NCBI GenBank assembly: GCA_030536575.1
Contig: JAUNPS010000003.1
Coordinates: forward strand, 113,400-177,399
Source of the DNA: Eubacteriales bacterium
GTDB taxonomy: Bacteria > Bacillota > Clostridia > Lachnospirales > Lachnospiraceae
Length of the DNA: 64,000 nt
Direction of reading: 5' to 3'
In this document: positions 1 to 64,000 of the stretch, in pieces
How positions within the stretch are numbered: position 1 is the stretch's first letter
How the letters are laid out: every line of letters begins with the position of its first letter
Position numbers and translations under genes: made by a program
Notes under the pieces: model-generated
What the model was told of the DNA's origin: nothing
Database searches by the model: none
Seen by the model: only the letters and a program-made list of their open reading frames with translations

Positions 1-648
1 GACACCAGTAAATGGGTCGGAAACCGCTACGTGGACAAGACCGGAAAGTACGTCAAAGAAGCCGTCAAAGGCAAATGGGTAAAAACCCCCATCGGCACCC
101 GCTATAAGAAGTCGAACGGCACCTACTTAGGCGAAGGAAAATACTACATCGACGGCTATTACTACATGATGGACGGAAACGGCTATCTCTGGAAGAACAC
201 CTGGATTGCCAACGGAAACCGCTGGTACTACTGCGGCAAAACCGGCAAAGTCGCCACGAACAAATGGATCTCCGCCAAGACCCACCCCGCAGACGCCTAC
301 TGGGATGAATTCTTCAAAAGCTTCAAATACCTCTGGGTAAACGAAAAAGGCGAACTGGAAGCCCGGAAGAACAAAACCGTCAAATGGGATCAGGTCCTGG
401 AAGTCTTCATTTCCGCCTCCACGAAACCCGTAGAAGGCAAAGTACGGGAAGGCTACTATTATATCCAGCCGAAAAAAGGAAAAACCGCCTACTATCAGTG
501 GGTAAAGAAAACCGGAAATACCTTTGACGAATACCGTCCTGTCGTAAAAGTCACGAAAAAAGTCAAAGTAGCTTTCGGCCGGGGCGATGCAGACAATCCC
601 TGGTGCATCCAGCTTTACAACTGCAAACTCACCCGGATCGAGAGCTGA
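1..648 (+). CDS. C-terminal part of a cell-wall-binding repeat protein
   Basis: The reading frame is open from base 1, so the N-terminus lies outside the window; 215 residues remain. The visible part carries aromatic/glycine repeats such as GYYYMMDGNGYLWK and NRWYYCGKTGKVATNKW, the pattern of choline-binding-like repeats (CW_binding family) that attach secreted proteins to the Gram-positive wall. The last ~100 residues lose the repeat and are Lys/Tyr-rich without a recognised fold. The catalytic or adhesive part cannot be judged. A strong hairpin follows the stop, so it is probably not co-transcribed with the polysaccharide genes downstream. The family assignment is good; the function is unknown. 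Confidence 0.7.
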   Translation, partial: DTSKWVGNRYVDKTGKYVKEAVKGKWVKTPIGTRYKKSNGTYLGEGKYYIDGYYYMMDGNGYLWKNTWIANGNRWYYCGKTGKVATNKWISAKTHPADAYWDEFFKSFKYLWVNEKGELEARKNKTVKWDQVLEVFISASTKPVEGKVREGYYYIQPKKGKTAYYQWVKKTGNTFDEYRPVVKVTKKVKVAFGRGDADNPWCIQLYNCKLTRIES

Positions 649-671
649 CCATAATCGCGTACACACAAAAG

Positions 672-707
672 AAGAAACTGCCATGAATTTTATGGCAGTT
701 TCTTGCT
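672..707. terminator. Rho-independent terminator
   Basis: A perfect 13-bp stem (672-684 with 692-704) with a 7-base loop and a short T-containing tail. The left arm is preceded by an A-run, so it may act on both strands. It separates the wall-binding gene from the polysaccharide operon. Confidence 0.8.
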
Positions 708-788
708 ATGCAAGCGCCCTTTTTCGCCCGGCCTCCGGCTCATTCCGGAACCGCCGCGCGAAACGAAGGCGCAGAGAAGGAGATTTCT

Positions 789-2246
789 TTGGGAAAAGCA
801 ACTGTAAAACGAAACTACCTGTATAACCTGGCCTACCAGCTTCTGGTCATCTTAACCCCTCTCGTCACAACCCCCTACATCAGCCGCGTGATCGGCGAAA
901 AAGGCATCGGCGCCTTTAGCTGGACCCAGTCCATCTGCACCTATTTCGTGCTGGTGGCCTCCCTTGGCATTTCCATGTACGGCCAGCGGGAGATCGCCTA
1001 TCATCAGGATTCCAGGGAAGAACGCAGCCGGATTTTCGAAGAGCTGCTGATCTTTCGTGGAATCATGGTGACGGCCAGCCTGCTCGTCTATTTCGCACTC
1101 TTTGTCTTCCAGGATCGCTACAGCGACCTGTTTCTGATCCAGAGCCTGGATGTGGTCGCGGTGATCTTCGACATTTCCTGGCTGATGCAGGGCATGGAGG
1201 ACTTTAAGCGGGTCGTGGGCCGGAATGCCCTGGTGAAATGCCTGTCCGTCCTTTGCATCTTCCTGTTCGTCAAAGATGCGGGGGATCTGCCGATTTACGC
1301 CCTGTGCCTGTCCGGTTCCAGCTTCCTGGGGAATCTGTCTCTTTGGATTTATGTCCCGAAGTATGTCAGCTACGTTCCAATAAAAAAACTGCATATCCGG
1401 CGGCACATTGCGCCGACCCTCTACCTGTTTCTGCCCCAGGTGGCGATCCAGGTCTATGCCGTGATGGACAAAACCATGTTAGGCTCCCTGAACGCGGACA
1501 TTGCACAGAACGGCTTCTATACCCAGGCCCAGAAGATCATCAAAGTCTCGCTGGCCGTCGTGACCTCCATGGGAAATGTCATGCTTCCGAGAGTCTCCTA
1601 CATTTTTGCCACCAAAGGGAAAGAAGAAGTGCGCCGCACCATTCTGGGGGCGTTCCGCTTCTCTACCTTTATGGGCTGCGGAATCATGTTCGGGATCATC
1701 GGGATCGCAAAAGGGCTGGTTCCCTGGTTCTACGGTGAGGGCTATGAACCGATTGTCCAGATTTTATACTGTTTAAGCCCGACGATCCTTCTGATTGCCA
1801 CCAGCAATGTTTCCGGCATGCAATGCCTTGTCCCGATGAAAAAGCAAAAAGCCTTTAACACCTCCGTCATCCTGGGTGCAGTCTGCAACCTGATCATCAA
1901 CGCCCTCCTGATCCCGGACTACGGCGCAATCGGCGCCAGCATCGGCACCGTCGCCGCAGAGTTCACCGTCCTGGCCATCCAGCTCTTCAGCCTGCGTTCT
2001 TTCGCACCCATCGGAAAAATTTTGGCCGGAATCGGAAAAAACAGCCTGGCAGGGCTTGTGATGCTGGCTGTTTTATTATATACTGGAACATATTTGCCAA
2101 GCAGCATTCTCAGCACATTGTTGGAAATCGCCCTCGGCTTTGCGGTCTACTGCATCGTCCTGCTTCTGATGCGCGACCAAATGGTAAAAGAAATACTGGA
2201 TAAAGGAGTCGGTCTGATCCGGCGTAAATTGGGGAATACACTATGA
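789..2246 (+). CDS. Polysaccharide flippase (Wzx/MVF-like)
   Basis: A 485-residue multi-spanning membrane protein of the oligosaccharide flippase family, which moves undecaprenyl-linked repeat units across the membrane. The N-terminus NYLYNLAYQLLVILTPLV followed by PYISRVIGEKGIG is the typical opening of this family, and about 12 hydrophobic segments follow. The start is set at TTG 789 because a GAGAAGGAG ribosome site lies just upstream; a longer frame from ATG 708 adds 27 non-hydrophobic residues with no good site. It overlaps the next gene by 4 bp (ATGA), marking it as the first gene of a tightly packed operon. Confidence 0.88.
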   Translation: MGKATVKRNYLYNLAYQLLVILTPLVTTPYISRVIGEKGIGAFSWTQSICTYFVLVASLGISMYGQREIAYHQDSREERSRIFEELLIFRGIMVTASLLVYFALFVFQDRYSDLFLIQSLDVVAVIFDISWLMQGMEDFKRVVGRNALVKCLSVLCIFLFVKDAGDLPIYALCLSGSSFLGNLSLWIYVPKYVSYVPIKKLHIRRHIAPTLYLFLPQVAIQVYAVMDKTMLGSLNADIAQNGFYTQAQKIIKVSLAVVTSMGNVMLPRVSYIFATKGKEEVRRTILGAFRFSTFMGCGIMFGIIGIAKGLVPWFYGEGYEPIVQILYCLSPTILLIATSNVSGMQCLVPMKKQKAFNTSVILGAVCNLIINALLIPDYGAIGASIGTVAAEFTVLAIQLFSLRSFAPIGKILAGIGKNSLAGLVMLAVLLYTGTYLPSSILSTLLEIALGFAVYCIVLLLMRDQMVKEILDKGVGLIRRKLGNTL

Positions 2247-3424
2247 AAATCAAAAAAGCCTGTCTGAATAATTTCTGGTTCCTGTTTGCAGCCTACCTGC
2301 TCTTCTGGGAGCCGGCCTACATCAAAACCCAGCTCTACTGGGCAGATAAAGTCTTCGATGCGGGAAACCTTCTGTTTTTAGCCGTCATCCTGATCTTTTA
2401 TGCAATGGAGCGGAAAATCAGCCGCTTTGACATTGCCCTTGCCTGTATGGGCGTCATCCTGATGGCCTCCACGATCTTCCACCAGGGACCCATCTGGAAA
2501 TGCCTGAAATACCTTTGGCCCATAGCGGCAGTATGCCTGCTTACCGAGATGGCCGCGAAAGAAAATCCGGATCTCATGATCCGGGCGCAATATTACATGT
2601 GTTACCTGCAAGTGGCGATCAACACCCTGACCGTAGCCCTTTTGCCCGATGGACTCTATAAAGCCAACGACAATGAGCGCCAGTTCTGGCTGGGGAACGA
2701 GAATGTCTTCATCGTAACGATCCTCGCCGGTCTCTGCGTCGGCTACTTAGATGTCCTGCGGCGAAAGAAAAAAATAACCCTGGACTACCTGGTGTTCGCG
2801 GCCCTGAGCCTCTGGTCTGTGGTTCTGGTCTGGTCGGCAACGGCCCTGATCGGCCTGACCATCTTTGCGGCGGCTCTGGTCTGCAGCTACCTGATCTCCT
2901 GGAAATGGCTTTATAAGCTGAAAACTTACATAGCCGTCTGGTGCGCCGGCTTTTTCGGGATCACGATCTTCCGGCTTCAGTATCTGTTTAAACCGATCAT
3001 CGTGAACCTCCTTCACAAAAAACTGAACCTGACCAAACGCACCAAGCTTTGGGATTACATCCTGGAAGCCATCAAAGAATCCCCGGTCTGGGGCTACGGC
3101 GTGGAGACGGCGGAGAGCTTCAGCGAGAAGCTGGGCGGCGACCCTCACTGGGTTCATGCGCATAATTACATCCTGGAACTGCTGATCAAGGGCGGCGTTC
3201 TGGTGCTCGCGGCTTTTCTGGCCCTGCTCTTCTTCACGGCTCAGAAACTGGACAAATGCATCGAACACCGGGAAGCGAAAGTGATCAGTATCTCCCTGCT
3301 GGCCTATTTCATTGTATTTATCGGGGACTGCTTCGAAATGCGGACGCTGTTTTATATGATCCTGGCACTGGGATTTTCCTGTGAATATCTGATTCCGGAA
3401 CGGAGAGGGGAGAAAACGGTATGA
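2243..3424 (+). CDS. O-antigen ligase/Wzy-like polysaccharide polymerase
   Basis: A 393-residue integral membrane protein with about ten hydrophobic segments. The region near residues 265-315 (TKLWDYILEAIKESPVWGYG, then HAHNYILELLIKGG) matches the periplasmic-loop signature of O-antigen ligases and polymerases, including the conserved His-x-His-Asn. It probably polymerises the repeat units delivered by the adjacent flippase. It overlaps the flippase by 4 bp and the following glycosyltransferase by 4 bp, so translation is likely coupled. Ligase and polymerase cannot be separated from sequence alone; context favours a polymerase. Confidence 0.82.
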   Translation: MKIKKACLNNFWFLFAAYLLFWEPAYIKTQLYWADKVFDAGNLLFLAVILIFYAMERKISRFDIALACMGVILMASTIFHQGPIWKCLKYLWPIAAVCLLTEMAAKENPDLMIRAQYYMCYLQVAINTLTVALLPDGLYKANDNERQFWLGNENVFIVTILAGLCVGYLDVLRRKKKITLDYLVFAALSLWSVVLVWSATALIGLTIFAAALVCSYLISWKWLYKLKTYIAVWCAGFFGITIFRLQYLFKPIIVNLLHKKLNLTKRTKLWDYILEAIKESPVWGYGVETAESFSEKLGGDPHWVHAHNYILELLIKGGVLVLAAFLALLFFTAQKLDKCIEHREAKVISISLLAYFIVFIGDCFEMRTLFYMILALGFSCEYLIPERRGEKTV

Positions 3425-4377
3425 GTGAAGTCCTTTCGGTAATCGTCCCCGTTTACAATGGGGAGAAAACCCTGCGCAGATGCGTGGAAAGTTTAAGAAC
3501 CCAGACCTATCCGAATCTGGAGATCCTGGTGATCGACGACGGTTCCACGGATGGAACCCCGGCAATTTGTGACGAATACGAAACAATTCCCGAAATCCGG
3601 GTGATCCATCAGGAAAACCGCGGCCTCGCAGCCACCCGAAACCGGGGAATCCTGGAAGCCAAAGGAGACTATATCGGTTTTTGCGACGCCGACGATTTCG
3701 TCCATCCGGCCATGTTTGCAGAACTGTACCGGATTTTGAAGGAAGCAAAGGCAGAGATCTCCGTATGCGGCTACGTGCGCGCGCCGGAAGGGGCCGGGGA
3801 ACTGGCTGCTCCGGAAGAAATGGAAACTTACCGCGTCTATCCCGCGAAAAAAGCGCTGGAAAAACTGTTAAAAGGCGAAGAACCCTTAAAAAGCTACGCC
3901 TGGAATAAACTGTACAAAAAAGAACTCTTCCGTAAAATCCGCTACCCGGAGGGCAAAAACTTCGAAGACCAGTTTGTGACCTGGCGCCTGTTCGGCAAGG
4001 CCGAAAAAATCGCGGCCATGGACTGGAAAGGGTATTATTATGTGGATAACCCGGAGAGTATCACGAACCGGAAGTGGAATCCAAAGGAACTGGATTACCT
4101 GGAAGCCTGGGAAGAGATCCTGCGCTTCTTTAAAGGGAAAAACGAAGGCTTTGCCAGGCTAGCGGCCGACCAGCTCGTATCCGCCGCCATCTACACGGAG
4201 AGCCGGATGAAAAAAGCCGGGATCACCGACCGGCAGGCGAAGGAGAAGATCCGCCGCTACATTGCAGAAAACGCAGAAGGATACGCCAGAAGCCAGATTG
4301 CCGCCGCTACGCCGAAACGGAAAGCCTATGCGGTTCTGATGGGGCTTACCTGGCGCATGACCGGAGAAAAACGATGA
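3421..4377 (+). CDS. Family 2 glycosyltransferase
   Basis: A 318-residue cytosolic GT-A glycosyltransferase. The start SVIVPVYNGEKTLRRCVESL, DDGS at residues 39-42 and DADD at 89-92 are the nucleotide-sugar and metal-binding motifs of GT2 enzymes. The C-terminal part is typical of capsule and wall GT2 proteins. Acceptor and donor sugars cannot be deduced. It overlaps both neighbours by 4 bp within the polysaccharide operon. Confidence 0.9.
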   Translation: MSEVLSVIVPVYNGEKTLRRCVESLRTQTYPNLEILVIDDGSTDGTPAICDEYETIPEIRVIHQENRGLAATRNRGILEAKGDYIGFCDADDFVHPAMFAELYRILKEAKAEISVCGYVRAPEGAGELAAPEEMETYRVYPAKKALEKLLKGEEPLKSYAWNKLYKKELFRKIRYPEGKNFEDQFVTWRLFGKAEKIAAMDWKGYYYVDNPESITNRKWNPKELDYLEAWEEILRFFKGKNEGFARLAADQLVSAAIYTESRMKKAGITDRQAKEKIRRYIAENAEGYARSQIAAATPKRKAYAVLMGLTWRMTGEKR

Positions 4378-5318
4378 TTTATGTGGAAATGAACGGGAGA
4401 CTCGGAAACCAGATGTTTCGCTACGCCTTTGCCAGAAGGCTGCAGCTGGAAAGCCCGGACGGGAAGGAACCTCTGGCCTTCGATTTCTCCAATATTTATG
4501 CGGAAAAAAAGAAAGACGAGATGCCTGGCTGGGAGGATTCCCTCCGGCATTTCCAGGTGGTTCCCTACGAAGAATACAAAAAAGAGGGAAAACTAATCTG
4601 GAATGAGACGAATCCGGGAGAAAAAGCCGTACTTGCCCTGGCGATGGCGGGAGACCGCCTGGTGCGGAAAAAAGGGACGAATGCCCGGCTAAGCTGGCGG
4701 AAACATTTTTTTAAATGGCAGAATGCCCATGGAATCTATCAGATTTTTGTGGGGTATGATTATCCTTTCCAGTGGGTGAAAAAAGAAAATAAGATTGTGG
4801 CAGGGCCTTTTGAGTGCGCCAGATACTGCGAAGAGATCCGGGATGTCCTGGTGCGGGAGTTTACGCCGAAATATCCGGTTCTGGAGAAAAATCAGGCTTT
4901 TTTTGAGAAAATCAGGACGACGAATTCTGTCTGCATCACGATCCGGAGGGGAAATTATCTGCAGTACAAGGCACTGGATGTCTGTACGGTGGATTATTTC
5001 CGGCGCGCAGTGGAAAAAATGCGGGAATTGGTGAAAGATCCGGTCTTTTTTGTCTTTTCCGACGAAATCGGCTGGGCGAAAGAAAACCTTCCCATTGACG
5101 GGGAAGTGTATTATGAGACCGGGGACGATCCAGTGTGGGAGAAACTGCGGCTGATGTATTCCTGCAAACATTTCATTATCTCAAACAGCACCTTTAGCTG
5201 GTGGGCGCAGTTCCTGGGGCAGGCGCCGGAAAAAGAAGTCATTGCACCAAAACCCTGGTTCCACGGAGAATATCAGCCGCCTCTCTATGAGAAGGGCTGG
5301 CATGTACTGGAGGTGTAA
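4374..5318 (+). CDS. GT11 family alpha-1,2-fucosyltransferase-like protein
   Basis: 314 residues with the GT11 hallmarks: MNGRLGNQMFRYAFARRL at the N-terminus, CITIRRGNYL as the donor-binding Arg-Arg motif, PVFFVFSDEIGWAKENL, and ISNSTFSWWAQFLG near the C-terminus. The family transfers fucose in alpha-1,2 linkage from GDP-fucose to galactose-type acceptors. In the Arg-Arg motif the His of the usual HxRRGDY is Thr and the Asp is Asn, so donor use should not be taken for granted. No GDP-fucose synthesis genes are in the window. It is coupled to the preceding GT2 by a 4-bp overlap. Confidence 0.88.
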   Translation: MIYVEMNGRLGNQMFRYAFARRLQLESPDGKEPLAFDFSNIYAEKKKDEMPGWEDSLRHFQVVPYEEYKKEGKLIWNETNPGEKAVLALAMAGDRLVRKKGTNARLSWRKHFFKWQNAHGIYQIFVGYDYPFQWVKKENKIVAGPFECARYCEEIRDVLVREFTPKYPVLEKNQAFFEKIRTTNSVCITIRRGNYLQYKALDVCTVDYFRRAVEKMRELVKDPVFFVFSDEIGWAKENLPIDGEVYYETGDDPVWEKLRLMYSCKHFIISNSTFSWWAQFLGQAPEKEVIAPKPWFHGEYQPPLYEKGWHVLEV

Positions 5319-5320
5319 AA

Positions 5321-6160
5321 ATGGAAACGCAGGTTGAAATCAAAGAAATCCAGAAGTGCTGTCTGGAAATTGTAAAAGACATTGACCGGGTCTGCAGGGA
5401 GCATGGAATCCGTTATTCGCTGTGCGGCGGTTCCGTGATCGGCGCGCATCTGTACCAGGGCTTCATCCCATGGGACGATGACATTGACCTGATGATGACC
5501 CGGAAACATTATGATAAATTTCTGGAAGTGTATCCGAAATACGGGAATCCCCGCTACCATCTGCATCACTACAGCACCGATGGGGTGCAGAATCTTCCGG
5601 CTCTGTTTTCCAGAGTCGAAGACCGGCATACCCGCATGACGGAAGAAATCGCGCAAGGCGTCCGGAATGGACACGTTTTTGTCGATATTACCGTATTTGA
5701 CAACATATCTGGTAAATGTTATAATCAGTTCATCCATGTGTATAACGCTTATATCTATACGTTTTTGTACCGGATGAACGGGATGACGCCGGGAACGGGC
5801 TGGAAACAGTTTCTTTTTGGGCTGCTCCCGAAAAAAGTGGACGAAAACCGGCTTCGAAAACGCTACGAAGCCTTTGAAAATACATGCCGCAGGCACACGT
5901 ATCGAAGAAAAGCAAAATACTGTGCCGAACTTTTATCCGCGGCCTACTCCGGGATTCTCTACGAGCCGCGCATTTTTAAACGCTACACGGAGATTCCCTT
6001 CGAGAGCGAGAAGCTGATGATCGTGAAAGATTACATGGATTATCTCTTTATGCGGTATGGAAAACGGGAGTTTGTAAAGGAAATGCCGGATCAGGACAGG
6101 CAGAAGCCTCACATCCGGGAATTTTCCGTGATAGAGGACGAAACGGATGAAACCCATTGA
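5321..6160 (+). CDS. LicD-family phosphotransferase
   Basis: 279 residues of the LicD/FKTN family, which transfer phosphocholine or a similar phospho-substituent from a CDP donor onto cell-surface glycans. The defining nucleotidyltransferase-like motif is clear: CGGSVIGAHLYQGFIPWDDD, with acidic residues 52-54 and Asp56. It lies 2 bp after the fucosyltransferase and overlaps the next GT2 by 14 bp. No choline uptake or CTP:phosphocholine genes (licA-C) are nearby, so the substituent is uncertain. Confidence 0.88.
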   Translation: METQVEIKEIQKCCLEIVKDIDRVCREHGIRYSLCGGSVIGAHLYQGFIPWDDDIDLMMTRKHYDKFLEVYPKYGNPRYHLHHYSTDGVQNLPALFSRVEDRHTRMTEEIAQGVRNGHVFVDITVFDNISGKCYNQFIHVYNAYIYTFLYRMNGMTPGTGWKQFLFGLLPKKVDENRLRKRYEAFENTCRRHTYRRKAKYCAELLSAAYSGILYEPRIFKRYTEIPFESEKLMIVKDYMDYLFMRYGKREFVKEMPDQDRQKPHIREFSVIEDETDETH

Positions 6161-7184
6161 TTTTTCCCTGGTGATCCCGGTCTATAACACACCGGAGCCT
6201 TATCTTGCCAAATGTCTGGAAAGCATTTTGACCAATCAGGCCAGCAGTTACGAGATCTTGCTGGTAGACGACGGAAGCGGCGAACAGACAGCAGGATTCC
6301 TGAAAAAAATGGAACAGACGCACGCCTGCATCCGGGTGCTTCGCCAGGAAAATAAAGGCGTTTCCGCTGCCAGAAACTATGGATTAACCGAAGCGAGAGG
6401 GGAATTTGTATCTTTCGCAGACTCCGATGACCTGCTGGTCCCCGGAATTTTGGATAAGCTCCTTCCTATCTTAGAAACCTACCGGCCAGACCTGCTCATT
6501 ACCCAGATTTCCAGAGAGGTGCGCCATTCCATGGAACAGCCGGAGCTGGAAATCGGCGGCGAATCCCTGAAACAGGACTTGCGGGAATACTACCTGACCA
6601 TGAACCATCCTGGCTGGAAGCGAAAAGACGCCTGGATAAACCGTGCTCCCCACGGACGCTTTGTAAAGCGGGAACTGGCGCTAAAGACGCCGTTTCGGGA
6701 GGGCATTTTCTTCGGCGAAGACGTACTGTGGAACTTCGACCTGCTGACGGAGGCCAGGAAGATCCTGCTTTACCTGGGGCAGGGCTATTGCTACCAGGAA
6801 GTGGATTTTTCGGCCACCCAGAGCTACCGGCCGGATTTCCCGGCGGAAGTGCGGACGCTGCTTTTGCTGTACCAGAAAGAAATGCGCCATTGGCCGGAAG
6901 AATTAAAGCCCCATTACTGGACGGCGGCCCTGGAGTATTTTACGATTCTGATGCGTGTCTACGTGTTCGCAGGAGAGGGGAAGCCCAAAGAGAAATTTGC
7001 GAAAGAAATGCGCACAGGATACTGGCAGGACGTTTTTCGGAATGTACAGCCAGCGGGACTGCCCCGCCGTTATCAGTGGACAGCCCTTTTAGGAAAATAC
7101 CGTCTCTATGGGGCCATTTACGGAACCTTTGCGGCCTACCATGACAGGAGAAAAAAATGGAAAAACATGCAATCGTCATCGTGA
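6147..7184 (+). CDS. Family 2 glycosyltransferase
   Basis: 345 residues. SLVIPVYNTPEPYLAKCLES, DDGS at 41-44 and an SDSDD-like second acidic motif (FADSDDLL) identify a GT-A family 2 enzyme. It overlaps licD by 14 bp and the following GT2 by 28 bp, an unusually compact arrangement that implies coupled translation. The specific linkage formed is not predictable. Confidence 0.88.
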   Translation: MKPIDFSLVIPVYNTPEPYLAKCLESILTNQASSYEILLVDDGSGEQTAGFLKKMEQTHACIRVLRQENKGVSAARNYGLTEARGEFVSFADSDDLLVPGILDKLLPILETYRPDLLITQISREVRHSMEQPELEIGGESLKQDLREYYLTMNHPGWKRKDAWINRAPHGRFVKRELALKTPFREGIFFGEDVLWNFDLLTEARKILLYLGQGYCYQEVDFSATQSYRPDFPAEVRTLLLLYQKEMRHWPEELKPHYWTAALEYFTILMRVYVFAGEGKPKEKFAKEMRTGYWQDVFRNVQPAGLPRRYQWTALLGKYRLYGAIYGTFAAYHDRRKKWKNMQSSS

Positions 7185-8068
7185 CCTATAACCGGGCCGC
7201 GCTTTTGAAAGAATGTCTGGAAGCCGTGGAATCCCAGACCCGGCCTTACGACCGGATTGTGGTCATTGATAACGCCAGCAGCGACGGGACGGAAGCCCTG
7301 CTGAAAACGAAACGCGAAAAGCCGGCGTACCACATTTACCGGGAACCGAAAAATACCGGAGGCGCAGGCGGCTTTGCACGCGGTGTCCGGGAAGCCTATG
7401 CTACCGGGGCGGACTGGGTGACGATTATCGATGACGACGCCATTCTGGAACCGGATTTTCTGGAGACGATCTGCGCCGCCCAGGAAACCTGCCGGGGGCA
7501 GTCTTTGTGTTACGCGGGCGTTCCGCTGACAAACGGCATCCGGCCGGGCCATCGCAGGCGCGTCCTGGGAAAACGCATCAAAAAAGAAAAAGCCGTTCCG
7601 GTTTCCGAGTATGAACAGGAATTTTTTACCTGCGACATTGCATCCTTCTGCGGGCTGGTCGTCCACCGGGATGTCATTGCCAAAGTGGGCTTTCCGGAGG
7701 GACGCTTCTTTATCTGGTACGACGATACGGAATATTGTCTGCGGATCGCGAAAGAGACGAAGATCATAAATGTAAACCGCGCGGTCATCCAGCATAAAGT
7801 ACCGCCGTCTGCACCGATGGAAGGGTTTGTGAGCTGGAAAGATTATTACGGCATCCGGAACCGTATCTATATGGCAAAAAAACATTACGGAATGGAAACC
7901 GTGGTCTATATTACGGTGAAAAAAATATTCCGCTGCCTGCTGGAGTGCGGAAAGCTCCTTGCGAAGAAAAAGGGCAAAGAAGCGCGGAAAGAAGCGGCTC
8001 TGTACCGGGACGCCATCCGGGATGGGATCGGCGGAAAGCTGGGCGTGAATGTCCGCTATTACCCCTAA
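7157..8068 (+). CDS. GlfT2/RfbF-like family 2 glycosyltransferase
   Basis: 303 residues with VIVTYNRAALLKECLEAV, NTGGAGGF at 66-73, DDD at 92-94 and a WYDDTEYCLRI segment. The NTGGAGGF plus W-x-D-D-x-E pair is characteristic of galactofuranosyl- and rhamnosyltransferases of the GlfT2/RfbF/WbbL group. Either donor is possible; no UDP-galactopyranose mutase is in the window. Member of the polysaccharide operon. Confidence 0.85.
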   Translation: MEKHAIVIVTYNRAALLKECLEAVESQTRPYDRIVVIDNASSDGTEALLKTKREKPAYHIYREPKNTGGAGGFARGVREAYATGADWVTIIDDDAILEPDFLETICAAQETCRGQSLCYAGVPLTNGIRPGHRRRVLGKRIKKEKAVPVSEYEQEFFTCDIASFCGLVVHRDVIAKVGFPEGRFFIWYDDTEYCLRIAKETKIINVNRAVIQHKVPPSAPMEGFVSWKDYYGIRNRIYMAKKHYGMETVVYITVKKIFRCLLECGKLLAKKKGKEARKEAALYRDAIRDGIGGKLGVNVRYYP

Positions 8069-8095
8069 AGGGAGTAAACGCACAGGGAGGAAGAA

Positions 8096-9154
8096 ATGTT
8101 CGAAACTGTTTGGAGTATTCTGGGAATGGGAATTTACCTGGTTCTTCTTCCCTTTCTATATGGAAGTCTGCTTTGCAAAAACAGCCGCAGGGGCGAATGG
8201 ATTTCCCGTTACGTCTATGGGATGCTTGGTATGATGGCAGTCTTCCAGATCGCATGCGTTCCGCTGGTTCTGACCCACCGGGCGCTTCACGAGGCGGTCA
8301 TTCTGTGGCATATCCTGCTTGTGCTGTCCGGAATTTTCCTGTGGAAGGGAAAGAAAAAGCCGCAGGGCGTGAAACGGATCCGCAGGAAAAAATGGACGGT
8401 TGAGGAAGGCGTCCTGCTTGCCGCAGTGCTGGCATTGCTCGCGGTACAGTGCGCGGCATACGTGTTTGGAACGCATATCGATGACGACGACGCACGCTAT
8501 GTGGCAAACGCTGTGGCGGCTTATGAGACGGATACGATGTACTATTATCATCCGAATACGGGCGAACCGATGGACTATTTCATGGGTGAGATCGGAAAGG
8601 AAACGACGTCGCCGATGATGATGTTCTACGCGGCAGTCAGCTTTTTGGTGCGGGTTCACCCCACGATCCTGATCCACACGGTTTGGGCTGTGGTCTGGCT
8701 GCTGGTGAGCTATGGCGTATACTGGATGATCTCCGGCTGCTTCTATCCGGAGAACCGGCGAAACCGGCTGGTATTTCTGATCTTTGCGATGGTTTTGCAG
8801 ATCTTCGGAAACACGAGCATTTACACGTCGCAGACCTTTTTGCTGACCCGGCTCTGGCAGGGGAAAGCCCTGGTTCCTGCGGTGTTTGCACCTTTTTTCC
8901 TGCACTTATTCCTGCGGCGCTTTGGAGGGACAAAGGAAGCCTGGTATCGGGATCTTGTGCTTGCGAACCTGGCGGCCTGCCTGTGTTCCGGGATGGGCGT
9001 GTATCTGTCTGCGGTACTGGCGGTGGTGATCGTGCTGGTGACGGCCGTGCGCGAAAAAAGCCTGGGAACCTTTATAAAGGGATGTTTCTGCTGTGTGCCG
9101 AACGCCGTCTATACGGGCCTGTATATTCTGGTGCATCTGGTGCTGATACGTTAG
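8096..9154 (+). CDS. DUF6077-like membrane protein, N-terminal part
   Basis: 352 residues with about nine hydrophobic segments. The extracytoplasmic stretch THIDDDDARYVANAVAAYE, followed by TDTMYYYHPNTG, matches the conserved acidic motif of DUF6077 membrane proteins found in Gram-positive surface-polysaccharide loci. The frame ends at TAG 9152-9154 directly after a hydrophobic segment, and the next ORF, in another frame, begins with two more segments and carries what looks like the rest of the family. A split or frameshifted gene is therefore likely, though the downstream ORF has its own ribosome site. The role may be GT-C-like but is unproven. Confidence 0.7.
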   Translation: MFETVWSILGMGIYLVLLPFLYGSLLCKNSRRGEWISRYVYGMLGMMAVFQIACVPLVLTHRALHEAVILWHILLVLSGIFLWKGKKKPQGVKRIRRKKWTVEEGVLLAAVLALLAVQCAAYVFGTHIDDDDARYVANAVAAYETDTMYYYHPNTGEPMDYFMGEIGKETTSPMMMFYAAVSFLVRVHPTILIHTVWAVVWLLVSYGVYWMISGCFYPENRRNRLVFLIFAMVLQIFGNTSIYTSQTFLLTRLWQGKALVPAVFAPFFLHLFLRRFGGTKEAWYRDLVLANLAACLCSGMGVYLSAVLAVVIVLVTAVREKSLGTFIKGCFCCVPNAVYTGLYILVHLVLIR

Positions 9155-9164
9155 AAGGAGAGTC

Positions 9165-9941
9165 ATGCTGGAATTTTTGAGCGGATTTTGGGATACAGTA
9201 ACCATGTATTGGGGAGATATGCGCATGCTTTTGCTGTTTGCGGCGGCTGTGTGTATCCTGATCTTTTGGAAAAAACTGGGGAAATACCGGGTGGGACTGC
9301 TGGCTTTGCTTGCGGGGCTTTTGATCCTGGTGTTTAATCCCCTTTCACAGTACGTCTGGACCAATGTCATGCGGGAACATCTGTACTGGAGAATGTTCTG
9401 GATTCTTCCGGCAGTCCCGGTGATGGCCTTTGTGATGACAGGCCTGGTGCAGTCACGGAAAAAATGGAAAAATGCCCTGATCGGCGCCTGTGTGATCGCG
9501 GCTATAGCGGTCTGCGGCCAGAGCGCTTATCGCGGCGCCAATTTCCAGAAAGCGGATAACCGCTTTAAACTTCCCCAGGAAGCCGTGATGGTAGCCGACT
9601 ACATGCTTACAAGAGACGGCGAGACGAAAGCCCTGGTAGCAGACGAGCTGTACTGCTATATCCGGCAGTACACGTCAAAGGTTTCCCTTCTCTACGGGAG
9701 GGATATCATCGGGTATACGGCCCCGGTGAAAAAGGGCTTTACAAAAATACACGCTGCGATGAATGCCGAACATCCGGACGTGGAATACTTGATTAAAAAG
9801 GCGCGGAAATACGGCTGTCAGTACATTGTATGGAACAGCGCAAAAGAGCTGGACGGAGAACCGGAAGATTACGGCTTTTTCTGTGAGGCCGAGATTGGCA
9901 GGTTTAAAGTATACAGAGATGGGAATGGAAGCGAAGGATGA
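9165..9941 (+). CDS. DUF6077-like membrane protein, C-terminal part
   Basis: 258 residues: several hydrophobic segments in the first ~110 residues, then a soluble extracytoplasmic domain. A GAAGGAG site lies just before ATG 9165, so it can be translated on its own. The frame is closed upstream by TGA at 9144-9146, so it cannot simply be read through from the preceding ORF. Together the two ORFs (352 + 258 residues) approximate one DUF6077-type protein. It overlaps the GT4 gene by 4 bp. Confidence 0.65.
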   Translation: MLEFLSGFWDTVTMYWGDMRMLLLFAAAVCILIFWKKLGKYRVGLLALLAGLLILVFNPLSQYVWTNVMREHLYWRMFWILPAVPVMAFVMTGLVQSRKKWKNALIGACVIAAIAVCGQSAYRGANFQKADNRFKLPQEAVMVADYMLTRDGETKALVADELYCYIRQYTSKVSLLYGRDIIGYTAPVKKGFTKIHAAMNAEHPDVEYLIKKARKYGCQYIVWNSAKELDGEPEDYGFFCEAEIGRFKVYRDGNGSEG

Positions 9942-11149
9942 CGGAAGGAAAACATGTATTTATCATTGGCTCCAAAGGAATTCCCGCCCAGTACGGAGGA
10001 TTTGAGACTTTTGTGGAGGAGCTGGTAAGGCGCAGGCAGTCAGAAAAGATCTGTTATCATGTGGCATGCGCGACGGACAAATGGAAGCGGGGAGAAGTGC
10101 ATACCTTTTCCTGCCATGGCGTGGAGTGCTTCGAGATTCCCAGATGGCCCATCGGCGCGGGAAAAGCGGTGCTCTATGATGTGGATGCCCTGCGCTACTG
10201 TGTCCGCTATATCCGGGAAAAGAAGATCCAAAACGCGGTGGTCTATGTTCTGGCGTGCCGGATCGGGCTTTTTATCGGTTATTTTAAACGGCAGATTCAG
10301 GCTCTTGGCGGGAAGCTTCTGGTGAATCCGGACGGCCATGAGTGGGAACGTGCGAAATGGAATTCCCTCATCAAAGAATACTGGAAATTTTCCGAAGCGC
10401 GGATGGTCCGGCGTGCCGACCTGGTCATCTGTGACAGCAAAAACATTGAAGCCTACATCGAAGAGCATTACCGCCGATACCGTCCCAAAACGGTGTTTAT
10501 CCCTTACGGCGCCGATATCCGCCGGGAAGAGAAAGACGGAGACGGGGTCATGGACAGGGCGGAAAAGTGGTTTCAGAAATGGAAGCTAAAACCTGGAGAA
10601 TATTATCTGATCGTCGGGCGGTTCGTGCCTGAGAATAATTACGAGACGATCTTACGGGAATTTATGGCGAGCAAGACGAAAAAGAAGCTGGCCGTAATCA
10701 CAAACATGCGGGACGATGCCTTTTGTACGAACCTGAAAAACCAGACGCATTTCGAAGAGGATAAGCGCATCTGCTTTACCGGGACGGTTTACGACCCGGA
10801 GCTGCTGGCTGTCATCCGCAGGCAGGCGTTTGCGTACCTGCATGGCCATGAAGTGGGCGGGACGAATCCCAGCCTGCTGGAAGCCATGGGAATGACAAAG
10901 CTGAACCTGCTCTACGACGTCTGCTTTAACAGGGAAGTGGGCCAGGACGCAGTGTTCTACTGGACAAAAGAAAAGGGAAGCCTGCGCAGGCTGATCGCTT
11001 CCGCAGAAAAGCTGTCTGAGCAGGAAATCCAGGAGAAAGGCGAACAAGCGAAAAAAACGATCGAAGAACGGTATCAGTGGTCAGATGTGGTAAAAGAATA
11101 CGAAGAAATTTTCTTAAACAGCGAAGCGTGGAAAACGTGCGGGAAATAG
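9938..11149 (+). CDS. GT4/DUF1972 glycosyltransferase, rhamnosyltransferase-like
   Basis: 403 residues. The N-terminus HVFIIGSKGIPAQYGGFETF is the DUF1972 domain of Cps2T/RgpA-type enzymes, which add rhamnose during capsule or rhamnan synthesis. The C-terminal GT-B half contains YYLIVGRFVPENNYE and a nucleotide-binding region HEVGGTNPSLLEAMG. It is the last gene of the polysaccharide operon; its stop codon lies in the loop of a terminator. The rhamnose donor assignment is family-based inference. Confidence 0.85.
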   Translation: MTEGKHVFIIGSKGIPAQYGGFETFVEELVRRRQSEKICYHVACATDKWKRGEVHTFSCHGVECFEIPRWPIGAGKAVLYDVDALRYCVRYIREKKIQNAVVYVLACRIGLFIGYFKRQIQALGGKLLVNPDGHEWERAKWNSLIKEYWKFSEARMVRRADLVICDSKNIEAYIEEHYRRYRPKTVFIPYGADIRREEKDGDGVMDRAEKWFQKWKLKPGEYYLIVGRFVPENNYETILREFMASKTKKKLAVITNMRDDAFCTNLKNQTHFEEDKRICFTGTVYDPELLAVIRRQAFAYLHGHEVGGTNPSLLEAMGMTKLNLLYDVCFNREVGQDAVFYWTKEKGSLRRLIASAEKLSEQEIQEKGEQAKKTIEERYQWSDVVKEYEEIFLNSEAWKTCGK

Positions 11150-11164
11150 TCCTGCACGTTTTTT
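11134..11164 (+). terminator. Terminator of the polysaccharide operon
   Basis: The arms AACGTGCGGG and CCTGCACGTT pair around a loop that contains the stop codon of the preceding gene, followed by TTTT. The hut promoter element begins inside the T-run. Confidence 0.8.
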
Positions 11165-11195
11165 GACGTTTTTTTGACAACTGGTATGGTATAAC
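11163..11195 (+). promoter_or_regulatory. hut-type promoter with double TTGAC repeat
   Basis: TTGACG (11163-11168) and TTGACA (11174-11179) are direct repeats with an 11-bp period, followed after 10 bp by TATAAC (11190-11195) preceded by TG one base away. Neither repeat has the 16-18 bp spacing of a normal -35 box. The same 17-bp arrangement, differing at two bases, precedes hutH at 46337. This resembles activator sites overlapping the -35 region, as bound by SARP proteins. Confidence 0.6.
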
Positions 11196-11229
11196 AGAAA
11201 TATAAGATGCGAAAAAAGGAGAGGATGCT

Positions 11230-13251
11230 ATGAACAATTTCGAAATCGGCCAGTCCATGACCATCAAACTCGACCCCATCCTGCCGGAATACCCCGTATT
11301 CCAGCCAGGAATCCGCCGCGCCCCCAAACGGGAACTGACCTTAAACCAGCGGGAAATCAAGCTGGCCCTAAAAAACGCCCTCCGCTACGTGCCGGAGGAG
11401 CTCCACGAACAGCTCGCGCCGGAATTCCTGGACGAACTGCTGACCAGAGGCCGCATTTACGGCTACCGCTTCATGCCAAAAGAGCGCATTTACGGGAAAC
11501 CCATCGAAGAATATAAAGGAAACTGCATTGAAGGGAAGGCATTCCAGGTCATGATCGACAATAACCTGGATCACGAAGTCGCGCTGTACCCCTATGAGCT
11601 GGTTACTTACGGGGAAACCGGCCAGGTGTGCCAGAACTGGATGCAGTACCAACTGATCAAAAAATATCTGGAACAGCTCACCGATGAGCAGACCCTCGTC
11701 ATGATGTCCGGCCATCCCATGGGCCTGTTCAAATCCCACAAGACCAGCCCCCGCGTCGTGATCACCAACGGCCTGATGGTCGGCATGTTTGACAATCCCC
11801 ACGACTGGGCGAAAGCCACCGCCATGGGCTGCTCCTCCTACGGCCAGATGACCGCGGGCGGCTGGATGTACATTGGCCCCCAGGGCATTGTCCACGGCAC
11901 CTTTAACACGATCCTGAACGCAGGCCGCTTAAAGCTTGGTATTCCGGAGCACGGCGACCTGGCGGGGCACCTGTTCGTGACGTCGGGCCTTGGCGGGATG
12001 AGCGGGGCGCAGCCAAAAGCGGTGGAAATCGCCAACGGCGTCGGCATTATCGCGGAGGTGGACGCCTCCCGGATCGAGACCCGGCACAGCCAGGGATGGG
12101 TATCGAAGGTGACGGACAGCATGGAGGAGGCCTTTGCCTGGGCGAAGGAATATCAGGAAAAGAAGGAACGGATTTCCATTGCGTATCATGGAAATATCGT
12201 GGATTTGCTCCAGTATGCGGTGGACAAGGAAATCAAGATCGACCTGCTTTCCGACCAGACCTCCTGTCATGTGCCCTATGACGGCGGCTATTGCCCCCAG
12301 GGACTGACTTTTGAACAGCGCACGGAAATGCTGGCAAAGGACAAAGAAACCTTCTGCGAACTGGTCAATGCGTCGCTGGTGAAGCACTTCCATCTGATTA
12401 AGACGCTGACCGAGCGGGGAACGTATTTCTTCGACTATGGAAATTCGTTTATGAAGGCGGTGTTCGACGCGGGCGCGAAAGAAATTGCGAAAAACGGCGT
12501 GGATACCAGCGAAGGTTTTATTTTCCCGTCTTATGTGGAGGATATTCTGGGGCCGGAGCTGTTTGATTATGGATACGGGCCGTTCCGCTGGTGCTGCCTG
12601 AGCGGAAAGCCGGAGGACCTGCGAAAGACGGACGAGGCGGCGATGAGCTGCATCGACCCGAACCGGAGAGGGCAGGATCGGGATAATTACATCTGGATTC
12701 GGGACGCCGAGAAGAACAAGCTGGTCGTGGGTACACAGTGCCGGATTCTGTATCAGGATGCCCTTGGACGGCGGAACATTGCCCTGAAATTTAATGAGAT
12801 GGTGCGAAACGGGGAGATCGGCCCGGTGATGCTGGGGCGCGACCACCACGACACGGGCGGGACGGATTCCCCCTATCGGGAAACATCGAATATTTATGAC
12901 GGAAGCAATATCACCGCGGATATGGCCGTGCAATGCTACGCGGGCAACGCAGCCAGAGGCATGAGCCTGGTAGCCCTCCACAACGGCGGCGGCGTCGGGA
13001 TCAGCAAAGCGATCAACGGCGGCTTCGGCATGGTGCTGGACGGCAGCGAACGGGTGGACGAAATCCTGATGGCAGCCATGCCGTGGGATACGATGATCGG
13101 CGTGGCAAGACGGAGCTGGGGCAGATGCGAGCATTCCATCGAGACGGTTGCGGAATATAACCAGATGCGCGGCGGAAGCGACCACATCACGATGCCCTAT
13201 CTGGCCAGCGAGGAACTGATCGAACGGGTTTGTAAGGATGTGAAAGGATGA
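11230..13251 (+). CDS. hutU: Urocanate hydratase
   Basis: 673 residues. Second step of histidine degradation: urocanate to 4-imidazolone-5-propionate, using tightly bound NAD+. Family signatures include MMSGHPMGLFKSHKTSPRVV, VTSGLGGMSGAQPKA, and GRDHHDTGGTDSPYRE near the C-terminus. It is about 120 residues longer than the Bacillus enzyme, as in the long clostridial form. An AAAGGAG site precedes ATG 11230. It overlaps hutI by 4 bp. hutH, which makes the substrate, is 33 kb away. Confidence 0.97.
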   Translation: MNNFEIGQSMTIKLDPILPEYPVFQPGIRRAPKRELTLNQREIKLALKNALRYVPEELHEQLAPEFLDELLTRGRIYGYRFMPKERIYGKPIEEYKGNCIEGKAFQVMIDNNLDHEVALYPYELVTYGETGQVCQNWMQYQLIKKYLEQLTDEQTLVMMSGHPMGLFKSHKTSPRVVITNGLMVGMFDNPHDWAKATAMGCSSYGQMTAGGWMYIGPQGIVHGTFNTILNAGRLKLGIPEHGDLAGHLFVTSGLGGMSGAQPKAVEIANGVGIIAEVDASRIETRHSQGWVSKVTDSMEEAFAWAKEYQEKKERISIAYHGNIVDLLQYAVDKEIKIDLLSDQTSCHVPYDGGYCPQGLTFEQRTEMLAKDKETFCELVNASLVKHFHLIKTLTERGTYFFDYGNSFMKAVFDAGAKEIAKNGVDTSEGFIFPSYVEDILGPELFDYGYGPFRWCCLSGKPEDLRKTDEAAMSCIDPNRRGQDRDNYIWIRDAEKNKLVVGTQCRILYQDALGRRNIALKFNEMVRNGEIGPVMLGRDHHDTGGTDSPYRETSNIYDGSNITADMAVQCYAGNAARGMSLVALHNGGGVGISKAINGGFGMVLDGSERVDEILMAAMPWDTMIGVARRSWGRCEHSIETVAEYNQMRGGSDHITMPYLASEELIERVCKDVKG

Positions 13252-14495
13252 AGAAACGGTTGATCTGCCATGCGGCGGAGCTGGTGACCTGTAAGGGAAA
13301 AGGGCCGAAGCATGGGAAGGATATGGCAAAGATTGGGCTGATTAAAGACGGGGCGCTGCTGATCGAAGGCGAGCGAATCGCCGATGTGGGAACCACGGCG
13401 GAGCTTCTGCAAAGGGTGGATTTGGCCAAGTGCGAGGTGCTGGACGCTTCCGGGAAAGCGGTTCTGCCGGGATTTGTGGACAGTCATACGCATTTCCTGT
13501 TTGGCGGTTACCGGGCGGAGGAATTCTCCTGGCGGCTGAAAGGGGATACTTATCTGTCCATCATGGAGCGGGGCGGCGGGATTCATGCGACCGTCTCCGC
13601 CACCAGGGCGGCCACTGAGGAGGAGCTGATGGAATCCGGGCTGGAGCGCCTGAAAACCATGCTGGAGTTTGGCGTCACCACCGTGGAAGGGAAAAGCGGC
13701 TACGGACTGGACAAGGAGACGGAGCTTCGGATGCTGCGCGCAATGAAAAAGCTGGAGCCAATGCAGCCGGTGGAGATTGCCGCAACATTTTTAGGGCCTC
13801 ACAGCGTCCCCGCGGAGTACAAAGGACGCGAGCGGGAATTCCTGGACGAAATGCTGGAACAGGTCATGCCGGTGGTGCGGGCGGAAGAGCTTGCGGACTT
13901 CGCGGACATTTTTACGGAAAAAGGCGTCTTCGGCATCGAGGATTCGGAATATTATCTGAACCGGGCGAAGGAAATGGGCTTTGGGCTGAAAATCCACGCG
14001 GATGAAATGGTGACTCTTGGCGGCGCGGAGCTGGCGGCCAGAGTGGGAGCCGTGTCTGCGGATCATCTGCTGAAGGCTTCGGATGCGGGGATCCTGGAGC
14101 TGGCGAAGAGCGGCGTAGTGAGTACGCTGCTTCCGGCGACGGCGTTTTGCCTGGGAGAGCCTTATGCGAGGGGACGGCAGATGATTGACGCGGGGTGTGC
14201 GGTGGCGCTGGCGTCGGATTTGAATCCGGGGAGCTGTTTTACGAATTCGATTCCGCTTTTGATCGCGCTGGCGTGCATTTATATGAAGCTTTCGGTGGAG
14301 GAAGCGGTGACGGCGCTGACGATCAACGGGGCGGCGGCCATCGGGCGCGCCGACCGGATCGGAAGCCTGGAAATCGGAAAACAGGCGGATGTATTGATCC
14401 TGAAATATCCGTCGATTCAGTATCTGCCGTACCACACCGGGATGAACCTGGTGGAAAAAGTCATCAAAAAAGGAGAAATTGTCCTGGAAAGGTAG
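13248..14495 (+). CDS. hutI: Imidazolonepropionase
   Basis: 415 residues of the amidohydrolase superfamily. It hydrolyses imidazolonepropionate to N-formimino-L-glutamate. The metal-binding DSHTHFLFGG is visible with His80 and His82, and KIHADEMVTLGGAELAARVG provides further metal and substrate residues. Translation is coupled to hutU by an ATGA overlap; ftcD follows after 7 bp. Confidence 0.97.
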   Translation: MKKRLICHAAELVTCKGKGPKHGKDMAKIGLIKDGALLIEGERIADVGTTAELLQRVDLAKCEVLDASGKAVLPGFVDSHTHFLFGGYRAEEFSWRLKGDTYLSIMERGGGIHATVSATRAATEEELMESGLERLKTMLEFGVTTVEGKSGYGLDKETELRMLRAMKKLEPMQPVEIAATFLGPHSVPAEYKGREREFLDEMLEQVMPVVRAEELADFADIFTEKGVFGIEDSEYYLNRAKEMGFGLKIHADEMVTLGGAELAARVGAVSADHLLKASDAGILELAKSGVVSTLLPATAFCLGEPYARGRQMIDAGCAVALASDLNPGSCFTNSIPLLIALACIYMKLSVEEAVTALTINGAAAIGRADRIGSLEIGKQADVLILKYPSIQYLPYHTGMNLVEKVIKKGEIVLER

Positions 14496-14502
14496 GAGAA
14501 AA

Positions 14503-15393
14503 ATGGAAAGAATCATCGAGTGTGTCCCGAATTTCAGCGAGGGACGGGATCTGGAGAAAGTGGAGAAAATCGTGGACTGCTTCCGCGGGAAGAAGGGCGT
14601 AAAGCTGCTGGATTATACGTCGGATGAAGACCATAACCGAAGCGTCGTGACGGTGATCGGGGAGCCGGAGCCGCTGGTGGAGGCCATGGTGGCAGCCATC
14701 GGGAAGGCCGTGGAGCTGATCGATATGACGAAGCATCAGGGGCAGCATCCGCGGATGGGCTGCGTGGACGTCGTACCGTTTATACCGATTAAGGGCGTGA
14801 CGGTGGAGGACGCGGATCATTGCGCGAAGGAGACGGCGCGGATGGCGGCGGAGAAATTCGGCCAGCCCTTTATCCTGTACGAGAAATCGGCCACGGCGCC
14901 CCACCGGGAGAACCTGGCCGCGGTGCGCAAAGGGCAGTTCGAGGGTATGGCGGAAAAGCTGAAAGACCCGAAGTGGAAGCCGGATTTCGGGCCGGAGACG
15001 ATTCATCCTACGGGCGGGATTACGGCGATTGGGGCCAGAATGCCGTTAATTGCTTACAACATTAATCTGGATACCTCCAATGTGGAGATCGCGCAGAAGA
15101 TTGCAGACCGCATCCGGAATATTAAAGGCGGCTTCCATTTCTGCAAGGCCATGGGTGTGATGCTGGAAGACCGCCAGATCGCGCAGGTGTCTATGAATCT
15201 GACGGACTATACGAAGACCGCGGTTTATACGGTTTTTGAGACGGTGCGGATGGAAGCCAGACGCTGGGGGGTCAATGTAATCGGGAGCGAAGTGGTCGGG
15301 CTGATTCCGCTTCAGGCCCTCGTAGATTGTACGGAATATTATCTGGGGCTGGAGAATTTCAGCATTGACCAGGTTTTGGAAACGCGTTTGTAG
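14503..15393 (+). CDS. ftcD: Glutamate formimidoyltransferase
   Basis: 296 residues. Transfers the formimino group of formiminoglutamate to tetrahydrofolate, releasing glutamate. The start RIIECVPNFSEGRD and the TSDEDHNRSVVTVIG and MTKHQGQHPRMGCVDVVPF segments are diagnostic of the formiminotransferase domain. ATG 14503 is chosen because AGGAG lies 8 bp upstream. In animals this is one half of a bifunctional enzyme; here the cyclodeaminase is the separate next gene. Confidence 0.96.
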   Translation: MERIIECVPNFSEGRDLEKVEKIVDCFRGKKGVKLLDYTSDEDHNRSVVTVIGEPEPLVEAMVAAIGKAVELIDMTKHQGQHPRMGCVDVVPFIPIKGVTVEDADHCAKETARMAAEKFGQPFILYEKSATAPHRENLAAVRKGQFEGMAEKLKDPKWKPDFGPETIHPTGGITAIGARMPLIAYNINLDTSNVEIAQKIADRIRNIKGGFHFCKAMGVMLEDRQIAQVSMNLTDYTKTAVYTVFETVRMEARRWGVNVIGSEVVGLIPLQALVDCTEYYLGLENFSIDQVLETRL

Positions 15394-15405
15394 GAGGAAT
15401 CAGCG

Positions 15406-16026
15406 ATGAAAGAGATGAGCTTGGAAGCCTTTGCGGCGCAGACGGCGTCGAAGGAGCCGGTGCCTGGGGGCGGGAGCATTTCCGCCCTGGCGGGAGCGCT
15501 GGCGGCGGCCCTGACGGAGATGGTGGCGGGGCTGACCGTCGGAAAGAAGAAGTACGCGGAAGTGGAAGCGGAAATGCAGGCGGCGATTCCGGTGATGCGC
15601 CGGGTGCGGGAACAGCTTCTGGTGGATATCCGGCGGGACAGCGAGTCCTTTGACCAGTATATGCAGGCGCTTTCGCTTCCGAAGGAGACGGAAGAGGAGA
15701 AGGCGGCGCGGACGCAGGCAATGCAGGACGGGCTGAAGGCCGCGGTGGCGGTGCCGCTTTCGGTGGCGCGGGAGGCCCTTGGAATTCTGCCCTATGCCCA
15801 GGTGATGGTGACAAAAGGGAATGCGTCGGCGGTGACGGACGGGCTGGTGGCGGCGATGATGGCGCGGACGGCGGTGCTGGGGGCACTGTATAACGTGAAG
15901 ATCAACCTGGGGTCAATCCGGGATGAGGAATTTGTGGCGGAGACGATGAAGCGCGTGCGGGAGATGGAAGCGGAGGCGGTGCGGCTGGAAAGCGGGATCC
16001 TTGAGAATGCGCCGGTGATGCGCTGA
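15406..16026 (+). CDS. fchA: Formiminotetrahydrofolate cyclodeaminase/methenyl-THF cyclohydrolase
   Basis: 206 residues of the FTCD_C family. It completes histidine degradation by converting formimino-THF to methenyl-THF plus ammonia. PVPGGGSISALAGALAAALT near residue 20 and the alanine-rich helical pattern with NASAVTDGLVAAMMARTAV are typical. An AGGAGG site lies upstream of ATG 15406. It is the last gene of the hutU operon; no terminator is obvious, and decayed sequence follows directly. Confidence 0.93.
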   Translation: MKEMSLEAFAAQTASKEPVPGGGSISALAGALAAALTEMVAGLTVGKKKYAEVEAEMQAAIPVMRRVREQLLVDIRRDSESFDQYMQALSLPKETEEEKAARTQAMQDGLKAAVAVPLSVAREALGILPYAQVMVTKGNASAVTDGLVAAMMARTAVLGALYNVKINLGSIRDEEFVAETMKRVREMEAEAVRLESGILENAPVMR

Positions 16027-16038
16027 GGCTGGCAATGG

Positions 16039-16100
16039 TCAGCCTCCCCGGTACTCATTGGGCGTCATCCCCTCCGTCCGCTTAAAGGTCTGAGAAAGGG
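16039..16100 (-). pseudogene. C-terminal remnant of an AraC-family regulator
   Basis: On the minus strand the sequence reads LSQTFKRTEGMTPNEYRGG and then a stop (TGA at 16039-16041). FxRxxGMTPxEYR is the end of the second helix-turn-helix of AraC regulators. Nothing upstream continues the protein: the sequence changes abruptly at about 16100 into an unrelated fragment. This is the residue of a deleted gene. Confidence 0.8.
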
Positions 16101-16235
16101 GTTACGATTACGTCGAATCTGCCGACGACAGGGGTAAGGATGGCGGTGATTGGGCTGGTTCCGATTTTGATTGCGTATTCGTTTTTCCAGAAGTATTTGG
16201 TGAAGGGGATTATGATTGGGGGGGTGAAGGGGTAA
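16101..16235 (+). pseudogene. C-terminal remnant of a sugar ABC permease
   Basis: On the plus strand, 44 codons encode a MalG-type permease end: SNLPTTGVRMAVIGLVPILI, then YSFFQKYLVKGIMIGGVKG and a stop at 16233-16235. The PxLxxYxFFQKYxVKGIMxGxVKG ending is characteristic of CUT1 sugar importers. No start or upstream part exists. It touches the AraC remnant, as expected if one deletion removed the middle of a sugar-uptake locus. Confidence 0.8.
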
Positions 16236-16267
16236 AAAATCTGAAACCATTCCTGTTTCGAAAATGC

Positions 16268-16296
16268 TTGAAAAGTAACGACAAAAGCGTTACAAT
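16268..16296 (+). promoter_or_regulatory. Promoter with embedded operator for toxin-antitoxin locus 1
   Basis: TTGAAA (16268-16273), a 17-bp spacer and TACAAT (16291-16296) form a near-consensus promoter. The inverted repeat GTAACG-N7-CGTTAC (16275-16293) fills the spacer and overlaps the -10. Such a site would let the RelB-type antitoxin repress its own promoter. Confidence 0.75.
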
Positions 16297-16320
16297 TGCA
16301 TTAATAGGAGGTGTTTCAGA

Positions 16321-16626
16321 ATGGAAAAAACAGCGACCTTGAATTTAAGGGTAAACCCGGTCGTAAAAGAGCGCGCGGAAGCAGTTTTGTCAAAGCTTGG
16401 CGTTCCGATGTCAACAGCCATTGATATGTATTTGAATCAAATTTCTCTGACGGGAGGTATCCCGTTTGCGGTAACCTTGCCGAAAGCGCCGGATACCGTG
16501 AATGCGGACCGTATGACGGATGAGCAGCTTCATGAAAAACTCCAAAAAGGATATGACGATATGGAGGCTGGCAGAGTGCAGAATGCAGCTGATGCGTTTA
16601 AAAAATTTCGGGAGAGCCATGGATGA
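16321..16626 (+). CDS. RelB/DinJ-family antitoxin
   Basis: 101 residues. The N-terminal TATLNLRVNPVVKERAEAVL followed by LGVPMSTAIDMYLNQI is the ribbon-helix-helix domain of RelB/DinJ antitoxins, which binds operator DNA as a dimer; the charged C-terminal part would wrap the toxin. An AGGAGG site precedes ATG 16321. It overlaps the toxin gene by 4 bp, the usual antitoxin-first order. Confidence 0.88.
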   Translation: MEKTATLNLRVNPVVKERAEAVLSKLGVPMSTAIDMYLNQISLTGGIPFAVTLPKAPDTVNADRMTDEQLHEKLQKGYDDMEAGRVQNAADAFKKFRESHG

Positions 16627-16937
16627 TGAAGCGGTATACGGTGGAGATTACAGAGGAGGCGCTGGCAGATATGGAGCAGATTTATTACCATATCGCGGTT
16701 GTCCTTTGTGCACCGGAAAATGCGATGGGGCAATATAACCGGATCGCGGATGAAATCGGAAAGCTGGATTTTTTCCCAGAGCGTTTTCGGGTGCTTGATT
16801 CGGAACCGGAGCATACCAAAGGTGTACGGAGAATGCTGGTAGACAATTATTCTATATTCTATGTGGTGCGGGAGGAACGGGTCATTGTGACAGATGTATT
16901 GTATAGCGCTTCGGATATTGAGAAAAGGTTAAAATGA
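16623..16937 (+). CDS. RelE/ParE-superfamily toxin
   Basis: 104 residues. YTVEITEEALADMEQIYYHI, then FPERFRVLDSEPEHTKGVRRM and NYSIFYVVREERVIVTDVLY, is the RelE/ParE fold: two helices then a sheet with the RR-x-x-x-x-x-Y core. RelE members cleave mRNA on the ribosome; ParE members act on gyrase; sequence alone does not decide which. ATG 16623 and ATG 16626 are both possible starts. It looks intact. Confidence 0.85.
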   Translation: MMKRYTVEITEEALADMEQIYYHIAVVLCAPENAMGQYNRIADEIGKLDFFPERFRVLDSEPEHTKGVRRMLVDNYSIFYVVREERVIVTDVLYSASDIEKRLK

Positions 16938-16949
16938 GAATGATATTTT

Positions 16950-16981
16950 GAGCAGCTCGGATTTTTCAGAACTGCTCTTTT
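16950..16981 (+). terminator. Putative terminator of toxin-antitoxin locus 1
   Basis: GAGCAG (16950-16955) pairs with CTGCTC (16972-16977), followed by TTTT. The stem is short and the loop long, so strength is uncertain. Confidence 0.5.
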
Positions 16982-17064
16982 GTATTAGGGGCAGCGGGCT
17001 ATGTTCTGCGAGGATAAGAGGTTTATAGAGGTGCCTAGACACTATTACGGAAAGGTGATTTATG

Positions 17065-17130
17065 GCTAAGTCATGAATGGAAGCGCAGCGAAGGTCAGCG
17101 CCTTTGAAACGCTGGCCCCAGCTACTTAGC
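17065..17130 (-). terminator. Long stem-loop at the end of toxin-antitoxin locus 2
   Basis: Two nested inverted repeats, GCTAAGT/ACTTAGC (17065-17071, 17124-17130) and GGTCAGCG/CGCTGGCC (17093-17100, 17110-17117), overlap the stop of the minus-strand YafQ remnant. No T-run is present, so it may be a processing or partial termination structure. Confidence 0.4.
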
Positions 17131-17316
17131 AAACAAATCCGCATGCGTTCCCGTCCGCGAAGCCGTCAATATCAACTTATCGTTATCAACTGCATAGATC
17201 AGAAGCCAGTCCGGTAAAATATGGCATTCACGAAAACCCGTATAATTTCCTACCAGCCCATGATCCCGATAACGTTCGTCAAGCGTTTGTTCTTTATTCT
17301 CCGTCCTGTTCTGCAT
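17122..17316 (-). pseudogene. Truncated YafQ-family toxin
   Basis: 64 codons align with the C-terminal two thirds of YafQ (about 92 residues): YRDHGLVGNYTGFRECHI, PDWLLIY and RTGTHADLF. These contain the histidines, Asp-Trp and terminal His-Phe known to matter for YafQ ribonuclease activity. The first ~30 residues (the N-terminal helices) are missing and the frame runs straight into the antitoxin stop region, consistent with a small deletion at the gene junction. A start at ATG 17316 would give a short product, probably inactive. Confidence 0.75.
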
Positions 17317-17587
17317 CCAGCTCTTCGAAAAGCGCGTGCGCCGAAGGATAGCGCGTTGTCTGTACCTGGCCGCTCAGAATCGCCCTTGCCTCATTTATAG
17401 CCGCTTCTGTTTCCGCATTATAGCGCGGCTGCTTCATTTCAAAAGGCAGTCCGCCTTCCATAATGGATTTGTGGAGGAAAATATTGATCGCGTCCGTAAG
17501 CGTAATTCCGAAACTGGAAAACAGCTTTTCAGCACTGGATTTTGTTTCCGGATCAATTCGGACGTTGATGGTTGCGGTTTTTGCCAT
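17294..17587 (-). CDS. RelB/DinJ-family antitoxin
   Basis: 97 residues. AKTATINVRIDPETKSSAEK, then FGITLTDAINIFLHKSI and GGLPFEMKQPRYN, is a textbook DinJ/RelB antitoxin. The start is ATG 17587, 8 bp after AAAGGAGG; a GTG 9 bp earlier would sit on the ribosome site itself. The partner toxin gene downstream is truncated while this gene and its promoter look intact. Confidence 0.88.
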   Translation of the reverse strand: MAKTATINVRIDPETKSSAEKLFSSFGITLTDAINIFLHKSIMEGGLPFEMKQPRYNAETEAAINEARAILSGQVQTTRYPSAHALFEELDAEQDGE

Positions 17588-17615
17588 GGGATTCACCTCC
17601 TTTGGATTCCCTTAT

Positions 17616-17644
17616 AGTATACACATTTGTATTCGCAATGTCAA
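17616..17644 (-). promoter_or_regulatory. Promoter/operator of toxin-antitoxin locus 2
   Basis: On the minus strand TTGACA (17644-17639), 17 bp, TATACT (17621-17616): near-perfect housekeeping promoter. The inverted repeat ATACA-N4-TGTAT (17619-17632) overlaps the -10 and is a candidate antitoxin operator. Confidence 0.75.
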
Positions 17645-17665
17645 CTCAATGTAAAACATTATGCA

Positions 17666-17705
17666 AAAAAGTAAGCCCATGGAATCCTGGCGGTTCCATG
17701 GGCTT
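17666..17705 (-). terminator. Terminator of the arylsulfotransferase gene
   Basis: A perfect 12-bp stem, AAGCCCATGGAA (17673-17684) with TTCCATGGGCTT (17694-17705); on the minus strand it is followed by a run of six T. Confidence 0.85.
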
Positions 17706-17715
17706 GCCGGCATCT

Positions 17716-19218
17716 TTATTCACACTTATTCGCGCAGTACAGCCTCCCTTTCCCATCCTCAAACCGGAAACAGAAGTCATAAGACGCCACCTCTCCATCC
17801 CCTTCCGTATATTCCACCATCGACCACTCCGGATGCGCCAGAAAGTCCGCCATATAATTTCCGCCCACCGACCAAAGATACACGGAATTCTCCGCATCCA
17901 CCTCCCGGATCGCCCCCATATAATTCGAAAAATAATCCACGACCTGATACCGCACAAAATCCGTAACCGTTTTGGTATCCTCATCGACCTTCAGGCGCAC
18001 CACAGATGAAGACTTATCCAGTTTCGTGGCATTCGCGGTATTGGCATTGTCGAACAGCATATAGCTTCCGTCGGCCGTTAAAATGATCGAATGCTGATAA
18101 GAGAAAAGCTGCTCCTCGGTCAGGCCAAATTCGTCATAATCCCCGCCGAGCTGCCAGATCAGGCTGCCATCCTCCCGGCTGATCTTCAGGATCGCATCCA
18201 AATTCCGGCAGGAAACCAGGAGATTTCCGTCCTCATCGATCGCCATCGAGTTAAAATGCGCATAGTCATAACACTGCTTGGTAGAAGCATTCCAGCTGAT
18301 CTCAGAGGATTCGTACAGGAACCGGGGGTAATCGGCGGAGGAAAACTCCCAGAGCACTTCCCCGTCCTGAACTTCCTGGATAAAGAGGACGGCAAGGTCT
18401 GCAAGGTTGTCATCGGCTTCAAGATCCTCCGGAACGTCAACGAGCAGCTCTTTATAGGCGGTGACAATGTAGTGCCCTTCGTCGATCCAGATGAAACCGT
18501 GCGGGTCGATCAGGATTTCTTCACCGTTCTCATTCGTATAATAAATTTCATCGATCACGTCATAATTCTCATCCATCACCACAACACATCCGGGATTGAT
18601 GCCGGAACAGTCGCCGTCTGCAAACGAGTCGGCGTAATAAGGCATATACGTATAACGAACCTCTCCGTCAGAGGTGTACTGCTTCCGGAAGTCCAGGCCG
18701 TTGGTGCTTACTTCCTCGCCGTTTTCATCGATTTTGGTGATGGCCTTGTAGAAGATCAGGCCGCCCTGATTATTCAGCTTGAAAATGTAATTGTCGGACA
18801 AATCATAGGTGGTCAGATAAAAGTCGCCGTCGGTCGTGGATTCCCCTTCGGTGGTGTAGTCCGGGAAGGTGGAAGGCATCAGATTCACGGTATAAGAAAG
18901 CGTTTCTTCTCCCTGAAAAATGACAATGTCGAGAACATCTTCCCGCGTAACGGAGGAAATGGCAAGATAGACGGAATCGGAAACCTCTTCCCCGTTAATC
19001 AGTACGGTCTCCCCATTATTGGGAACGACGTCAACGGTGATTCCATTTTCCACACTCAAAAGAGGAAGATTGATCGTTTCTTTATCAGAGAAAGCAACCG
19101 CGCGTCCATTAATTGAGATTTCAGACGCAGGCGCATTTTCTTCGGCAGATACGCCAAGGGATATGAGGAAAAAGGAAACAAACAGCAAAGGTGCAAATCG
19201 TTTTAAATGATTTTTCAT
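17716..19218 (-). CDS. Secreted arylsulfotransferase (ASST family)
   Basis: 500 residues with a signal peptide (residues ~1-25, cleavage after SLGVSA). An N-terminal beta domain (~30-110) is followed by a propeller-like region. DYAHFNSMAIDEDGNLLVSC, LIWQLGGDYDEF and YQHSIILTADGSYMLFDNAN match the arylsulfotransferase family, which moves sulfate from one phenolic sulfate ester to another phenol without PAPS. His321 in DYAHFNS is a candidate catalytic residue. The gene is monocistronic and divergent from a two-component system that may control it. In gut bacteria such enzymes act on phenolic drugs and host conjugates; the substrate here is unknown. Confidence 0.88.
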   Translation of the reverse strand: MKNHLKRFAPLLFVSFFLISLGVSAEENAPASEISINGRAVAFSDKETINLPLLSVENGITVDVVPNNGETVLINGEEVSDSVYLAISSVTREDVLDIVIFQGEETLSYTVNLMPSTFPDYTTEGESTTDGDFYLTTYDLSDNYIFKLNNQGGLIFYKAITKIDENGEEVSTNGLDFRKQYTSDGEVRYTYMPYYADSFADGDCSGINPGCVVVMDENYDVIDEIYYTNENGEEILIDPHGFIWIDEGHYIVTAYKELLVDVPEDLEADDNLADLAVLFIQEVQDGEVLWEFSSADYPRFLYESSEISWNASTKQCYDYAHFNSMAIDEDGNLLVSCRNLDAILKISREDGSLIWQLGGDYDEFGLTEEQLFSYQHSIILTADGSYMLFDNANTANATKLDKSSSVVRLKVDEDTKTVTDFVRYQVVDYFSNYMGAIREVDAENSVYLWSVGGNYMADFLAHPEWSMVEYTEGDGEVASYDFCFRFEDGKGRLYCANKCE

Positions 19219-19362
19219 AGTTCAGAATTCCTTTCGTAAAATGAAAATTAAGGTAAAAGCTGATACAGGTTCAGTGTAAGAGTCCAGCCTTAAATGGAGT
19301 ATAAAATCCGATAAAGTTTGTCTAAAAAGCGGGAAAAAACAGAAGCATCTTTCGGTAAAATA

Positions 19363-19371
19363 TGCTATACT
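19363..19371 (+). promoter_or_regulatory. Extended -10 promoter before the response regulator
   Basis: TGCTATACT gives an extended -10 (TGN plus TATACT, 19366-19371) 22 bp before the start codon. No good -35 box is visible. Confidence 0.45.
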
Positions 19372-19392
19372 GGCAGGAAAAGGAAGGTGCTT

Positions 19393-20064
19393 ATGAGAAT
19401 CTTGGTAGCAGAAGACGAGCGTGCCCTTGCGCGCGCTATCGTCAAAGTATTTGAAAAAAATCATTATTCGGCAGACGCCGTCTATAACGGCGAGGATGCC
19501 TTGCTGTACCTGGAAACCGGAAATTATGACGTGGCCATCCTGGACCTGATGATGCCCAAAATGGACGGCATTACGGCGCTTCGGAAGCTGCGGGCAGGCG
19601 GGAACCGGATTCCCGTCTTAATCCTGACTGCCAAATCCGAAACCGACGACAAAGTCCAGGGCCTCGACAGCGGCGCGAACTACTATCTGACAAAGCCCTT
19701 TGACACGAAAGAACTGCTGGCCGCGATCCGCGCGATCACCCGCATCCAGGTCGAAGTGGACGCCAAACTGTCCGTGGGCAATGTTACCCTGGACCGCACG
19801 ACCTTTGAACTGTCTTCGCCCTACGGCAGATTCCGCCTGGCAAACAAAGAATACCAGATGATGGAAATCTTCATGGCAAACCCGCGCCGTATCATTTCCG
19901 CCGAACAGTTCATGGAAAAAATCTGGGGCTACGACCATGAAACGGAGATCAATGTAGTCTGGGCCTACGTATCCTATCTTCGCAGGAAGCTGACGGCGCT
20001 CCATGCGGACATTGCGATCAAATCGATCCGCAATGCCGGGTACTCCCTGGAGGAATCCGCATGA
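19393..20064 (+). CDS. OmpR-family response regulator
   Basis: 223 residues: receiver domain (1-~115) with the acidic pocket EDE near residues 7-9, phospho-acceptor Asp51 (AILDLMMPKMDG) and Lys in TKPFDTKE, then a winged-helix DNA-binding domain ending YVSYLRRKLTAL...RNAGYSL. ATG 19393 follows GGAAGG; a longer frame from 19318 lacks a ribosome site. It overlaps the kinase gene by 4 bp and is divergent from the arylsulfotransferase gene. Confidence 0.92.
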   Translation: MRILVAEDERALARAIVKVFEKNHYSADAVYNGEDALLYLETGNYDVAILDLMMPKMDGITALRKLRAGGNRIPVLILTAKSETDDKVQGLDSGANYYLTKPFDTKELLAAIRAITRIQVEVDAKLSVGNVTLDRTTFELSSPYGRFRLANKEYQMMEIFMANPRRIISAEQFMEKIWGYDHETEINVVWAYVSYLRRKLTALHADIAIKSIRNAGYSLEESA

Positions 20065-21287
20065 TCCGCAAGCTGAAGAGAAAATTCGTGGCGCTGGCCA
20101 TGGGCGCGATGGTTGTCCTGCTTACGCTGATCGTCATCGGAATGAACGTGATCACCTATAACTACGTCGTCCGGGAAGCCGACCGGATTTTAATCATCCT
20201 GGCGCAGAACGAGGGCGTATTCCTGGATTTTGACGCAAGCAAGAACGTGCTTGGGCGCTATCACATGTCGCCGGAAACGCCCTATGAAACCCGCTATTTT
20301 TCCATATTTTTAAACAGCTCCGGCGAAGTCGTCAGCACGGATCTGAGCAACATCGTTTCCGTCGATCAGGAAACCGCGGCTGCGTATGCGCAGAGTGCCT
20401 GGGAAAAGGAGGACGCCCGTGGGTTTGTAGGGCAATTCCGCTATATCAAACGGCAGGAAGAGGCGGGATGGCGGATCATCTTCCTGGACTGCCGCCGAAG
20501 GCTGGACGCGTTTCAGCAGTTTCTGCTGGCAAGTTCCGGCATGGCCCTGGCAGGCCTGCTCGTCGTCTTTTTTGTAGTTTCCCTGTTTGTAGGGAAAATG
20601 CTGGAACCGATTGCCGAAAGCGATGAAAAGCAGAAACGGTTCATCACCGATGCCGGCCACGAAATGAAAACGCCCCTGACGATCATCCAAACGAACGCGG
20701 ACATTCTCGAAATGGAGCTGGGCGAAAACGAATGCCTGACCGATATCACCCAGCAGACGAAGCGCCTGCGTTCCCTCACCGACGATCTGGTAATGCTCGC
20801 GCGCATGGAAGAGTCGAAAGATTCCATGCGGAAAATCGAATTTCCCATCTCCGAGGTGGTTGCCGAAACGGTGCAGCCATTCCGGGCGCTTGCGGCCAGG
20901 CAGGACAAAGAATTGTTAAGCAGCATCCAGCCAATGCTGACCCTGAAAGGAAACGACCAGGCGATTCAGCAGCTTGTCACGATCTTCCTGGACAACGCGC
21001 TGAAATATTCGCCGCCCGGAAGCACTATTACATTGGACATGCGAAAAAAGAACAAGATGATCCAATTATCCGTGCAAAATGAAACGGAGAGCGTCATCGC
21101 CCCGGAACAGATTGTCCATGTGTTCGACCGGTTCTACCGCACCGACGCATCCCGGAATTCCGAAACCGGCGGCCACGGGATCGGCCTCTCCATTGCACAG
21201 GCCATCGTCGCCGCCCATGGCGGGAAGATCCACGCCTGCGCCCCGGACGGCGCGTCCTTCCGGATTTTGGTTTCGTTTCCCATTTAA
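20061..21287 (+). CDS. Sensor histidine kinase
   Basis: 408 residues: a transmembrane helix at ~10-33, an extracytoplasmic sensor of about 120 residues, a second helix at ~155-180, the dimerisation/phosphoacceptor helix with His200 (FITDAGHEMKTPLTII), and an ATPase domain with N-box DNALKYSPPGS, G1-like FDRFYRTD and HGIGLSIAQAIV. Cognate to the regulator it overlaps. The signal is unknown; sulfated phenols are a reasonable guess from the divergent gene. Confidence 0.92.
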   Translation: MIRKLKRKFVALAMGAMVVLLTLIVIGMNVITYNYVVREADRILIILAQNEGVFLDFDASKNVLGRYHMSPETPYETRYFSIFLNSSGEVVSTDLSNIVSVDQETAAAYAQSAWEKEDARGFVGQFRYIKRQEEAGWRIIFLDCRRRLDAFQQFLLASSGMALAGLLVVFFVVSLFVGKMLEPIAESDEKQKRFITDAGHEMKTPLTIIQTNADILEMELGENECLTDITQQTKRLRSLTDDLVMLARMEESKDSMRKIEFPISEVVAETVQPFRALAARQDKELLSSIQPMLTLKGNDQAIQQLVTIFLDNALKYSPPGSTITLDMRKKNKMIQLSVQNETESVIAPEQIVHVFDRFYRTDASRNSETGGHGIGLSIAQAIVAAHGGKIHACAPDGASFRILVSFPI

Positions 21288-21301
21288 ATGAGAACGGAAC
21301 G

Positions 21302-21331
21302 TTGACAAACATCCCCTGCGTCCCTTAAAAT
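21302..21331 (+). promoter_or_regulatory. Promoter before cbiK
   Basis: Consensus TTGACA (21302-21307), then TTAAAA/TAAAAT at 21325-21331 with 17-18 bp spacing. It lies 14 bp after the kinase stop. Confidence 0.65.
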
Positions 21332-21385
21332 AAAACCAAAACCCCGGCAATTCGCCAAAGAAAAAACAGTTTGGAGGAACCCAAC

Positions 21386-22165
21386 ATGCCGCAGAAAGCG
21401 ATTTTAGTCGTCAGCTTTGGCACCAGCCACGCTGACACCAGAGAAAAAACCATTGACCGGATTGAAGAAGACATCCGCAGCGCCTACCCGGACTACGCCC
21501 TTTACCGTGCCTGGACCAGCAAAATGATCCTGAAAAAACTGCTGAATCGGGACGGCATTAAAATTTTTAACGTCAAAGAAGCCATGGAGCAGATGATCGC
21601 CGACGGCGTAAAAACCCTGATTGTCCAGCCTACCCATGTCATCAACGGCATTGAAAACGATCTGATGCAGGAAGACGTCAAAGCCTACGCGGATTCCTTT
21701 GATCAGATCACGTTTGGAAACCCGCTCCTCACCACCGAAGAAGACAACCGTCTGGTCATCCAGGCCGTTGCGGAGGAAATGCAGCCGGACGCCAAAGACG
21801 CCCTGGTTCTGATGGGCCATGGCACCACCCACTACGCGAATTCCATCTACGCCGCCCTGGACTACCAGTTCAAAGATATGGGCTATTCGAATATTTTCAT
21901 GGGAACCGTGGAAGCGTACCCTTCGCTGGTTTCCCTGATCAAGCAGATCCATGCCTACCATCCCCGGAAAGTGATCCTGGCCCCCTTCATGATCGTGGCA
22001 GGCGACCACGCCAAGAACGACCTGTCCAGCGAAGACGCGGACTCCTGGCGCAGCCAGTTCGAGAAAGAAGGCTTCACCGTCGAATGCGTGCTGAAGGGCC
22101 TGGGCGAGTACCCGCAAATTCGCAGCCTGTTTCTGGATCACGTGGAAGCGGCCTGTCAGAGCTGA
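21386..22165 (+). CDS. cbiK: Sirohydrochlorin cobaltochelatase (anaerobic)
   Basis: 259 residues. Inserts cobalt (or iron) into sirohydrochlorin in anaerobic B12 or siroheme synthesis. ILVVSFGTSHADTREKTI and VLMGHGTTHYANSIYAALDY are diagnostic; His145 and His208 occupy the two catalytic His positions known for CbiK. The start is ATG 21386, after GGAGG. No other cobalamin genes adjoin it; the precursor genes hemA to hemL lie 11 kb downstream. Chelatase identity is firm; metal and end product are inferred. Confidence 0.93.
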   Translation: MPQKAILVVSFGTSHADTREKTIDRIEEDIRSAYPDYALYRAWTSKMILKKLLNRDGIKIFNVKEAMEQMIADGVKTLIVQPTHVINGIENDLMQEDVKAYADSFDQITFGNPLLTTEEDNRLVIQAVAEEMQPDAKDALVLMGHGTTHYANSIYAALDYQFKDMGYSNIFMGTVEAYPSLVSLIKQIHAYHPRKVILAPFMIVAGDHAKNDLSSEDADSWRSQFEKEGFTVECVLKGLGEYPQIRSLFLDHVEAACQS

Positions 22166-22189
22166 TCGTTTTCGGAAAGGGGAGGGGTT

Positions 22190-23794
22190 ATGTATACACT
22201 GCTGATCGCAGACGATGAACCATTGATCCGGAACGGAATCCGGAAAATGATCGACTGGGAATCCCTTGGATTCTCCGAAATCCTCCTGGCGGAGGACGGC
22301 CAGGAGGCCCTGGACATGATCCGCAGCCAGAAAGTTGACTTGGTTCTGACGGATATTCTGATGCCGTTTCTGGACGGTCTGGCTTTGAGCGAGATTCTGG
22401 CAAAGGAGTACCCTCAGATCCATGTCGTCATCCTGACCGGGCACGACGATTTCGAATATGCCAGACAGTCCATAGATTTAGGCGTTAAAAACTACATCCT
22501 GAAGCCGGTGGGCGCGGAAACCTTATACAAAAAAATGAAAAAAATCTGCGAAACCCTCCACATCCAGAACGAGCAGAAGGAGTATATTTCCTCCATGCGA
22601 AAGCAGCTCCGCCAAAGCCTTCCGGCCCTGCGCGCCCAGCTCCTGAACCGGATGGTCTGTTCCTTCCATTCGAACCCTGCGGAATATCTGGAGCGGGCGA
22701 AAGGCCTGGACATCCATTTGGAGAAGGGGCCTTTTCTCGTAGCTGTGATCGAGATGGACAAAAGCGGCTTCCCGTTTCCGGCGGAGGATGGGGATCTGTA
22801 CCTGTTCGCGGCGCAGAACATTGCCAGTGAATGCGTAGGGGCGCAGCACTACATATTCGAGGATAACCGGGGCGCTATCGTCCTTTTGTTCTGCTGCACC
22901 TTTCTGGGGGAAGATTTCCATGATACTGTCTACCAGACCCTTGGCGTCATCCAGAAAGCCATCTACAATACCCTGAAAATCGAGACCACCTGCGGCGTCG
23001 GTTCCGACGCGGCGGTAAGCGAAGACCTGTACGAATCCTATTCGAATGCCAGGCGTGCCGCAGACTGTAAATTTTCCCTCGGCACGAACAGCGTCTACGA
23101 CATCGGGGATTTGGATTATCTGGAAAAATCCTTTTATTACCCCATCAAAGAGATCAAAAACCTGATCAGATGCATCAAATACGGCGCGCGCGAAGAAATC
23201 CGCCCGGCCATCCGCCAGATCGTCTACGCCGAAAACGCCGGGAAAAACCTCTCCGGCATTAACATGAAGATGAACTACATTGAAACCATCACCTCCCTGC
23301 TGCGGGAACTTTCCGACCTAAAAGAAGTCTCGGAGAAGATCTGGAACCACGGCTTTGACTTCTACAGCCAGATGAACCGTTGGGACACCCCGGAGCTGAT
23401 GGAGGAAAAACTGCTTTCCTTCGCCCTGGAAGTGAAGGAAGAGATGGAGGCCGTTCAGACGAACAGCAGCATTCAGGTCATCGAAAAAGTGAAGGAGTAT
23501 GTACAGAGCCACTATATGGACCCGGAGCTTTCCCTGACTGCGGCGGCCGACGATGCAGGCGTCAGCACCGGCTATTTAAGCGGCCTGTTCAAGAAAGAGG
23601 CAGGGATGAATTTCGTCAAATATCTGACCGACCTGCGCATGGAAAAATCCATGGAACTGCTGAAATCCACGGATAAGCGGACTTATGAGATCGCCTATGA
23701 GACCGGTTTCTCGAATCCCCATTATTTCAGCGTCCTGTTTAAAAAATGTACCGGAATGTCCCCGTCGGACTTCCGTCAGAGGAGCAGACAGTGA
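22190..23794 (+). CDS. YesN-type AraC response regulator
   Basis: 534 residues: receiver domain at 1-~120 with DDE at 8-10 and phospho-acceptor Asp55 (LVLTDILMPFLDG), a long central linker, and a C-terminal AraC domain (~430-530) ending in ETGFSNPHYFSVLFKKCTG then SPSDFRQ. The YesN class activates nearby sugar transporters. It overlaps the kinase gene by 4 bp (GTGA). An AGGGGAGGGG site precedes ATG 22190. Confidence 0.92.
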   Translation: MYTLLIADDEPLIRNGIRKMIDWESLGFSEILLAEDGQEALDMIRSQKVDLVLTDILMPFLDGLALSEILAKEYPQIHVVILTGHDDFEYARQSIDLGVKNYILKPVGAETLYKKMKKICETLHIQNEQKEYISSMRKQLRQSLPALRAQLLNRMVCSFHSNPAEYLERAKGLDIHLEKGPFLVAVIEMDKSGFPFPAEDGDLYLFAAQNIASECVGAQHYIFEDNRGAIVLLFCCTFLGEDFHDTVYQTLGVIQKAIYNTLKIETTCGVGSDAAVSEDLYESYSNARRAADCKFSLGTNSVYDIGDLDYLEKSFYYPIKEIKNLIRCIKYGAREEIRPAIRQIVYAENAGKNLSGINMKMNYIETITSLLRELSDLKEVSEKIWNHGFDFYSQMNRWDTPELMEEKLLSFALEVKEEMEAVQTNSSIQVIEKVKEYVQSHYMDPELSLTAAADDAGVSTGYLSGLFKKEAGMNFVKYLTDLRMEKSMELLKSTDKRTYEIAYETGFSNPHYFSVLFKKCTGMSPSDFRQRSRQ

Positions 23795-25599
23795 GTAAAA
23801 AACGTAAGACAGGCATCAAAGGCCGGGCCATGCGCCGGATTGCCCTGCTGATCCTCGTGGTCATGGCCGCAGCGGTCAGCATTTTTTCCCTTATTTTCCG
23901 GGAACGGCTCTTAAACGAGCAGAAGAGCTATTCCAAGGAACATGTCAACAGCGTCATGTCCTACTTAAACGATTACATCGACGAGGTGGATTCGGTGGCC
24001 AAGTCCACGAATTATAACTATTATTTACAGGATTATCTGGAACAGGCACTGGAAAACGAGAGCACGGAAGGGGAATCTTCGGTGATCGCGAAAATGGCGG
24101 AATACGAGATGGGTTCCAGAGCTTTCAGCGATATTTTGCTGACCCGGACAGACATTTCTTCCATTATGGTGTTTGGACGGCACAGTCTTTTGATCTATAA
24201 GACCCTGTACACGTACCGGAATGTGCTTGTGGATTACTCGGCCCAGGAGTGGTATCAGAAAGCTGTGAATGATCCTGGAAATGCCGCCGTCACCGGGCCG
24301 AACCGCCATATCTTTTTCAATGTCAGCAATGAACCGACCCTCTCGCTAAGCCGTGTCATTCAGAACTGGCAGGACGGCTCCTTTCTGGGCGTGGTTCTCA
24401 TTGATATGAATCTGAACGAAATCCGGAAAATCTGCGGTTCTTTCCAGAATCAGGAGGGGTTCCTGTGCATTTTAAATGAAAAAGGCGAACTGGTCTATGA
24501 GCAGGAGGACGGCGCAGCGCTTCTGGATTCGGCAGAAAATCTGGCAAGCCTGACTGCGGCGGCCCAGGAAGCCGAGGAAGGGCATTTTAAAATCCGTCTG
24601 AACGGGAAGAAGTACCTGACGACCCTGGGTGAAATGGAAAAAACGGGATGGCAGATTTTTTATCTGCGTGCATACGGCGATGTGACGGCGCCTCTGCGCA
24701 CCAGCATTCTTTTGGTCTTTTTCGTGGTTCTGCTGGTGATGCTCCTGACCCTGGCGGTTTTGAACGGGATTCTGTCCGGCATTATCCGGCCTCTGAACCA
24801 GCTTCAGGAGCACATGGAGCGGGTCGATCTGGAAAACCTGAACCAGCAGGTGGAGATCGAAAGCGAGGACGAAATCGGGAAATTGTCCCGGAATTTTAAC
24901 CGGATGCTGGAGAGGATCGACAACCTGAAAGGACAGGTCGTCCAGGAACAGGAGAACAAGCGGCGCTATGAGCTGCAGGCTCTTCAGGCCCAGATCAATC
25001 CCCATTTCCTGTACAATACCCTGGATTCCATCATCTGGATGGCGGAAACGAACGATAAAAATATTGTGCCGATGACGGAAGCACTGGCGAAGCTGTTCCG
25101 CATTTCGCTGAATAAGGGAAATGAGGAAATCCCGTTAAGCAGGGAGATCGAGCACGTGAAAAACTATCTGATCATTCAGACGATGCGCTATGAGGATAAG
25201 TTTACCTATGAGATTCTGGTGGAGCCGGAAGTGGAAAACTGCCGGATTATCAAGCTGATCTTGCAGCCGATCGTGGAAAACAGCATTTACCATGGAATCA
25301 AAGCGAAAAAGGGAATGGGACATATCCGCATTGAGGCCTTCCGGGAAGGGCGGTTCCTGAAACTTCAGGTCAGCGACGACGGATGCGGCATGTCCCAGGA
25401 GATGTGCGACAAGATGCTTTCCGACGAGATTGAGCCTACGGATCTGAATGGTTCCGGCATTGGCGTGAAAAATGTGGACGAGCGCATCCGGCTCCGGTTC
25501 GGCCGGGAATACGGGCTGCGCTATTACGGAGAGCTGGGAAAGGGCGTCACAGTGGTGTATACCCTGCCGTTTGGAGGGGAGGAAGCGGAGCATGAATAA
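23791..25599 (+). CDS. YesM-type sensor histidine kinase
   Basis: 602 residues from GTG 23791, preceded by GAGGAG. Helix at ~15-35, an extracytoplasmic dCache-like sensor (~40-300), helix at ~310-335, HAMP, then the His_kinase domain with the conserved QINPHFLYNTLDSIIWMAE (His405) and an ATPase domain with NSIYHGIK. Kinases of this class pair with YesN regulators and often sense sugars through a binding protein. It overlaps the next gene, a binding protein, by 8 bp. Confidence 0.92.
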   Translation: MSKKRKTGIKGRAMRRIALLILVVMAAAVSIFSLIFRERLLNEQKSYSKEHVNSVMSYLNDYIDEVDSVAKSTNYNYYLQDYLEQALENESTEGESSVIAKMAEYEMGSRAFSDILLTRTDISSIMVFGRHSLLIYKTLYTYRNVLVDYSAQEWYQKAVNDPGNAAVTGPNRHIFFNVSNEPTLSLSRVIQNWQDGSFLGVVLIDMNLNEIRKICGSFQNQEGFLCILNEKGELVYEQEDGAALLDSAENLASLTAAAQEAEEGHFKIRLNGKKYLTTLGEMEKTGWQIFYLRAYGDVTAPLRTSILLVFFVVLLVMLLTLAVLNGILSGIIRPLNQLQEHMERVDLENLNQQVEIESEDEIGKLSRNFNRMLERIDNLKGQVVQEQENKRRYELQALQAQINPHFLYNTLDSIIWMAETNDKNIVPMTEALAKLFRISLNKGNEEIPLSREIEHVKNYLIIQTMRYEDKFTYEILVEPEVENCRIIKLILQPIVENSIYHGIKAKKGMGHIRIEAFREGRFLKLQVSDDGCGMSQEMCDKMLSDEIEPTDLNGSGIGVKNVDERIRLRFGREYGLRYYGELGKGVTVVYTLPFGGEEAEHE

Positions 25600-26611
25600 G
25601 AAAAAAATTCTGAGTGTGGGAAGCGTGCTTCTGGCCGTGTGCTTTTTGGGGTTCGGCGCCTGGACCTGCCGGGGGGAAAGGGTCTTTTCGGATGGGGAGA
25701 CGGAAGCCGGGGACGCGAAAGCAAACGCGGCGGAACTGGTGATTGGCTGTACGCTGGCCTCCGGAGAGAGCAATTATCAGGAAGCACTGGGAAATCTGAT
25801 GCAGGATTTTGCCGAAAAAGACGGAAGTTATACGCTGGATATCCGTTATGCGGCCTGGAGCGTGGAGACGCAGGAGCAGCAGATGCGGGACTTTATCGAG
25901 GAAGGCGTGGATGCGATCATCCTCTGCCCCGTGAACGCGAAATCTTTCCTGGGCGTCTTAAAAGAGGCCAGCCAGCACGAAATTCCGGTGATCAACCTGA
26001 ACATGAAGGTGGATCTGGTGTCCACGGAATATGTAGCTGCCTATGTGGGGGCCAGCATGTCGGAGGAGGCGGAGATGGCCGCGTCCCTGGCCATCGACTA
26101 TTTTGACGGGGCTGAAGGGAAGATCGGGATCATCGAGGGGCTTTCCGGAAGCGACCCTCAGATTTACCGGACCCAGACCTTTCTGGAAAAGCTGACCTCC
26201 CACCCGAATATCGAGGTGGTGGGAATCGCGGGCGGGGAATGGGAGAAGGACAAAGCCAAAGAGGCGGCCAGGGAATTGCTGGTGAAATGTCCGGAGATCA
26301 ACCTGATGTACTGTCATGATAATTATATGTCCCAGGGCGTTTACGAGCTTCTGGAGGAGCTTGGAAAGACGGAGGAGATCGGGATCATTGGGATCGGGAG
26401 CGCCAGCGAGCATATGGAGGACGTCCGGGAGGGACGCCTGGTGGGGCTTGTGACCCAGCCGCCGGAGGTGGAGGCCTATTACGCACTGGAATGCGCGAAA
26501 AAAGGGGCGATGGGAGAGGAGCTGCAAAGCTGGTATAAAAACATTGTGCAGATTATCACAAAAGAAAATGTAGACGAGTACCGCTCGCCGTTAGAGGCTG
26601 TCCTTTCTTAA
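25592..26611 (+). CDS. Periplasmic-type sugar-binding protein, probable sensor partner
   Basis: 339 residues. The N-terminal hydrophobic segment (residues 5-22) could anchor or export it; no clear lipobox is present. The body is a type I binding-protein fold: LVIGCTLASGESNYQEALGN, EGVDAIILCPVNAK, GKIGIIEGLSGSDPQIYRTQ. It is separate from the importer's own binding protein at 26754 and is encoded in an 8-bp overlap with the kinase, like the XylFII/LytS/YesN arrangement where a dedicated binding protein presents sugar to the kinase. The terminator directly after it closes this sensing module. Confidence 0.85.
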   Translation: MNKKKILSVGSVLLAVCFLGFGAWTCRGERVFSDGETEAGDAKANAAELVIGCTLASGESNYQEALGNLMQDFAEKDGSYTLDIRYAAWSVETQEQQMRDFIEEGVDAIILCPVNAKSFLGVLKEASQHEIPVINLNMKVDLVSTEYVAAYVGASMSEEAEMAASLAIDYFDGAEGKIGIIEGLSGSDPQIYRTQTFLEKLTSHPNIEVVGIAGGEWEKDKAKEAARELLVKCPEINLMYCHDNYMSQGVYELLEELGKTEEIGIIGIGSASEHMEDVREGRLVGLVTQPPEVEAYYALECAKKGAMGEELQSWYKNIVQIITKENVDEYRSPLEAVLS

Positions 26612-26629
26612 AAAAAGGACAGTTTTTTT
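26598..26629 (+). terminator. Terminator of the sensing operon
   Basis: CTGTCCTTT (26598-26606) pairs with AAAGGACAG (26614-26622), followed by seven T. The stop codon of the preceding gene is in the loop. Confidence 0.9.
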
Positions 26630-26670
26630 GTCCCAAGATGAAAAAAAAGACTAAACCGGTGAAAAAAATG

Positions 26671-26691
26671 AATTTCCTTTTTCGGGAAATT
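26671..26691 (+). promoter_or_regulatory. Inverted repeat upstream of the sugar importer
   Basis: AATTTCC-N7-GGAAATT lies 60 bp before the importer's first start codon and directly before a TTAAAATAG stretch that could be a -10. It is a candidate operator for the YesN regulator; no clear -35 box is seen. Confidence 0.4.
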
Positions 26692-26753
26692 TTCTTAAAA
26701 TAGTCTCATCAAAACGAACGGCAGGAAGCTGTAAGAAGAAGGAGGAAGTATTC

Positions 26754-27752
26754 ATGAAGAAAAAATTTGCTGCAGGTTTGGTAACGTTGGCAGTCAGCGC
26801 AGGAATGCTCGCATGCGGAGCGACCGTATTCGCGGAAGAAGGAAATCCGACGATCGCATTCGTACCGAAGGTTATGGGCCAGGCATGGTGGGATCACGTA
26901 GAAGAGAACGTAAAAGAGTGGTCTGAAGAGAACGGCATTGACGTCATCTACAAAGGCCCGACCGATACCGACGCAGCCGCACAGGTACAGATCATGACCG
27001 ACCTGGTAAACCAGGGTGTCGATATCCTTTGCTTCTCCCCGAACGATCCGGACGCCTGCGAAGCCATCTGTAAAGAAGCGATGGACAAAGGCATTATCGT
27101 TATCGCTACCGAGGCATCCGGTATGGAAAATGTAAACTATGACATCGAAGCATTCGACGAGACCGGTCTTGGCGGCTTCCTGATGGATCAGCTGGCAGAG
27201 CAGATGGGCGGCGAAGGCCAGTACATCACCATGGTAGGTTCCATGACGATGGAATCCCAGAACAACTGGGCAGACGCAGCCGTTGCACGCGCCGAAGAAG
27301 CTTATCCGGATATGGAACTGGTTCCGGACAAACGTGTCGCCGATGACTCCGACGCAGAAAAAGCTTACGAACTGACCAAAGAGCTGATCACCAAATATCC
27401 GGATTTGAAAGGTATCCTGGGAACCGGCTCCTTCGATGCACCGGGCGCTGCACGTGCGATCCAGGAACTGGGCCTGACCGGAAAAGTATTCGCGATCTCC
27501 GTTGCAATGCCTCTGGAAGTTGCCGACTACCTGGAAGACGGAACTCTTGGTTCCGTAGCCCTCTGGGATGCAGGCATCACCGCAAAAGCCATGCTGAACT
27601 GTGCAGTAAAACTGTATAACGGCGAAGAGATCACCGACGGCGCAGACCTTGGCGAAGAAGGTTACGACGCAGTAGCCGTTCAGGACAAAGTGATCGTAGG
27701 CGAAGGCCAGATCGCCATCACCAAAGAAAACTGCTACGATTTCGGATTCTAA
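26754..27752 (+). CDS. LsrB/RhaS-type sugar ABC substrate-binding protein
   Basis: 332 residues with a signal peptide (1-~27, cut near VFAEE). PTIAFVPKVMGQAWWDHVEE, KGPTDTDAAAQVQIMTDLVN, CFSPNDPDACEA and the ending ITKENCYDFGF follow the LsrB/RhaS branch of type I sugar-binding proteins. Ligand residues of the autoinducer-2 proteins are not all kept, and the mutarotase in the operon points to a 6-deoxyhexose such as rhamnose. Codon use is strongly biased, suggesting high expression, and a hairpin after the stop probably protects this part of the message. Confidence 0.88.
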   Translation: MKKKFAAGLVTLAVSAGMLACGATVFAEEGNPTIAFVPKVMGQAWWDHVEENVKEWSEENGIDVIYKGPTDTDAAAQVQIMTDLVNQGVDILCFSPNDPDACEAICKEAMDKGIIVIATEASGMENVNYDIEAFDETGLGGFLMDQLAEQMGGEGQYITMVGSMTMESQNNWADAAVARAEEAYPDMELVPDKRVADDSDAEKAYELTKELITKYPDLKGILGTGSFDAPGAARAIQELGLTGKVFAISVAMPLEVADYLEDGTLGSVALWDAGITAKAMLNCAVKLYNGEEITDGADLGEEGYDAVAVQDKVIVGEGQIAITKENCYDFGF

Positions 27753-27768
27753 ATCATACGGAAAGTCT

Positions 27769-27798
27769 GGGGGCAGAGGAGTACGCTCTTCTGCCCCC
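27769..27798 (+). terminator. Stabilising or attenuating hairpin after the binding protein
   Basis: GGGGGCAGA (27769-27777) pairs with TCTGCCCCC (27790-27798). No proper T-run follows, so it is more likely to stabilise the upstream message and lower downstream expression than to end transcription. Confidence 0.6.
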
Positions 27799-27847
27799 GC
27801 TTCTTAAGGATTCCTGCGGAAGAAAAGAAGAGGGAGCGTGTACGCTT

Positions 27848-29335
27848 ATGTCAGAATATTTACTGGAAATGTCCGGAATATGCAAATCCTTTTCCGGTGT
27901 CCACGCGCTGGATCATGTGAACTTCGCAGTCCGTCCCGGCAAAGTAATGTGCCTGGCCGGAGAGAACGGCTGCGGAAAATCCACGCTTGTCAAAATCATC
28001 TCCGGCGTCTACACGAAAGACGAAGGGGAAGTGACCTTTGAAGGCCAGAAGATCACGAAAATCACGCCGGCGGAAGCCACGCAGCTTGGTATTCAGGTTA
28101 TCTATCAGGATCTGTCCATTTTCCCGAACCTGACGGTGATGGAGAACCTGGCGATCAACTCGGAGATCACCGCCGGGAAAAAACTGGTGAACCGGAAGCG
28201 CTGGGAAGCCACGGCGAAGGAAGCGCTGTCGAAGATCGGCTATCAGATCGATCTCTATGCAAAAATGGGGGAATTAAGCGTTGCGGATAAGCAGTTGGTT
28301 GCCATCTGCCGCGCCTTGCTGTTTAACGCAAAACTGATCATCATGGACGAGCCCACCACCGCCCTGACGAAAAAAGAGGTGGACGCGCTGTTTAAGACCG
28401 TCCGTCAGCTCCGGGACTCCGGTATCGCCATCATGTTCATCAGCCATAAAACCGAAGAAATCTTCGAGATTTCCGACGACGTCTGCATCATGCGGAACGG
28501 CAAAAACGTCTATTCCGGCCCCACGGCGGAACTGACGCGGGAAAAATATACCTACTACCTGACCGGAAGGGAACTGGTGGAGGATCGGTTTATCCCGAAA
28601 AATATCAGCAAAGAGCCGGTTCTTAGGGTCAATCACCTGACGCTGAAGGATCAGAAGTGCAAAGACATTTCGTTCTCCCTGCGGAAAGGAGAAATCTTAG
28701 GCGTTACCGGGCTTTTGGGTTCCGGCCGTACCGAGCTGGCGTTAAGCCTGTTCGGCCTGGAAAAGATCGAGTCCGGCACCATTGAGCTGAACGGGAAGGA
28801 CGTAAAGATCTCGTCCCCGATCGCGGCTCAGAAAATGAAGATCGGTTACGTCCCGGAGGACCGTCTGACGGAAGGTCTCTGCCTGCAGCAGCCCATTGCG
28901 GACAATATTACCCTGTCCTCTTTAAAGCGCCTGGCGAATTCCTTTGGCATCATCAAAAAACAGGACATCATCGCGGACGCGAATATCTGGAAGGAGAAAT
29001 TCTCCATTGCCACCGACGATGTGCGCAAATTCGCTTCCACGCTCTCCGGCGGAAACCAGCAGAAGATCGTGCTGTCCAAATGGCTCAGCAATGACCTGGA
29101 CGTGCTGATCTTAAACGGGCCCACCGTAGGCGTCGATGTGGGTGCGAAACAGGATATTCACCATCTGGTCCATGAACTGGCAAACGAAGGCCTGGCGGTT
29201 ATCATCATTTCGGACGACCTGTCGGAAGTGGTGGTGAACTGCAGCCGTGTCATCGTCATGAAAGACGGCGGCATTGTCGGGGAAATGACCGGAGACAACA
29301 TTACCGAAGAAAATATCCTGGAAATTATTCGTTAA
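27848..29335 (+). CDS. Sugar ABC transporter, duplicated ATP-binding subunit (RbsA/RhaT-type)
   Basis: 495 residues with two nucleotide-binding domains. The first has Walker A GENGCGKSTL, signature LSVADKQLVAICRAL and Walker B MDEPTTAL. The second has GLLGSGRTEL and LSGGNQQKIVLSKWL, but its Walker B reads LILNGPTVGVD, lacking the Asp-Glu pair, so this site is probably catalytically degenerate. It energises sugar import with the two permeases that follow. Confidence 0.93.
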   Translation: MSEYLLEMSGICKSFSGVHALDHVNFAVRPGKVMCLAGENGCGKSTLVKIISGVYTKDEGEVTFEGQKITKITPAEATQLGIQVIYQDLSIFPNLTVMENLAINSEITAGKKLVNRKRWEATAKEALSKIGYQIDLYAKMGELSVADKQLVAICRALLFNAKLIIMDEPTTALTKKEVDALFKTVRQLRDSGIAIMFISHKTEEIFEISDDVCIMRNGKNVYSGPTAELTREKYTYYLTGRELVEDRFIPKNISKEPVLRVNHLTLKDQKCKDISFSLRKGEILGVTGLLGSGRTELALSLFGLEKIESGTIELNGKDVKISSPIAAQKMKIGYVPEDRLTEGLCLQQPIADNITLSSLKRLANSFGIIKKQDIIADANIWKEKFSIATDDVRKFASTLSGGNQQKIVLSKWLSNDLDVLILNGPTVGVDVGAKQDIHHLVHELANEGLAVIIISDDLSEVVVNCSRVIVMKDGGIVGEMTGDNITEENILEIIR

Positions 29336-29348
29336 GGGGGACGGCGTC

Positions 29349-30350
29349 ATGAATAAAGCGGCATTAAAACGGATGACGAAACGGACGGAATTTTATATCT
29401 TCCTCGTTCTCATCGCAATGTGTATTGCAATTGAAATCATTTCCGGCGGCCAGCTCTTCGCGGCAGACAAAATCGTCACCATCCTTCGTTCGATGGTGGT
29501 GGACGGCATGTTTGCCATGTGCTGCCTGGTGGTTATGATTTCCGGCGGATTCGACCTTTCTTTCCCGGCCATCGCCTCGCTGGCCTCCTGTCTGTCCGCG
29601 ACGATCTGTGTAAATTTCGGGTTCTGCGAGACGAATCCGATCATCGGAATCCTGCTGGCGATCGTCATCGGCGCAGTCCTTGGCATGTTCAACGGCTGGA
29701 TCATTTCAAACTTTAAATTAAATACCATGATTGTAACGCTGGCTACCCAGACGTTCTTCACCGGTATCACCATGGGGCTTTTACAGTTAAAGGAGATCAC
29801 CTCGAAACTGCCGAAAGGCTTCCGGAACATGGGCGAATCCTACCTGTTTGAGGTTTATAACGCGGCGGGGCTGCGTTCCACGATGACTTCCATGTTCATC
29901 TTCCTGGTTCTGTTATGTCTTGCGACCTCGTTCGTGCTGAAACATACGATGTTTGGCCGGGGCTTATACGCCATCGGCGGCAATGAAGTTTCCGCGGAAC
30001 GCGCTGGCTACAATGTAAAACGGATCAAATTCCTGCTGTATACCGTGGTAGGCGCGATGTCCGGCTTCATCGGAATCATCCGTGTCTCCATGGCCCGTCA
30101 GGCGATCCCCAAGGCTCTGGACGGAAAAGAAATGACCATCATCCCGGCAGTTATCTTGGGCGGCGCCAGCATCTTCGGCGGCGAAGGTTCCGTGTTCGGT
30201 ACGGTGTGCGCGGTGGCGATCATCACCGTTGTGTCAAACAGTATGCTGCTTCTGGGAATCGGCACCTACTGGCAGGACTTTTTCAATGGGCTCGTGATCC
30301 TGGTCGGCATTACCATTTCCGCCGTACAGGCGAAACGCCGCAACGGTTAA
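29349..30350 (+). CDS. Sugar ABC transporter permease (RbsC-type), first
   Basis: 333 residues, about 9 membrane segments. ISGGFDLSFPAIASLASCLS and YAIGGNEVSAERAGYNVKR are RbsC/BPD_transp_2 signatures, the latter facing the ATPase. An AAGGGGG site lies before ATG 29349. It forms a heterodimer with the next gene product, as in RhaP/RhaQ or LsrC/LsrD. Confidence 0.92.
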   Translation: MNKAALKRMTKRTEFYIFLVLIAMCIAIEIISGGQLFAADKIVTILRSMVVDGMFAMCCLVVMISGGFDLSFPAIASLASCLSATICVNFGFCETNPIIGILLAIVIGAVLGMFNGWIISNFKLNTMIVTLATQTFFTGITMGLLQLKEITSKLPKGFRNMGESYLFEVYNAAGLRSTMTSMFIFLVLLCLATSFVLKHTMFGRGLYAIGGNEVSAERAGYNVKRIKFLLYTVVGAMSGFIGIIRVSMARQAIPKALDGKEMTIIPAVILGGASIFGGEGSVFGTVCAVAIITVVSNSMLLLGIGTYWQDFFNGLVILVGITISAVQAKRRNG

Positions 30351-30368
30351 AGAAGGAGGAGTATAAGC

Positions 30369-31394
30369 ATGAAGATCAAAGAATATTTTAAGAAAAATCA
30401 ATATACTTCCATCCTGCTCGTGCTCATGGCCATTGTGCTGGTATTCTTTACAGCCACCAAGGGAAACACCCTCTGGAGCGTCGGCACCTGGAAAGGCATT
30501 TTCATGCAGTTCCCGGAATACGGCGTGATGACCATCGGCGTGATGTTCTGCTTCATTGCGGGCTGTATCGATATGTCCTTTGTTATGCTGGGCAACTTTG
30601 CCTGTATCCTTGGCGTGAAGTTTATGGCAGCCATGGTCACGGAAGATATGTCAAACGGTCAGGTAGCGCTTGTAATTCTGGGTGCATTTGTTATAATTAT
30701 CCTGGTAGGGGCAGTCGGCGGCGTGATCAACGGCGTCCTGGTGAGCAAGCTTGGCATCCCGCCCGTCATGGCCACGATCGCCATGCAGATGGTATGGCTT
30801 GGTCTTTCCACCGGGCTTACCCAGGGCTACACGGTATCCGGTGTTCCGAATCTTTACATCGAAGTCGGACATAAAATGATTTTCGGATTCATTCCATTCC
30901 CCATGCTGGTCTTTTTGATCTGTTTCGCGGTCGCCGCATTCATTCTGAAGTATACGACTTACGGCGAGAAGCTCTACATGCTGGGAACGAACCGGAAAGC
31001 GGCGAAATTCTCCGCGATCAATACCGACCGCATGATCATCGGAACCTTCGTGCTCTGCGACGTGTTCTGCTGCATCGGCAGCATGCTGATGCTTTCCACG
31101 CTGGGCTCCGCAAAAGCGGACTACGGCGAATCTTACGTCATGCGGATCATCCTGATCCTGGTACTGGCCGGGGTGCTTCCGGACGGCGGTATGGGAAAGA
31201 TTATCAATGTACTTCTTTCCGTTATCGTGATCCAGATCATTGCGTCCGGCGTAAATATGTTCTCGAACCTGAACCCGTACCACGCAAGTCTGATCTGGGG
31301 CGGGCTGCTGATCCTGGTCCTGATCTTCAGCACCCGGATGAATGGGGAAAGTACATTTTCAAAATTGTTGAAACCGAAAAAAGCAAAGAATTAG
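30369..31394 (+). CDS. Sugar ABC transporter permease (RbsC-type), second
   Basis: 341 residues, about 9 membrane segments, same family as the preceding permease: FIAGCIDMSFVMLGNFACIL and YMLGTNRKAAKFSAINTDR. AGAAGGAGG precedes ATG 30369. The presence of two different permeases fits the LsrCD/RhaPQ importers. Confidence 0.92.
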   Translation: MKIKEYFKKNQYTSILLVLMAIVLVFFTATKGNTLWSVGTWKGIFMQFPEYGVMTIGVMFCFIAGCIDMSFVMLGNFACILGVKFMAAMVTEDMSNGQVALVILGAFVIIILVGAVGGVINGVLVSKLGIPPVMATIAMQMVWLGLSTGLTQGYTVSGVPNLYIEVGHKMIFGFIPFPMLVFLICFAVAAFILKYTTYGEKLYMLGTNRKAAKFSAINTDRMIIGTFVLCDVFCCIGSMLMLSTLGSAKADYGESYVMRIILILVLAGVLPDGGMGKIINVLLSVIVIQIIASGVNMFSNLNPYHASLIWGGLLILVLIFSTRMNGESTFSKLLKPKKAKN

Positions 31395-31415
31395 GGATTT
31401 GAAAGGAGAACGATC

Positions 31416-32465
31416 ATGAACAGTAGAGAGCGTTTTTTAGCAACCGTTGAGAGAAAACCGGTAGACCGTCCGGCCTGCTGGCTGGGCGACCCCACTCCGG
31501 AGGCCGTACCGGCGCTGTGTGACTTCTATAAAGTAAACGATATCAAAGAGCTGAAAAAGGTTTGCGGCGATGACTTCTACGCCGTGGAGATCCCGTACCA
31601 TTCCGAAACCTGTAACGCGATTTTCGCAGCCTTTGACTGGTATATGAACGGGAGCAATGTAGACACCGAGCACCGCACTCTGACCGCAGACGGCTGTTTC
31701 GCCTTCTGCGAGGATCTGGACGACGTGAAAGCGGTGAACTTCCCGTGGCCCGACCCGGCGAAATATATTGACCCGGAAGAGTGTAAGCGTCTTGTGGACG
31801 AAGCTCCGGAAGACAAGGTTGTAATGGGAATGCTCTGGGCCTGCCATTTCCAGGATGTGTGCGCGGCATTCGGCATGCAGACCTGCCTGATGAACATGGT
31901 ATCCGAGCCGGAAATGGTGCACTATGTAGACGATCATATCGTTGATTTTTATCTGAAAGCGCTGACCATTTTCCTGGAAGCCACCAAAGGCAAAGTCCAG
32001 GCGATCCTGATCGGCGACGACGTAGGAAGCCAGAGAGGCCTGATGATCAGCCCGGCCCTGATCGAGGAATTCGTCATTCCGGGTGCGAAGAAGCTGATCG
32101 ACCTGGCCCACAGCTATGGCGTGAAAGTGATGTATCATTCCTGCGGCTCCATCGTGGAGGCGATTCCGCTGCTGATCGAGGCAGGCGTGGACATTATCCA
32201 TCCGATCCAGGCGCTGGCGGCCGGTATGGATCCGGCGAACCTGAAGTCGAAATTCGAAGGACAGGTTTCCTTCTGCGGCGGCGTGGACACCCAGGATCTG
32301 CTTCCAAACGGCACGCCGGAGATGGTGGCTGACAAAGTAAAAGAGTTAAGGGGCTATTTCCCCACCGGGCTGATCCTGTCGCCCAGCCATGAAGGGCTGC
32401 AGCCGGACGTACCGCCTGCAAACATCAAGGCGCTGTTTGACGAGGCCACGAAGATTTACGAATAA
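31416..32465 (+). CDS. Uroporphyrinogen decarboxylase (URO-D) family protein, probably not a heme enzyme
   Basis: 349 residues with the URO-D fold: start NSRERFLATVERKPVDRPAC, then SCGSIVEAIPLLIEAGVD and SPSHEGLQPDVPPANIKAL. True decarboxylases carry a conserved basic N-terminal motif that is absent here. Instead His241-x-Cys243 and His325 match the zinc ligand positions of MtaA/MtbA-type methyltransferases, with His in place of the last Cys. It sits in a sugar-import operon, so a role on a methylated or otherwise modified sugar is possible. The reaction is unknown. Confidence 0.8.
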   Translation: MNSRERFLATVERKPVDRPACWLGDPTPEAVPALCDFYKVNDIKELKKVCGDDFYAVEIPYHSETCNAIFAAFDWYMNGSNVDTEHRTLTADGCFAFCEDLDDVKAVNFPWPDPAKYIDPEECKRLVDEAPEDKVVMGMLWACHFQDVCAAFGMQTCLMNMVSEPEMVHYVDDHIVDFYLKALTIFLEATKGKVQAILIGDDVGSQRGLMISPALIEEFVIPGAKKLIDLAHSYGVKVMYHSCGSIVEAIPLLIEAGVDIIHPIQALAAGMDPANLKSKFEGQVSFCGGVDTQDLLPNGTPEMVADKVKELRGYFPTGLILSPSHEGLQPDVPPANIKALFDEATKIYE

Positions 32466-32557
32466 GCAAGAGCCATTCACGAAGTGAATTTTAAATGGAT
32501 TTGCGAAGGATGCTGCGAATGGAACGAACAGTAGCTTTTGCGGAGAGGAGCGCTTTT

Positions 32558-32884
32558 ATGGTACGCAGATTTGGGGAAATGATCAAGATCAAACCGGAGG
32601 GGCTGGAGGAGTACAAACGATACCATGCGAACCCGCTTCCGGGCGTGAATGAAATGATTAAAGAGTGCCATCTGAAGAATTACAGCATCTATCAGAGAGG
32701 CGATTACATGTTCGCTTATTATGAGTATGATGGAGATGATTTTGAGGCGGATATGGCGAAGATGGCGGCAGACCCGGCGACTCAGCATTGGTGGAGTTTG
32801 GTGAAACCGCTGATGCAGCCTCTGGAGGACCGGAAGGAAGGAGAGTTCTGGTCCGGGATGGAAGAGATTTATCATTTGGATTAA
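32558..32884 (+). CDS. rhaM: L-rhamnose mutarotase-like protein
   Basis: 108 residues of the RhaM family, which interconverts alpha and beta anomers of L-rhamnose. RRFGEMIKIKPEGLEEYKRY, KNYSIYQRGDYMFAYYEY and DPATQHWWSLVKPLMQPL are characteristic. ATG 32558 is chosen because GAGAGGAG lies just before it; an upstream ATG at 32495 has no site. It is the last gene of the importer operon. Related family members act on fucose or other sugars, so rhamnose is likely but not certain. Confidence 0.85.
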   Translation: MVRRFGEMIKIKPEGLEEYKRYHANPLPGVNEMIKECHLKNYSIYQRGDYMFAYYEYDGDDFEADMAKMAADPATQHWWSLVKPLMQPLEDRKEGEFWSGMEEIYHLD

Positions 32885-32891
32885 GGGACGG

Positions 32892-32930
32892 AATCCCCCG
32901 CGGCGGGCTGCTGCGGGGGATTTCTCGCTT
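32892..32930 (+). terminator. Terminator of the sugar-import operon
   Basis: AATCCCCCGC (32892-32901) pairs with GCGGGGGATT (32913-32922), followed by a T-rich stretch. Confidence 0.8.
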
Positions 32931-33008
32931 TATAGGAAATACCGTTTTGTGATAAAACTGTAATACTTTGCCCCTATAAAGCAAAAACCCTCCGGGCTGG
33001 ATGCACAC

Positions 33009-33131
33009 AGATGCGAGAAGAAAATTTTGCCTTCGGCAAACGCATCTGGCGCGGCACACCGAAGGCGTACAGAGTAAAAGTGTGCTTCTTGGACGCTATA
33101 GAGAGCGCGAGAGTGTGCGAAGCACACTTTT
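33009..33131. other. Structured intergenic region upstream of hemA
   Basis: The gap from 32931 to 33146 holds no gene. A nested hairpin at 33009-33047 has outer arms AGATGCG/CGCATCT and inner arms TTTGCC/GGCAAA. A second hairpin at 33076-33131 has 13-bp arms, AAAAGTGTGCTTC and GAAGCACACTTTT, with an inner CGCT/AGCG. The second could be a bidirectional terminator, as both ends carry A or T runs. It ends 16 bp before the hemA promoter, so it is not the hemA leader. Confidence 0.55.
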
Positions 33132-33146
33132 GTTTGCATGCAGACA

Positions 33147-33175
33147 TTGACAAAAAAGGCCCGGTACATTAGAAT
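33147..33175 (+). promoter_or_regulatory. Promoter of the hem operon
   Basis: TTGACA (33147-33152), 17 bp, TAGAAT (33170-33175). The implied transcript start near 33182 rules out upstream ATG 33138 and supports ATG 33213. Confidence 0.8.
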
Positions 33176-33212
33176 GAAAACCGATGAGAACGGAACAAAG
33201 GGGACGAAAATC

Positions 33213-34451
33213 ATGGCCATACAAATGATTGGCATCGACCATAAAAACGCGGGAATCGACGTGCGAACCGTCTTTTCCTTTACGAAGAAAAAGATTGCGG
33301 AAGCTCTGGAAATCCTGAAGGGGATTCCGGGGGTTTCCGGCTGCATTATCCTCTCCACCTGTAACCGGTGCGAGGTGTGGGCGAGTACCACGGAGAAATT
33401 CGAAGGGGATCTGTACGATTTGATCTGTGAGATCCGGGAGCTGCCCGCAGAATGCCGCCAGGACTACCGGGCGTATTTTACGTTCCGGGACGAGCAGGAG
33501 GCGGTGTCCCATCTCTTTCATCTGGCCTGCGGGCTGGATTCCAGGATTCTGGGGGAAGACCAGATCATTACCCAGGTGAAGGATGCGCTGACGCTGTCCA
33601 GGGAGCAGTATGCGACGGACAATGTGCTGGAAATCCTGTTTCGCATGGCCGTGACGGCCGCGAAGAAGGTCAAGACCGAGGTAGTGCTGACGGATGCGAA
33701 CCAGTCGGTGATTCACCAGGCCCTGGCGGTCCTGCGGCAGAAGGGCTACACGGTCAGCGGGAAACGGTGCATGGTGATCGGGAACGGGGTCATGGGAAAG
33801 CTGGCGGCCTCGACACTGAATCAGAGCGGCGCGGATGTGACTGTGACCGTGCGCCAGTACCGGAGCGGGATTGTGGACATTCCCAAGGACTGTAAGCGCA
33901 TTGATTACGGGGAGCGCATGAACCTGTTTCCAGAATGCGACCTGGTGGTCAGCGCTACCGCAAGCCCAAATTACACGCTGCGGGAAGAGCAGGTGCGGGA
34001 GGTGCCCCTGGAGCATGGGATGATTCTGCTGGATCTGGCGGTGCCGCGGGACATTGACCCGGAAATCGGGAAATTGCCGCAGATCCGCCTGTATGATATC
34101 GATGACTTTAAAGTGGATGTGCGCAGCGAGAAGGTGAAGCAGAACATCGCGAAGGCCGGGAAGATCCTGGAGGAACAGATGGAGGAGTTCTACGCCTGGT
34201 ATGAGTGCCGGGACATTATTCCCCAGATCCAGGATATTAAGCAGAAGGCCGTGCACGACTGCGACCTGCGGCTGACGAAGGTGCTGCGGGATCTGCCGAT
34301 GTCGGGCGAGGAGCGGGAGAAGCTGGCGAAGAATATCGATACGGCGGTTGCGAAAGTGGTGAATAAGATGATGTTCGGGCTGCGGGATCATGTGAGCGAG
34401 CAGACGCTGCGGGAATGTGTGGAAGGATTGGAGAAGGTTTATGGAGAATAA
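33213..34451 (+). CDS. hemA: Glutamyl-tRNA reductase
   Basis: 412 residues. Reduces glutamyl-tRNA to glutamate-1-semialdehyde, first step of the C5 tetrapyrrole pathway. IGIDHKNAGIDVRTVFSF, the nucleophile Cys50 in LSTCNRCEVWA, GEDQIITQVKDAL, and the NADPH domain VIGNGVMGKLAAST are visible. ATG 33213 follows AAGGGGA and lies after the predicted transcript start. It overlaps the next gene by 11 bp. Confidence 0.95.
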   Translation: MAIQMIGIDHKNAGIDVRTVFSFTKKKIAEALEILKGIPGVSGCIILSTCNRCEVWASTTEKFEGDLYDLICEIRELPAECRQDYRAYFTFRDEQEAVSHLFHLACGLDSRILGEDQIITQVKDALTLSREQYATDNVLEILFRMAVTAAKKVKTEVVLTDANQSVIHQALAVLRQKGYTVSGKRCMVIGNGVMGKLAASTLNQSGADVTVTVRQYRSGIVDIPKDCKRIDYGERMNLFPECDLVVSATASPNYTLREEQVREVPLEHGMILLDLAVPRDIDPEIGKLPQIRLYDIDDFKVDVRSEKVKQNIAKAGKILEEQMEEFYAWYECRDIIPQIQDIKQKAVHDCDLRLTKVLRDLPMSGEEREKLAKNIDTAVAKVVNKMMFGLRDHVSEQTLRECVEGLEKVYGE

Positions 34452-37122
34452 GATCGTCATTGGGAGCCGGGAGAGCCGCCTGGCGGTGATTCAGTCGGAA
34501 ATGGTGGTGGACTATATCCGGAAGCAGCATCCGGAGTATACGGTATCGCTGCTGACGATGAAGACCACCGGGGATATGATTCTGGACCGGACGCTGGATA
34601 AGGTCGGCGGGAAAGGCCTGTTTGTGAAGGAATTGGACAAGGCTTTGCTGGATGGGCGAAGCGACCTGTCGGTGCACAGTTTGAAGGATATGCCGATGGA
34701 GGTTCCGGCGGAGCTTCCGTTGGTGGCGTTTTCGAAGCGGGAGGACCCAAGGGATGTGCTGGTGTTCCCGAAGGGGATGGAGGCGCCGGATTTTTCGAAG
34801 CCGGTGGGCTGTTCGAGCCTGCGGCGGATTTTGCAGCTGCGGGAGCTGTTTCCGGAGGCGGAGTTTAAACCCGTGCGGGGCAATGTGCTGACGAGGCTTC
34901 GGAAACTGGATGACGGCGAGTACGGCGCGCTGGTGCTGGCGGCGGCCGGGTTAAAGAGGCTTGGGCTGGAAGAGCGGATCGGGCGGTATTTTTCCGTGGA
35001 GGAGATGCTTCCGGCGGCCGGGCAGGGTATTTTGGTGGTGCAGGGCCGGAAGGGGGAAGATTATTCTTTCCTGGAGGGCTTTGGAGAGGAAGAGAGCCTA
35101 GCGGCAGCGCTGGCGGAGCGGGCGTTTGTGCGGGAACTGGACGGAGGGTGCAGCTCGCCGGTGGCGGCTCATGCGCAGATGAAGGATGGGAAGCTCTTTT
35201 TGCAGGGGCTTTATTATCAGGAGAAGGATGAGGCGTTCCTGAAGGGGTATACGGAAGGAAGGCCGGAGGAGGCGGAGGCGCTGGGGTGTTATCTGGCGCG
35301 GACGCTGCGGGAGCTTTATGAGAAGAGGCGTACCGGGAAGCAGGGGATGATAGGAAATGTGCTGGTGCTGTATCCGGGAGCGGAAGCGGCGGGCGAGCAT
35401 GCGGAGGACGCGGTATGCGGCCCAGATGGAGGCCTGGCGGGAAAGGGCGGTCTGGAAACTGGTGGCCTAGAGATGGCCAATGCGGCTGAAGGATGCGGCC
35501 AGGTCGGAGCCGTAGCGGGAAAGGGCGGTCTGGAAACGGTTCCGGACATGGCCAACGCGGCGGAAACTGGTAGCTCGGAGGCAGTTCCGGGCCTGGCGGC
35601 CCCTGCCTGCGGCAAGGTCTGGCTCGTGGGCGCGGGCCCCGGCGATCCGGGCCTGTTCACCCTGAAGGGGGCGGCGATTCTGGAGCAGGCGGAAGTGGTC
35701 GTGTATGACGCGCTGGTAGGGCAGAGCATTTTAAACAGGATTCCGGAGGGCGCGAAGCTGATCAACGTGGGAAAACGCGCGAATCATCACACATTGCCCC
35801 AGGAAGAGATCAATCAGGTGCTCGTCCGGGAAGCGAAAGCCGGGAAACGCGTGGTGCGCTTAAAAGGCGGCGACCCCTTCCTGTTCGGCCGCGGCGGCGA
35901 GGAACTGGAGCTTCTGACCGCGAACCAGATTCCCTACGAAGTCGTCCCAGGCGTGACCTCGGCCATCGCCGTACCGGCCTATAATGGCATTCCGGTCACT
36001 CACCGGGACTTCTGCTCCTCCCTGCATATCATCACCGGCCATAAGCGCAAAGGAGAAGCCTATAACATTGATTTCGAGGCCCTCGTGCGCACGAAAGGAA
36101 CCCTCGTCTTCCTGATGGGCGTCACGGCCCTTCCAGATATTTGCGAAGGCCTTTTAAAAGCCGGTATGCCTGCGGATATGCCCGCGGCGATTCTTCAGAA
36201 AGGAACCACCGCCGGCCAAAAACGCATTGTCGCGACGGTCGAAACCCTGGAAGCGGAAGTACGGCGTCAGGGCATCGAGACTCCGGCCATCATCGTCGTC
36301 GGAAAAGTCTGCGCCCTGGCGGACAGTTTCGAATGGTTTGAAAAACAGCCGTTAGCCGGGAAGAAGATCCTGGTGACCAGGCCCAAAGAGCTGATTTCCC
36401 AGATGGCGTCAAAGCTGCGGGAGAAAGGGGCGGAAGTCCTGGAGCTTCCGGCCATTAAGACGGTTCCTATCTGCCCGAATGAGGCATTGAAAGGGGCGAT
36501 CGCCCATCTTTCGGAATATCAGTGGCTGGTGTTTACCAGTCCCATGGGCGTCCGGATATTCTTCGACGCGTTAAAACAGGAACAGAAAGACCTGCGCGCC
36601 CTGGCCGGAGCGAAAATCGCCGCCATCGGCGCGGGAACCGGAAGAGAGCTAAAAGAACGGAACCTCTATCCGGATCTGATTCCGGAGATTTTTGACGGGG
36701 AAGCCCTTGGAAAGGCACTGGCAGAGGTCTTACAGTCCGGCGACAAGGTGCTGATCCCGCGGGCGGCTATCGGAAATCAAGAACTGATCCAGGCTTTGGA
36801 AACTGTACCGGAAGTCTGCATAGACGACATTGCTACCTACGATACCGTGTATGAAACCCAGTCCCTGATTGACGAAAAAGCCGAATTCGAGGCCGGGCAC
36901 ATCGACTATGCGGTCTTTACCAGCGCATCCACGGTAAAAGGATTCGCGGCGGCCGTTCCGGGACTCGATTTTTCGAAAGTGCATGCCGTGTGCATCGGAC
37001 GCCAGACCAAAGCGGCAGCGGACGCCCTTGGCATGAAAACGTATATGTCCGAAAAAGCTACGATGGACAGCGTGGTGGCATGTGTGGAAAACCTTTGTCA
37101 GAAAGAAACGTTTTGTGGATAA
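34441..37122 (+). CDS. HemC-CobA-HemD trifunctional fusion
   Basis: 893 residues. Residues 1-~310 are porphobilinogen deaminase (HemC): IVIGSRESRLAVIQSEMVV, the cofactor Cys237 in ELDGGCSSPVAAHA. Residues ~391-640 are uroporphyrinogen-III C-methyltransferase (CobA): VWLVGAGPGDPGLFTLKGA, VVRLKGGDPFLFGRGGEE. Residues ~640-893 are uroporphyrinogen-III synthase (HemD): KILVTRPKELISQMASKLRE, VFTSPMGVRIFF, TSASTVKGF. One chain thus takes porphobilinogen to precorrin-2. The ~80-residue Gly/Ala linker between HemC and CobA holds a partial 26-residue duplication. CobA-HemD fusions are common in clostridia; adding HemC is less so. Confidence 0.93.
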   Translation: MENKIVIGSRESRLAVIQSEMVVDYIRKQHPEYTVSLLTMKTTGDMILDRTLDKVGGKGLFVKELDKALLDGRSDLSVHSLKDMPMEVPAELPLVAFSKREDPRDVLVFPKGMEAPDFSKPVGCSSLRRILQLRELFPEAEFKPVRGNVLTRLRKLDDGEYGALVLAAAGLKRLGLEERIGRYFSVEEMLPAAGQGILVVQGRKGEDYSFLEGFGEEESLAAALAERAFVRELDGGCSSPVAAHAQMKDGKLFLQGLYYQEKDEAFLKGYTEGRPEEAEALGCYLARTLRELYEKRRTGKQGMIGNVLVLYPGAEAAGEHAEDAVCGPDGGLAGKGGLETGGLEMANAAEGCGQVGAVAGKGGLETVPDMANAAETGSSEAVPGLAAPACGKVWLVGAGPGDPGLFTLKGAAILEQAEVVVYDALVGQSILNRIPEGAKLINVGKRANHHTLPQEEINQVLVREAKAGKRVVRLKGGDPFLFGRGGEELELLTANQIPYEVVPGVTSAIAVPAYNGIPVTHRDFCSSLHIITGHKRKGEAYNIDFEALVRTKGTLVFLMGVTALPDICEGLLKAGMPADMPAAILQKGTTAGQKRIVATVETLEAEVRRQGIETPAIIVVGKVCALADSFEWFEKQPLAGKKILVTRPKELISQMASKLREKGAEVLELPAIKTVPICPNEALKGAIAHLSEYQWLVFTSPMGVRIFFDALKQEQKDLRALAGAKIAAIGAGTGRELKERNLYPDLIPEIFDGEALGKALAEVLQSGDKVLIPRAAIGNQELIQALETVPEVCIDDIATYDTVYETQSLIDEKAEFEAGHIDYAVFTSASTVKGFAAAVPGLDFSKVHAVCIGRQTKAAADALGMKTYMSEKATMDSVVACVENLCQKETFCG

Positions 37123-37137
37123 ATGGAGGAAATGAGA

Positions 37138-38121
37138 ATGGAAATGTTAAAAAGACCCCGGAGGCTGCGCGGGAGTGAAGCCCTCCGGAAAATGGTACGG
37201 GAAACCAGGGTGGACAAGGCATCTTTGATCTATCCGATTTTCGTCAAAGAAGGGACGGATATCTGCGAAGAAATCCCTACCATGCCCGGCCAGTACCGCT
37301 ACAGTGTGGATACCATGTACAAAAAGCTGTCCTCCCTGGCGGACGCGGGTGTCAATTCCGTGATGTTTTTCGGCATCCCGGATCACAAAGACGAAGTGGG
37401 AAGCGGCGCTTACGACCCGGAAGGCATTGTGCAGAAAGCCCTGCGGGAAGCCAGAGCCCAGTTCCCGGACATGTACCTGATTACGGATGTGTGCATGTGC
37501 GAGTATACTTCCCATGGCCATTGCGGCGTGTTGTGCGGCCATGACGTGGAAAACGACAAGACCCTGGAGCTGCTGGCGAAGACCGCCCTTTCCCACGTGG
37601 AAGCAGGCGCGGATATGGTGGCGCCGTCGGATATGATGGACGGCCGCATCTTAGCCCTTCGCAATTGCCTGGATGAACATGGCCACTACACCACCCCGAT
37701 CATGTCCTACGCGGTGAAATACGCCTCTTCCTTCTATGGGCCGTTCCGGGATGCGGCGGGAAGCGCGCCTTCTTTCGGCGACCGGAAATCCTACCAGATG
37801 GACTACCACAACAGCCGGGAAGGCATCAAAGAAGCCCTTCTGGACGTGGAAGAAGGGGCCGATATCGTGATGGTAAAACCGGCCATGTCCTTCCTGGATC
37901 TGGTGGTGAAGGTGAAGGAAGCCGTTCACGTTCCGGTGGCGGCCTACAGCGTCAGCGGCGAATACGCGATGGTGAAAGCCGGGGCGAAGCTGGGCTATAT
38001 CGACGAGGAAAAGATTATCTGCGAGATGGCGGCCAGCGCCTACCGGGCGGGGACAGATATCTACATTACGTATTTTGCCGAAGAGCTTGCGAAGTTTATG
38101 GATGAAGGGAGGATTGGGTGA
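37138..38121 (+). CDS. hemB: Delta-aminolevulinic acid dehydratase (porphobilinogen synthase)
   Basis: 327 residues. Condenses two 5-aminolevulinates to porphobilinogen. The metal-binding triad CMCEYTSHGHCG (Cys119, Cys121 and Cys ~129), the substrate region KYASSFYGPFRDAAGSAP and the Schiff-base motif MVKPAMSFLD are present; the three cysteines indicate a zinc enzyme. ATG 37138 is preferred over ATG 37123 because the GGAGG site lies between them. It meets hemL by a one-base overlap. Confidence 0.95.
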   Translation: MEMLKRPRRLRGSEALRKMVRETRVDKASLIYPIFVKEGTDICEEIPTMPGQYRYSVDTMYKKLSSLADAGVNSVMFFGIPDHKDEVGSGAYDPEGIVQKALREARAQFPDMYLITDVCMCEYTSHGHCGVLCGHDVENDKTLELLAKTALSHVEAGADMVAPSDMMDGRILALRNCLDEHGHYTTPIMSYAVKYASSFYGPFRDAAGSAPSFGDRKSYQMDYHNSREGIKEALLDVEEGADIVMVKPAMSFLDLVVKVKEAVHVPVAAYSVSGEYAMVKAGAKLGYIDEEKIICEMAASAYRAGTDIYITYFAEELAKFMDEGRIG

Positions 38122-39398
38122 TGAGCCGGTCGGAAGAACTTTTTAAAAGGGCAGTGGAGCGGATTCCGGGAGGCGTCAACAGCCCGGTGCGGGCTTTTGG
38201 TTCCGTGGGCGCAACCCCGCGTTTCATCGAAAAGGCGGACGGGGCTTACATGACCGACGCGGACGGAAAGAGTTATCTGGATTTTATCAGCTCCTGGGGC
38301 CCGATGATCCTGGGGCAGAACCACCCGGCGATTCGGGAAAGCGTGATCAAAGCCTGTGAAAACGGCTTGAGTTTCGGCGCGGCTACCGAAAAAGAGGTGG
38401 AGATGGCGGAACTGATCTGCGAAATCGTTCCTTCCGTGGAAATGGTCCGGATGGTCAATTCCGGGACGGAAGCGGTGATGAGCGCGGTGCGGGCGGCCAG
38501 AGGGTATACCGGACGGGACAAGATTGTGAAATTTATGGGGTGTTACCATGGGCACAGCGACGCATTGCTCGTACAGGCTGGCTCCGGTGTGATGACCGCC
38601 GGGATTCCGGACAGTGCCGGTGTCCCGGCAGGCTGTACCGCCGATACGCTGTCTGCGGTTTACAATGATTTAGCCAGCGTGGAGACGCTGTTTGAGACTT
38701 TTCCGGAGGAAATTGCCGCGGTAATCGTGGAGCCGCTGGCGGCGAATATGGGCGTTGTCGTGCCGAAAGAGGGATTCTTGCAGGGGCTTCGTGCGCTTTG
38801 TACGAAATATGGCGCGGTGTTGATTTTTGATGAGGTCATCACCGGTTTCCGGCTGGGAATCGACGGCGCGCAGGGGTATTATGGCGTGCAGGCTGACCTG
38901 ACCACGTTCGGGAAGATCATCGGCGCGGGCATGCCTGTGGGCGCGTATGGCGGAAAGCGGGAGATCATGGAACGGGTGGCTCCGGTGGGCCCGGTTTACC
39001 AGGCCGGAACCCTGAGCGGGAATCCGGTGGCTATGGCCGCGGGGCTGACTCAGCTTCGGATTTTGAAGGAAAATCCACAGGTTTATACGGATTTGAACGA
39101 AAAGGGAACCTGGTTCTTCGGGGAGATGCGAAGGATTGTGGAGGAGGCCGGGAAGCCCTGGCAGGTGAATGCGGAGGCTTCGCTGGGAAGCCTGTTCTTT
39201 ACGGGGACGCCGGTGGTGGATTACGCTTCGGCGAAGACTTCGGATACGGCGGCATTTTCGGATTATTTTAAGTATATGCTGGAAAAGGGCGTTTATCTGG
39301 GGCCGTCGCAGTTTGAGGCAATGTTCCTGTCTGCGGCCCACACGAGAGAAGAGCTTTCGGGCGTGCTGGAGCTGCTTGCGGATTATCTGAAAAAATAA
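38121..39398 (+). CDS. hemL: Glutamate-1-semialdehyde 2,1-aminomutase
   Basis: 425 residues, a PLP enzyme that makes 5-aminolevulinate from glutamate-1-semialdehyde. IPGGVNSPVRAFGSVG, NSGTEAVMSAVRAARGYTGR, YHGHSDALLVQAGSG and the PLP lysine Lys265 in TTFGKIIGAGMPVGAYGG are all present. GGGAGG lies 8 bp before ATG 38121. It is the last gene of the operon; no uroporphyrinogen decarboxylase or later heme genes follow, so the operon supplies siroheme or B12 rather than protoheme. Confidence 0.96.
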   Translation: MSRSEELFKRAVERIPGGVNSPVRAFGSVGATPRFIEKADGAYMTDADGKSYLDFISSWGPMILGQNHPAIRESVIKACENGLSFGAATEKEVEMAELICEIVPSVEMVRMVNSGTEAVMSAVRAARGYTGRDKIVKFMGCYHGHSDALLVQAGSGVMTAGIPDSAGVPAGCTADTLSAVYNDLASVETLFETFPEEIAAVIVEPLAANMGVVVPKEGFLQGLRALCTKYGAVLIFDEVITGFRLGIDGAQGYYGVQADLTTFGKIIGAGMPVGAYGGKREIMERVAPVGPVYQAGTLSGNPVAMAAGLTQLRILKENPQVYTDLNEKGTWFFGEMRRIVEEAGKPWQVNAEASLGSLFFTGTPVVDYASAKTSDTAAFSDYFKYMLEKGVYLGPSQFEAMFLSAAHTREELSGVLELLADYLKK

Positions 39399-39403
39399 AT
39401 GGA

Positions 39404-39448
39404 AAAACCCTGGTGAACGGATGGAATTTCATCGTTCACCAGGGTTTT
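39404..39448. terminator. Strong bidirectional terminator after hemL
   Basis: Arms 39404-39423 and 39430-39448 form a nearly perfect stem with one bulged base. An A-run on the left and a T-run on the right allow use from both sides. Confidence 0.85.
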
Positions 39449-39725
39449 GCTTTATCTTCGCGAGCAACGAGCCAAACAGCCGCATTTGAGCGGATATTTG
39501 GCGGTGCTGTGGGCCTTTTAGCACCGGCCGGGGCGGAGCGCAAATGTCGTGAGGGCCAAGTGCCCCGCTGATCTGCAGCGCTGCGAGTTTGATAACACGT
39601 TGCTTGCAGCGAGGTCTTGGGTATCTTCGGGCCGGATGGCAAGCGCGAGTGGCGCTCGTTTAGCACGAAACGAAGCGGAGCGCAGAAGCATACATTTGGC
39701 CGACCTGTGCCTTCGCCGGAAATTT
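39449..39725. other. Gene-free gap between hemL and the antiporter
   Basis: GC-rich sequence with several small inverted motifs but no ORF with a ribosome site, no family resemblance and no tandem repeat recognised by eye. A minus-strand ORF here has unnatural composition and is not believed. Confidence 0.5.
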
Positions 39726-40904
39726 TTAAGCTTTGGCCGGATATTTTGAATACAGGAGCTTCAGGATAATCGGCGTAATAATCGAAGAAATCATGATCAG
39801 CAGGATCACCGCCGGGAAATACTTCGCGTCGATCATCCCAACGGAAAGCCCTTTCTGCGCCACGATCAGCGCCACCTCCCCGCGCGTCATCATTCCGACG
39901 CCGATCTTCAGACATTCGTCATTTTTGAATCCCAAAACTTTTGACATCAGTCCGCAGCCGAGAATCTTTGTGGCCAGCGCCACGATCACGAACAGGATCG
40001 AGAATCCCAAAAACGCCAGCGTCATGCCGTCGAAAGTCGTCTTCAGGCCGATGCTTACGAAAAAGATCGGCGCGAAGAACATATAGGAGCTGATATCGAT
40101 CTTCCGGGCAATGTAGTCGGCGTCCTGGATATTGCACAGGATGATTCCGGCCACATACGCCCCGGTAATGTCGGCAATCCCGAAAAATTTCTCCGCGCTG
40201 TAAGCCATGGCCAGGGCCAGCGCCAGGCCGAGGATCGGAATCCGCCGGGTGTGCGGGTACTTCGTGTCCAGCAGCTTAAAGATCCGGTAGCCGATAAAGC
40301 CAATCAGGCCGGAAACCAGGAAGAACAGCAGCGTATTGACCACAATGGAAGAAGGATTCGAGTCCGGATTTTTAAAGCCGATGACAAAGGTCAGCACAAT
40401 GATGCCGATCACGTCGTCGATGATCGCGGCGCTTAAGATCGTGGTTCCGATTTCTGTCTTCAGATAGCCCATTTCCTGGAGAGCCGCCACGGTGATGCTG
40501 ACCGAGGTGGCCGTCATGATCGTGCCGATAAACAGCGCGGAGTAAAACTCGTCGCTTCCGGACGGTGCAAAGCCATAGTAGCAGCTATAGAGCAGGAAGC
40601 CTCCCAGAAGCGGGATAAAGACGCCTGCGCAGGCGATCAGGAGCGCCTTCGGACCGGTCTTCAGCAGGCTTTTCAGGTTCGTGCCAAGCCCGGCGAAGAA
40701 CATCAGCATGACGACGCCGATTTCCGCCATATAATTAATGAAATCGCTCTGCTGCACCAGGTTCAGGCAGCAGGGGCCGATCAAAAGCCCGGCAATGATT
40801 TCGCCAACGACCTGCGGCGCTTTCAGTTTCGAGGCCAACAGCCCGCAAACCTTGGCAGCCACTAAAATGATGGCGAGACTTTTAAAGATTTCATAAGTTT
40901 CCAT
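39726..40904 (-). CDS. CPA2-type cation/proton antiporter
   Basis: 392 residues, about 12-13 hydrophobic segments, Na+/H+ exchanger (PF00999-type) fold. EIIAGLLIGPCCLNL, GTIMTATSVSITVAALQEMG and the transport-site pair SAAIIDDVIGIIVL (Asp-Asp, as in NapA/GerN-like proteins) are visible. It lacks the C-terminal TrkA-N domain of Kef systems. Substrate may be Na+ or K+. It is transcribed alone, divergently from padR. Confidence 0.9.
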   Translation of the reverse strand: METYEIFKSLAIILVAAKVCGLLASKLKAPQVVGEIIAGLLIGPCCLNLVQQSDFINYMAEIGVVMLMFFAGLGTNLKSLLKTGPKALLIACAGVFIPLLGGFLLYSCYYGFAPSGSDEFYSALFIGTIMTATSVSITVAALQEMGYLKTEIGTTILSAAIIDDVIGIIVLTFVIGFKNPDSNPSSIVVNTLLFFLVSGLIGFIGYRIFKLLDTKYPHTRRIPILGLALALAMAYSAEKFFGIADITGAYVAGIILCNIQDADYIARKIDISSYMFFAPIFFVSIGLKTTFDGMTLAFLGFSILFVIVALATKILGCGLMSKVLGFKNDECLKIGVGMMTRGEVALIVAQKGLSVGMIDAKYFPAVILLIMISSIITPIILKLLYSKYPAKA

Positions 40905-40952
40905 AAAAATTCCCCCCAGAATGATAAAATTTTTCTAAACTTCCAAAACAGC

Positions 40953-40981
40953 ATTATAGCACGATCAAAATGCGAGGGCAA
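40953..40981 (-). promoter_or_regulatory. Antiporter promoter
   Basis: Minus strand: TTGCCC (40981-40976), 17 bp, perfect TATAAT (40958-40953). Confidence 0.75.
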
Positions 40982-41022
40982 GAGTATGTCGAAAAAGAAT
41001 GGAAAAAAGATGCAAGCAGTCG

Positions 41023-41080
41023 TTGACAAACAATATTATATATGATATAGTATTGAACATAAAATAATATGATATCAAAA
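41023..41080 (+). promoter_or_regulatory. padR promoter with candidate PadR operator
   Basis: TTGACA (41023-41028), 17 bp, TATAGT (41046-41051). ATATGATAT occurs twice, at 41040-41048 across the -10 and at 41067-41075, 27 bp apart, and the palindrome TGATATCA lies at 41070-41077. PadR repressors usually bind such AT-rich sites in their own promoter. A 12-base stretch (41069-41080) recurs in the SPFH promoter at 55246. Confidence 0.7.
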
Positions 41081-41102
41081 ACAGGATGACGGGAGTGATC
41101 GA

Positions 41103-41426
41103 ATGGTATTTAACACAGGCGCGGCTCTCCTGGATGCCATTGTCCTTTCCGTGGTGTCCAGAGAGCCGGAAGGGACTTACGGTTATAAGATTACCCAGGA
41201 AGTCCGGGGAGCCCTGGAGGTTTCCGAGTCCACCCTTTACCCGGTCCTGCGACGGCTCCAGAAGGACGGCTGTCTGGAAGCTTACGACAGGGAGTTCGGC
41301 GGGAGGAACCGCCGGTATTATAAGATTACCGGGCGCGGGGAAGTACAGTTGAATCTATATCAGACAGAATGGAAAGAGTATTCCGACCGCATTACGAGAC
41401 TATTTACAGGAGGGGGACAGGGATGA
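41103..41426 (+). CDS. PadR-family transcriptional regulator
   Basis: 107 residues. LLDAIVLSVVSREPEGTYGY, then SESTLYPVLRRLQKDGCLEAY and GRNRRYYKITGRGEVQL, is the PadR winged helix. It heads an operon with DUF1700, DUF4097 and PspC genes and overlaps the DUF1700 gene by 4 bp. This PadR-DUF1700 pairing is common in Gram-positive envelope-stress modules. Confidence 0.93.
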   Translation: MVFNTGAALLDAIVLSVVSREPEGTYGYKITQEVRGALEVSESTLYPVLRRLQKDGCLEAYDREFGGRNRRYYKITGRGEVQLNLYQTEWKEYSDRITRLFTGGGQG

Positions 41427-42376
41427 GTAAAGCAGAATATCTGGATCGATTGGCCTGGCTGCTTTCGGATATCCCGGAGGGGGAGAGAGAAGAGGCTCTT
41501 ACGTATTACCGGGACTATTTTGAAGATGCCGGGGAGCGGAGTGAGGAGGAAGTGATCGCTACGCTGGGGAGTCCGGAGAAGGTGGCGGCGATGATCCGGG
41601 AAGGAATTTCCGGGGCGGACCCTTTGGCGGGGGCATACACGGAGCAGGGGTATGTGGATGAGCGCTACCGGGAGGATAATAAAGTGCCGGATACCTACCG
41701 GCAGCCGGCAGCCCGAAGCAGCGGCCAGTCTTCGGACAGAAGCAGTAGCCAGTTTACGGGCAGAAATAGTGACCAGTTCACGGATGGAAACAGTGACCAG
41801 TTCACGGGCAGAAATAGTGACCGATTCACGGATGGAAACAGCGGGCAGTTTTCGGGCAGAAGTTACGGCCCGTCCGCGGACGGTCAGAAGGAGTTTCAGT
41901 ATCAGAAAACGGACGGCGAGCGGCGAAACGCCTTTTACGGAGCCTACAGTCAGAGAGGGAATTCCGGCGATACCTGGCAAAGCGAACGAAAGCCCAGGAA
42001 GAAACGCCGGAATGTCTGGCTGATTGTTCTGCTGTGCATCGTGCTCCTTCCAGCGGGGCTTCCGATCCTTGCCACCGTTTTGGGCCTGATTGTCGGGCTT
42101 GCGGCGGCACTGATCGGGATTCTGATTGCGATCGGCGTCGGCTCCATTACGGCGCTGGTCGCAGGGATCAGCCTTTTGGGAGCCGGGCTTGCGAAAATTT
42201 TTCTGGCTCCGGCCACAGGCTTTTTGTACAGCGGCATCGGATTTCTGGCCATGGGGATCGGCGTGATTTTATTTGTGCTGACTGGATGGATCATCCGCAG
42301 AGTTCTGCCGGGGCTCGTCCGCTGGTTTGTACGGCTCTGCCAGAAGCCGTTCCGGAGAGGAGGGCGGTATTCATGA
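41423..42376 (+). CDS. DUF1700 (HAAS-domain) membrane protein with octapeptide repeats
   Basis: 317 residues. The N-terminal ~75 residues form the HAAS domain (SKAEYLDRLAWLLSDIPEGE, YYRDYFEDAG). Residues 108-147 are five tandem octapeptides of the type SDQFTDGN/SDQFTGRN, encoded by 24-bp DNA repeats. A basic stretch RKPRKKRR precedes four hydrophobic segments (~210-300). Start ATG 41423. It overlaps both neighbours. Function unknown; probably works with the PadR regulator. Confidence 0.85.
   Translation: MSKAEYLDRLAWLLSDIPEGEREEALTYYRDYFEDAGERSEEEVIATLGSPEKVAAMIREGISGADPLAGAYTEQGYVDERYREDNKVPDTYRQPAARSSGQSSDRSSSQFTGRNSDQFTDGNSDQFTGRNSDRFTDGNSGQFSGRSYGPSADGQKEFQYQKTDGERRNAFYGAYSQRGNSGDTWQSERKPRKKRRNVWLIVLLCIVLLPAGLPILATVLGLIVGLAAALIGILIAIGVGSITALVAGISLLGAGLAKIFLAPATGFLYSGIGFLAMGIGVILFVLTGWIIRRVLPGLVRWFVRLCQKPFRRGGRYS
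41744..41863 (+). repeat. Five tandem 24-bp repeats inside the DUF1700 gene
   Basis: Units start at 41744, 41768, 41792, 41816 and 41840. Alternating DGN and GRN endings suggest a 48-bp higher-order unit. All copies stay in frame and code for Ser/Gln/Phe/Thr/Asn-rich octapeptides. Confidence 0.85.
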
Positions 42377-43125
42377 AGCATTTTACGAAAATCTGTCTTG
42401 CAGTCGCCGTGATTTTTCTGATCGTCGGCGGAGTGTTCTGCATGGTGGGCATCAGCCTTGGCGCGAGCCTGGATACAGTGCGGGAGAATGTCTACTTTGA
42501 CACCAGCACCGGCCGTTTTGTGGAAACCACCGAAGACGACGGCCTGACACAGAGCAGCCGCACCTTCCAGAACATCCGGAATCTGGAAATCGACGTAGGG
42601 CAGGGAGCCTTTACGATTCGGGAGGCCGACGTGGAAGCCGTCCAGGTGACCTGTTCAAGCAAAATGGGAAACATGGAATGCAGGGCGGACGGCGATACCC
42701 TCACATTGCTCACCCACAGCGTGTCCGTCTGGAACGGAAGCAATGCATGGGTACAGGTAGACGTCCCCAAAGGAACCGTCTTTGAACGCATCGACCTGGA
42801 CTGCGGCGTCGGCGAAGTTACCCTGAACGGCCTGACCTGCCGGGAACTGTACATCGAAAACGGCGTGGGAAGCGTAGTCTTTTCCGGAGATGTGACGAAG
42901 GAATGCGTCGTAGAAGGCGGGATCGGCGAAGTGATCCTGAACCTGAAAGGCTCGGAACAGGATTTTAATTACAGCTTAACCTGCGGCATCGGCGAAATCC
43001 AGTTAGGCAGTTCCAGCTATTCCGGCCTTGGAAATTCCACGGATCTGGACCACGACGCAGAAAAAGAATTGAGTGTAGACTGCGGAATCGGAAGCGTCTG
43101 CATCGTATTTGAAAAGGAGAATTGA
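42373..43125 (+). CDS. DUF4097-family putative adhesin/beta-helix membrane protein
   Basis: 250 residues. N-terminal membrane anchor (residues ~5-28), then a repetitive beta structure with recurring cores: RNLEIDVGQGAFTIREADVE, IDLDCGVGEVTLNGLTC, IENGVGSVVFSGDV, SLTCGIGEIQLGSSS. This is typical of DUF4097. ATG 42373 overlaps the previous stop (ATGA); a longer frame from 42034 is an overlap artefact. Likely part of the PadR-controlled envelope module. Confidence 0.85.
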   Translation: MKHFTKICLAVAVIFLIVGGVFCMVGISLGASLDTVRENVYFDTSTGRFVETTEDDGLTQSSRTFQNIRNLEIDVGQGAFTIREADVEAVQVTCSSKMGNMECRADGDTLTLLTHSVSVWNGSNAWVQVDVPKGTVFERIDLDCGVGEVTLNGLTCRELYIENGVGSVVFSGDVTKECVVEGGIGEVILNLKGSEQDFNYSLTCGIGEIQLGSSSYSGLGNSTDLDHDAEKELSVDCGIGSVCIVFEKEN

Positions 43126-43127
43126 GT

Positions 43128-43316
43128 ATGGATAAAAAGAGACTTTATAAATCAGACACAAACCGGATGATCTGTGGTGTGTGCGGCGGGATCGGCGAAT
43201 TTTTGAACATTGACCCGACCATTGTCCGGCTGATCCTGGTATTGTTAGGCTTTACCTCCACCGGGATTATTTTCTATATTCTGGCGGCGATTATCATGCC
43301 CTCCAGACCTTATTAA
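43128..43316 (+). CDS. PspC-domain membrane protein
   Basis: 62 residues. RLYKSDTNRMICGVCGGIGE followed by IDPTIVRLILVLLG and a hydrophobic end is the PspC domain of phage-shock/envelope-stress proteins. ATG 43128 is preferred over TTG 43122 for its spacing from AAGGAG. Last gene of the PadR operon. Confidence 0.92.
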   Translation: MDKKRLYKSDTNRMICGVCGGIGEFLNIDPTIVRLILVLLGFTSTGIIFYILAAIIMPSRPY

Positions 43317-43326
43317 CAGGCCTGGT

Positions 43327-43355
43327 GTATAAAAAAGAAAGAGATGGCCATACTC
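43327..43355 (+). promoter_or_regulatory. Candidate sigma-G promoter of the spore protein gene
   Basis: GTATA (43327-43331), 17 bp, CATACTC (43349-43355). The known Bacillus sigma-G consensus is GHATR with 17-18 bp to CATWHTA; only the last -10 base differs. Confidence 0.6.
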
Positions 43356-43394
43356 CTGATGAAGAGAAAGTGAGAAAGGAGTATGGCTGTTTTT

Positions 43395-43583
43395 ATGTCA
43401 AAAAAGAAAAAACCGGATCTGTCAAACCTGACCCCGGAGGAAGAATTAAAGTACGAGATTGCGGAGGAACTGGGCCTTCTGGACAAAGTGATGGAAGAGG
43501 GCTGGAAATCCCTGTCCGCCAAGGAGACCGGGCGGATCGGCGGCCTGATGACCAGGCGGAAACGGGAATTGCAAAAAATGTAA
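43395..43583 (+). CDS. Alpha/beta-type small acid-soluble spore protein
   Basis: 62 residues. LKYEIAEELGLLDKVMEEGW, then LSAKETGRIGGLMTRRKREL, matches the divergent clostridial alpha/beta SASP pattern: an EIA-x-E-x-G motif around the GPR cleavage site and the GxIGG DNA-binding segment. These proteins coat spore DNA. ATG 43383 would lie one base from the AAAGGAG site, ATG 43395 thirteen bases from it; the latter is preferred but uncertain. The gpr protease that degrades SASPs is 5 kb downstream. Confidence 0.8.
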   Translation: MSKKKKPDLSNLTPEEELKYEIAEELGLLDKVMEEGWKSLSAKETGRIGGLMTRRKRELQKM

Positions 43584-43664
43584 CGGATTGGTATAATGAG
43601 AAAAACGAAAACGCGGGGCCGGGAATCCGGGCGCCCGCCTACATAAAGGAATCCGGGACATACG

Positions 43665-44651
43665 ATGAAAAACCTGATCGAAGATCTGAAAAATCAAACG
43701 CTGAAAAATGTTTACCTGCTTTACGGCGAAGAAGCCTATTTAAAGCAGCTTTATAAGAAGAAACTGATGGAAGCCGTCCTGCCGGAAGGGGATACGATGA
43801 ATCTGACCATTTACGAGGGGAAGGGCATTGATCCGAAAGAGGTGATCGGGCAGGCTGAGACGATGCCTTTTTTTGCCGACCACAGGCTGGTTCTCTTGGA
43901 AAACAGCGGCTTTTGTAAGAATGCCGCGCCGGAGCTGGCCGACTACGTTCCCAAGCTTCCGCCGGAGACGGTTTTGGTGCTCGTGGAAGAGGAGGTAGAT
44001 AAGCGCAGCCGCCTTTACAAGGCTATCCAGAAGAAAGGCCGCGTCGTCGAATTTGCCAGACAGGACGAGCGGACGCTGACCCGCTGGATTTTAGGAAGTG
44101 TGAAAAAAGAGCAGAAGCAGATTACCGAGGGCGCGATGCAGCTTTTTCTGGAAAAGGCCGGAAACGACATGGGAAATATCCAGAAGGAGCTGGAAAAGCT
44201 TTTTTGTTATACCTATGAGAAGAAAGAAATTACCGCTTCCGACGTGGAGGCTATCTGCACGACCCAGACCACGAATAAAATTTTCGAAATGATCAGCGCG
44301 GTGGCGGAGAAGAAGCAGAAGCGGGCTTTGGAGCTTTATTATGACCTGCTGGCTTTGAAGGAGCCGCCGATGCGGATTCTGTTTTTGATTGCCAGGCAGT
44401 TTAACCAGCTCTTACAGGTGAAAGAGATGAAGAGCCATGGGTACGATGCGGGCGGGATTGCGAGCCGGTTGGGAATCGCGCCGTTCATTGTCAAAAATGC
44501 CCTGCGCCAGTCGAATTATTTTTCGCTGGAAGACCTGGAAGCAGGGGTGCGGGAGTGCGTGGAGCTGGAAGAAGCGGTGAAAACGGGACGGATGAACGAT
44601 CAGATGAGCGTGGAGCTTTTGTTGGTGCAGCTGAGCAGTAAGGTAAAATGA
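43665..44651 (+). CDS. holA: DNA polymerase III delta subunit
   Basis: 328 residues. The clamp-loader delta subunit opens the sliding clamp. LKNVYLLYGEEAYLKQLYKK, MPFFADHRLVLLENSGF and LEKAGNDMGNIQKELEKL are typical of the Gram-positive family. It overlaps the SARP-like regulator gene by 4 bp. In Bacillus holA is followed by rpsT; here two genes intervene. Confidence 0.92.
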   Translation: MKNLIEDLKNQTLKNVYLLYGEEAYLKQLYKKKLMEAVLPEGDTMNLTIYEGKGIDPKEVIGQAETMPFFADHRLVLLENSGFCKNAAPELADYVPKLPPETVLVLVEEEVDKRSRLYKAIQKKGRVVEFARQDERTLTRWILGSVKKEQKQITEGAMQLFLEKAGNDMGNIQKELEKLFCYTYEKKEITASDVEAICTTQTTNKIFEMISAVAEKKQKRALELYYDLLALKEPPMRILFLIARQFNQLLQVKEMKSHGYDAGGIASRLGIAPFIVKNALRQSNYFSLEDLEAGVRECVELEEAVKTGRMNDQMSVELLLVQLSSKVK

Positions 44652-46351
44652 TGGGAAATTTGAAGGTACATTTACTGGGAAATCCTTATGCGGAAGAAGA
44701 CGGCAGGCAGATCCGTTTTCCTTATCGGAAGGCGGAGGGGCTGTTTTACTACCTGTGCGTCCAAAAGAGCGCTTCCAGGGAGGAGCTTGCGGAGACGTTC
44801 TGGGGGGACGAGCCGGAGGCGGCTGCCCGGAAAAGCCTGCGGGAGGCCATGTACCAGTTAAAAAAGGCTCTTGGAGAAGACATTTTTGAGACGAAGGGAC
44901 ATACGCTGGTTTCCCTGAATGCGGCGAGAATGGAGCGGACGGATCTGGAGGCGCTGGAAGACGGTGTGCTGGAAAGCAGGGAGACGGAATTTCTGGAGCA
45001 TTTCCATATCAAAGGAAGCTATGAATTTGACCAATGGGCTTCCCAGATGCGGGAAACCTGCGGCCGTCTGGTACGCAGGGCGGCGCGTCAGTGCCTGTAT
45101 CAGGCGGATGCGGCGCTGGATTTGGAGGGAATCGAACAGTATGCCGCGATTCTGATGAAGAATGATCCCTACAGTGAGAAATTGCATTATGAAATTATGG
45201 ACATCTATGCGGTGCACGGGTGTTATCATCAGGCGGTGCAGGTTTACCAGGCATTGGAGAAAGTCCTGTGGGAGGATCTGGATGTAAAGCCCTGCCGGGA
45301 GGTGTCGCGGCTTTATCAGCGTGTGAAGCGTTTGGAGGAGCACGTTTCGTTTGAAATGCCGGGAAAGGAGAACGGTTTTTTCGGGAGAACGGAGGAACTT
45401 TATCAGATCAGCGCATTTCTGGCGGACGGAAAGGGGAAGGTGCTGGCGATCGGCGGGGAGATGGGCGTTGGAAAGAGCCGGCTGCTGGCGAAGGCCTGTG
45501 AGCTGGCGGAGGGCTATCGGATGCTGCCGGTTTTCCAGGGCTGTTACCCGGAGGATCGGGACGAGGCGCTGGTTCCGTGGAAGGAAATTTTCTTTAAACT
45601 GGAAGAAAAGGGCTTTGAGACGGAAAAATGTCCGTCAGAGGAGGACAAGCTGCTGGCGCTGTTCCGGAAGATTACCCGTGAACAGACGGTGGTGCTGTTT
45701 TTGGACGATGTCCAGCATATGGATGGGGAGAGCTTTCGGATTCTGAACCGGGTTCTGCGGGTGGCTGCGCCCGGAGGATTGTATGTGTGCATGACGTTTG
45801 CGCGGGAGTTTGAGAGTGAGCTTCTGGAGGTCATGGATTCCGCGGTGCGAAATGATTGGATGGAACTGCTCTGGCTGGAGTGCCTGGAGGAAAAGGCCGC
45901 GGCGGAGCTGGTTCGTTCGTTGGTCAGGGAGGGAGAAGGGCCGGAGAACCTTCCGGCATTGCTTTATGAATTCACGGATGGAAACGTCTTTTTCCTGACG
46001 GAGGCGGTTCGGCAGCTTCAGAAAGAGGGGGATCCGTTCCGGCTGTCCAGGAAGGCGTCCTGTGCGCTGAAAGCCAGCCTTGCGGGGATGACGGAAAAGG
46101 AACGGCGTCTGTTGGATGCGCTGGCTTTTCTGCCGGGGCCCGGAAAATTTCAGGAGCTTGGGAGGCTGACGGGGATGGATTACCGAGAGCTGGCAGAGGT
46201 TCTGGAAAAGCTGTCCGTGCGGGGGATCTGCGGGGAGGAACGCCGGGAGGACGGGGTTTTTTATACGTTTACCCGGAACATTGTGCGGGAATATGTGCGC
46301 CAGAGTCAGACGGAAGGGAAAAAAGAGGCGTTTCTCTTGACGAATTTTTGA
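44648..46351 (+). CDS. SARP/BTAD transcriptional regulator with AAA ATPase domain
   Basis: 567 residues. N-terminal OmpR-like winged helix (~1-95: KVHLLGNPYAEEDGRQIRFP, SLREAMYQLKKAL), a BTAD helical domain (~96-235: YQALEKVLWEDLDVKPCREV), then a STAND/AAA module with Walker A GGEMGVGKSRLL (Lys276) and Walker B VVLFLDDVQHMD (Asp353). Helical sequence continues to the stop without the long TPR tail of large AfsR proteins. The hutH promoter begins inside its last codons. SARP proteins activate promoters with 11-bp-spaced direct repeats, which occur here before hutH and hutU, so this is a strong candidate hut activator. Confidence 0.85.
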   Translation: MMGNLKVHLLGNPYAEEDGRQIRFPYRKAEGLFYYLCVQKSASREELAETFWGDEPEAAARKSLREAMYQLKKALGEDIFETKGHTLVSLNAARMERTDLEALEDGVLESRETEFLEHFHIKGSYEFDQWASQMRETCGRLVRRAARQCLYQADAALDLEGIEQYAAILMKNDPYSEKLHYEIMDIYAVHGCYHQAVQVYQALEKVLWEDLDVKPCREVSRLYQRVKRLEEHVSFEMPGKENGFFGRTEELYQISAFLADGKGKVLAIGGEMGVGKSRLLAKACELAEGYRMLPVFQGCYPEDRDEALVPWKEIFFKLEEKGFETEKCPSEEDKLLALFRKITREQTVVLFLDDVQHMDGESFRILNRVLRVAAPGGLYVCMTFAREFESELLEVMDSAVRNDWMELLWLECLEEKAAAELVRSLVREGEGPENLPALLYEFTDGNVFFLTEAVRQLQKEGDPFRLSRKASCALKASLAGMTEKERRLLDALAFLPGPGKFQELGRLTGMDYRELAEVLEKLSVRGICGEERREDGVFYTFTRNIVREYVRQSQTEGKKEAFLLTNF

Positions 46352-46368
46352 CAGTCCGAAGTTATACT
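46337..46368 (+). promoter_or_regulatory. hut-type promoter with double TTGAC repeat before hutH
   Basis: TTGACG (46337-46342) and TTGACA (46348-46353), 11 bp apart, then TATACT (46363-46368) after 9 bp. The 17-bp double element matches the one before hutU at 15 of 17 positions. It overlaps the end of the regulator gene. Confidence 0.65.
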
Positions 46369-46424
46369 GGAGCTTAAAGAGAGCGGCTGCGGGCGCTTGT
46401 TGTTAAGTGAAGGAGGACGAACGG

Positions 46425-47948
46425 ATGAAAACGATTGCGATTACCGGAAATGATTTGACGTTGGAGGAACTGGTGCAGATTTGCCGTTTTGGGGCGAAGA
46501 TTTACCTGACGGAAGAGGCGAAGGAGCGGATTTTGGAGTCCCGGAAAGTTGTGGAGGATCTGGTTGCGAAGGATAAGGTGGTTTACGGCGTGACCACGGG
46601 CTTTGGAAAGTTCAGCGACACGATCATTACGACGGATGAATGCCGCACCCTTCAGCGGAATCTGATTATTTCCCATGCGGTGGGAGCTGGCGAGCCTTTT
46701 TCCAAAGAGGTGTCCAGAGGGATCATGCTGCTGCGGGTGAATAACCTGGCGAAGGGCTATTCGGGCGCGCAGCTTTCGACGGCGCAGACATTGGTGGAGA
46801 TGCTGAACAGGGAAGTGACGCCGGTGATTCCGCAGAAGGGGTCTTTGGGGGCCAGCGGGGATCTGGTTCCGCTGGCGCATATGGTGCTGCCGATGCTGGG
46901 CCTTGGGATGGCCGAGTATCAGGGCGAGACGCTTAACGGGCAGGAGGCTATGGAGCGGGCCGGGATTCCGGTGATCGAGCTGTCCGCGAAGGAAGGGCTG
47001 GCGCTGATTAACGGGACGCCGGCGATGACGGCGGTGGGGGCGCTGACGGTGTACGATGCCCTGGAGCTGCTGAAGACGGCGGATATTGCGGTGGCAATGA
47101 GCTATGAGGCGCAGAACGGCGTGGTGGACGCGCTGGATGCGCGGATTCATCAGGTGCGGCCCCATAAGGGACAGATGGAGTCGGCGGAGGTGATCAGGCG
47201 GCTGATTGCGGGGAGTAAGAATGTGACGCGCCAGGGTGAGCTGCGGGTGCAGGATGCGTATTCGCTGCGGTGTGCGCCGCAGGTGCACGGGGCCAGCCGG
47301 GATGCGGTGAACTATGTGAAGGAGCAGGTGGAGATCGAGCTGAATTCGGTGACGGATAACCCGATTCTTTTTAAGGAGACGGATGAGGGGATCTCCGGGG
47401 GGAATTTTCATGGGCAGCCGATGGCGCTGAGTTTTGATTTTTTGGGGATTGCGCTGTCGGAGATTGCGGATATTTCGGAGAGGCGGATCGAGCGGATGGT
47501 GAATTCGGCTCTGAGCGGGCTGCCGACGTTTTTGACGGAAAAGGGGGGCGTGAATTCGGGATTTATGATCGTGCAGTATACGGCGGCGGCGCTGGTTTCG
47601 GAGAATAAGGTGCTGGCGCATCCGGCGAGTGTGGATAGTATTCCGTCGTCGGCGAATCAGGAGGATCATGTGAGTATGGGGACGATTGCGGCCAGGAAGG
47701 CGCGGGAGATTATGGAGAATGTGCGAAGGGTGTTGGCGATGGAGCTGATGTGCGCGTGCCAGGCGATTGATTTGAGAGGGGATAAAGGGCTTGGTATGGG
47801 GACGGCGAAGGCTTATGAAGCGGTGAGGGAGAAGGTGGAGCGGCTGGGGGATGACAGGCCGTTGTATCCGGATATTAATTGTTGTGAGGAGATTTTGATT
47901 GATGGGTCGTTGGTGAGACGTGTGGAGGAGGCGGTGGGGCTGCTGTAG
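46425..47948 (+). CDS. hutH: Histidine ammonia-lyase
   Basis: 507 residues. Removes ammonia from L-histidine to give urocanate, the first step of histidine degradation. YGVTTGFGKFSDTII, the MIO cofactor tripeptide Ala143-Ser144-Gly145 in GASGDLVPLAHM, QDAYSLRCAPQVHGASRD and SVDSIPSSANQEDHVSMG are all present. ATG 46425 follows AAGGAGG. It is separated by 30 kb from hutU-hutI-ftcD-fchA, and placed between holA and rpsT. Confidence 0.97.
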   Translation: MKTIAITGNDLTLEELVQICRFGAKIYLTEEAKERILESRKVVEDLVAKDKVVYGVTTGFGKFSDTIITTDECRTLQRNLIISHAVGAGEPFSKEVSRGIMLLRVNNLAKGYSGAQLSTAQTLVEMLNREVTPVIPQKGSLGASGDLVPLAHMVLPMLGLGMAEYQGETLNGQEAMERAGIPVIELSAKEGLALINGTPAMTAVGALTVYDALELLKTADIAVAMSYEAQNGVVDALDARIHQVRPHKGQMESAEVIRRLIAGSKNVTRQGELRVQDAYSLRCAPQVHGASRDAVNYVKEQVEIELNSVTDNPILFKETDEGISGGNFHGQPMALSFDFLGIALSEIADISERRIERMVNSALSGLPTFLTEKGGVNSGFMIVQYTAAALVSENKVLAHPASVDSIPSSANQEDHVSMGTIAARKAREIMENVRRVLAMELMCACQAIDLRGDKGLGMGTAKAYEAVREKVERLGDDRPLYPDINCCEEILIDGSLVRRVEEAVGLL

Positions 47949-48315
47949 GCACGCGGGCCGGGGCTGCGCGGGAGCTCGGAGGGGCGGCTGCGGGGACGCT
48001 GGCTGGGCCGCGCCGGGGGAGTTCGGAGGTTAGCGGCCTTGGGACACGCAGGCCGGGGGCCGCGCCTGGGGGGGGAGTTCGGAGGTTAGTGGCCTTGGGG
48101 CACGCAGGCCGGGGCCGTGCCTGGGGGGAGTTCGGAGGTTAGCGGCCTTGGGACACGCAGGCCGGGGGCCGCACAGGGCGAGAAAGGCCGAACACAGCGG
48201 CGGAAAAGCTGGGGAGTGGGAGCGGGGCAGCCGCGCCTGGAGCGCTCAAAATCGTCGGCTTTGAGGTATGCTGACTGGGGGCCGCGCCCGGCGTGGCGCG
48301 TTTGTGCGGAGATAC
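47949..48315. other. GC-rich gene-free gap with tandem repeats
   Basis: After hutH no credible gene occurs until rpsT. The first part holds 54-bp tandem repeats (listed separately); the rest is GC-rich, with only short ORFs lacking ribosome sites. Confidence 0.6.
48007..48167. repeat. Three tandem ~54-bp repeats
   Basis: Units begin at 48007, 48059 and 48114 and end at 48167, each opening with GCCGCGCC or GCCGTGCC and containing GTTCGGAGGTTAGCGGCCTT or a one-base variant. Length varies (52-55 bp) through G-run differences. The start of a fourth unit follows. Confidence 0.85.
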
Positions 48316-48353
48316 AAAAAAGCATCTGGCATGACGGGAACCAGGTGCTTTTT
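48316..48353. terminator. Bidirectional terminator between hutH and rpsT
   Basis: AAAAAGCATCTGG pairs with CCAGGTGCTTTTT (one G-T mismatch) around a 11-base loop; A-run and T-run flank it, so it can serve convergent hutH and rpsT. Confidence 0.8.
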
Positions 48354-48381
48354 CTTTGGCTTTTATAAAGAAAACAGAGAA

Positions 48382-48642
48382 TTAAAGGCTGTTTACAGCT
48401 TTGGCAAGGCGGGATACCTTGCGGGAAGCGTTGTTCTTGTGGTAAACGCCTTTGGTGGCAGCTTTGTCGATTACGGAAGTCGCATTCAGTAAAGCGGCTT
48501 TTGCTGCTTCGGCGTCGTTCGCGGCTACGGCTGCCTCTACCTTTTTGATAGCGGTTTTTACGCCGGATTTGATCGCTTTGTTACGCTCCATTTTCGTTCT
48601 GTTTACGAGAATTCTCTTTTTTGCTGACTTAATGTTAGCCAA
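48382..48642 (-). CDS. rpsT: 30S ribosomal protein S20
   Basis: 86 residues. ANIKSAKKRILVNRTKMERN and YHKNNASRKVSRLAKAVNSL are S20 signatures; it binds 16S rRNA early in 30S assembly. The start is TTG 48642, 8 bp after GGAGG, giving the usual ANIKSAKKR N-terminus. It is transcribed opposite to its neighbours, from its own promoter. Confidence 0.96.
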   Translation of the reverse strand: MANIKSAKKRILVNRTKMERNKAIKSGVKTAIKKVEAAVAANDAEAAKAALLNATSVIDKAATKGVYHKNNASRKVSRLAKAVNSL

Positions 48643-48697
48643 TCCGTACACCTCCAGATTTTGAATATGAGTTCGATTTTTCTTTTTTATTTTAGTG

Positions 48698-48733
48698 GTT
48701 CATTAAACACCGGACACGGACGGTCTAACGAAC
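48698..48733 (-). promoter_or_regulatory. Structured rpsT leader
   Basis: The ~100-base leader contains a stem made of GTTC/GAAC, TTA/TAA and ACCG/CGGT segments separated by single unpaired bases. It could serve S20 autoregulation; no known leader family was recognised. Confidence 0.4.
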
Positions 48734-48745
48734 ACATGCTTATTT

Positions 48746-48774
48746 ATTTTAGTCGATTCGGGAGGGGTTGTCAA
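48746..48774 (-). promoter_or_regulatory. rpsT promoter
   Basis: Minus strand: TTGACA (48774-48769), 17 bp, TAAAAT (48751-48746). Confidence 0.75.
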
Positions 48775-48829
48775 TACATATTTCTAAAAAAAATGCGGAA
48801 AATAGGTAAAAAAATGACAGGAGGAGCTT

Positions 48830-49780
48830 ATGTTGGGGACATTTCAGGTTCGGACGGATTTGGCGCTGGAAGCGAAGGAGCGGTTCGAGGAGGATGATGT
48901 GAAAATCCGCGGGGTGCGGATCGAGGAAGAGGAGGATAAGGAACTGGAAATTCGGACGACGCGGGTGGTGATCGAGACGGAGAATGGGGCGAAGACCATG
49001 GGAAAGCCGGTAGGGACGTATATTACGATGGAAGCCCCGCACATGTCGGCCCCGGACGAGGATTACCACCGGGAGATTTCCGAGGCGTTAGCGCGGCACC
49101 TGCGGGAACTGATGGGAAAGGAAGTCCGGTCGGTTCTGGTGGTGGGCCTGGGAAACCGGGATGTGACGCCGGATGCCCTGGGGCCGTATGTGGTGAGCAA
49201 TATCCAGATTACCCGGCACATGCTGCGGGAGTTCGGCCCGGCGTCCATGGGCGGGGCGCGGGTTTGTGAGGTCAGCGGCCTGGTGCCGGGGGTCATGGCC
49301 CAGACGGGCATGGAAACGCTGGAGATTATCAAGGGAGTCGTAGAGGAGGCGAAGCCGGATCAGATGATCGTAGTGGATGCGCTGGCGGCACGGAGTACGA
49401 AAAGACTGAGCCGGACGATTCAGATTACGGATACGGGGATTAATCCGGGGTCTGGCGTGGGGAACCACCGGAATGGGATTAACCGGCAGGCGCTGGGGAT
49501 TCCGGTGCTGGCGATTGGGGTGCCGACGGTGGTGGATGCGGCGACGATTGTCAATGATACGATGGAGAGCCTGGTGGAGACGATGGATGCGTCCGAGCAG
49601 ATGCAGAATCTGGGAGGGGCGCTGGGCACGCTGAATAAGGTGGAGAAGCATCAGATGATCCGGGAGCTGATTTCGCCGCATTTGAATACGATGTTTGTGA
49701 CGCCTAAGGATGTGGATGAGACGGTGAAGAGGCTCAGTTATACGATTTCGGAGGGGATTAACCTGGCGTTGCAGGGGTGA
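48830..49780 (+). CDS. gpr: Germination protease GPR
   Basis: 316 residues of peptidase family A25. Degrades small acid-soluble spore proteins when spores germinate. FQVRTDLALEAKERFEEDDV at the start contains the SASP-like self-cleavage region; VLVVGLGNRDVTPDALGPYV, GLVPGVMAQTGMET and VDALAARSTKRLSRTIQITD are highly conserved. An AGGAGG site precedes ATG 48830. spoIIP follows, as in Bacillus, but across a repeat-filled gap. Confidence 0.96.
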   Translation: MLGTFQVRTDLALEAKERFEEDDVKIRGVRIEEEEDKELEIRTTRVVIETENGAKTMGKPVGTYITMEAPHMSAPDEDYHREISEALARHLRELMGKEVRSVLVVGLGNRDVTPDALGPYVVSNIQITRHMLREFGPASMGGARVCEVSGLVPGVMAQTGMETLEIIKGVVEEAKPDQMIVVDALAARSTKRLSRTIQITDTGINPGSGVGNHRNGINRQALGIPVLAIGVPTVVDAATIVNDTMESLVETMDASEQMQNLGGALGTLNKVEKHQMIRELISPHLNTMFVTPKDVDETVKRLSYTISEGINLALQG

Positions 49781-49799
49781 GAGGGGAAGGCGGGGCGGT

Positions 49800-50074
49800 G
49801 GCCTGGCTTTTCCAGCCGCGAGGGGATTTGACTCGGCCCGGCGTGCCATGTTGTGAGGGGGTGACTCAGCTTGGCGTGCTATGTTGCGAGGGGCGTGGAC
49901 TCGGCCCGGCGTCATGTTGAGAGGGGGATGATTCGGCTCGGCTTTTCCAGCCGCGAGGGGGTTTGACTCGGCTTGGCGTGCCATGTTGCGAGGGCGTTTG
50001 ATTCGGCCCGGCGTGCCATGTTGTGAGGGGGTTTGACTCGGTTCGGTATCCCTAGCCGTGAGGGCATCTGCCTC
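49800..50074. repeat. Eight tandem ~35-bp repeats between gpr and spoIIP
   Basis: Eight units of 32-35 bp, each beginning GGCCCGGC or a variant and ending near GAGGGGGTTTGACTC. Two unit types alternate: one with GTGCCATGTTGTG in the middle, one with TTTTCCAGCCGCG. They fill the gene-free stretch 49781-50080 and have no ORF with a ribosome site. Confidence 0.85.
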
Positions 50075-50080
50075 GGACAG

Positions 50081-50109
50081 GTATAAATTCCGCGGCGTGC
50101 GCATAGAAT
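50081..50109 (+). promoter_or_regulatory. Candidate sigma-E promoter of spoIIP
   Basis: GTATAAA (50081-50087), 14 bp, CATAGAAT (50102-50109). The sigma-E -10 consensus CATACAMT is matched at 7 of 8 positions with correct spacing, as expected for a mother-cell gene. Confidence 0.55.
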
Positions 50110-50220
50110 GGTGGAAAGACTGGCATGGAACGGGAGGGTGGACGCAAAGGGGCGTTTGCGTCCATGGATGAGGTGTGCGGCGGATGGAGTGTCCGTTCGG
50201 CCTGGACATGGGGTGATGGG

Positions 50221-51597
50221 ATGCGCTGGCTGGAAAAGGTGTTTCAGGTGGTTTTGTGGTGTCTGATCGGGATTATGGGCCTCTATATTTTGTATAGGGG
50301 CTTTCTGATTGCGGAGGAGACGGGGTTCGTGAGGGAGAAGCTGCTGCCGAAGGTGGCGGGAGGGATTCAGGAGATGGCGGTGGAGGTGTTTGCGCCGGCG
50401 CTTTTGATGGATTATGGGTATCCGGAAAAAGAGGGCGGCGCCGGGACGGAGGAAGCAGAAAGCGGAAGCGGCCAGACGGAAAACGGAGCAGAAACCGCAG
50501 GTGCGGAAAGCGGGAGTGACCAGGCGAAAAGTGGAGCAGAATCCGCCGGGACAGAGACCGCAGGAACGCAGTCAGATCCCACGGCGGCCCTGGATGGAGC
50601 GTCCAAGGGATCAGACAAGGCAGAAATCGAGACAGACGAGACCGCAGGGGCGCAGGCAGATTCCGCGGCGCCCCTGGATGAAACGTCCAAGGACTCAGAG
50701 AAGACAGGAGCCGAGACAGACAAGGCCGCAAGGACAGAAAATGGCGGCTCGGCAAGCGAAACGGAGGAGACGGATTCGGCCGCAGCCGATGGGAGCACAG
50801 AAAGCGCCGCCATCGCCGCCTCCCTCCCCCTCGCCCAACTCCACGACTTCAACTACCTCCTAAACAACTACTTCATCCTCGACGTCAGCACCACCATCGA
50901 CGAAACCCAACTCAACTACGACACCCTGACCGGAAAAGACCTGACCATCGAAAAAGACCCCTCCGTCCCCCAAATTCTGATCTACCACACCCACTCCCAG
51001 GAGGCCTTCGCAGACTCTGTCGAGGGAGACGTCAGCACCACCATTGTCGGCGTCGGCTCCCACCTGAAAGACCTCCTGGAAGAAAAATACGGCTACAACG
51101 TCATCCACCACACCGCCGTCTACGACATGATCGACGGCGAACTGGACCGCAACCGCGCCTACGAACTGGCCGAAGCCGACATTTCCCAGCTCCTCGCCGA
51201 CAACCCTACCATCGAAGTCGTCATTGACCTGCACCGCGACGGCGTCGACGGCCAGAAATTCGTAACCGAAATCAACGGGAAACCCACCGCGCGGATCATG
51301 TTTTTCAACGGATTAAGCCGCACCGCCTTAAACGGCCCGGTTGACTACCTCCCAAACCCCTACATAGAAGATAACCTGGCGTTTTCCTTCCAGCTCCAGC
51401 TCCTTGCGGCTCAGTATTATCCGGGCTATACCCGGAACATTTACCTGCAGAGCCTGCGGTATAACCTGCATCTGCGGCCCCGTTCCCTGCTCATCGAGGC
51501 AGGCACCCAATTAAACACGGTGGAAGAGGAATACAATGCGATGGAGCCGTTAGCAGATATTCTGAATCAGGTATTGCAAGGAACGCCGGAAATGTGA
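50221..51597 (+). CDS. spoIIP: Stage II sporulation protein P
   Basis: 458 residues. Mother-cell peptidoglycan amidase/endopeptidase of the engulfment machine. Membrane anchor at residues ~5-28, a long Ala/Glu/Thr/Ser-rich low-complexity linker (~60-200), then the SpoIIP catalytic domain: IYHTHSQEAF (His256, His258), EVVIDLHRDGVDG, ARIMFFNGLSR, LLIEAGTQLNTVEEEYNAM. ATG 50221 is chosen because GGGGTGAT precedes it and the likely promoter lies at 50109; an upstream ATG at 50125 would leave almost no leader. Codon usage changes sharply near 50810, inside the gene. Confidence 0.92.
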   Translation: MRWLEKVFQVVLWCLIGIMGLYILYRGFLIAEETGFVREKLLPKVAGGIQEMAVEVFAPALLMDYGYPEKEGGAGTEEAESGSGQTENGAETAGAESGSDQAKSGAESAGTETAGTQSDPTAALDGASKGSDKAEIETDETAGAQADSAAPLDETSKDSEKTGAETDKAARTENGGSASETEETDSAAADGSTESAAIAASLPLAQLHDFNYLLNNYFILDVSTTIDETQLNYDTLTGKDLTIEKDPSVPQILIYHTHSQEAFADSVEGDVSTTIVGVGSHLKDLLEEKYGYNVIHHTAVYDMIDGELDRNRAYELAEADISQLLADNPTIEVVIDLHRDGVDGQKFVTEINGKPTARIMFFNGLSRTALNGPVDYLPNPYIEDNLAFSFQLQLLAAQYYPGYTRNIYLQSLRYNLHLRPRSLLIEAGTQLNTVEEEYNAMEPLADILNQVLQGTPEM

Positions 51598-51659
51598 TAA
51601 ACTAAATTCCGAAAAATCGGGCGAAAGCAGCGCCCATTCTGATACTAGGAGGAAAAATC

Positions 51660-53471
51660 GTGGCAGCAGACCAAAGTAAAATCCGTAATTTTTGCATCAT
51701 TGCCCACATTGACCATGGAAAGTCCACCCTGGCAGACCGGATCATCGAGATGACAGGCCTTTTGACCAGCCGGGAAATGCAGGCCCAGGTTCTCGACAAC
51801 ATGGATCTGGAACGGGAGCGCGGCATTACCATTAAATCCCAGGCCGTGCGGACCGTTTACAAGGCAAACGACGGAGAAGAATACATTTTTAACCTGATTG
51901 ATACGCCAGGGCACGTCGACTTTAACTACGAAGTTTCCAGAAGCCTGGCCGCCTGCGACGGGGCGATCCTGGTGGTGGACGCGGCCCAGGGCATTGAGGC
52001 CCAGACCCTCGCGAACGTGTATCTGGCCCTGGATCACGATCTGGACGTGATGCCGGTGATTAATAAGATCGACCTTCCCAGTGCCGAGCCGGAGCGGGTC
52101 ATTAACGAAATCGAAGACGTGATCGGGATTGAAGCCCAGGACGCTCCCCAGATTTCGGCCAAGACGGGCCTGAATGTGGAACAGGTTCTGGAACAGATTG
52201 TAGAAAAAATTCCTGCGCCGAAGGGCGATCCGGAAGCGCCCCTGCAGGCATTGATCTTCGATTCCGTGTATGATTCCTATAAAGGTGTCATCATCTTTGT
52301 CCGCATGATGCACGGCACAGTCCGGAAAGGGACGATGATCCGCATGATGGCCACCGGCGCGCAGGAAGAAGTGGTGGAAGTCGGCTATTTCGGCGCAGGG
52401 CAGTTCATTCCCTGTGAGGAACTGAGCGCCGGGATGGTGGGTTACATCACGGCCAGCCTGAAAAACGTGAAAGATACCCGTGTGGGCGATACCGTGACCG
52501 ACGCGGGCCGCCCGTGCGAGGCTCCGCTGCCGGGTTATAAGAAGGTTAATCCCATGGTTTACTGCGGCATGTATCCGGCGGACGGCGCCAAGTATCCGGA
52601 TCTGCGGGATGCGCTGGAGAAGCTGCAGCTCAATGACGCTTCTCTTCAGTTCGAGCCGGAGACGTCGATTGCGCTGGGATTTGGATTCCGCTGCGGATTT
52701 TTGGGGCTCTTGCATCTGGAAGTGATTCAGGAGCGGCTGGAGCGGGAGTATAACCTGGATCTGGTCACCACGGCTCCCGGCGTTGTCTACCACATTTATA
52801 AGACGAACGGGGAAATGGTTGAGCTGACCAATCCGTCGAACCTGCCGGATCCCACCGAGATCGAATACATGGAAGAGCCGGTAGTTTCCGCGGAAATCAT
52901 GGTGACGACGGAATATATTGGTTCCATTATGCAGCTCTGTGAGGAGCGAAGAGGCGAGTATCTGGGAATGGAATATATGGAATCTACCCGTGCGGTTCTC
53001 CGTTATAACCTGCCGCTGAATGAGATCATCTATGATTTCTTCGACGCGCTGAAGTCCCGTTCCAGAGGGTATGCGTCCTTTGATTATGAGATGAAGGGCT
53101 ATCAGCGTTCCGAGCTTGTGAAGCTGGATATTCTGGTGAATAAAGAAGAGGTGGATGCGCTGTCGTTTATTGTGCCGGCGGCTACGGCTTATGAGCGGGG
53201 GCGGAAAATGTGCGAGAAGCTGAAGGAAGAGATTCCCAGACAGCTTTTTGAGATTCCGATCCAGGCAGCGGTGGGGAGCAAGATCATTGCCCGTGAAACG
53301 GTGAAGGCGATGCGCAAGGATGTGCTGGCGAAGTGCTACGGCGGCGACATTACCCGGAAGAAGAAGCTTCTGGAGAAGCAGAAGGAAGGCAAGAAGCGGA
53401 TGCGCCAGGTGGGGAATGTGGAAATTCCGCAGAAGGCGTTTATGAGTGTGCTGAAATTGGATGATAAGTAA
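51660..53471 (+). CDS. lepA: Elongation factor 4
   Basis: 603 residues. A ribosome-bound GTPase. [18 protein letters not shown] (P-loop), [18 protein letters not shown] (G3), [11 protein letters not shown] (G4) and the LepA-specific C-terminus [20 protein letters not shown] are present. GTG 51660 follows AGGAGG. A terminator follows the stop. Confidence 0.97.
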
Positions 53472-53478
53472 AAAAAAG

Positions 53479-53510
53479 AAGGGAACGGCTGATGAGGCAG
53501 TTCCCTTTTT
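53479..53510 (+). terminator. lepA terminator
   Basis: AAGGGAAC (53479-53486) pairs with GTTCCCTT (53500-53507), followed by a T-run. Confidence 0.85.
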
Positions 53511-53528
53511 GCAAACAATGCACACACT

Positions 53529-53752
53529 TCGCGCGGCCCAAAGCGATGGCCGATGCGCTTTCGGATCATGCTGTCCGAACAATGGCGCAGATTTCATGCA
53601 GCCCAAAGCGATGGTCGATGCGCTTTCAGATCGTGCTGTCCAAACAATGGCGAACATTTCGTGCGGCCAAATGCGATGGCCGATACGCTTTCGGACCGTG
53701 CTGTCCAAACAATGACGCACGTTTCGCGAAGCCCGAAGCGGAGTGCAGATCC
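53529..53752. repeat. 65-bp tandem repeats after lepA
   Basis: Three full units start at 53529, 53594 and 53659, exactly 65 bp each, with a partial fourth from 53724. Units 1 and 2 differ at roughly 9 positions. Shared cores include GATGCGCTTTC and GCTGTCC-AACAATG. The gap 53511-53823 has no gene; ORFs through it merely reflect the repeat. Confidence 0.88.
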
Positions 53753-53823
53753 ATGCAGCCATGCCTGACAGATTTTGGAAGGTTGACCAAGACGGCCCGC
53801 CAGGGGCGTATCCGGCCTACGCG

Positions 53824-54030
53824 CTAGAAATCCAATGGTTCCTCCGCCTGCTGCGGAGGCGTTTTCTGCTTACCCTTCCGATGCTTGACACACTCTGTCA
53901 GCAGATATTCAATCTGCCCATTCACAGAGCGGAAATCATCCTCCGCCCACTGTGCCAGCTCATTATACAGCGTCGCAGACAGCCGCAGCGGCACCTGCTT
54001 CTTCTGTTTCTCCTTATCCTTTTTTTCCAA
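53824..54030 (-). CDS. Small ribbon-helix-helix (Arc-like) protein
   Basis: 68 residues. KKQVPLRLSATLYNELAQWA then SVNGQIEYLLTECVKHRKG is an Arc/MetJ-type ribbon-helix-helix DNA-binding domain, with a Lys-rich N-terminus and a Pro/Gln-rich tail. The start is TTG 54030, 8 bp after AAAGGAG; the frame could extend 20 residues into the neighbouring repeat element but without a ribosome site. It lies downstream of the SPFH gene, separated from it by a MITE-like element. Target unknown. Confidence 0.75.
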   Translation of the reverse strand: MEKKDKEKQKKQVPLRLSATLYNELAQWAEDDFRSVNGQIEYLLTECVKHRKGKQKTPPQQAEEPLDF

Positions 54031-54078
54031 ACAGTCAACTCCTTTCGGGGTTTTCAGTCGCGTATGAGGCGTCGGAGC

Positions 54079-54220
54079 GTTACTGTTCACTCGTACCTCG
54101 TTTCAGCAACGAATCGCAGGCTCATTTTAAGTTTTGCTTCGCAAAAGAGCCTGCTCACACCTGAATCACGTTCTTACGTACCTGAGCAGCTAAGTGCTCA
54201 GGTACTGTCTGAACAGTAAC
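54079..54220. mobile_element. MITE-like element, copy A (142 bp)
   Basis: Terminal inverted repeats GTTACTGTTCA/TGAACAGTAAC. Internal stems pair GCAGGCTC with GAGCCTGC (enclosing TTTTGC-TTC-GCAAAA) and ACCTGAGCA with TGCTCAGGT. Flanks GTCGGAGC (54071-54078) and GTCGGATC (54221-54228) are an 8-bp target duplication with one change; the right one overlaps the SPFH stop codon. No coding capacity. Copy B at 55323 has equal length and opposite orientation. Confidence 0.88.
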
Positions 54221-54226
54221 GTCGGA

Positions 54227-55213
54227 TCAGTAGAGCGAACCGCTGTTTACAATAGGCTGTGCGTCTTTGTTCCCGCACAGAACGACCAGGAGGTTGCTGA
54301 CCATGGCGGCTTTTCGTTCTTCATCCAATTCTACAATATCATTTTCGCTGAGTTTCTGCAAGGCCATATCCACCATACTGACGGCCCCTTCCACAATTTT
54401 CTGCCGCGCGTCGATGATGGCCGCGGCCTGCTGGCGCTGCAGCATCGCAGAAGCGATTTCGGGCGCGTAGGCCAGGCGGGTGATGCGGATTTCTTTCACA
54501 AGGATACCGGCGTCCTCAACCTTGGCCTGAAGTTCACGCTTCATGATATCGGCCACTTCCTGGGTGCTGCTGCGGAGGGTCTGTTCGTCGTCTTCGCTGG
54601 TGTCGTAGGGGTAGCGGCGGGCGGTGTTCCGGGTGATGGCGTCACATTGGATAGAAAGGTAGGTCTTGTAGTTCTCCACATTCAGGACGGCTTTGGTGGC
54701 ATTTACGACCTGCCAGATGACAACGGTGCCGATTTCAATGGGGTTGCCGAGCTGGTCGTTGACTTTCTGCTTCTCATTGTTCAGGGTCATGGTTTTCAGG
54801 GACACTTTTTTACTGAGAGAGCTTTCGCCGAGGTTGATGTTGATCGAGCCGCTGGCGGCTGCGGTGGTGTGGCCCGTGACTTTCGCGGCGGGGTTAATGC
54901 CGGAGCAGAAGGGGTTTACCCAGAAGAAACCGGCGTGTTTCAATGTGCCGTAGTAGGTGCCGAAGAGGGCTAAAACCAGGGCTTCGTTTGGGTTAATGAC
55001 TTTCAGGCCGGCGAAGCCGATGCTGCTGGCCAGGATCAGGAGGCAGGCCAGAATGATGGAGAGGGCCAGGGGAAGCCCGCGGCGGAAGAGGACTGCGCCG
55101 GCGACGATGAAAAGGACGCCGAGCAGGAGGCCGAGGATGCACAGGAGCAGGCCGGCCATGCCGGGGATTGGGTGAAGATCTTTTTCTTCGAGGTGGGATT
55201 GGGTACGTTCCAT
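54227..55213 (-). CDS. SPFH/stomatin-family membrane protein
   Basis: 328 residues. Two N-terminal hydrophobic segments (~20-45, ~50-70), then an SPFH/band-7 domain: [68 protein letters not shown], and a coiled-coil rich in Ala/Gln/Glu (~260-310). SPFH proteins scaffold membrane microdomains. ATG 55213 follows AAGGAGG. The gene and its promoter are bracketed by two MITE-like elements. Confidence 0.9.
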
Positions 55214-55245
55214 AGGTGGTTCCTCCTTGTATTGATTTGATATGA

Positions 55246-55284
55246 TTTTGATATCATTATAATGCAAAGAGCCGAGATTGTCAA
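55246..55284 (-). promoter_or_regulatory. SPFH gene promoter
   Basis: Minus strand: TTGACA (55284-55279), 17 bp, TATAAT (55261-55256), a perfect promoter. Directly downstream lies ATGATATCAAAA (55257-55246), a 12-base match to the candidate PadR operator at 41069-41080. Confidence 0.85.
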
Positions 55285-55322
55285 TAGACAGGGAAAAATT
55301 CGTGTGGTAGAATGTTGGAAGC

Positions 55323-55464
55323 GTTACTATTCAGACAGGACCTGAGCACTTAGCTGCTCAGGTACGTAAGAACGTGATTCCGGTGTGAGCAGGCTCTTTT
55401 GCGGAGCAAAACTTAAAATGAGCCTGCGAATCGTTACTGGAACGAGGTACGAGTAAACAGTAAC
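55323..55464. mobile_element. MITE-like element, copy B (142 bp)
   Basis: The reverse complement of copy A at 54079 with about ten substitutions and identical length. It is flanked by a perfect 8-bp direct repeat, TTGGAAGC at 55315-55322 and 55465-55472, the target duplication of its own insertion. It lies between the SPFH promoter and the hemW ribosome site. Confidence 0.92.
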
Positions 55465-55494
55465 TTGGAAGCAGACAGGAAGGAGGAATGCGGT

Positions 55495-56634
55495 TTGGAG
55501 CTGTATGTTCACATTCCATTTTGTATCCGGAAGTGCCGATATTGTGATTTCCTGTCCTTTGCGGCGGGGGACGAGGTGAAGGAGGCGTATAAGGATGCGC
55601 TGGTGCGGGAAATCCGCGGGGAGCAGGGAAAAGATTCCAGAGGGGTGTCTTCGGTGTTTTTCGGCGGAGGGACGCCGTCGCTTCTTCCGGAAGCGTGGAT
55701 GGGCGAGATTATGCAGGCGCTCCGGGAAAGCTTCCGGATTGAGGAGGACGCGGAAATTTCGCTGGAATGCAATCCGGGAACATTGACGCAAGGGAAGCTT
55801 CTGGCCTATCGGGAGATGGGAATCAACCGGCTGAGCATTGGCCTGCAGTCGGCGGATGACCGGGAACTGAAGCTTTTAGGGCGGATTCATTCGTGGGCAA
55901 TGTTTTGCGAGAGCTATACGCTGGCGCGAGAGGCCGGTTTTTCGAATGTGAACGTGGATCTGATGTCCGCATTGCCGGGGCAGACGGTGGAATCGTGGAG
56001 AGAGACCCTGCGGAAAGTGCTCGCGCTGGAGCCGGAGCATCTTTCGGCGTACAGCTTGATCATTGAAGAAGGAACGCCGTTTTATGAGGCCTATGGGGAG
56101 GATGCCAGGAGGCGGGAGGCGGGGGATGAGCCACGGTTCCTGCCTTCAGAGGACGCGGAACGGCAGATGTATGAGGACACGAAAACATTGCTTGGCGAAG
56201 CGGGCTATCACCGCTATGAGATTTCGAATTATGCCAGGGAAGGGCTGGAATGCCGCCACAATGTGGGCTATTGGGAGCGTGTGGACTACCTGGGCCTGGG
56301 CCTAGGCGCGTCGTCCCTTTCTCAGGGCAGGCGGTTCCATAATACGAATCAGATGGAACGGTATTTGCAGGGGAATTTTGAAAAAGAGGACGTGCAGGTG
56401 CTGACGAGAAAAGAGCAGATGGAGGAGACGATGTTCCTGGGGCTGCGTCTGACGAAAGGCGTCAGCCTGGAAGCATTCCGCAGGAAATTCGGGGAGAGCT
56501 GTGAAGCGGTTTATGGCCCGGTTTTGGAGAAGCTGACGGGACAGGGACTCTTGAAGGTGGAGGATGGCAATGTGGCGCTGACGGATCATGGCGTGGATGT
56601 GAGCAATTATTGCATGGCGGAGTTTCTTCTATAA
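55495..56634 (+). CDS. hemW: HemW-type radical SAM protein
   Basis: 379 residues. The 4Fe-4S/SAM motif is Cys10-x3-Cys14-x2-Cys17 (FCIRKCRYCDF). SVFFGGGTPSLLPEAWM, SLECNPGTLT and NRLSIGLQSADDRELKLLGR place it with HemW (once called coproporphyrinogen oxidase, now thought to be a heme chaperone). TTG 55495 is chosen for its 8-bp distance from AGGAGG. It follows MITE copy B closely, so its promoter is unclear. Confidence 0.93.
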   Translation: MELYVHIPFCIRKCRYCDFLSFAAGDEVKEAYKDALVREIRGEQGKDSRGVSSVFFGGGTPSLLPEAWMGEIMQALRESFRIEEDAEISLECNPGTLTQGKLLAYREMGINRLSIGLQSADDRELKLLGRIHSWAMFCESYTLAREAGFSNVNVDLMSALPGQTVESWRETLRKVLALEPEHLSAYSLIIEEGTPFYEAYGEDARRREAGDEPRFLPSEDAERQMYEDTKTLLGEAGYHRYEISNYAREGLECRHNVGYWERVDYLGLGLGASSLSQGRRFHNTNQMERYLQGNFEKEDVQVLTRKEQMEETMFLGLRLTKGVSLEAFRRKFGESCEAVYGPVLEKLTGQGLLKVEDGNVALTDHGVDVSNYCMAEFLL

Positions 56635-56666
56635 AAAATGGCAGGATGTTCAGCGTCCTGCCGCTT
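56633..56666. terminator. Shared terminator of hemW and the SGNH gene
   Basis: GGCAGGA (56640-56646) pairs with TCCTGCC (56656-56662); an A-run lies left and a T-rich tail right. The SGNH stop codon is in the loop. Confidence 0.75.
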
Positions 56667-57357
56667 CTTTTATCGCGTAATCATAAATTTTGGCATAGGT
56701 TTCCTGGGTGTAGTGCAGGCCGTCCACGGTTTCGTAGCCATTGTCCATCAGATAATGGTAGCAATCGAAGTAAAGATCCGGAAATTCGTCCTGCATGGTC
56801 TGGTTAAAGGATTCGATATCCGCGTTTGCTACCATGGAACAGTCATCGCTGGCGGGATTTACGGACATAATATAGAACGGAGTGGTCGGATAGCGTTCCA
56901 GCAGATCGTGATACAGGGACAGGTAGGAGGCGCATTCCGTAAGGTCATTGACGCCCAGGTTCGTGATGACGATGGTATCCGGTTCCTGGTCTAAACGCGC
57001 GGTCAGTTCGGGCAATGCGGTGTTTCGCAGCCAGTAGCAGCCTTCGCCGTCTTTGGCCAGATAGGAGCAGGGATCGGAAACGCCAAGCTCCGCCAGGGCA
57101 TTTCGCATGCCGGCCGTGCGGGAATCGCCCAGGAATAAGAGCGAATGGGAGGCGAGGAAGGTATCGGTCTGAGAGAGGGTTTCGGCGGCCGCGGTTTCTT
57201 CCGGCGCGGATATGAGGACATCGGTGGACTCAGGGGCCAGGATCGTTTGATCGGTATTAAGAAACACGGTGACGTAAGCGGCCAGGCCGACCATGCAGAC
57301 GGCGAAGAAAATGCCGAAGAAGACGAGAAAGGTGTTTCCTTTTTTCGGGTTTTTCAT
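56650..57357 (-). CDS. Membrane-anchored SGNH/GDSL hydrolase
   Basis: 235 residues. N-terminal membrane anchor (~8-32), then an SGNH hydrolase: block I LLFLGDSRTAGM (Ser nucleophile), block III TNLGVNDLTEC, and block V DGLHYTQETY with the catalytic Asp-x-x-His. Such enzymes deacylate surface glycans or lipids outside the cell. It is transcribed alone between hemW and hrcA, a position empty in Bacillus. Confidence 0.9.
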   Translation of the reverse strand: MKNPKKGNTFLVFFGIFFAVCMVGLAAYVTVFLNTDQTILAPESTDVLISAPEETAAAETLSQTDTFLASHSLLFLGDSRTAGMRNALAELGVSDPCSYLAKDGEGCYWLRNTALPELTARLDQEPDTIVITNLGVNDLTECASYLSLYHDLLERYPTTPFYIMSVNPASDDCSMVANADIESFNQTMQDEFPDLYFDCYHYLMDNGYETVDGLHYTQETYAKIYDYAIKEAAGR

Positions 57358-57402
57358 GGTTTTCGTTTTCCGCAGAGCGGAAGCCTTTCCTAGTTTTCTT
57401 CC

Positions 57403-57430
57403 AATATAGCATATTTGGAGGGAATGTCAA
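57403..57430 (-). promoter_or_regulatory. SGNH hydrolase promoter
   Basis: Minus strand: TTGACA (57430-57425), 16 bp, TATATT (57408-57403), with an extended TGC. Confidence 0.75.
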
Positions 57431-57465
57431 CGGGATATAAAATATATAAAAAAAATATAAAACCC

Positions 57466-57494
57466 TTGACAAAGCGTTCAGCGGGTGCTATCTT
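57466..57494 (+). promoter_or_regulatory. hrcA operon promoter
   Basis: TTGACA (57466-57471), 17 bp, TATCTT (57489-57494); CIRCE follows 13 bp downstream, at or just after the transcript start. Confidence 0.85.
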
Positions 57495-57507
57495 AAGTAC
57501 ATGAATG

Positions 57508-57534
57508 TTAGCACTCTACTAAAGCGAGTGCTAA
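57508..57534 (+). promoter_or_regulatory. CIRCE operator
   Basis: TTAGCACTC (57508-57516), 9 bp, GAGTGCTAA (57526-57534): a perfect match to the HrcA-binding inverted repeat. It represses the operon until heat or folding stress occupies GroEL. Confidence 0.97.
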
Positions 57535-57555
57535 TAACGGGAAGGAGGCTCTCCC

Positions 57556-58596
57556 ATGGAGATGGAACTGGATGACAGAAAGAAAAAAATTTTATACGCC
57601 ATTATCAAGACTTATCTGGAAACCGGTGAACCCGTTGGATCGCGGACCATTTCCAAATACGCGGACTTGAAACTCAGCTCCGCCACCATCCGAAACGAGA
57701 TGTCCGACCTGGAAGAGATGGGCTACATCCTGCAGCCCCACACCTCAGCCGGCCGCATCCCCTCCGACCGCGGCTACCGCTTCTACGTAGACCAGCTTAT
57801 GGAGGAAAAGGAACGGGAGATTACCGAGACTAGGGAACTGATGATCCAGAAACAGGATAAGATGGACCTGATCCTGAAGCAGCTGGCGAAGTATCTGGCA
57901 GCGGATACGAACTACGCCACCATGGTCACCACCCCGCAGTATCACCGCATTAAGCTGAAGTTCATCCAGCTCTCGATGATGAATGAAAGCCAGCTTCTGG
58001 CTGTGATCGTCGCCGAAGGAAATGTTGTGAAGAATAAAATGCTCCACATCGAGCACGGCCTTGACAATGAAACCTTGTTAAAGCTGAACATCCTTCTGAA
58101 CACCAGCCTAAACGGCCTGACGATGGAAGAGATTAACCTCGGCACCATTGCCCGGATGAAAGAACAGGCCGGCATCCACAGCGGCTTGATCGGCGATGTA
58201 CTGGACGCCGTCGCGGAAGCCATCCAGATGGATGAAGACATGGAAGTCTACACCAGCGGTGCCACGAACATTTTCAAATATCCGGAACTGGCTGACAGTA
58301 CCAGAGCCAGTGAATTGATCAGCGCCTTCGAAGAAAAACAGCAGTTGGTGGATCTGGTCGAAAGTATTCAGGACGAGTCGAACACCGGCATCCAGGTTTA
58401 CATCGGAAACGAAACGCCGGTTCAGACCATGAAAGACTGCAGCGTCGTGACTACCACTTACGAGCTGGGCGAAGGCATGAAAGGAACCATTGGCATCATC
58501 GGCCCGAAGCGCATGGACTACGACAAAGTCGTAAACACCTTAAAAACATTGACCACACAGTTGGATACGATATTTAAGAAAGAGGAAGGACGGTAA
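57556..58596 (+). CDS. hrcA: Heat-inducible transcription repressor HrcA
   Basis: 346 residues. Winged helix at the N-terminus (KKILYAIIKTYLETGEPVGS, SSATIRNEMSDLEEMGYI, HTSAGRIPSDRGYRFYVD), then the HrcA effector domain ending in GTIGIIGPKRMDYDKVV. It binds the CIRCE site 22 bp upstream of its own start, so it is autoregulated. GGAGG precedes ATG 57556. Confidence 0.97.
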   Translation: MEMELDDRKKKILYAIIKTYLETGEPVGSRTISKYADLKLSSATIRNEMSDLEEMGYILQPHTSAGRIPSDRGYRFYVDQLMEEKEREITETRELMIQKQDKMDLILKQLAKYLAADTNYATMVTTPQYHRIKLKFIQLSMMNESQLLAVIVAEGNVVKNKMLHIEHGLDNETLLKLNILLNTSLNGLTMEEINLGTIARMKEQAGIHSGLIGDVLDAVAEAIQMDEDMEVYTSGATNIFKYPELADSTRASELISAFEEKQQLVDLVESIQDESNTGIQVYIGNETPVQTMKDCSVVTTTYELGEGMKGTIGIIGPKRMDYDKVVNTLKTLTTQLDTIFKKEEGR

Positions 58597-58603
58597 AAGA
58601 AGC

Positions 58604-59233
58604 ATGTCAGACATGGAAAAAGACATGGAGCAGACGCCGGACGAAGCTGTCGAAGAACCGGAACAGGAAGTTTCCGAAGAACCAGCGGACGCCGCCGAAG
58701 CAGAAACCGAAGAGAGCGCGGAAGCGCAGACTCCCCCGGACGCCCAGGAGCAGCCGGAGAAAAAAGGCTTTTTTGCAAAGAAGAAAGAAAAGAAAGATAA
58801 AAAAGACCAGCAGATCGAAGAACTTACGGATAAAGTCAAACGCCAGATGGCCGAATTCGACAACTTCCGCAAGCGCACCGAAAAAGAAAAAGCCGGAATG
58901 TTCGAAGTAGGCGCGAAAAGCGTCATCGAAAAAATCCTTCCGGTGGTGGATAACTTCGAACGAGGGCTGGCTGCCGTGCCGGAGGATCAGAAAGGCGAAC
59001 CTTTTGCCGAAGGCATGGAAAAAATTTACAAACAGCTCCTCACCGTATTCGAAGAGCTGGACGTAAAACCCATCGAAGCGGTGGGAAAAGAATTTGACCC
59101 GAATCTGCACAATGCAGTGATGCATATCGAAGACGAGGAGCTGGGCGACAACATTGTTGCCGAAGAGTTCCAGAAGGGTTACACCTACCGGGAGACGGTC
59201 GTCCGTCACAGTATGGTAAAAGTTGCTAACTAA
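58604..59233 (+). CDS. grpE: Nucleotide exchange factor GrpE
   Basis: 209 residues. A long acidic N-terminus (~1-65, Glu/Ala-rich) and a Lys-rich stretch precede the coiled coil (~65-110: VKRQMAEFDNFRKRTEKEKA) and the beta-wing domain FDPNLHNAVMHIEDEELGDN, then EEFQKGYTYRETVVRHSMVK. Releases ADP from DnaK. 7 bp after hrcA. Confidence 0.97.
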   Translation: MSDMEKDMEQTPDEAVEEPEQEVSEEPADAAEAETEESAEAQTPPDAQEQPEKKGFFAKKKEKKDKKDQQIEELTDKVKRQMAEFDNFRKRTEKEKAGMFEVGAKSVIEKILPVVDNFERGLAAVPEDQKGEPFAEGMEKIYKQLLTVFEELDVKPIEAVGKEFDPNLHNAVMHIEDEELGDNIVAEEFQKGYTYRETVVRHSMVKVAN

Positions 59234-59255
59234 TATTTCATTTTCAATAAACTAG

Positions 59256-61136
<1,881 letters not shown>

Positions 61137-61146
61137 TAAATAAAAA

Positions 61147-61168
61147 TTCCGGGGATTTTTCCCCGGAA
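61147..61168 (+). terminator. Hairpin between dnaK and dnaJ
   Basis: TTCCGGGG (61147-61154) pairs with CCCCGGAA (61161-61168); no T-run follows. It may stabilise the dnaK message and reduce readthrough into dnaJ. Confidence 0.6.
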
Positions 61169-61260
61169 ATGCAACAAAGAAGGCTGCAGGTTCCAGATCC
61201 GCTTTGGATTTGCGTGCCTGCGGTTTCCGTTGTTTTGACAAACAGAAAAGGTGAACAGAC

Positions 61261-62445
61261 ATGGCAGAGAGCAAACGTGATTATTACGAGGTCCTCGGCG
61301 TTGACAGGGGCGCTGATGAGGCAGCGATTAAAAAGGCATACCGCCAGTTGGCAAAAAAATATCATCCGGACATGAACCCCGGTGATCAGGAAGCGGAGAA
61401 GAAATTTAAAGAAGCTTCCGAAGCTTATGCCGTACTTAGTGACCCGGATAAAAGAAGACAGTATGATCAGTTTGGTCATGCTGCGTTCGAACAGGGCGGC
61501 GGCGGAGCCGGTGGATTTGACTTTAACAGCGCCGATATGGGCGACATTTTCGGCGATATCTTCGGCGATTTATTTGGAACCGGCCGCGGCAGCAGCAGCC
61601 GCCGGGCGAACAATGGCCCGATGAAAGGGGCGAATCTGCGCGCGAGCGTGAACATTACCTTCGAAGAAGCCGTTTTTGGCTGTGAAAAGCAGTTGGAGCT
61701 GAACCTGAAAGATGAGTGTACCACCTGCCACGGGACGGGCGCGAAGCCGGGAACCAGCCCGGAGACCTGTTCGAAATGCGGCGGTAAGGGCCAGGTAGTC
61801 TTTACCCAGCAGTCCCTGTTCGGCATGGTGCGGAACGTGCAGACCTGTCCGGATTGTAACGGAACCGGAAAGGTGATCAAAGAAAAATGTACGAACTGTC
61901 ACGGAACCGGCTACACCAGCTCCAGAAAGAAGATTGCCGTTTCCATCCCGGCCGGGATCGACGACGGCCAGAGCATCCGGATTCGGGAAAAAGGCGAACC
62001 GGGCATCAACGGCGGCCCCAGAGGCGACCTTCTGGTGGAAGTGCGCGTGGCCCGTCATCCGATTTTCCAGCGCCAGGATATGAATATTTTCTCCACGGCC
62101 CCGATTTCCTTCGCGCAGGCGGCCCTGGGCGGGCAGGTGCGGATCAGCACTGTGGACGGCGACGTCCTCTACGATGTGAAGCCGGGTACCCAGACCGACA
62201 CGAAGGTGCGCTTAAAAGGCAAGGGGGTTCCGTCCCTGCGGAACAAATCCGTGCGCGGCGACCACTACGTGACCCTGGTTGTACAGGTTCCCACGAAGCT
62301 GAACGAGGAAGCGAAGGAAGCCCTGCGCAAATTCGATGCCGCCAGCGGAAATTCCCTGAATCAGGAGAGCTCCGCGGAAGCGCCGAAAGAGAAACCGAAG
62401 AAAAAAGGCTTTATGGATAAATTAAAAGAAACTTTTGAAGACTAA
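61261..62445 (+). CDS. dnaJ: Chaperone DnaJ (Hsp40)
   Basis: 394 residues. J domain with YHPDMNPGD (His-Pro-Asp), a Gly/Phe-rich linker, four CxxCxGxG zinc motifs ([32 protein letters not shown]) and the C-terminal peptide-binding domains. Stimulates DnaK ATPase. It ends in a Lys-rich tail. Confidence 0.98.
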
Positions 62446-62452
62446 GCAGGAA

Positions 62453-62479
62453 CCCCTGGCAGTACCGCCAGGGGCTTTT
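62453..62479 (+). terminator. dnaJ terminator
   Basis: CCCCTGGC (62453-62460) pairs with GCCAGGGG (62467-62474), followed by CTTTTC. Confidence 0.8.
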
Positions 62480-62498
62480 CTGAGTTTGGAGAACTGTT

Positions 62499-63620
62499 AT
62501 GAAATTACGAGTGCCGTCCTATTACAGGCAGTTTCGCTGCCTTGCCGGGCAATGTAAGCATAGCTGCTGCATTGGCTGGGAAATTGATATCGATGAAGAA
62601 ACCTGTGCATATTACCAGGAAATCGGGGGAGACTTTGGGGAAAGGCTGAAAATCCACCTGAAACAGGACGAAGAAACCTGTTTTGCCCTGACCGAAGACG
62701 GGCGCTGCCCCTTCCTGAACCGGGACAACCTGTGTGAGATCTGCATCGAACTGGGCGAAGAGGCCCTGAGCGAAGTATGCACAGAGTATCCTCGCTTCGT
62801 GACCGAATACGCCGACGTGAGGGAAAAAAGCATGGCCTTATCCTGCGAAGAAGTGGGCCGCCTGATCTTCGAAAGCGACGCCCCGCTCACCTTCGAAGAG
62901 ATCGAACAGGAGACAGGGGAAGATCTCGCCTTTCCGGAAGAGGATTCCGAAGAAGAAACACCCTTTTCCCCGGACGACCCTTCCTGGTATCGTCCCATCG
63001 AGCAGGCCTGTGACTATGCCATCCGCCTTTGTCAAGACCGGACGCGTTCCATTCCCGAACGCACCGCAGCCCTCCTCGCCTTTGGCAAAGCCATCCAGGA
63101 AAAAATCAACCGTGAACACCCGGAAGAAATCCCCTCCGCAATCGCGGAATTCGAAAGCCATCCCCAGGCCCTCGACCCCGAAAAAATCCTAGGCAGCTTC
63201 GCCCGGCGTTTTCAAATTTACGCGGAACTGGAAGTTCTGGACGAAGAGTGGCGGGACACCCTGGCCCATGTGACCGAAAGCTTCGCCGGCCCGGCGGGCG
63301 AAGCCCGCTACACCGACTGGCACGCCCGCTTCGCTCATTACAACCAAAACCGGGAGTACGAATACGAACACCTCCTAGTCTACTTCCTCTTCCGTTACAC
63401 CATGCAAACCGTCTACGACTGTAACTTCCTAAGCCATATAACCTACGCCGCAGCCAGCCTCCTCATGATCCAGGACATCGACACCGTCCGCTTCATCGAC
63501 CAGGGCGAAACCTTCACACTCGCAGACCGCATCGACACCGCCCGCATCTACTCCAGAGAAGTAGAACACTCCGAAGAAAACCTGGAACTACTGCAATTCC
63601 GCTTCACCTGCCCTGTCTGA
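62499..63620 (+). CDS. Flagellin lysine-N-methylase-like (FliB) cysteine-cluster protein
   Basis: 373 residues. The N-terminal cysteine cluster (Cys14, Cys19, Cys23, Cys24 in RCLAGQCKHSCCIGWEIDID) and CPFLNRDNLCEICIELGEEA with EVCTEYPRF match the FliB/YkgJ-like family. FliB methylates flagellin lysines in Salmonella, but most clostridial members are uncharacterised and no flagellar gene is near. A metal or Fe-S site is likely. Codon use becomes strongly C-ending in the last third. Confidence 0.82.
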   Translation: MKLRVPSYYRQFRCLAGQCKHSCCIGWEIDIDEETCAYYQEIGGDFGERLKIHLKQDEETCFALTEDGRCPFLNRDNLCEICIELGEEALSEVCTEYPRFVTEYADVREKSMALSCEEVGRLIFESDAPLTFEEIEQETGEDLAFPEEDSEEETPFSPDDPSWYRPIEQACDYAIRLCQDRTRSIPERTAALLAFGKAIQEKINREHPEEIPSAIAEFESHPQALDPEKILGSFARRFQIYAELEVLDEEWRDTLAHVTESFAGPAGEARYTDWHARFAHYNQNREYEYEHLLVYFLFRYTMQTVYDCNFLSHITYAAASLLMIQDIDTVRFIDQGETFTLADRIDTARIYSREVEHSEENLELLQFRFTCPV

Positions 63621-64000
63621 CCCACACCCAACCCGAAAGGTATCCCATCCCCGTCCGGTACGCCGGAGTGCGCCCGCTTTTCCCGCGGTTAGGCCAGGCC
63701 AGCGGCCAGCCCGCGCCGAGGGTGGTAGGAGAAACCCAGCAAAGCTAACAGGTGGGCCCCAACGCGAAAAGGGCGGCCACCCTCGCCGTGAAGCGGTGGG
63801 AGAAACCTAGTAAAGCCAACGGGTGGGCCCCAGTGCGGCAAGGGCAGCCAACCCCGCACCGGGAAGAAAAAAACAGCCGCCGGGAAGTCGGAAATCTTCC
63901 GGGGACGTGTTTCGAGGGGCGCACTTAGGAAGAGTCGAAATCGCGCCTTACTAAGACTTAGGCGCGAAGGCTCTCCTGAGCGTCTTAGTCGCAGTTAGGG
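63621..64000. other. Gene-free right end with a 71-bp duplication and hairpin
   Basis: No credible ORF. Two imperfect ~71-bp copies lie at about 63721-63791 and 63792-63861, sharing GGAGAAACC and GGTGGGCCCCA cores. At 63942-63966 CGCGCCT pairs with AGGCGCG. The region may be the edge of a further repeat element cut by the window end. Confidence 0.55.

Follow-up and report, generated by a model that had tools for sequence, protein, structure and literature searches.

The window (the whole stretch of DNA that was analyzed, 64,000 nucleotides in length, from a bacterium of the Lachnospiraceae) contains genes for histidine utilization (hut), a gene for a large SARP-type regulator immediately before hutH, and a pair of direct repeats upstream of both hutU and hutH. 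The features are as follows.

11129..11165, + strand: terminator-like hairpin belonging to the glycosyltransferase gene upstream, with a T-run that overlaps the hutU operator
11163..11179, + strand: putative SARP-type operator of hutU, TTGACG (11163-11168) and TTGACA (11174-11179), seen in the sequence and also at hutU of relatives
11190..11195, + strand: -10 hexamer of hutU, TATAAC, 10 bp past the second repeat
11230..13251, + strand: hutU, urocanate hydratase (TIGR01228, 446 bits)
13248..14495, + strand: hutI, imidazolonepropionase, downstream of hutU (TIGR01224)
14479..15393, + strand: ftcD, glutamate formimidoyltransferase (TIGR02024)
15406..16026, + strand: fchA-like gene of the formiminotransferase-cyclodeaminase family (PF04961; below the cut-off of the NCBIfam FchA model)
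44648..46351, + strand: large-SARP regulator gene, 567 aa (Pfam BTAD, PF03704, and AAA_16; alignment to relatives of ~950 aa)
46337..46353, + strand: putative SARP-type operator of hutH, TTGACG (46337-46342) and TTGACA (46348-46353) with an 11-bp period, seen in the sequence and kept at hutH of relatives with an adjacent SARP
46363..46368, + strand: -10 hexamer of hutH, TATACT, 9 bp past the second hexamer repeat (8 bp past the heptamer)
46425..47948, + strand: hutH, histidine ammonia-lyase (TIGR01225, 676 bits)

The start of hutH was placed at 46425 by alignment with relatives, the longest open reading frame starting at 46407. The gene calls of an earlier, sequence-only reading of this DNA, namely hutU, hutH, and the SARP/BTAD-AAA gene, were confirmed by Pfam and NCBIfam. 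Rfam at gathering score gave 0 matches over the whole window, and an RNA-controlled hut leader (HutP-type or riboswitch) was rejected as far as the known leader RNAs in Rfam are concerned.

The hutU element reads TTGACG-TTTTT-TTGACA, followed after 10 bp by TATAAC, and the hutH element reads TTGACG-AATTT-TTGACA, followed after 9 bp by TATACT, with a repeat period of 11 bp at both. The sequence-only reading had reported this double TTGAC with its period and its distance of 9-10 bp from the -10, and the coordinates proved correct; also borne out was its observation that the end of the SARP gene overlaps the hutH element, the last codons and stop traversing it and the stop TGA (46349-46351) lying inside the second repeat. 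In a search of the window's assembly (4,810,403 bases in 100 contigs, 90.7% complete), as that reading had proposed, the exact pattern TTGACG-N5-TTGACA was matched twice, at the hutU and hutH sites only, and its reversed control once. With two or fewer mismatches allowed, 182 matches were obtained versus 380 for the control, and thus only the close form of the element is informative. The strongest evidence against a chance origin is instead conservation of the element in other genera. Judged as sigma-A promoters (TTGACA 16-18 bp from TATAAT), the two sites yielded none at hutH, which has no sigma-70 promoter or recognizable -35, and only a second, sigma-70-like reading at hutU, scoring 9-of-12 (TTGACG-16-TATGGT with TG before the -10). 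The terminator-like hairpin extends into the hutU element, so that its T-run may serve both. Neither the hutU alternative nor the hairpin had been mentioned in the sequence-only reading.

The start codon of the window's SARP gene overlaps the holA stop. The protein contains an N-terminal DNA-binding region (by alignment to AfsR-type SARPs), a BTAD, and a STAND/AAA ATPase. No OmpR-type DNA-binding model of Pfam was matched, though the N-terminal region aligns with AfsR across W74-K95, and the NCBIfam AfsR model gave 27.8 bits, far below its cut-off. The reading frame is open, the putative DNA-binding residues W52, R65, K72, and K73 are intact, and, by eye, so is the Walker A motif. The protein lies on a long branch (1.49) and is, to judge from its sequence, fast-evolving. 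It stops at the point at which its ~950-aa relatives continue into the TPR part, and this lack of a TPR part, together with an end inside the hutH element, makes its activity less certain. That the copy in the window is short corrects the sequence-only reading. The window SARP may act without a TPR sensor, its TPR part having been lost; since the SARP domain of AfsR is held in check by its NOD and TPR parts (PMC10936776), a TPR-less copy could, as a guess, be less restrained. Short BTAD and AAA_16 proteins without TPR models also adjoin hutH in three loci of other genomes (659 aa in L138, 659 aa in L143, and 643 aa in L151), and the TPR-less form is therefore not unique to the window's genome.

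Of 200 genomes from the family, 5 besides the window's own encode relatives of the 567-aa SARP, one of them (G026) matched in the ATPase part only. The other four are ~950 aa in length and contain BTAD and STAND-type AAA_16, with TPR models in 3 of the 4. A BTAD (PF03704 above cut-off) following an N-terminal DNA-binding domain was found in the window protein and in these four relatives, and the STAND ATPase and TPR arrangement C-terminal of BTAD is present in the family, only in part in the window copy and three other short ones. Among solved structures, the matches include AfsR (8k60, 8jke, and 8hvr) and EmbR, with low similarity to AfsR by phmmer (15-19 bits). Along the DNA-reading helix of AfsR, W74, R87, R94, and K95 are described as contacting the DNA backbone, and T88 and R92 as touching bases, with T88, and not R92, among the residues conserved across Streptomyces SARPs (PMC10936776). 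Among 80 aligned SARPs, W74 is kept as W and R87 as R in 79 each, the 80th row being a gap; R94 is K/R in 78 and K95 is K/R in 74. The base-contacting residues are not kept, position 88 being D/N/E/H/Q and position 92 mostly Q/K (49/80). This replacement may be read as a change of specificity, which fits a SARP with a different target sequence.

The layout of the site also resembles that of AfsR. SARP targets have been described as direct repeats spaced by 11 or 22 bp, the 3' copy standing 8 bp from the -10, and AfsR as binding the afs box as two SARP protomers side by side, one per repeat, overlapping the -35 element (PMC10936776). The sequence-only reading had invoked this rule, and the layout fits it: among 45 deduplicated held-out sites scoring at least 18, the distance from heptamer to -10 is 8 or 9 bp. 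Furthermore, with the hutH hexamer numbered -12 to -7, the leading T of each repeat comes to lie at -38 or -27, the positions at which AfsR contacts a T (PMC10936776). The system is thus like that of AfsR of Streptomyces coelicolor (afs box at afsS) in the order SARP domain, STAND ATPase, and TPR, in the pair of 11-bp direct repeats that overlaps the -35 region and whose 3' member lies 8 bp from the -10, and in the conserved W74, R87, R94, and K95. Unlike AfsR, it is clostridial and linked to amino-acid catabolism rather than antibiotic genes, with low sequence similarity, replaced T88 and R92, a consensus-like -10, and the repeat TWGACG, the afsS -35 overlapping the upstream repeat being TTCAGC.

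Within the family, the element was found at the hutH and hutU promoters of four genomes (G019, G028, G072, and G136) and at hutU of G026. When 84,980 species, each represented by one genome, were scanned with the SARP alignment, 140 relatives emerged, the best 80 of which were merged into 78 loci. In 62 of these loci the SARP adjoins hut-pathway genes within 10-kb flanks; of the remainder, 5 have only a lyase homologue of <50% identity and 11 have none, some being short contigs. The hut-linked loci include those of Blautia, Enterocloster, [Clostridium] symbiosum, [C.] aminophilum, Cuneatibacter, Lutispora, Tepidibacter, Alkaliphilus, Anaerovirgula, Natroniella, several Clostridium species, and Oscillospiraceae MAGs. 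With a matrix for which 11 sites in six genomes served as the training set (gaps of 8-11 allowed), 50 of 72 held-out hutH/hutU upstream regions scored at least 18, as compared with 20 of 578 other open reading frames and 1 of 365 dinucleotide shuffles. The held-out set omits L077, L093, L094, and L102, whose genomes trained the matrix, and retains close relatives such as L099; the shuffles include five of the L131 hutU region, which is outside the 72. In a matrix-free test, two GACs with an 11-bp period were present in 50 of 66 deduplicated hut upstream regions (0-8 for other periods from 5 to 27), and -10-like hexamers were most frequent 10-11 bp downstream of the second GAC (47 counts) and did not occur at 16-19. 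In the 45 deduplicated sites, the second hexamer and the -10 are separated by 9 bp (29 sites) or 10 bp (16 sites), and the commonest -10 is TATAAT (29 sites). A chance origin was rejected on these figures together with the two exact genome matches.

At least one hutH/hutU site scoring at least 16 was found in 47 of 55 testable loci. Relatives keeping the regulator without the element, which the sequence-only reading had named as evidence against itself, are few among close homologues and exist elsewhere. All 24 held-out hutH genes of at least 65% identity lie in SARP loci; 21 of them score at least 24.3, and the other three score 18.2, 16.0, and -2.1, the lowest value coming from the second hutH of a tandem. 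Outside this group, the element often stands at another gene of the cluster (hutU, fhs, or ftcD). The 17 rows scoring below 16 are hutH of L108, L122, L131, L133, L134, L136, L137, L139, L143 (the second of the tandem), L151 (15.98), and L154, and hutU of L112, L117, L120, L125, L134, and L149. Several of these loci have a site elsewhere: at hutH in L117 and L120; at hutU in L133, L136, L137, L139, and L154; at ftcD in L134; at the first hutH in L143; and before an fhs-like reading frame ahead of hutU in L125 and L149. In L108, L112, L122, and L131, SARP and hut genes are present, and the hut genes tested showed no good site. Overall, a SARP-controlled hut regulon in Clostridia, as had been suggested from the window, is supported by the 62 hut-linked loci and the 50 scoring regions and is not confined to the window's genome.

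Specificity was assessed by scanning 19 SARP-bearing genomes for a strict pattern, GACGNNTTTNNGAC followed by a gap and TANNNT. With a gap of 8-9, 16 of 17 matches lie at hutH/hutU, and with a gap of 10, 9 of 12; the reversed control gave 15 and 8 matches, so close to 17 and 12 that the raw numbers say little and it is the location that is telling, with 25 of 29 strict matches at hutH/hutU promoters. Occurrence at many unrelated promoters, a further outcome that would have counted against the proposed regulon, was thus not seen in these genomes. Fourteen of the 19 have a strict match; in the other five, G026 and G211-G214, which have none, the sites either deviate from this pattern or are absent. 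The four matches away from hut (L156, L193, L195, and L199) may be chance occurrences or regulon members; that of L193 is followed 63 bp on by a 338-aa protein with no Pfam or NCBIfam match, and that of L195 by a zinc alcohol dehydrogenase reading frame 339 bp on. In SARP loci outside the Lachnospiraceae, further sites stand before genes fitting histidine fermentation. These encode formate-tetrahydrofolate ligase (L105 by NCBIfam; L110, L111, L116, L125, and L149 by N-terminal likeness), histidine-racemase-like proteins (L133 and L136, below the models' cut-offs, with similar sequences at L137 and L154), methylaspartate mutase S (L139), a Na+/H+-antiporter-family protein (L115), and BCCT transporters (L114, checked; similar at L118, L125, and L141).

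The element was also found to be coupled to the adjacent regulator gene. Across the order, hutH occurs in 45 of 392 genomes, and for the 30 of 46 matches listed, the element is present at hutH in 7 of 7 cases with an adjacent SARP (within ~1.5 kb), scoring 29.0 or more, versus 0 of 23 without one (highest 11.7). All seven SARP-positive cases belong to the window's family and the 23 to other families; two of the seven (the window and G028) trained the matrix, and 5 of 5 carry the element without them. Of the 200 family genomes, hutU occurs in 10, which, among the matches listed, include all 6 SARP-positive genomes. The other four (G048, G105, G165, and G170, the last only 79% complete) have no close SARP, and no site scoring at least 15 was found in 54 kb around hut. 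A BTAD search at E 0.001 gave no match in three of them. G048 encodes a 419-aa SARP-like protein that is 20-29% identical to SARP N-termini, so that "SARP-less" there means only the lack of a close relative; its hut promoters have no site, and its hutH and hutU diverge from an interval of ~290 bp, a position occupied by the SARP in several relatives. G026 keeps five elements together with a SARP-like reading frame without the DNA-binding part. The two other genomes of the window's genus have no SARP match and no hutU, and therefore say nothing on coupling.

A second SARP, of about 1000 aa, is encoded elsewhere in the window's genome (G000:C97, locus L071), with no hut gene found in 18 kb around it. 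Its clade-mates in L072, L135, L148, and L152 each lie beside hutU, with a hutU site of the TWGACG type. In addition, L148 and L152 have a different repeat, TCAACGTTTTTTAAACG, 9 bp before TATACT and upstream of a 154-aa reading frame; this repeat type of the paralogous clade is TCAACG..TAAACG. According to Pfam, the clusters encode 2Fe-2S, FAD, and molybdopterin subunits (L148), an aromatic amino-acid lyase (L152), and BCCT transporters (both), and an ergothioneine-type pathway is a guess. The pairing of another SARP clade with another repeat speaks for SARPs as the probable readers of such sites, although this same clade also adjoins hutU sites of the TWGACG type.

Because its layout matches the AfsR/SARP operator, the element is read as the target of an AfsR-like STAND-SARP activating hut. 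We thus propose, with a probability of roughly 0.85, that the element is a SARP operator through which the adjacent large SARP, here termed Hut-SARP, activates histidine catabolism; binding and activation by Hut-SARP are what we infer from sequence comparison. Hut-SARP would comprise a winged-helix DNA-binding region, BTAD, STAND ATPase, and usually TPR. Two SARP protomers would sit side by side on the two 11-bp repeats (consensus ~TWGACG-YTTTT-TWGAC[GAT]), which would replace the -35 hexamer, the SARPs recruiting sigma-A RNA polymerase to a TATAAT-like -10 located 9-10 bp downstream. As the hutH promoter has no recognizable -35, SARP-dependent recruitment of sigma-A polymerase would be the simplest mechanism. 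Hut-SARP would turn on hutH and hutU-hutI-ftcD-fchA and, in other clostridia, also fhs, ftcD, histidine-racemase-like, and transporter genes. MalT of E. coli is likewise a STAND activator with a TPR-type sensor, in which an ATPase switch controls a catabolic operon, and differs from Hut-SARP in its LuxR-type DNA-binding domain and its different sites. By analogy with AfsR and MalT (the latter named in PMC10936776), the STAND-TPR half would keep the activator off until a pathway signal, presumably histidine, urocanate, or low glutamate, and ATP are present.

That the sites are ordinary sigma-A promoters with a duplicated -35 and no regulator is very improbable. The hutU site can be read in this way, with TG before a 16-bp-spaced -10, but the hutH site has no sigma-70 promoter, the -10-like hexamers peak at 10-11 bp and not at 16-19, repeats such as TAGAC or GGAC would be poor -35s, and hutH genes that have no SARP next to them lack the element. 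A duplicated sigma-A -35 was accordingly rejected. Direct repeats of ~11 bp just upstream of the -10 also occur in PhoB/PhoP boxes, and the site might therefore be read by a different regulator of the OmpR type (a response regulator resembling PhoP/PhoB or WalR), with the SARP gene merely a neighbor. The retention of sites in G026 beside a SARP-like reading frame without its DNA-binding part would agree with such a reader. However, the site tracks the adjacent SARP in the order-wide comparison (7/7 versus 0/23, for the 30 of 46 matches listed), is found genome-wide mostly at hut (25/29), and is missing from the hut loci of the four relatives without a close SARP; in addition, a related, different repeat (TCAACG..TAAACG) accompanies the paralogous SARP clade. 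An OmpR-type reader is thus improbable.

It is also unlikely, though less remote, that the short SARP in the window is a dying remnant and that the C97 SARP now runs the hut promoters there. The absence of the TPR part from the 567-aa copy, its long branch, and the position of C97 relatives beside hutU in L072, L135, L148, and L152 would suit such a replacement. Against it, the reading frame is open with W52, R65, K72, K73, and Walker A intact, TPR-less proteins of 659, 659, and 643 aa stand beside hutH in L138, L143, and L151, the clade of C97 is accompanied in L148 and L152 by a different element of its own, and no hut gene lies in the 18 kb around the C97 SARP. Returning to Hut-SARP, the element belongs to a switch conserved in many Clostridia and very probably worked by the neighboring SARP-type regulator, a kind best known from Streptomyces antibiotic genes.

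A broader reading, tentative and somewhat short of an even chance, would take large STAND-SARPs as catabolic activators across Clostridia with clade-specific 11-bp-repeat codes, the Streptomyces antibiotic SARPs being a single branch within an older family of metabolic sensors, and would take Hut-SARP as a histidine/glutamate switch on histidine use, and thus on imidazole propionate, in the gut. Equally tentatively, TWGACG would denote histidine (hut, fhs, histidine-racemase-like, and glutamate mutase genes) and TCGAC some Oscillospiraceae-type clusters. With the same reservation, TCAACG..TAAACG would denote molybdenum hydroxylase, aromatic-lyase homologue, and BCCT clusters, possibly for ergothioneine-type betaines.

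In other bacteria, hut operons are regulated by the RNA antiterminator HutP. A further regulator of hut operons in other bacteria is HutC, a GntR repressor (PMC12772324). HutC and HutP, a repressor and an RNA-binding protein, are unrelated to SARP. No report of a SARP controlling hut was found among the matches listed in the open-access literature; the kind of regulator is already known, and it is this lineage, the pathway link, the operator code, and the regulon that are undescribed among those matches. According to a preprint of June 2026 (PMC13320830), Otoolea and Blautia from the gut ferment histidine via the Hut pathway, Otoolea symbiosa and Blautia coccoides possess the oxidative pathway and grow on histidine, transcription of hutHUI in O. 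symbiosa is high on histidine and shut down by glutamate, and the Hut pathway competes with imidazole propionate production. In the main text of this preprint, "sarp" occurs 0 times and "regulat" once, and its sections 6 and 9 name no regulator. Hut-SARP is thus a candidate for this unnamed control of histidine use by gut bacteria. The hut genes found here are the same as those of the O. symbiosa and B. coccoides pathway, in the same genera (PMC13320830), and because Otoolea and Blautia carry the regulator and operator, the missing step in hut control is directly testable. Regulator and element are present together in three loci of these genera (L084, L088, and L100), the last being that of [Clostridium] symbiosum (placed in Otoolea), in which SARP, hutU, hutI, and hutH are accompanied by both elements.

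Within hut clusters, SARP-type elements also precede genes other than hutU and hutH. In Clostridium, two such elements lie upstream of each histidine-racemase-like gene (loci L133, L136, L137, and L154), which is CntK/HisR-like with scores below the model cut-offs. A SARP-type element likewise accompanies formate-tetrahydrofolate ligase genes (L105, L110, L111, L116, L125, and L149; identity confirmed by model at L105 only), tying one-carbon disposal to histidine fermentation.

L133:13601-14425, histidine-racemase-like gene
L136:15028-15828, histidine-racemase-like gene
L105:8047-9726, formate-tetrahydrofolate ligase gene

The hutH promoters of L107, L124, and L140 carry the variant repeats TCGAC..TCGAC, and the SARPs of these loci have His at the position of R92, a base-contacting residue of Streptomyces coelicolor AfsR—a pairing that possibly represents a change of code. 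In the relative G026 (loci L073/L074), the cluster still has five SARP-type elements, with a SARP-like ORF that is without the DNA-binding part; this reduced ORF adjoins a 3′ remnant of hutU.

L074:7656-9737, minus strand, SARP-like ORF

In the window, the SARP reading frame enters the putative hutH operator (46337-46353), the second repeat supplying its stop codon, as if the TPR part had been lost in a deletion that reached as far as the promoter. At hutU (11129-11179), a T-run is common to the putative operator and a terminator-like hairpin that belongs to the glycosyltransferase gene upstream.

The SARP of Fusobacterium naviforme ATCC 25832 (L092) was grouped inside Lachnospiraceae, and the genes of its hut cluster follow the same order; perhaps the record carries an outdated genus name, or else the genes were acquired by transfer.

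The second SARP of the window's genome (G000:C97, locus L071) belongs to a paralogous clade also found in L148 and L152, whose clusters carry the element TCAACGTTTTTTAAACG 9 bp upstream of TATACT.

L148:2115, plus strand, element of the paralogous clade's cluster
L152:2047, plus strand, element of the paralogous clade's cluster

There, the paralogous SARPs lie close to genes for subunits of a molybdenum hydroxylase, for BCCT transporters, and for an aromatic amino-acid lyase; these clusters perhaps encode an ergothioneine-type pathway.
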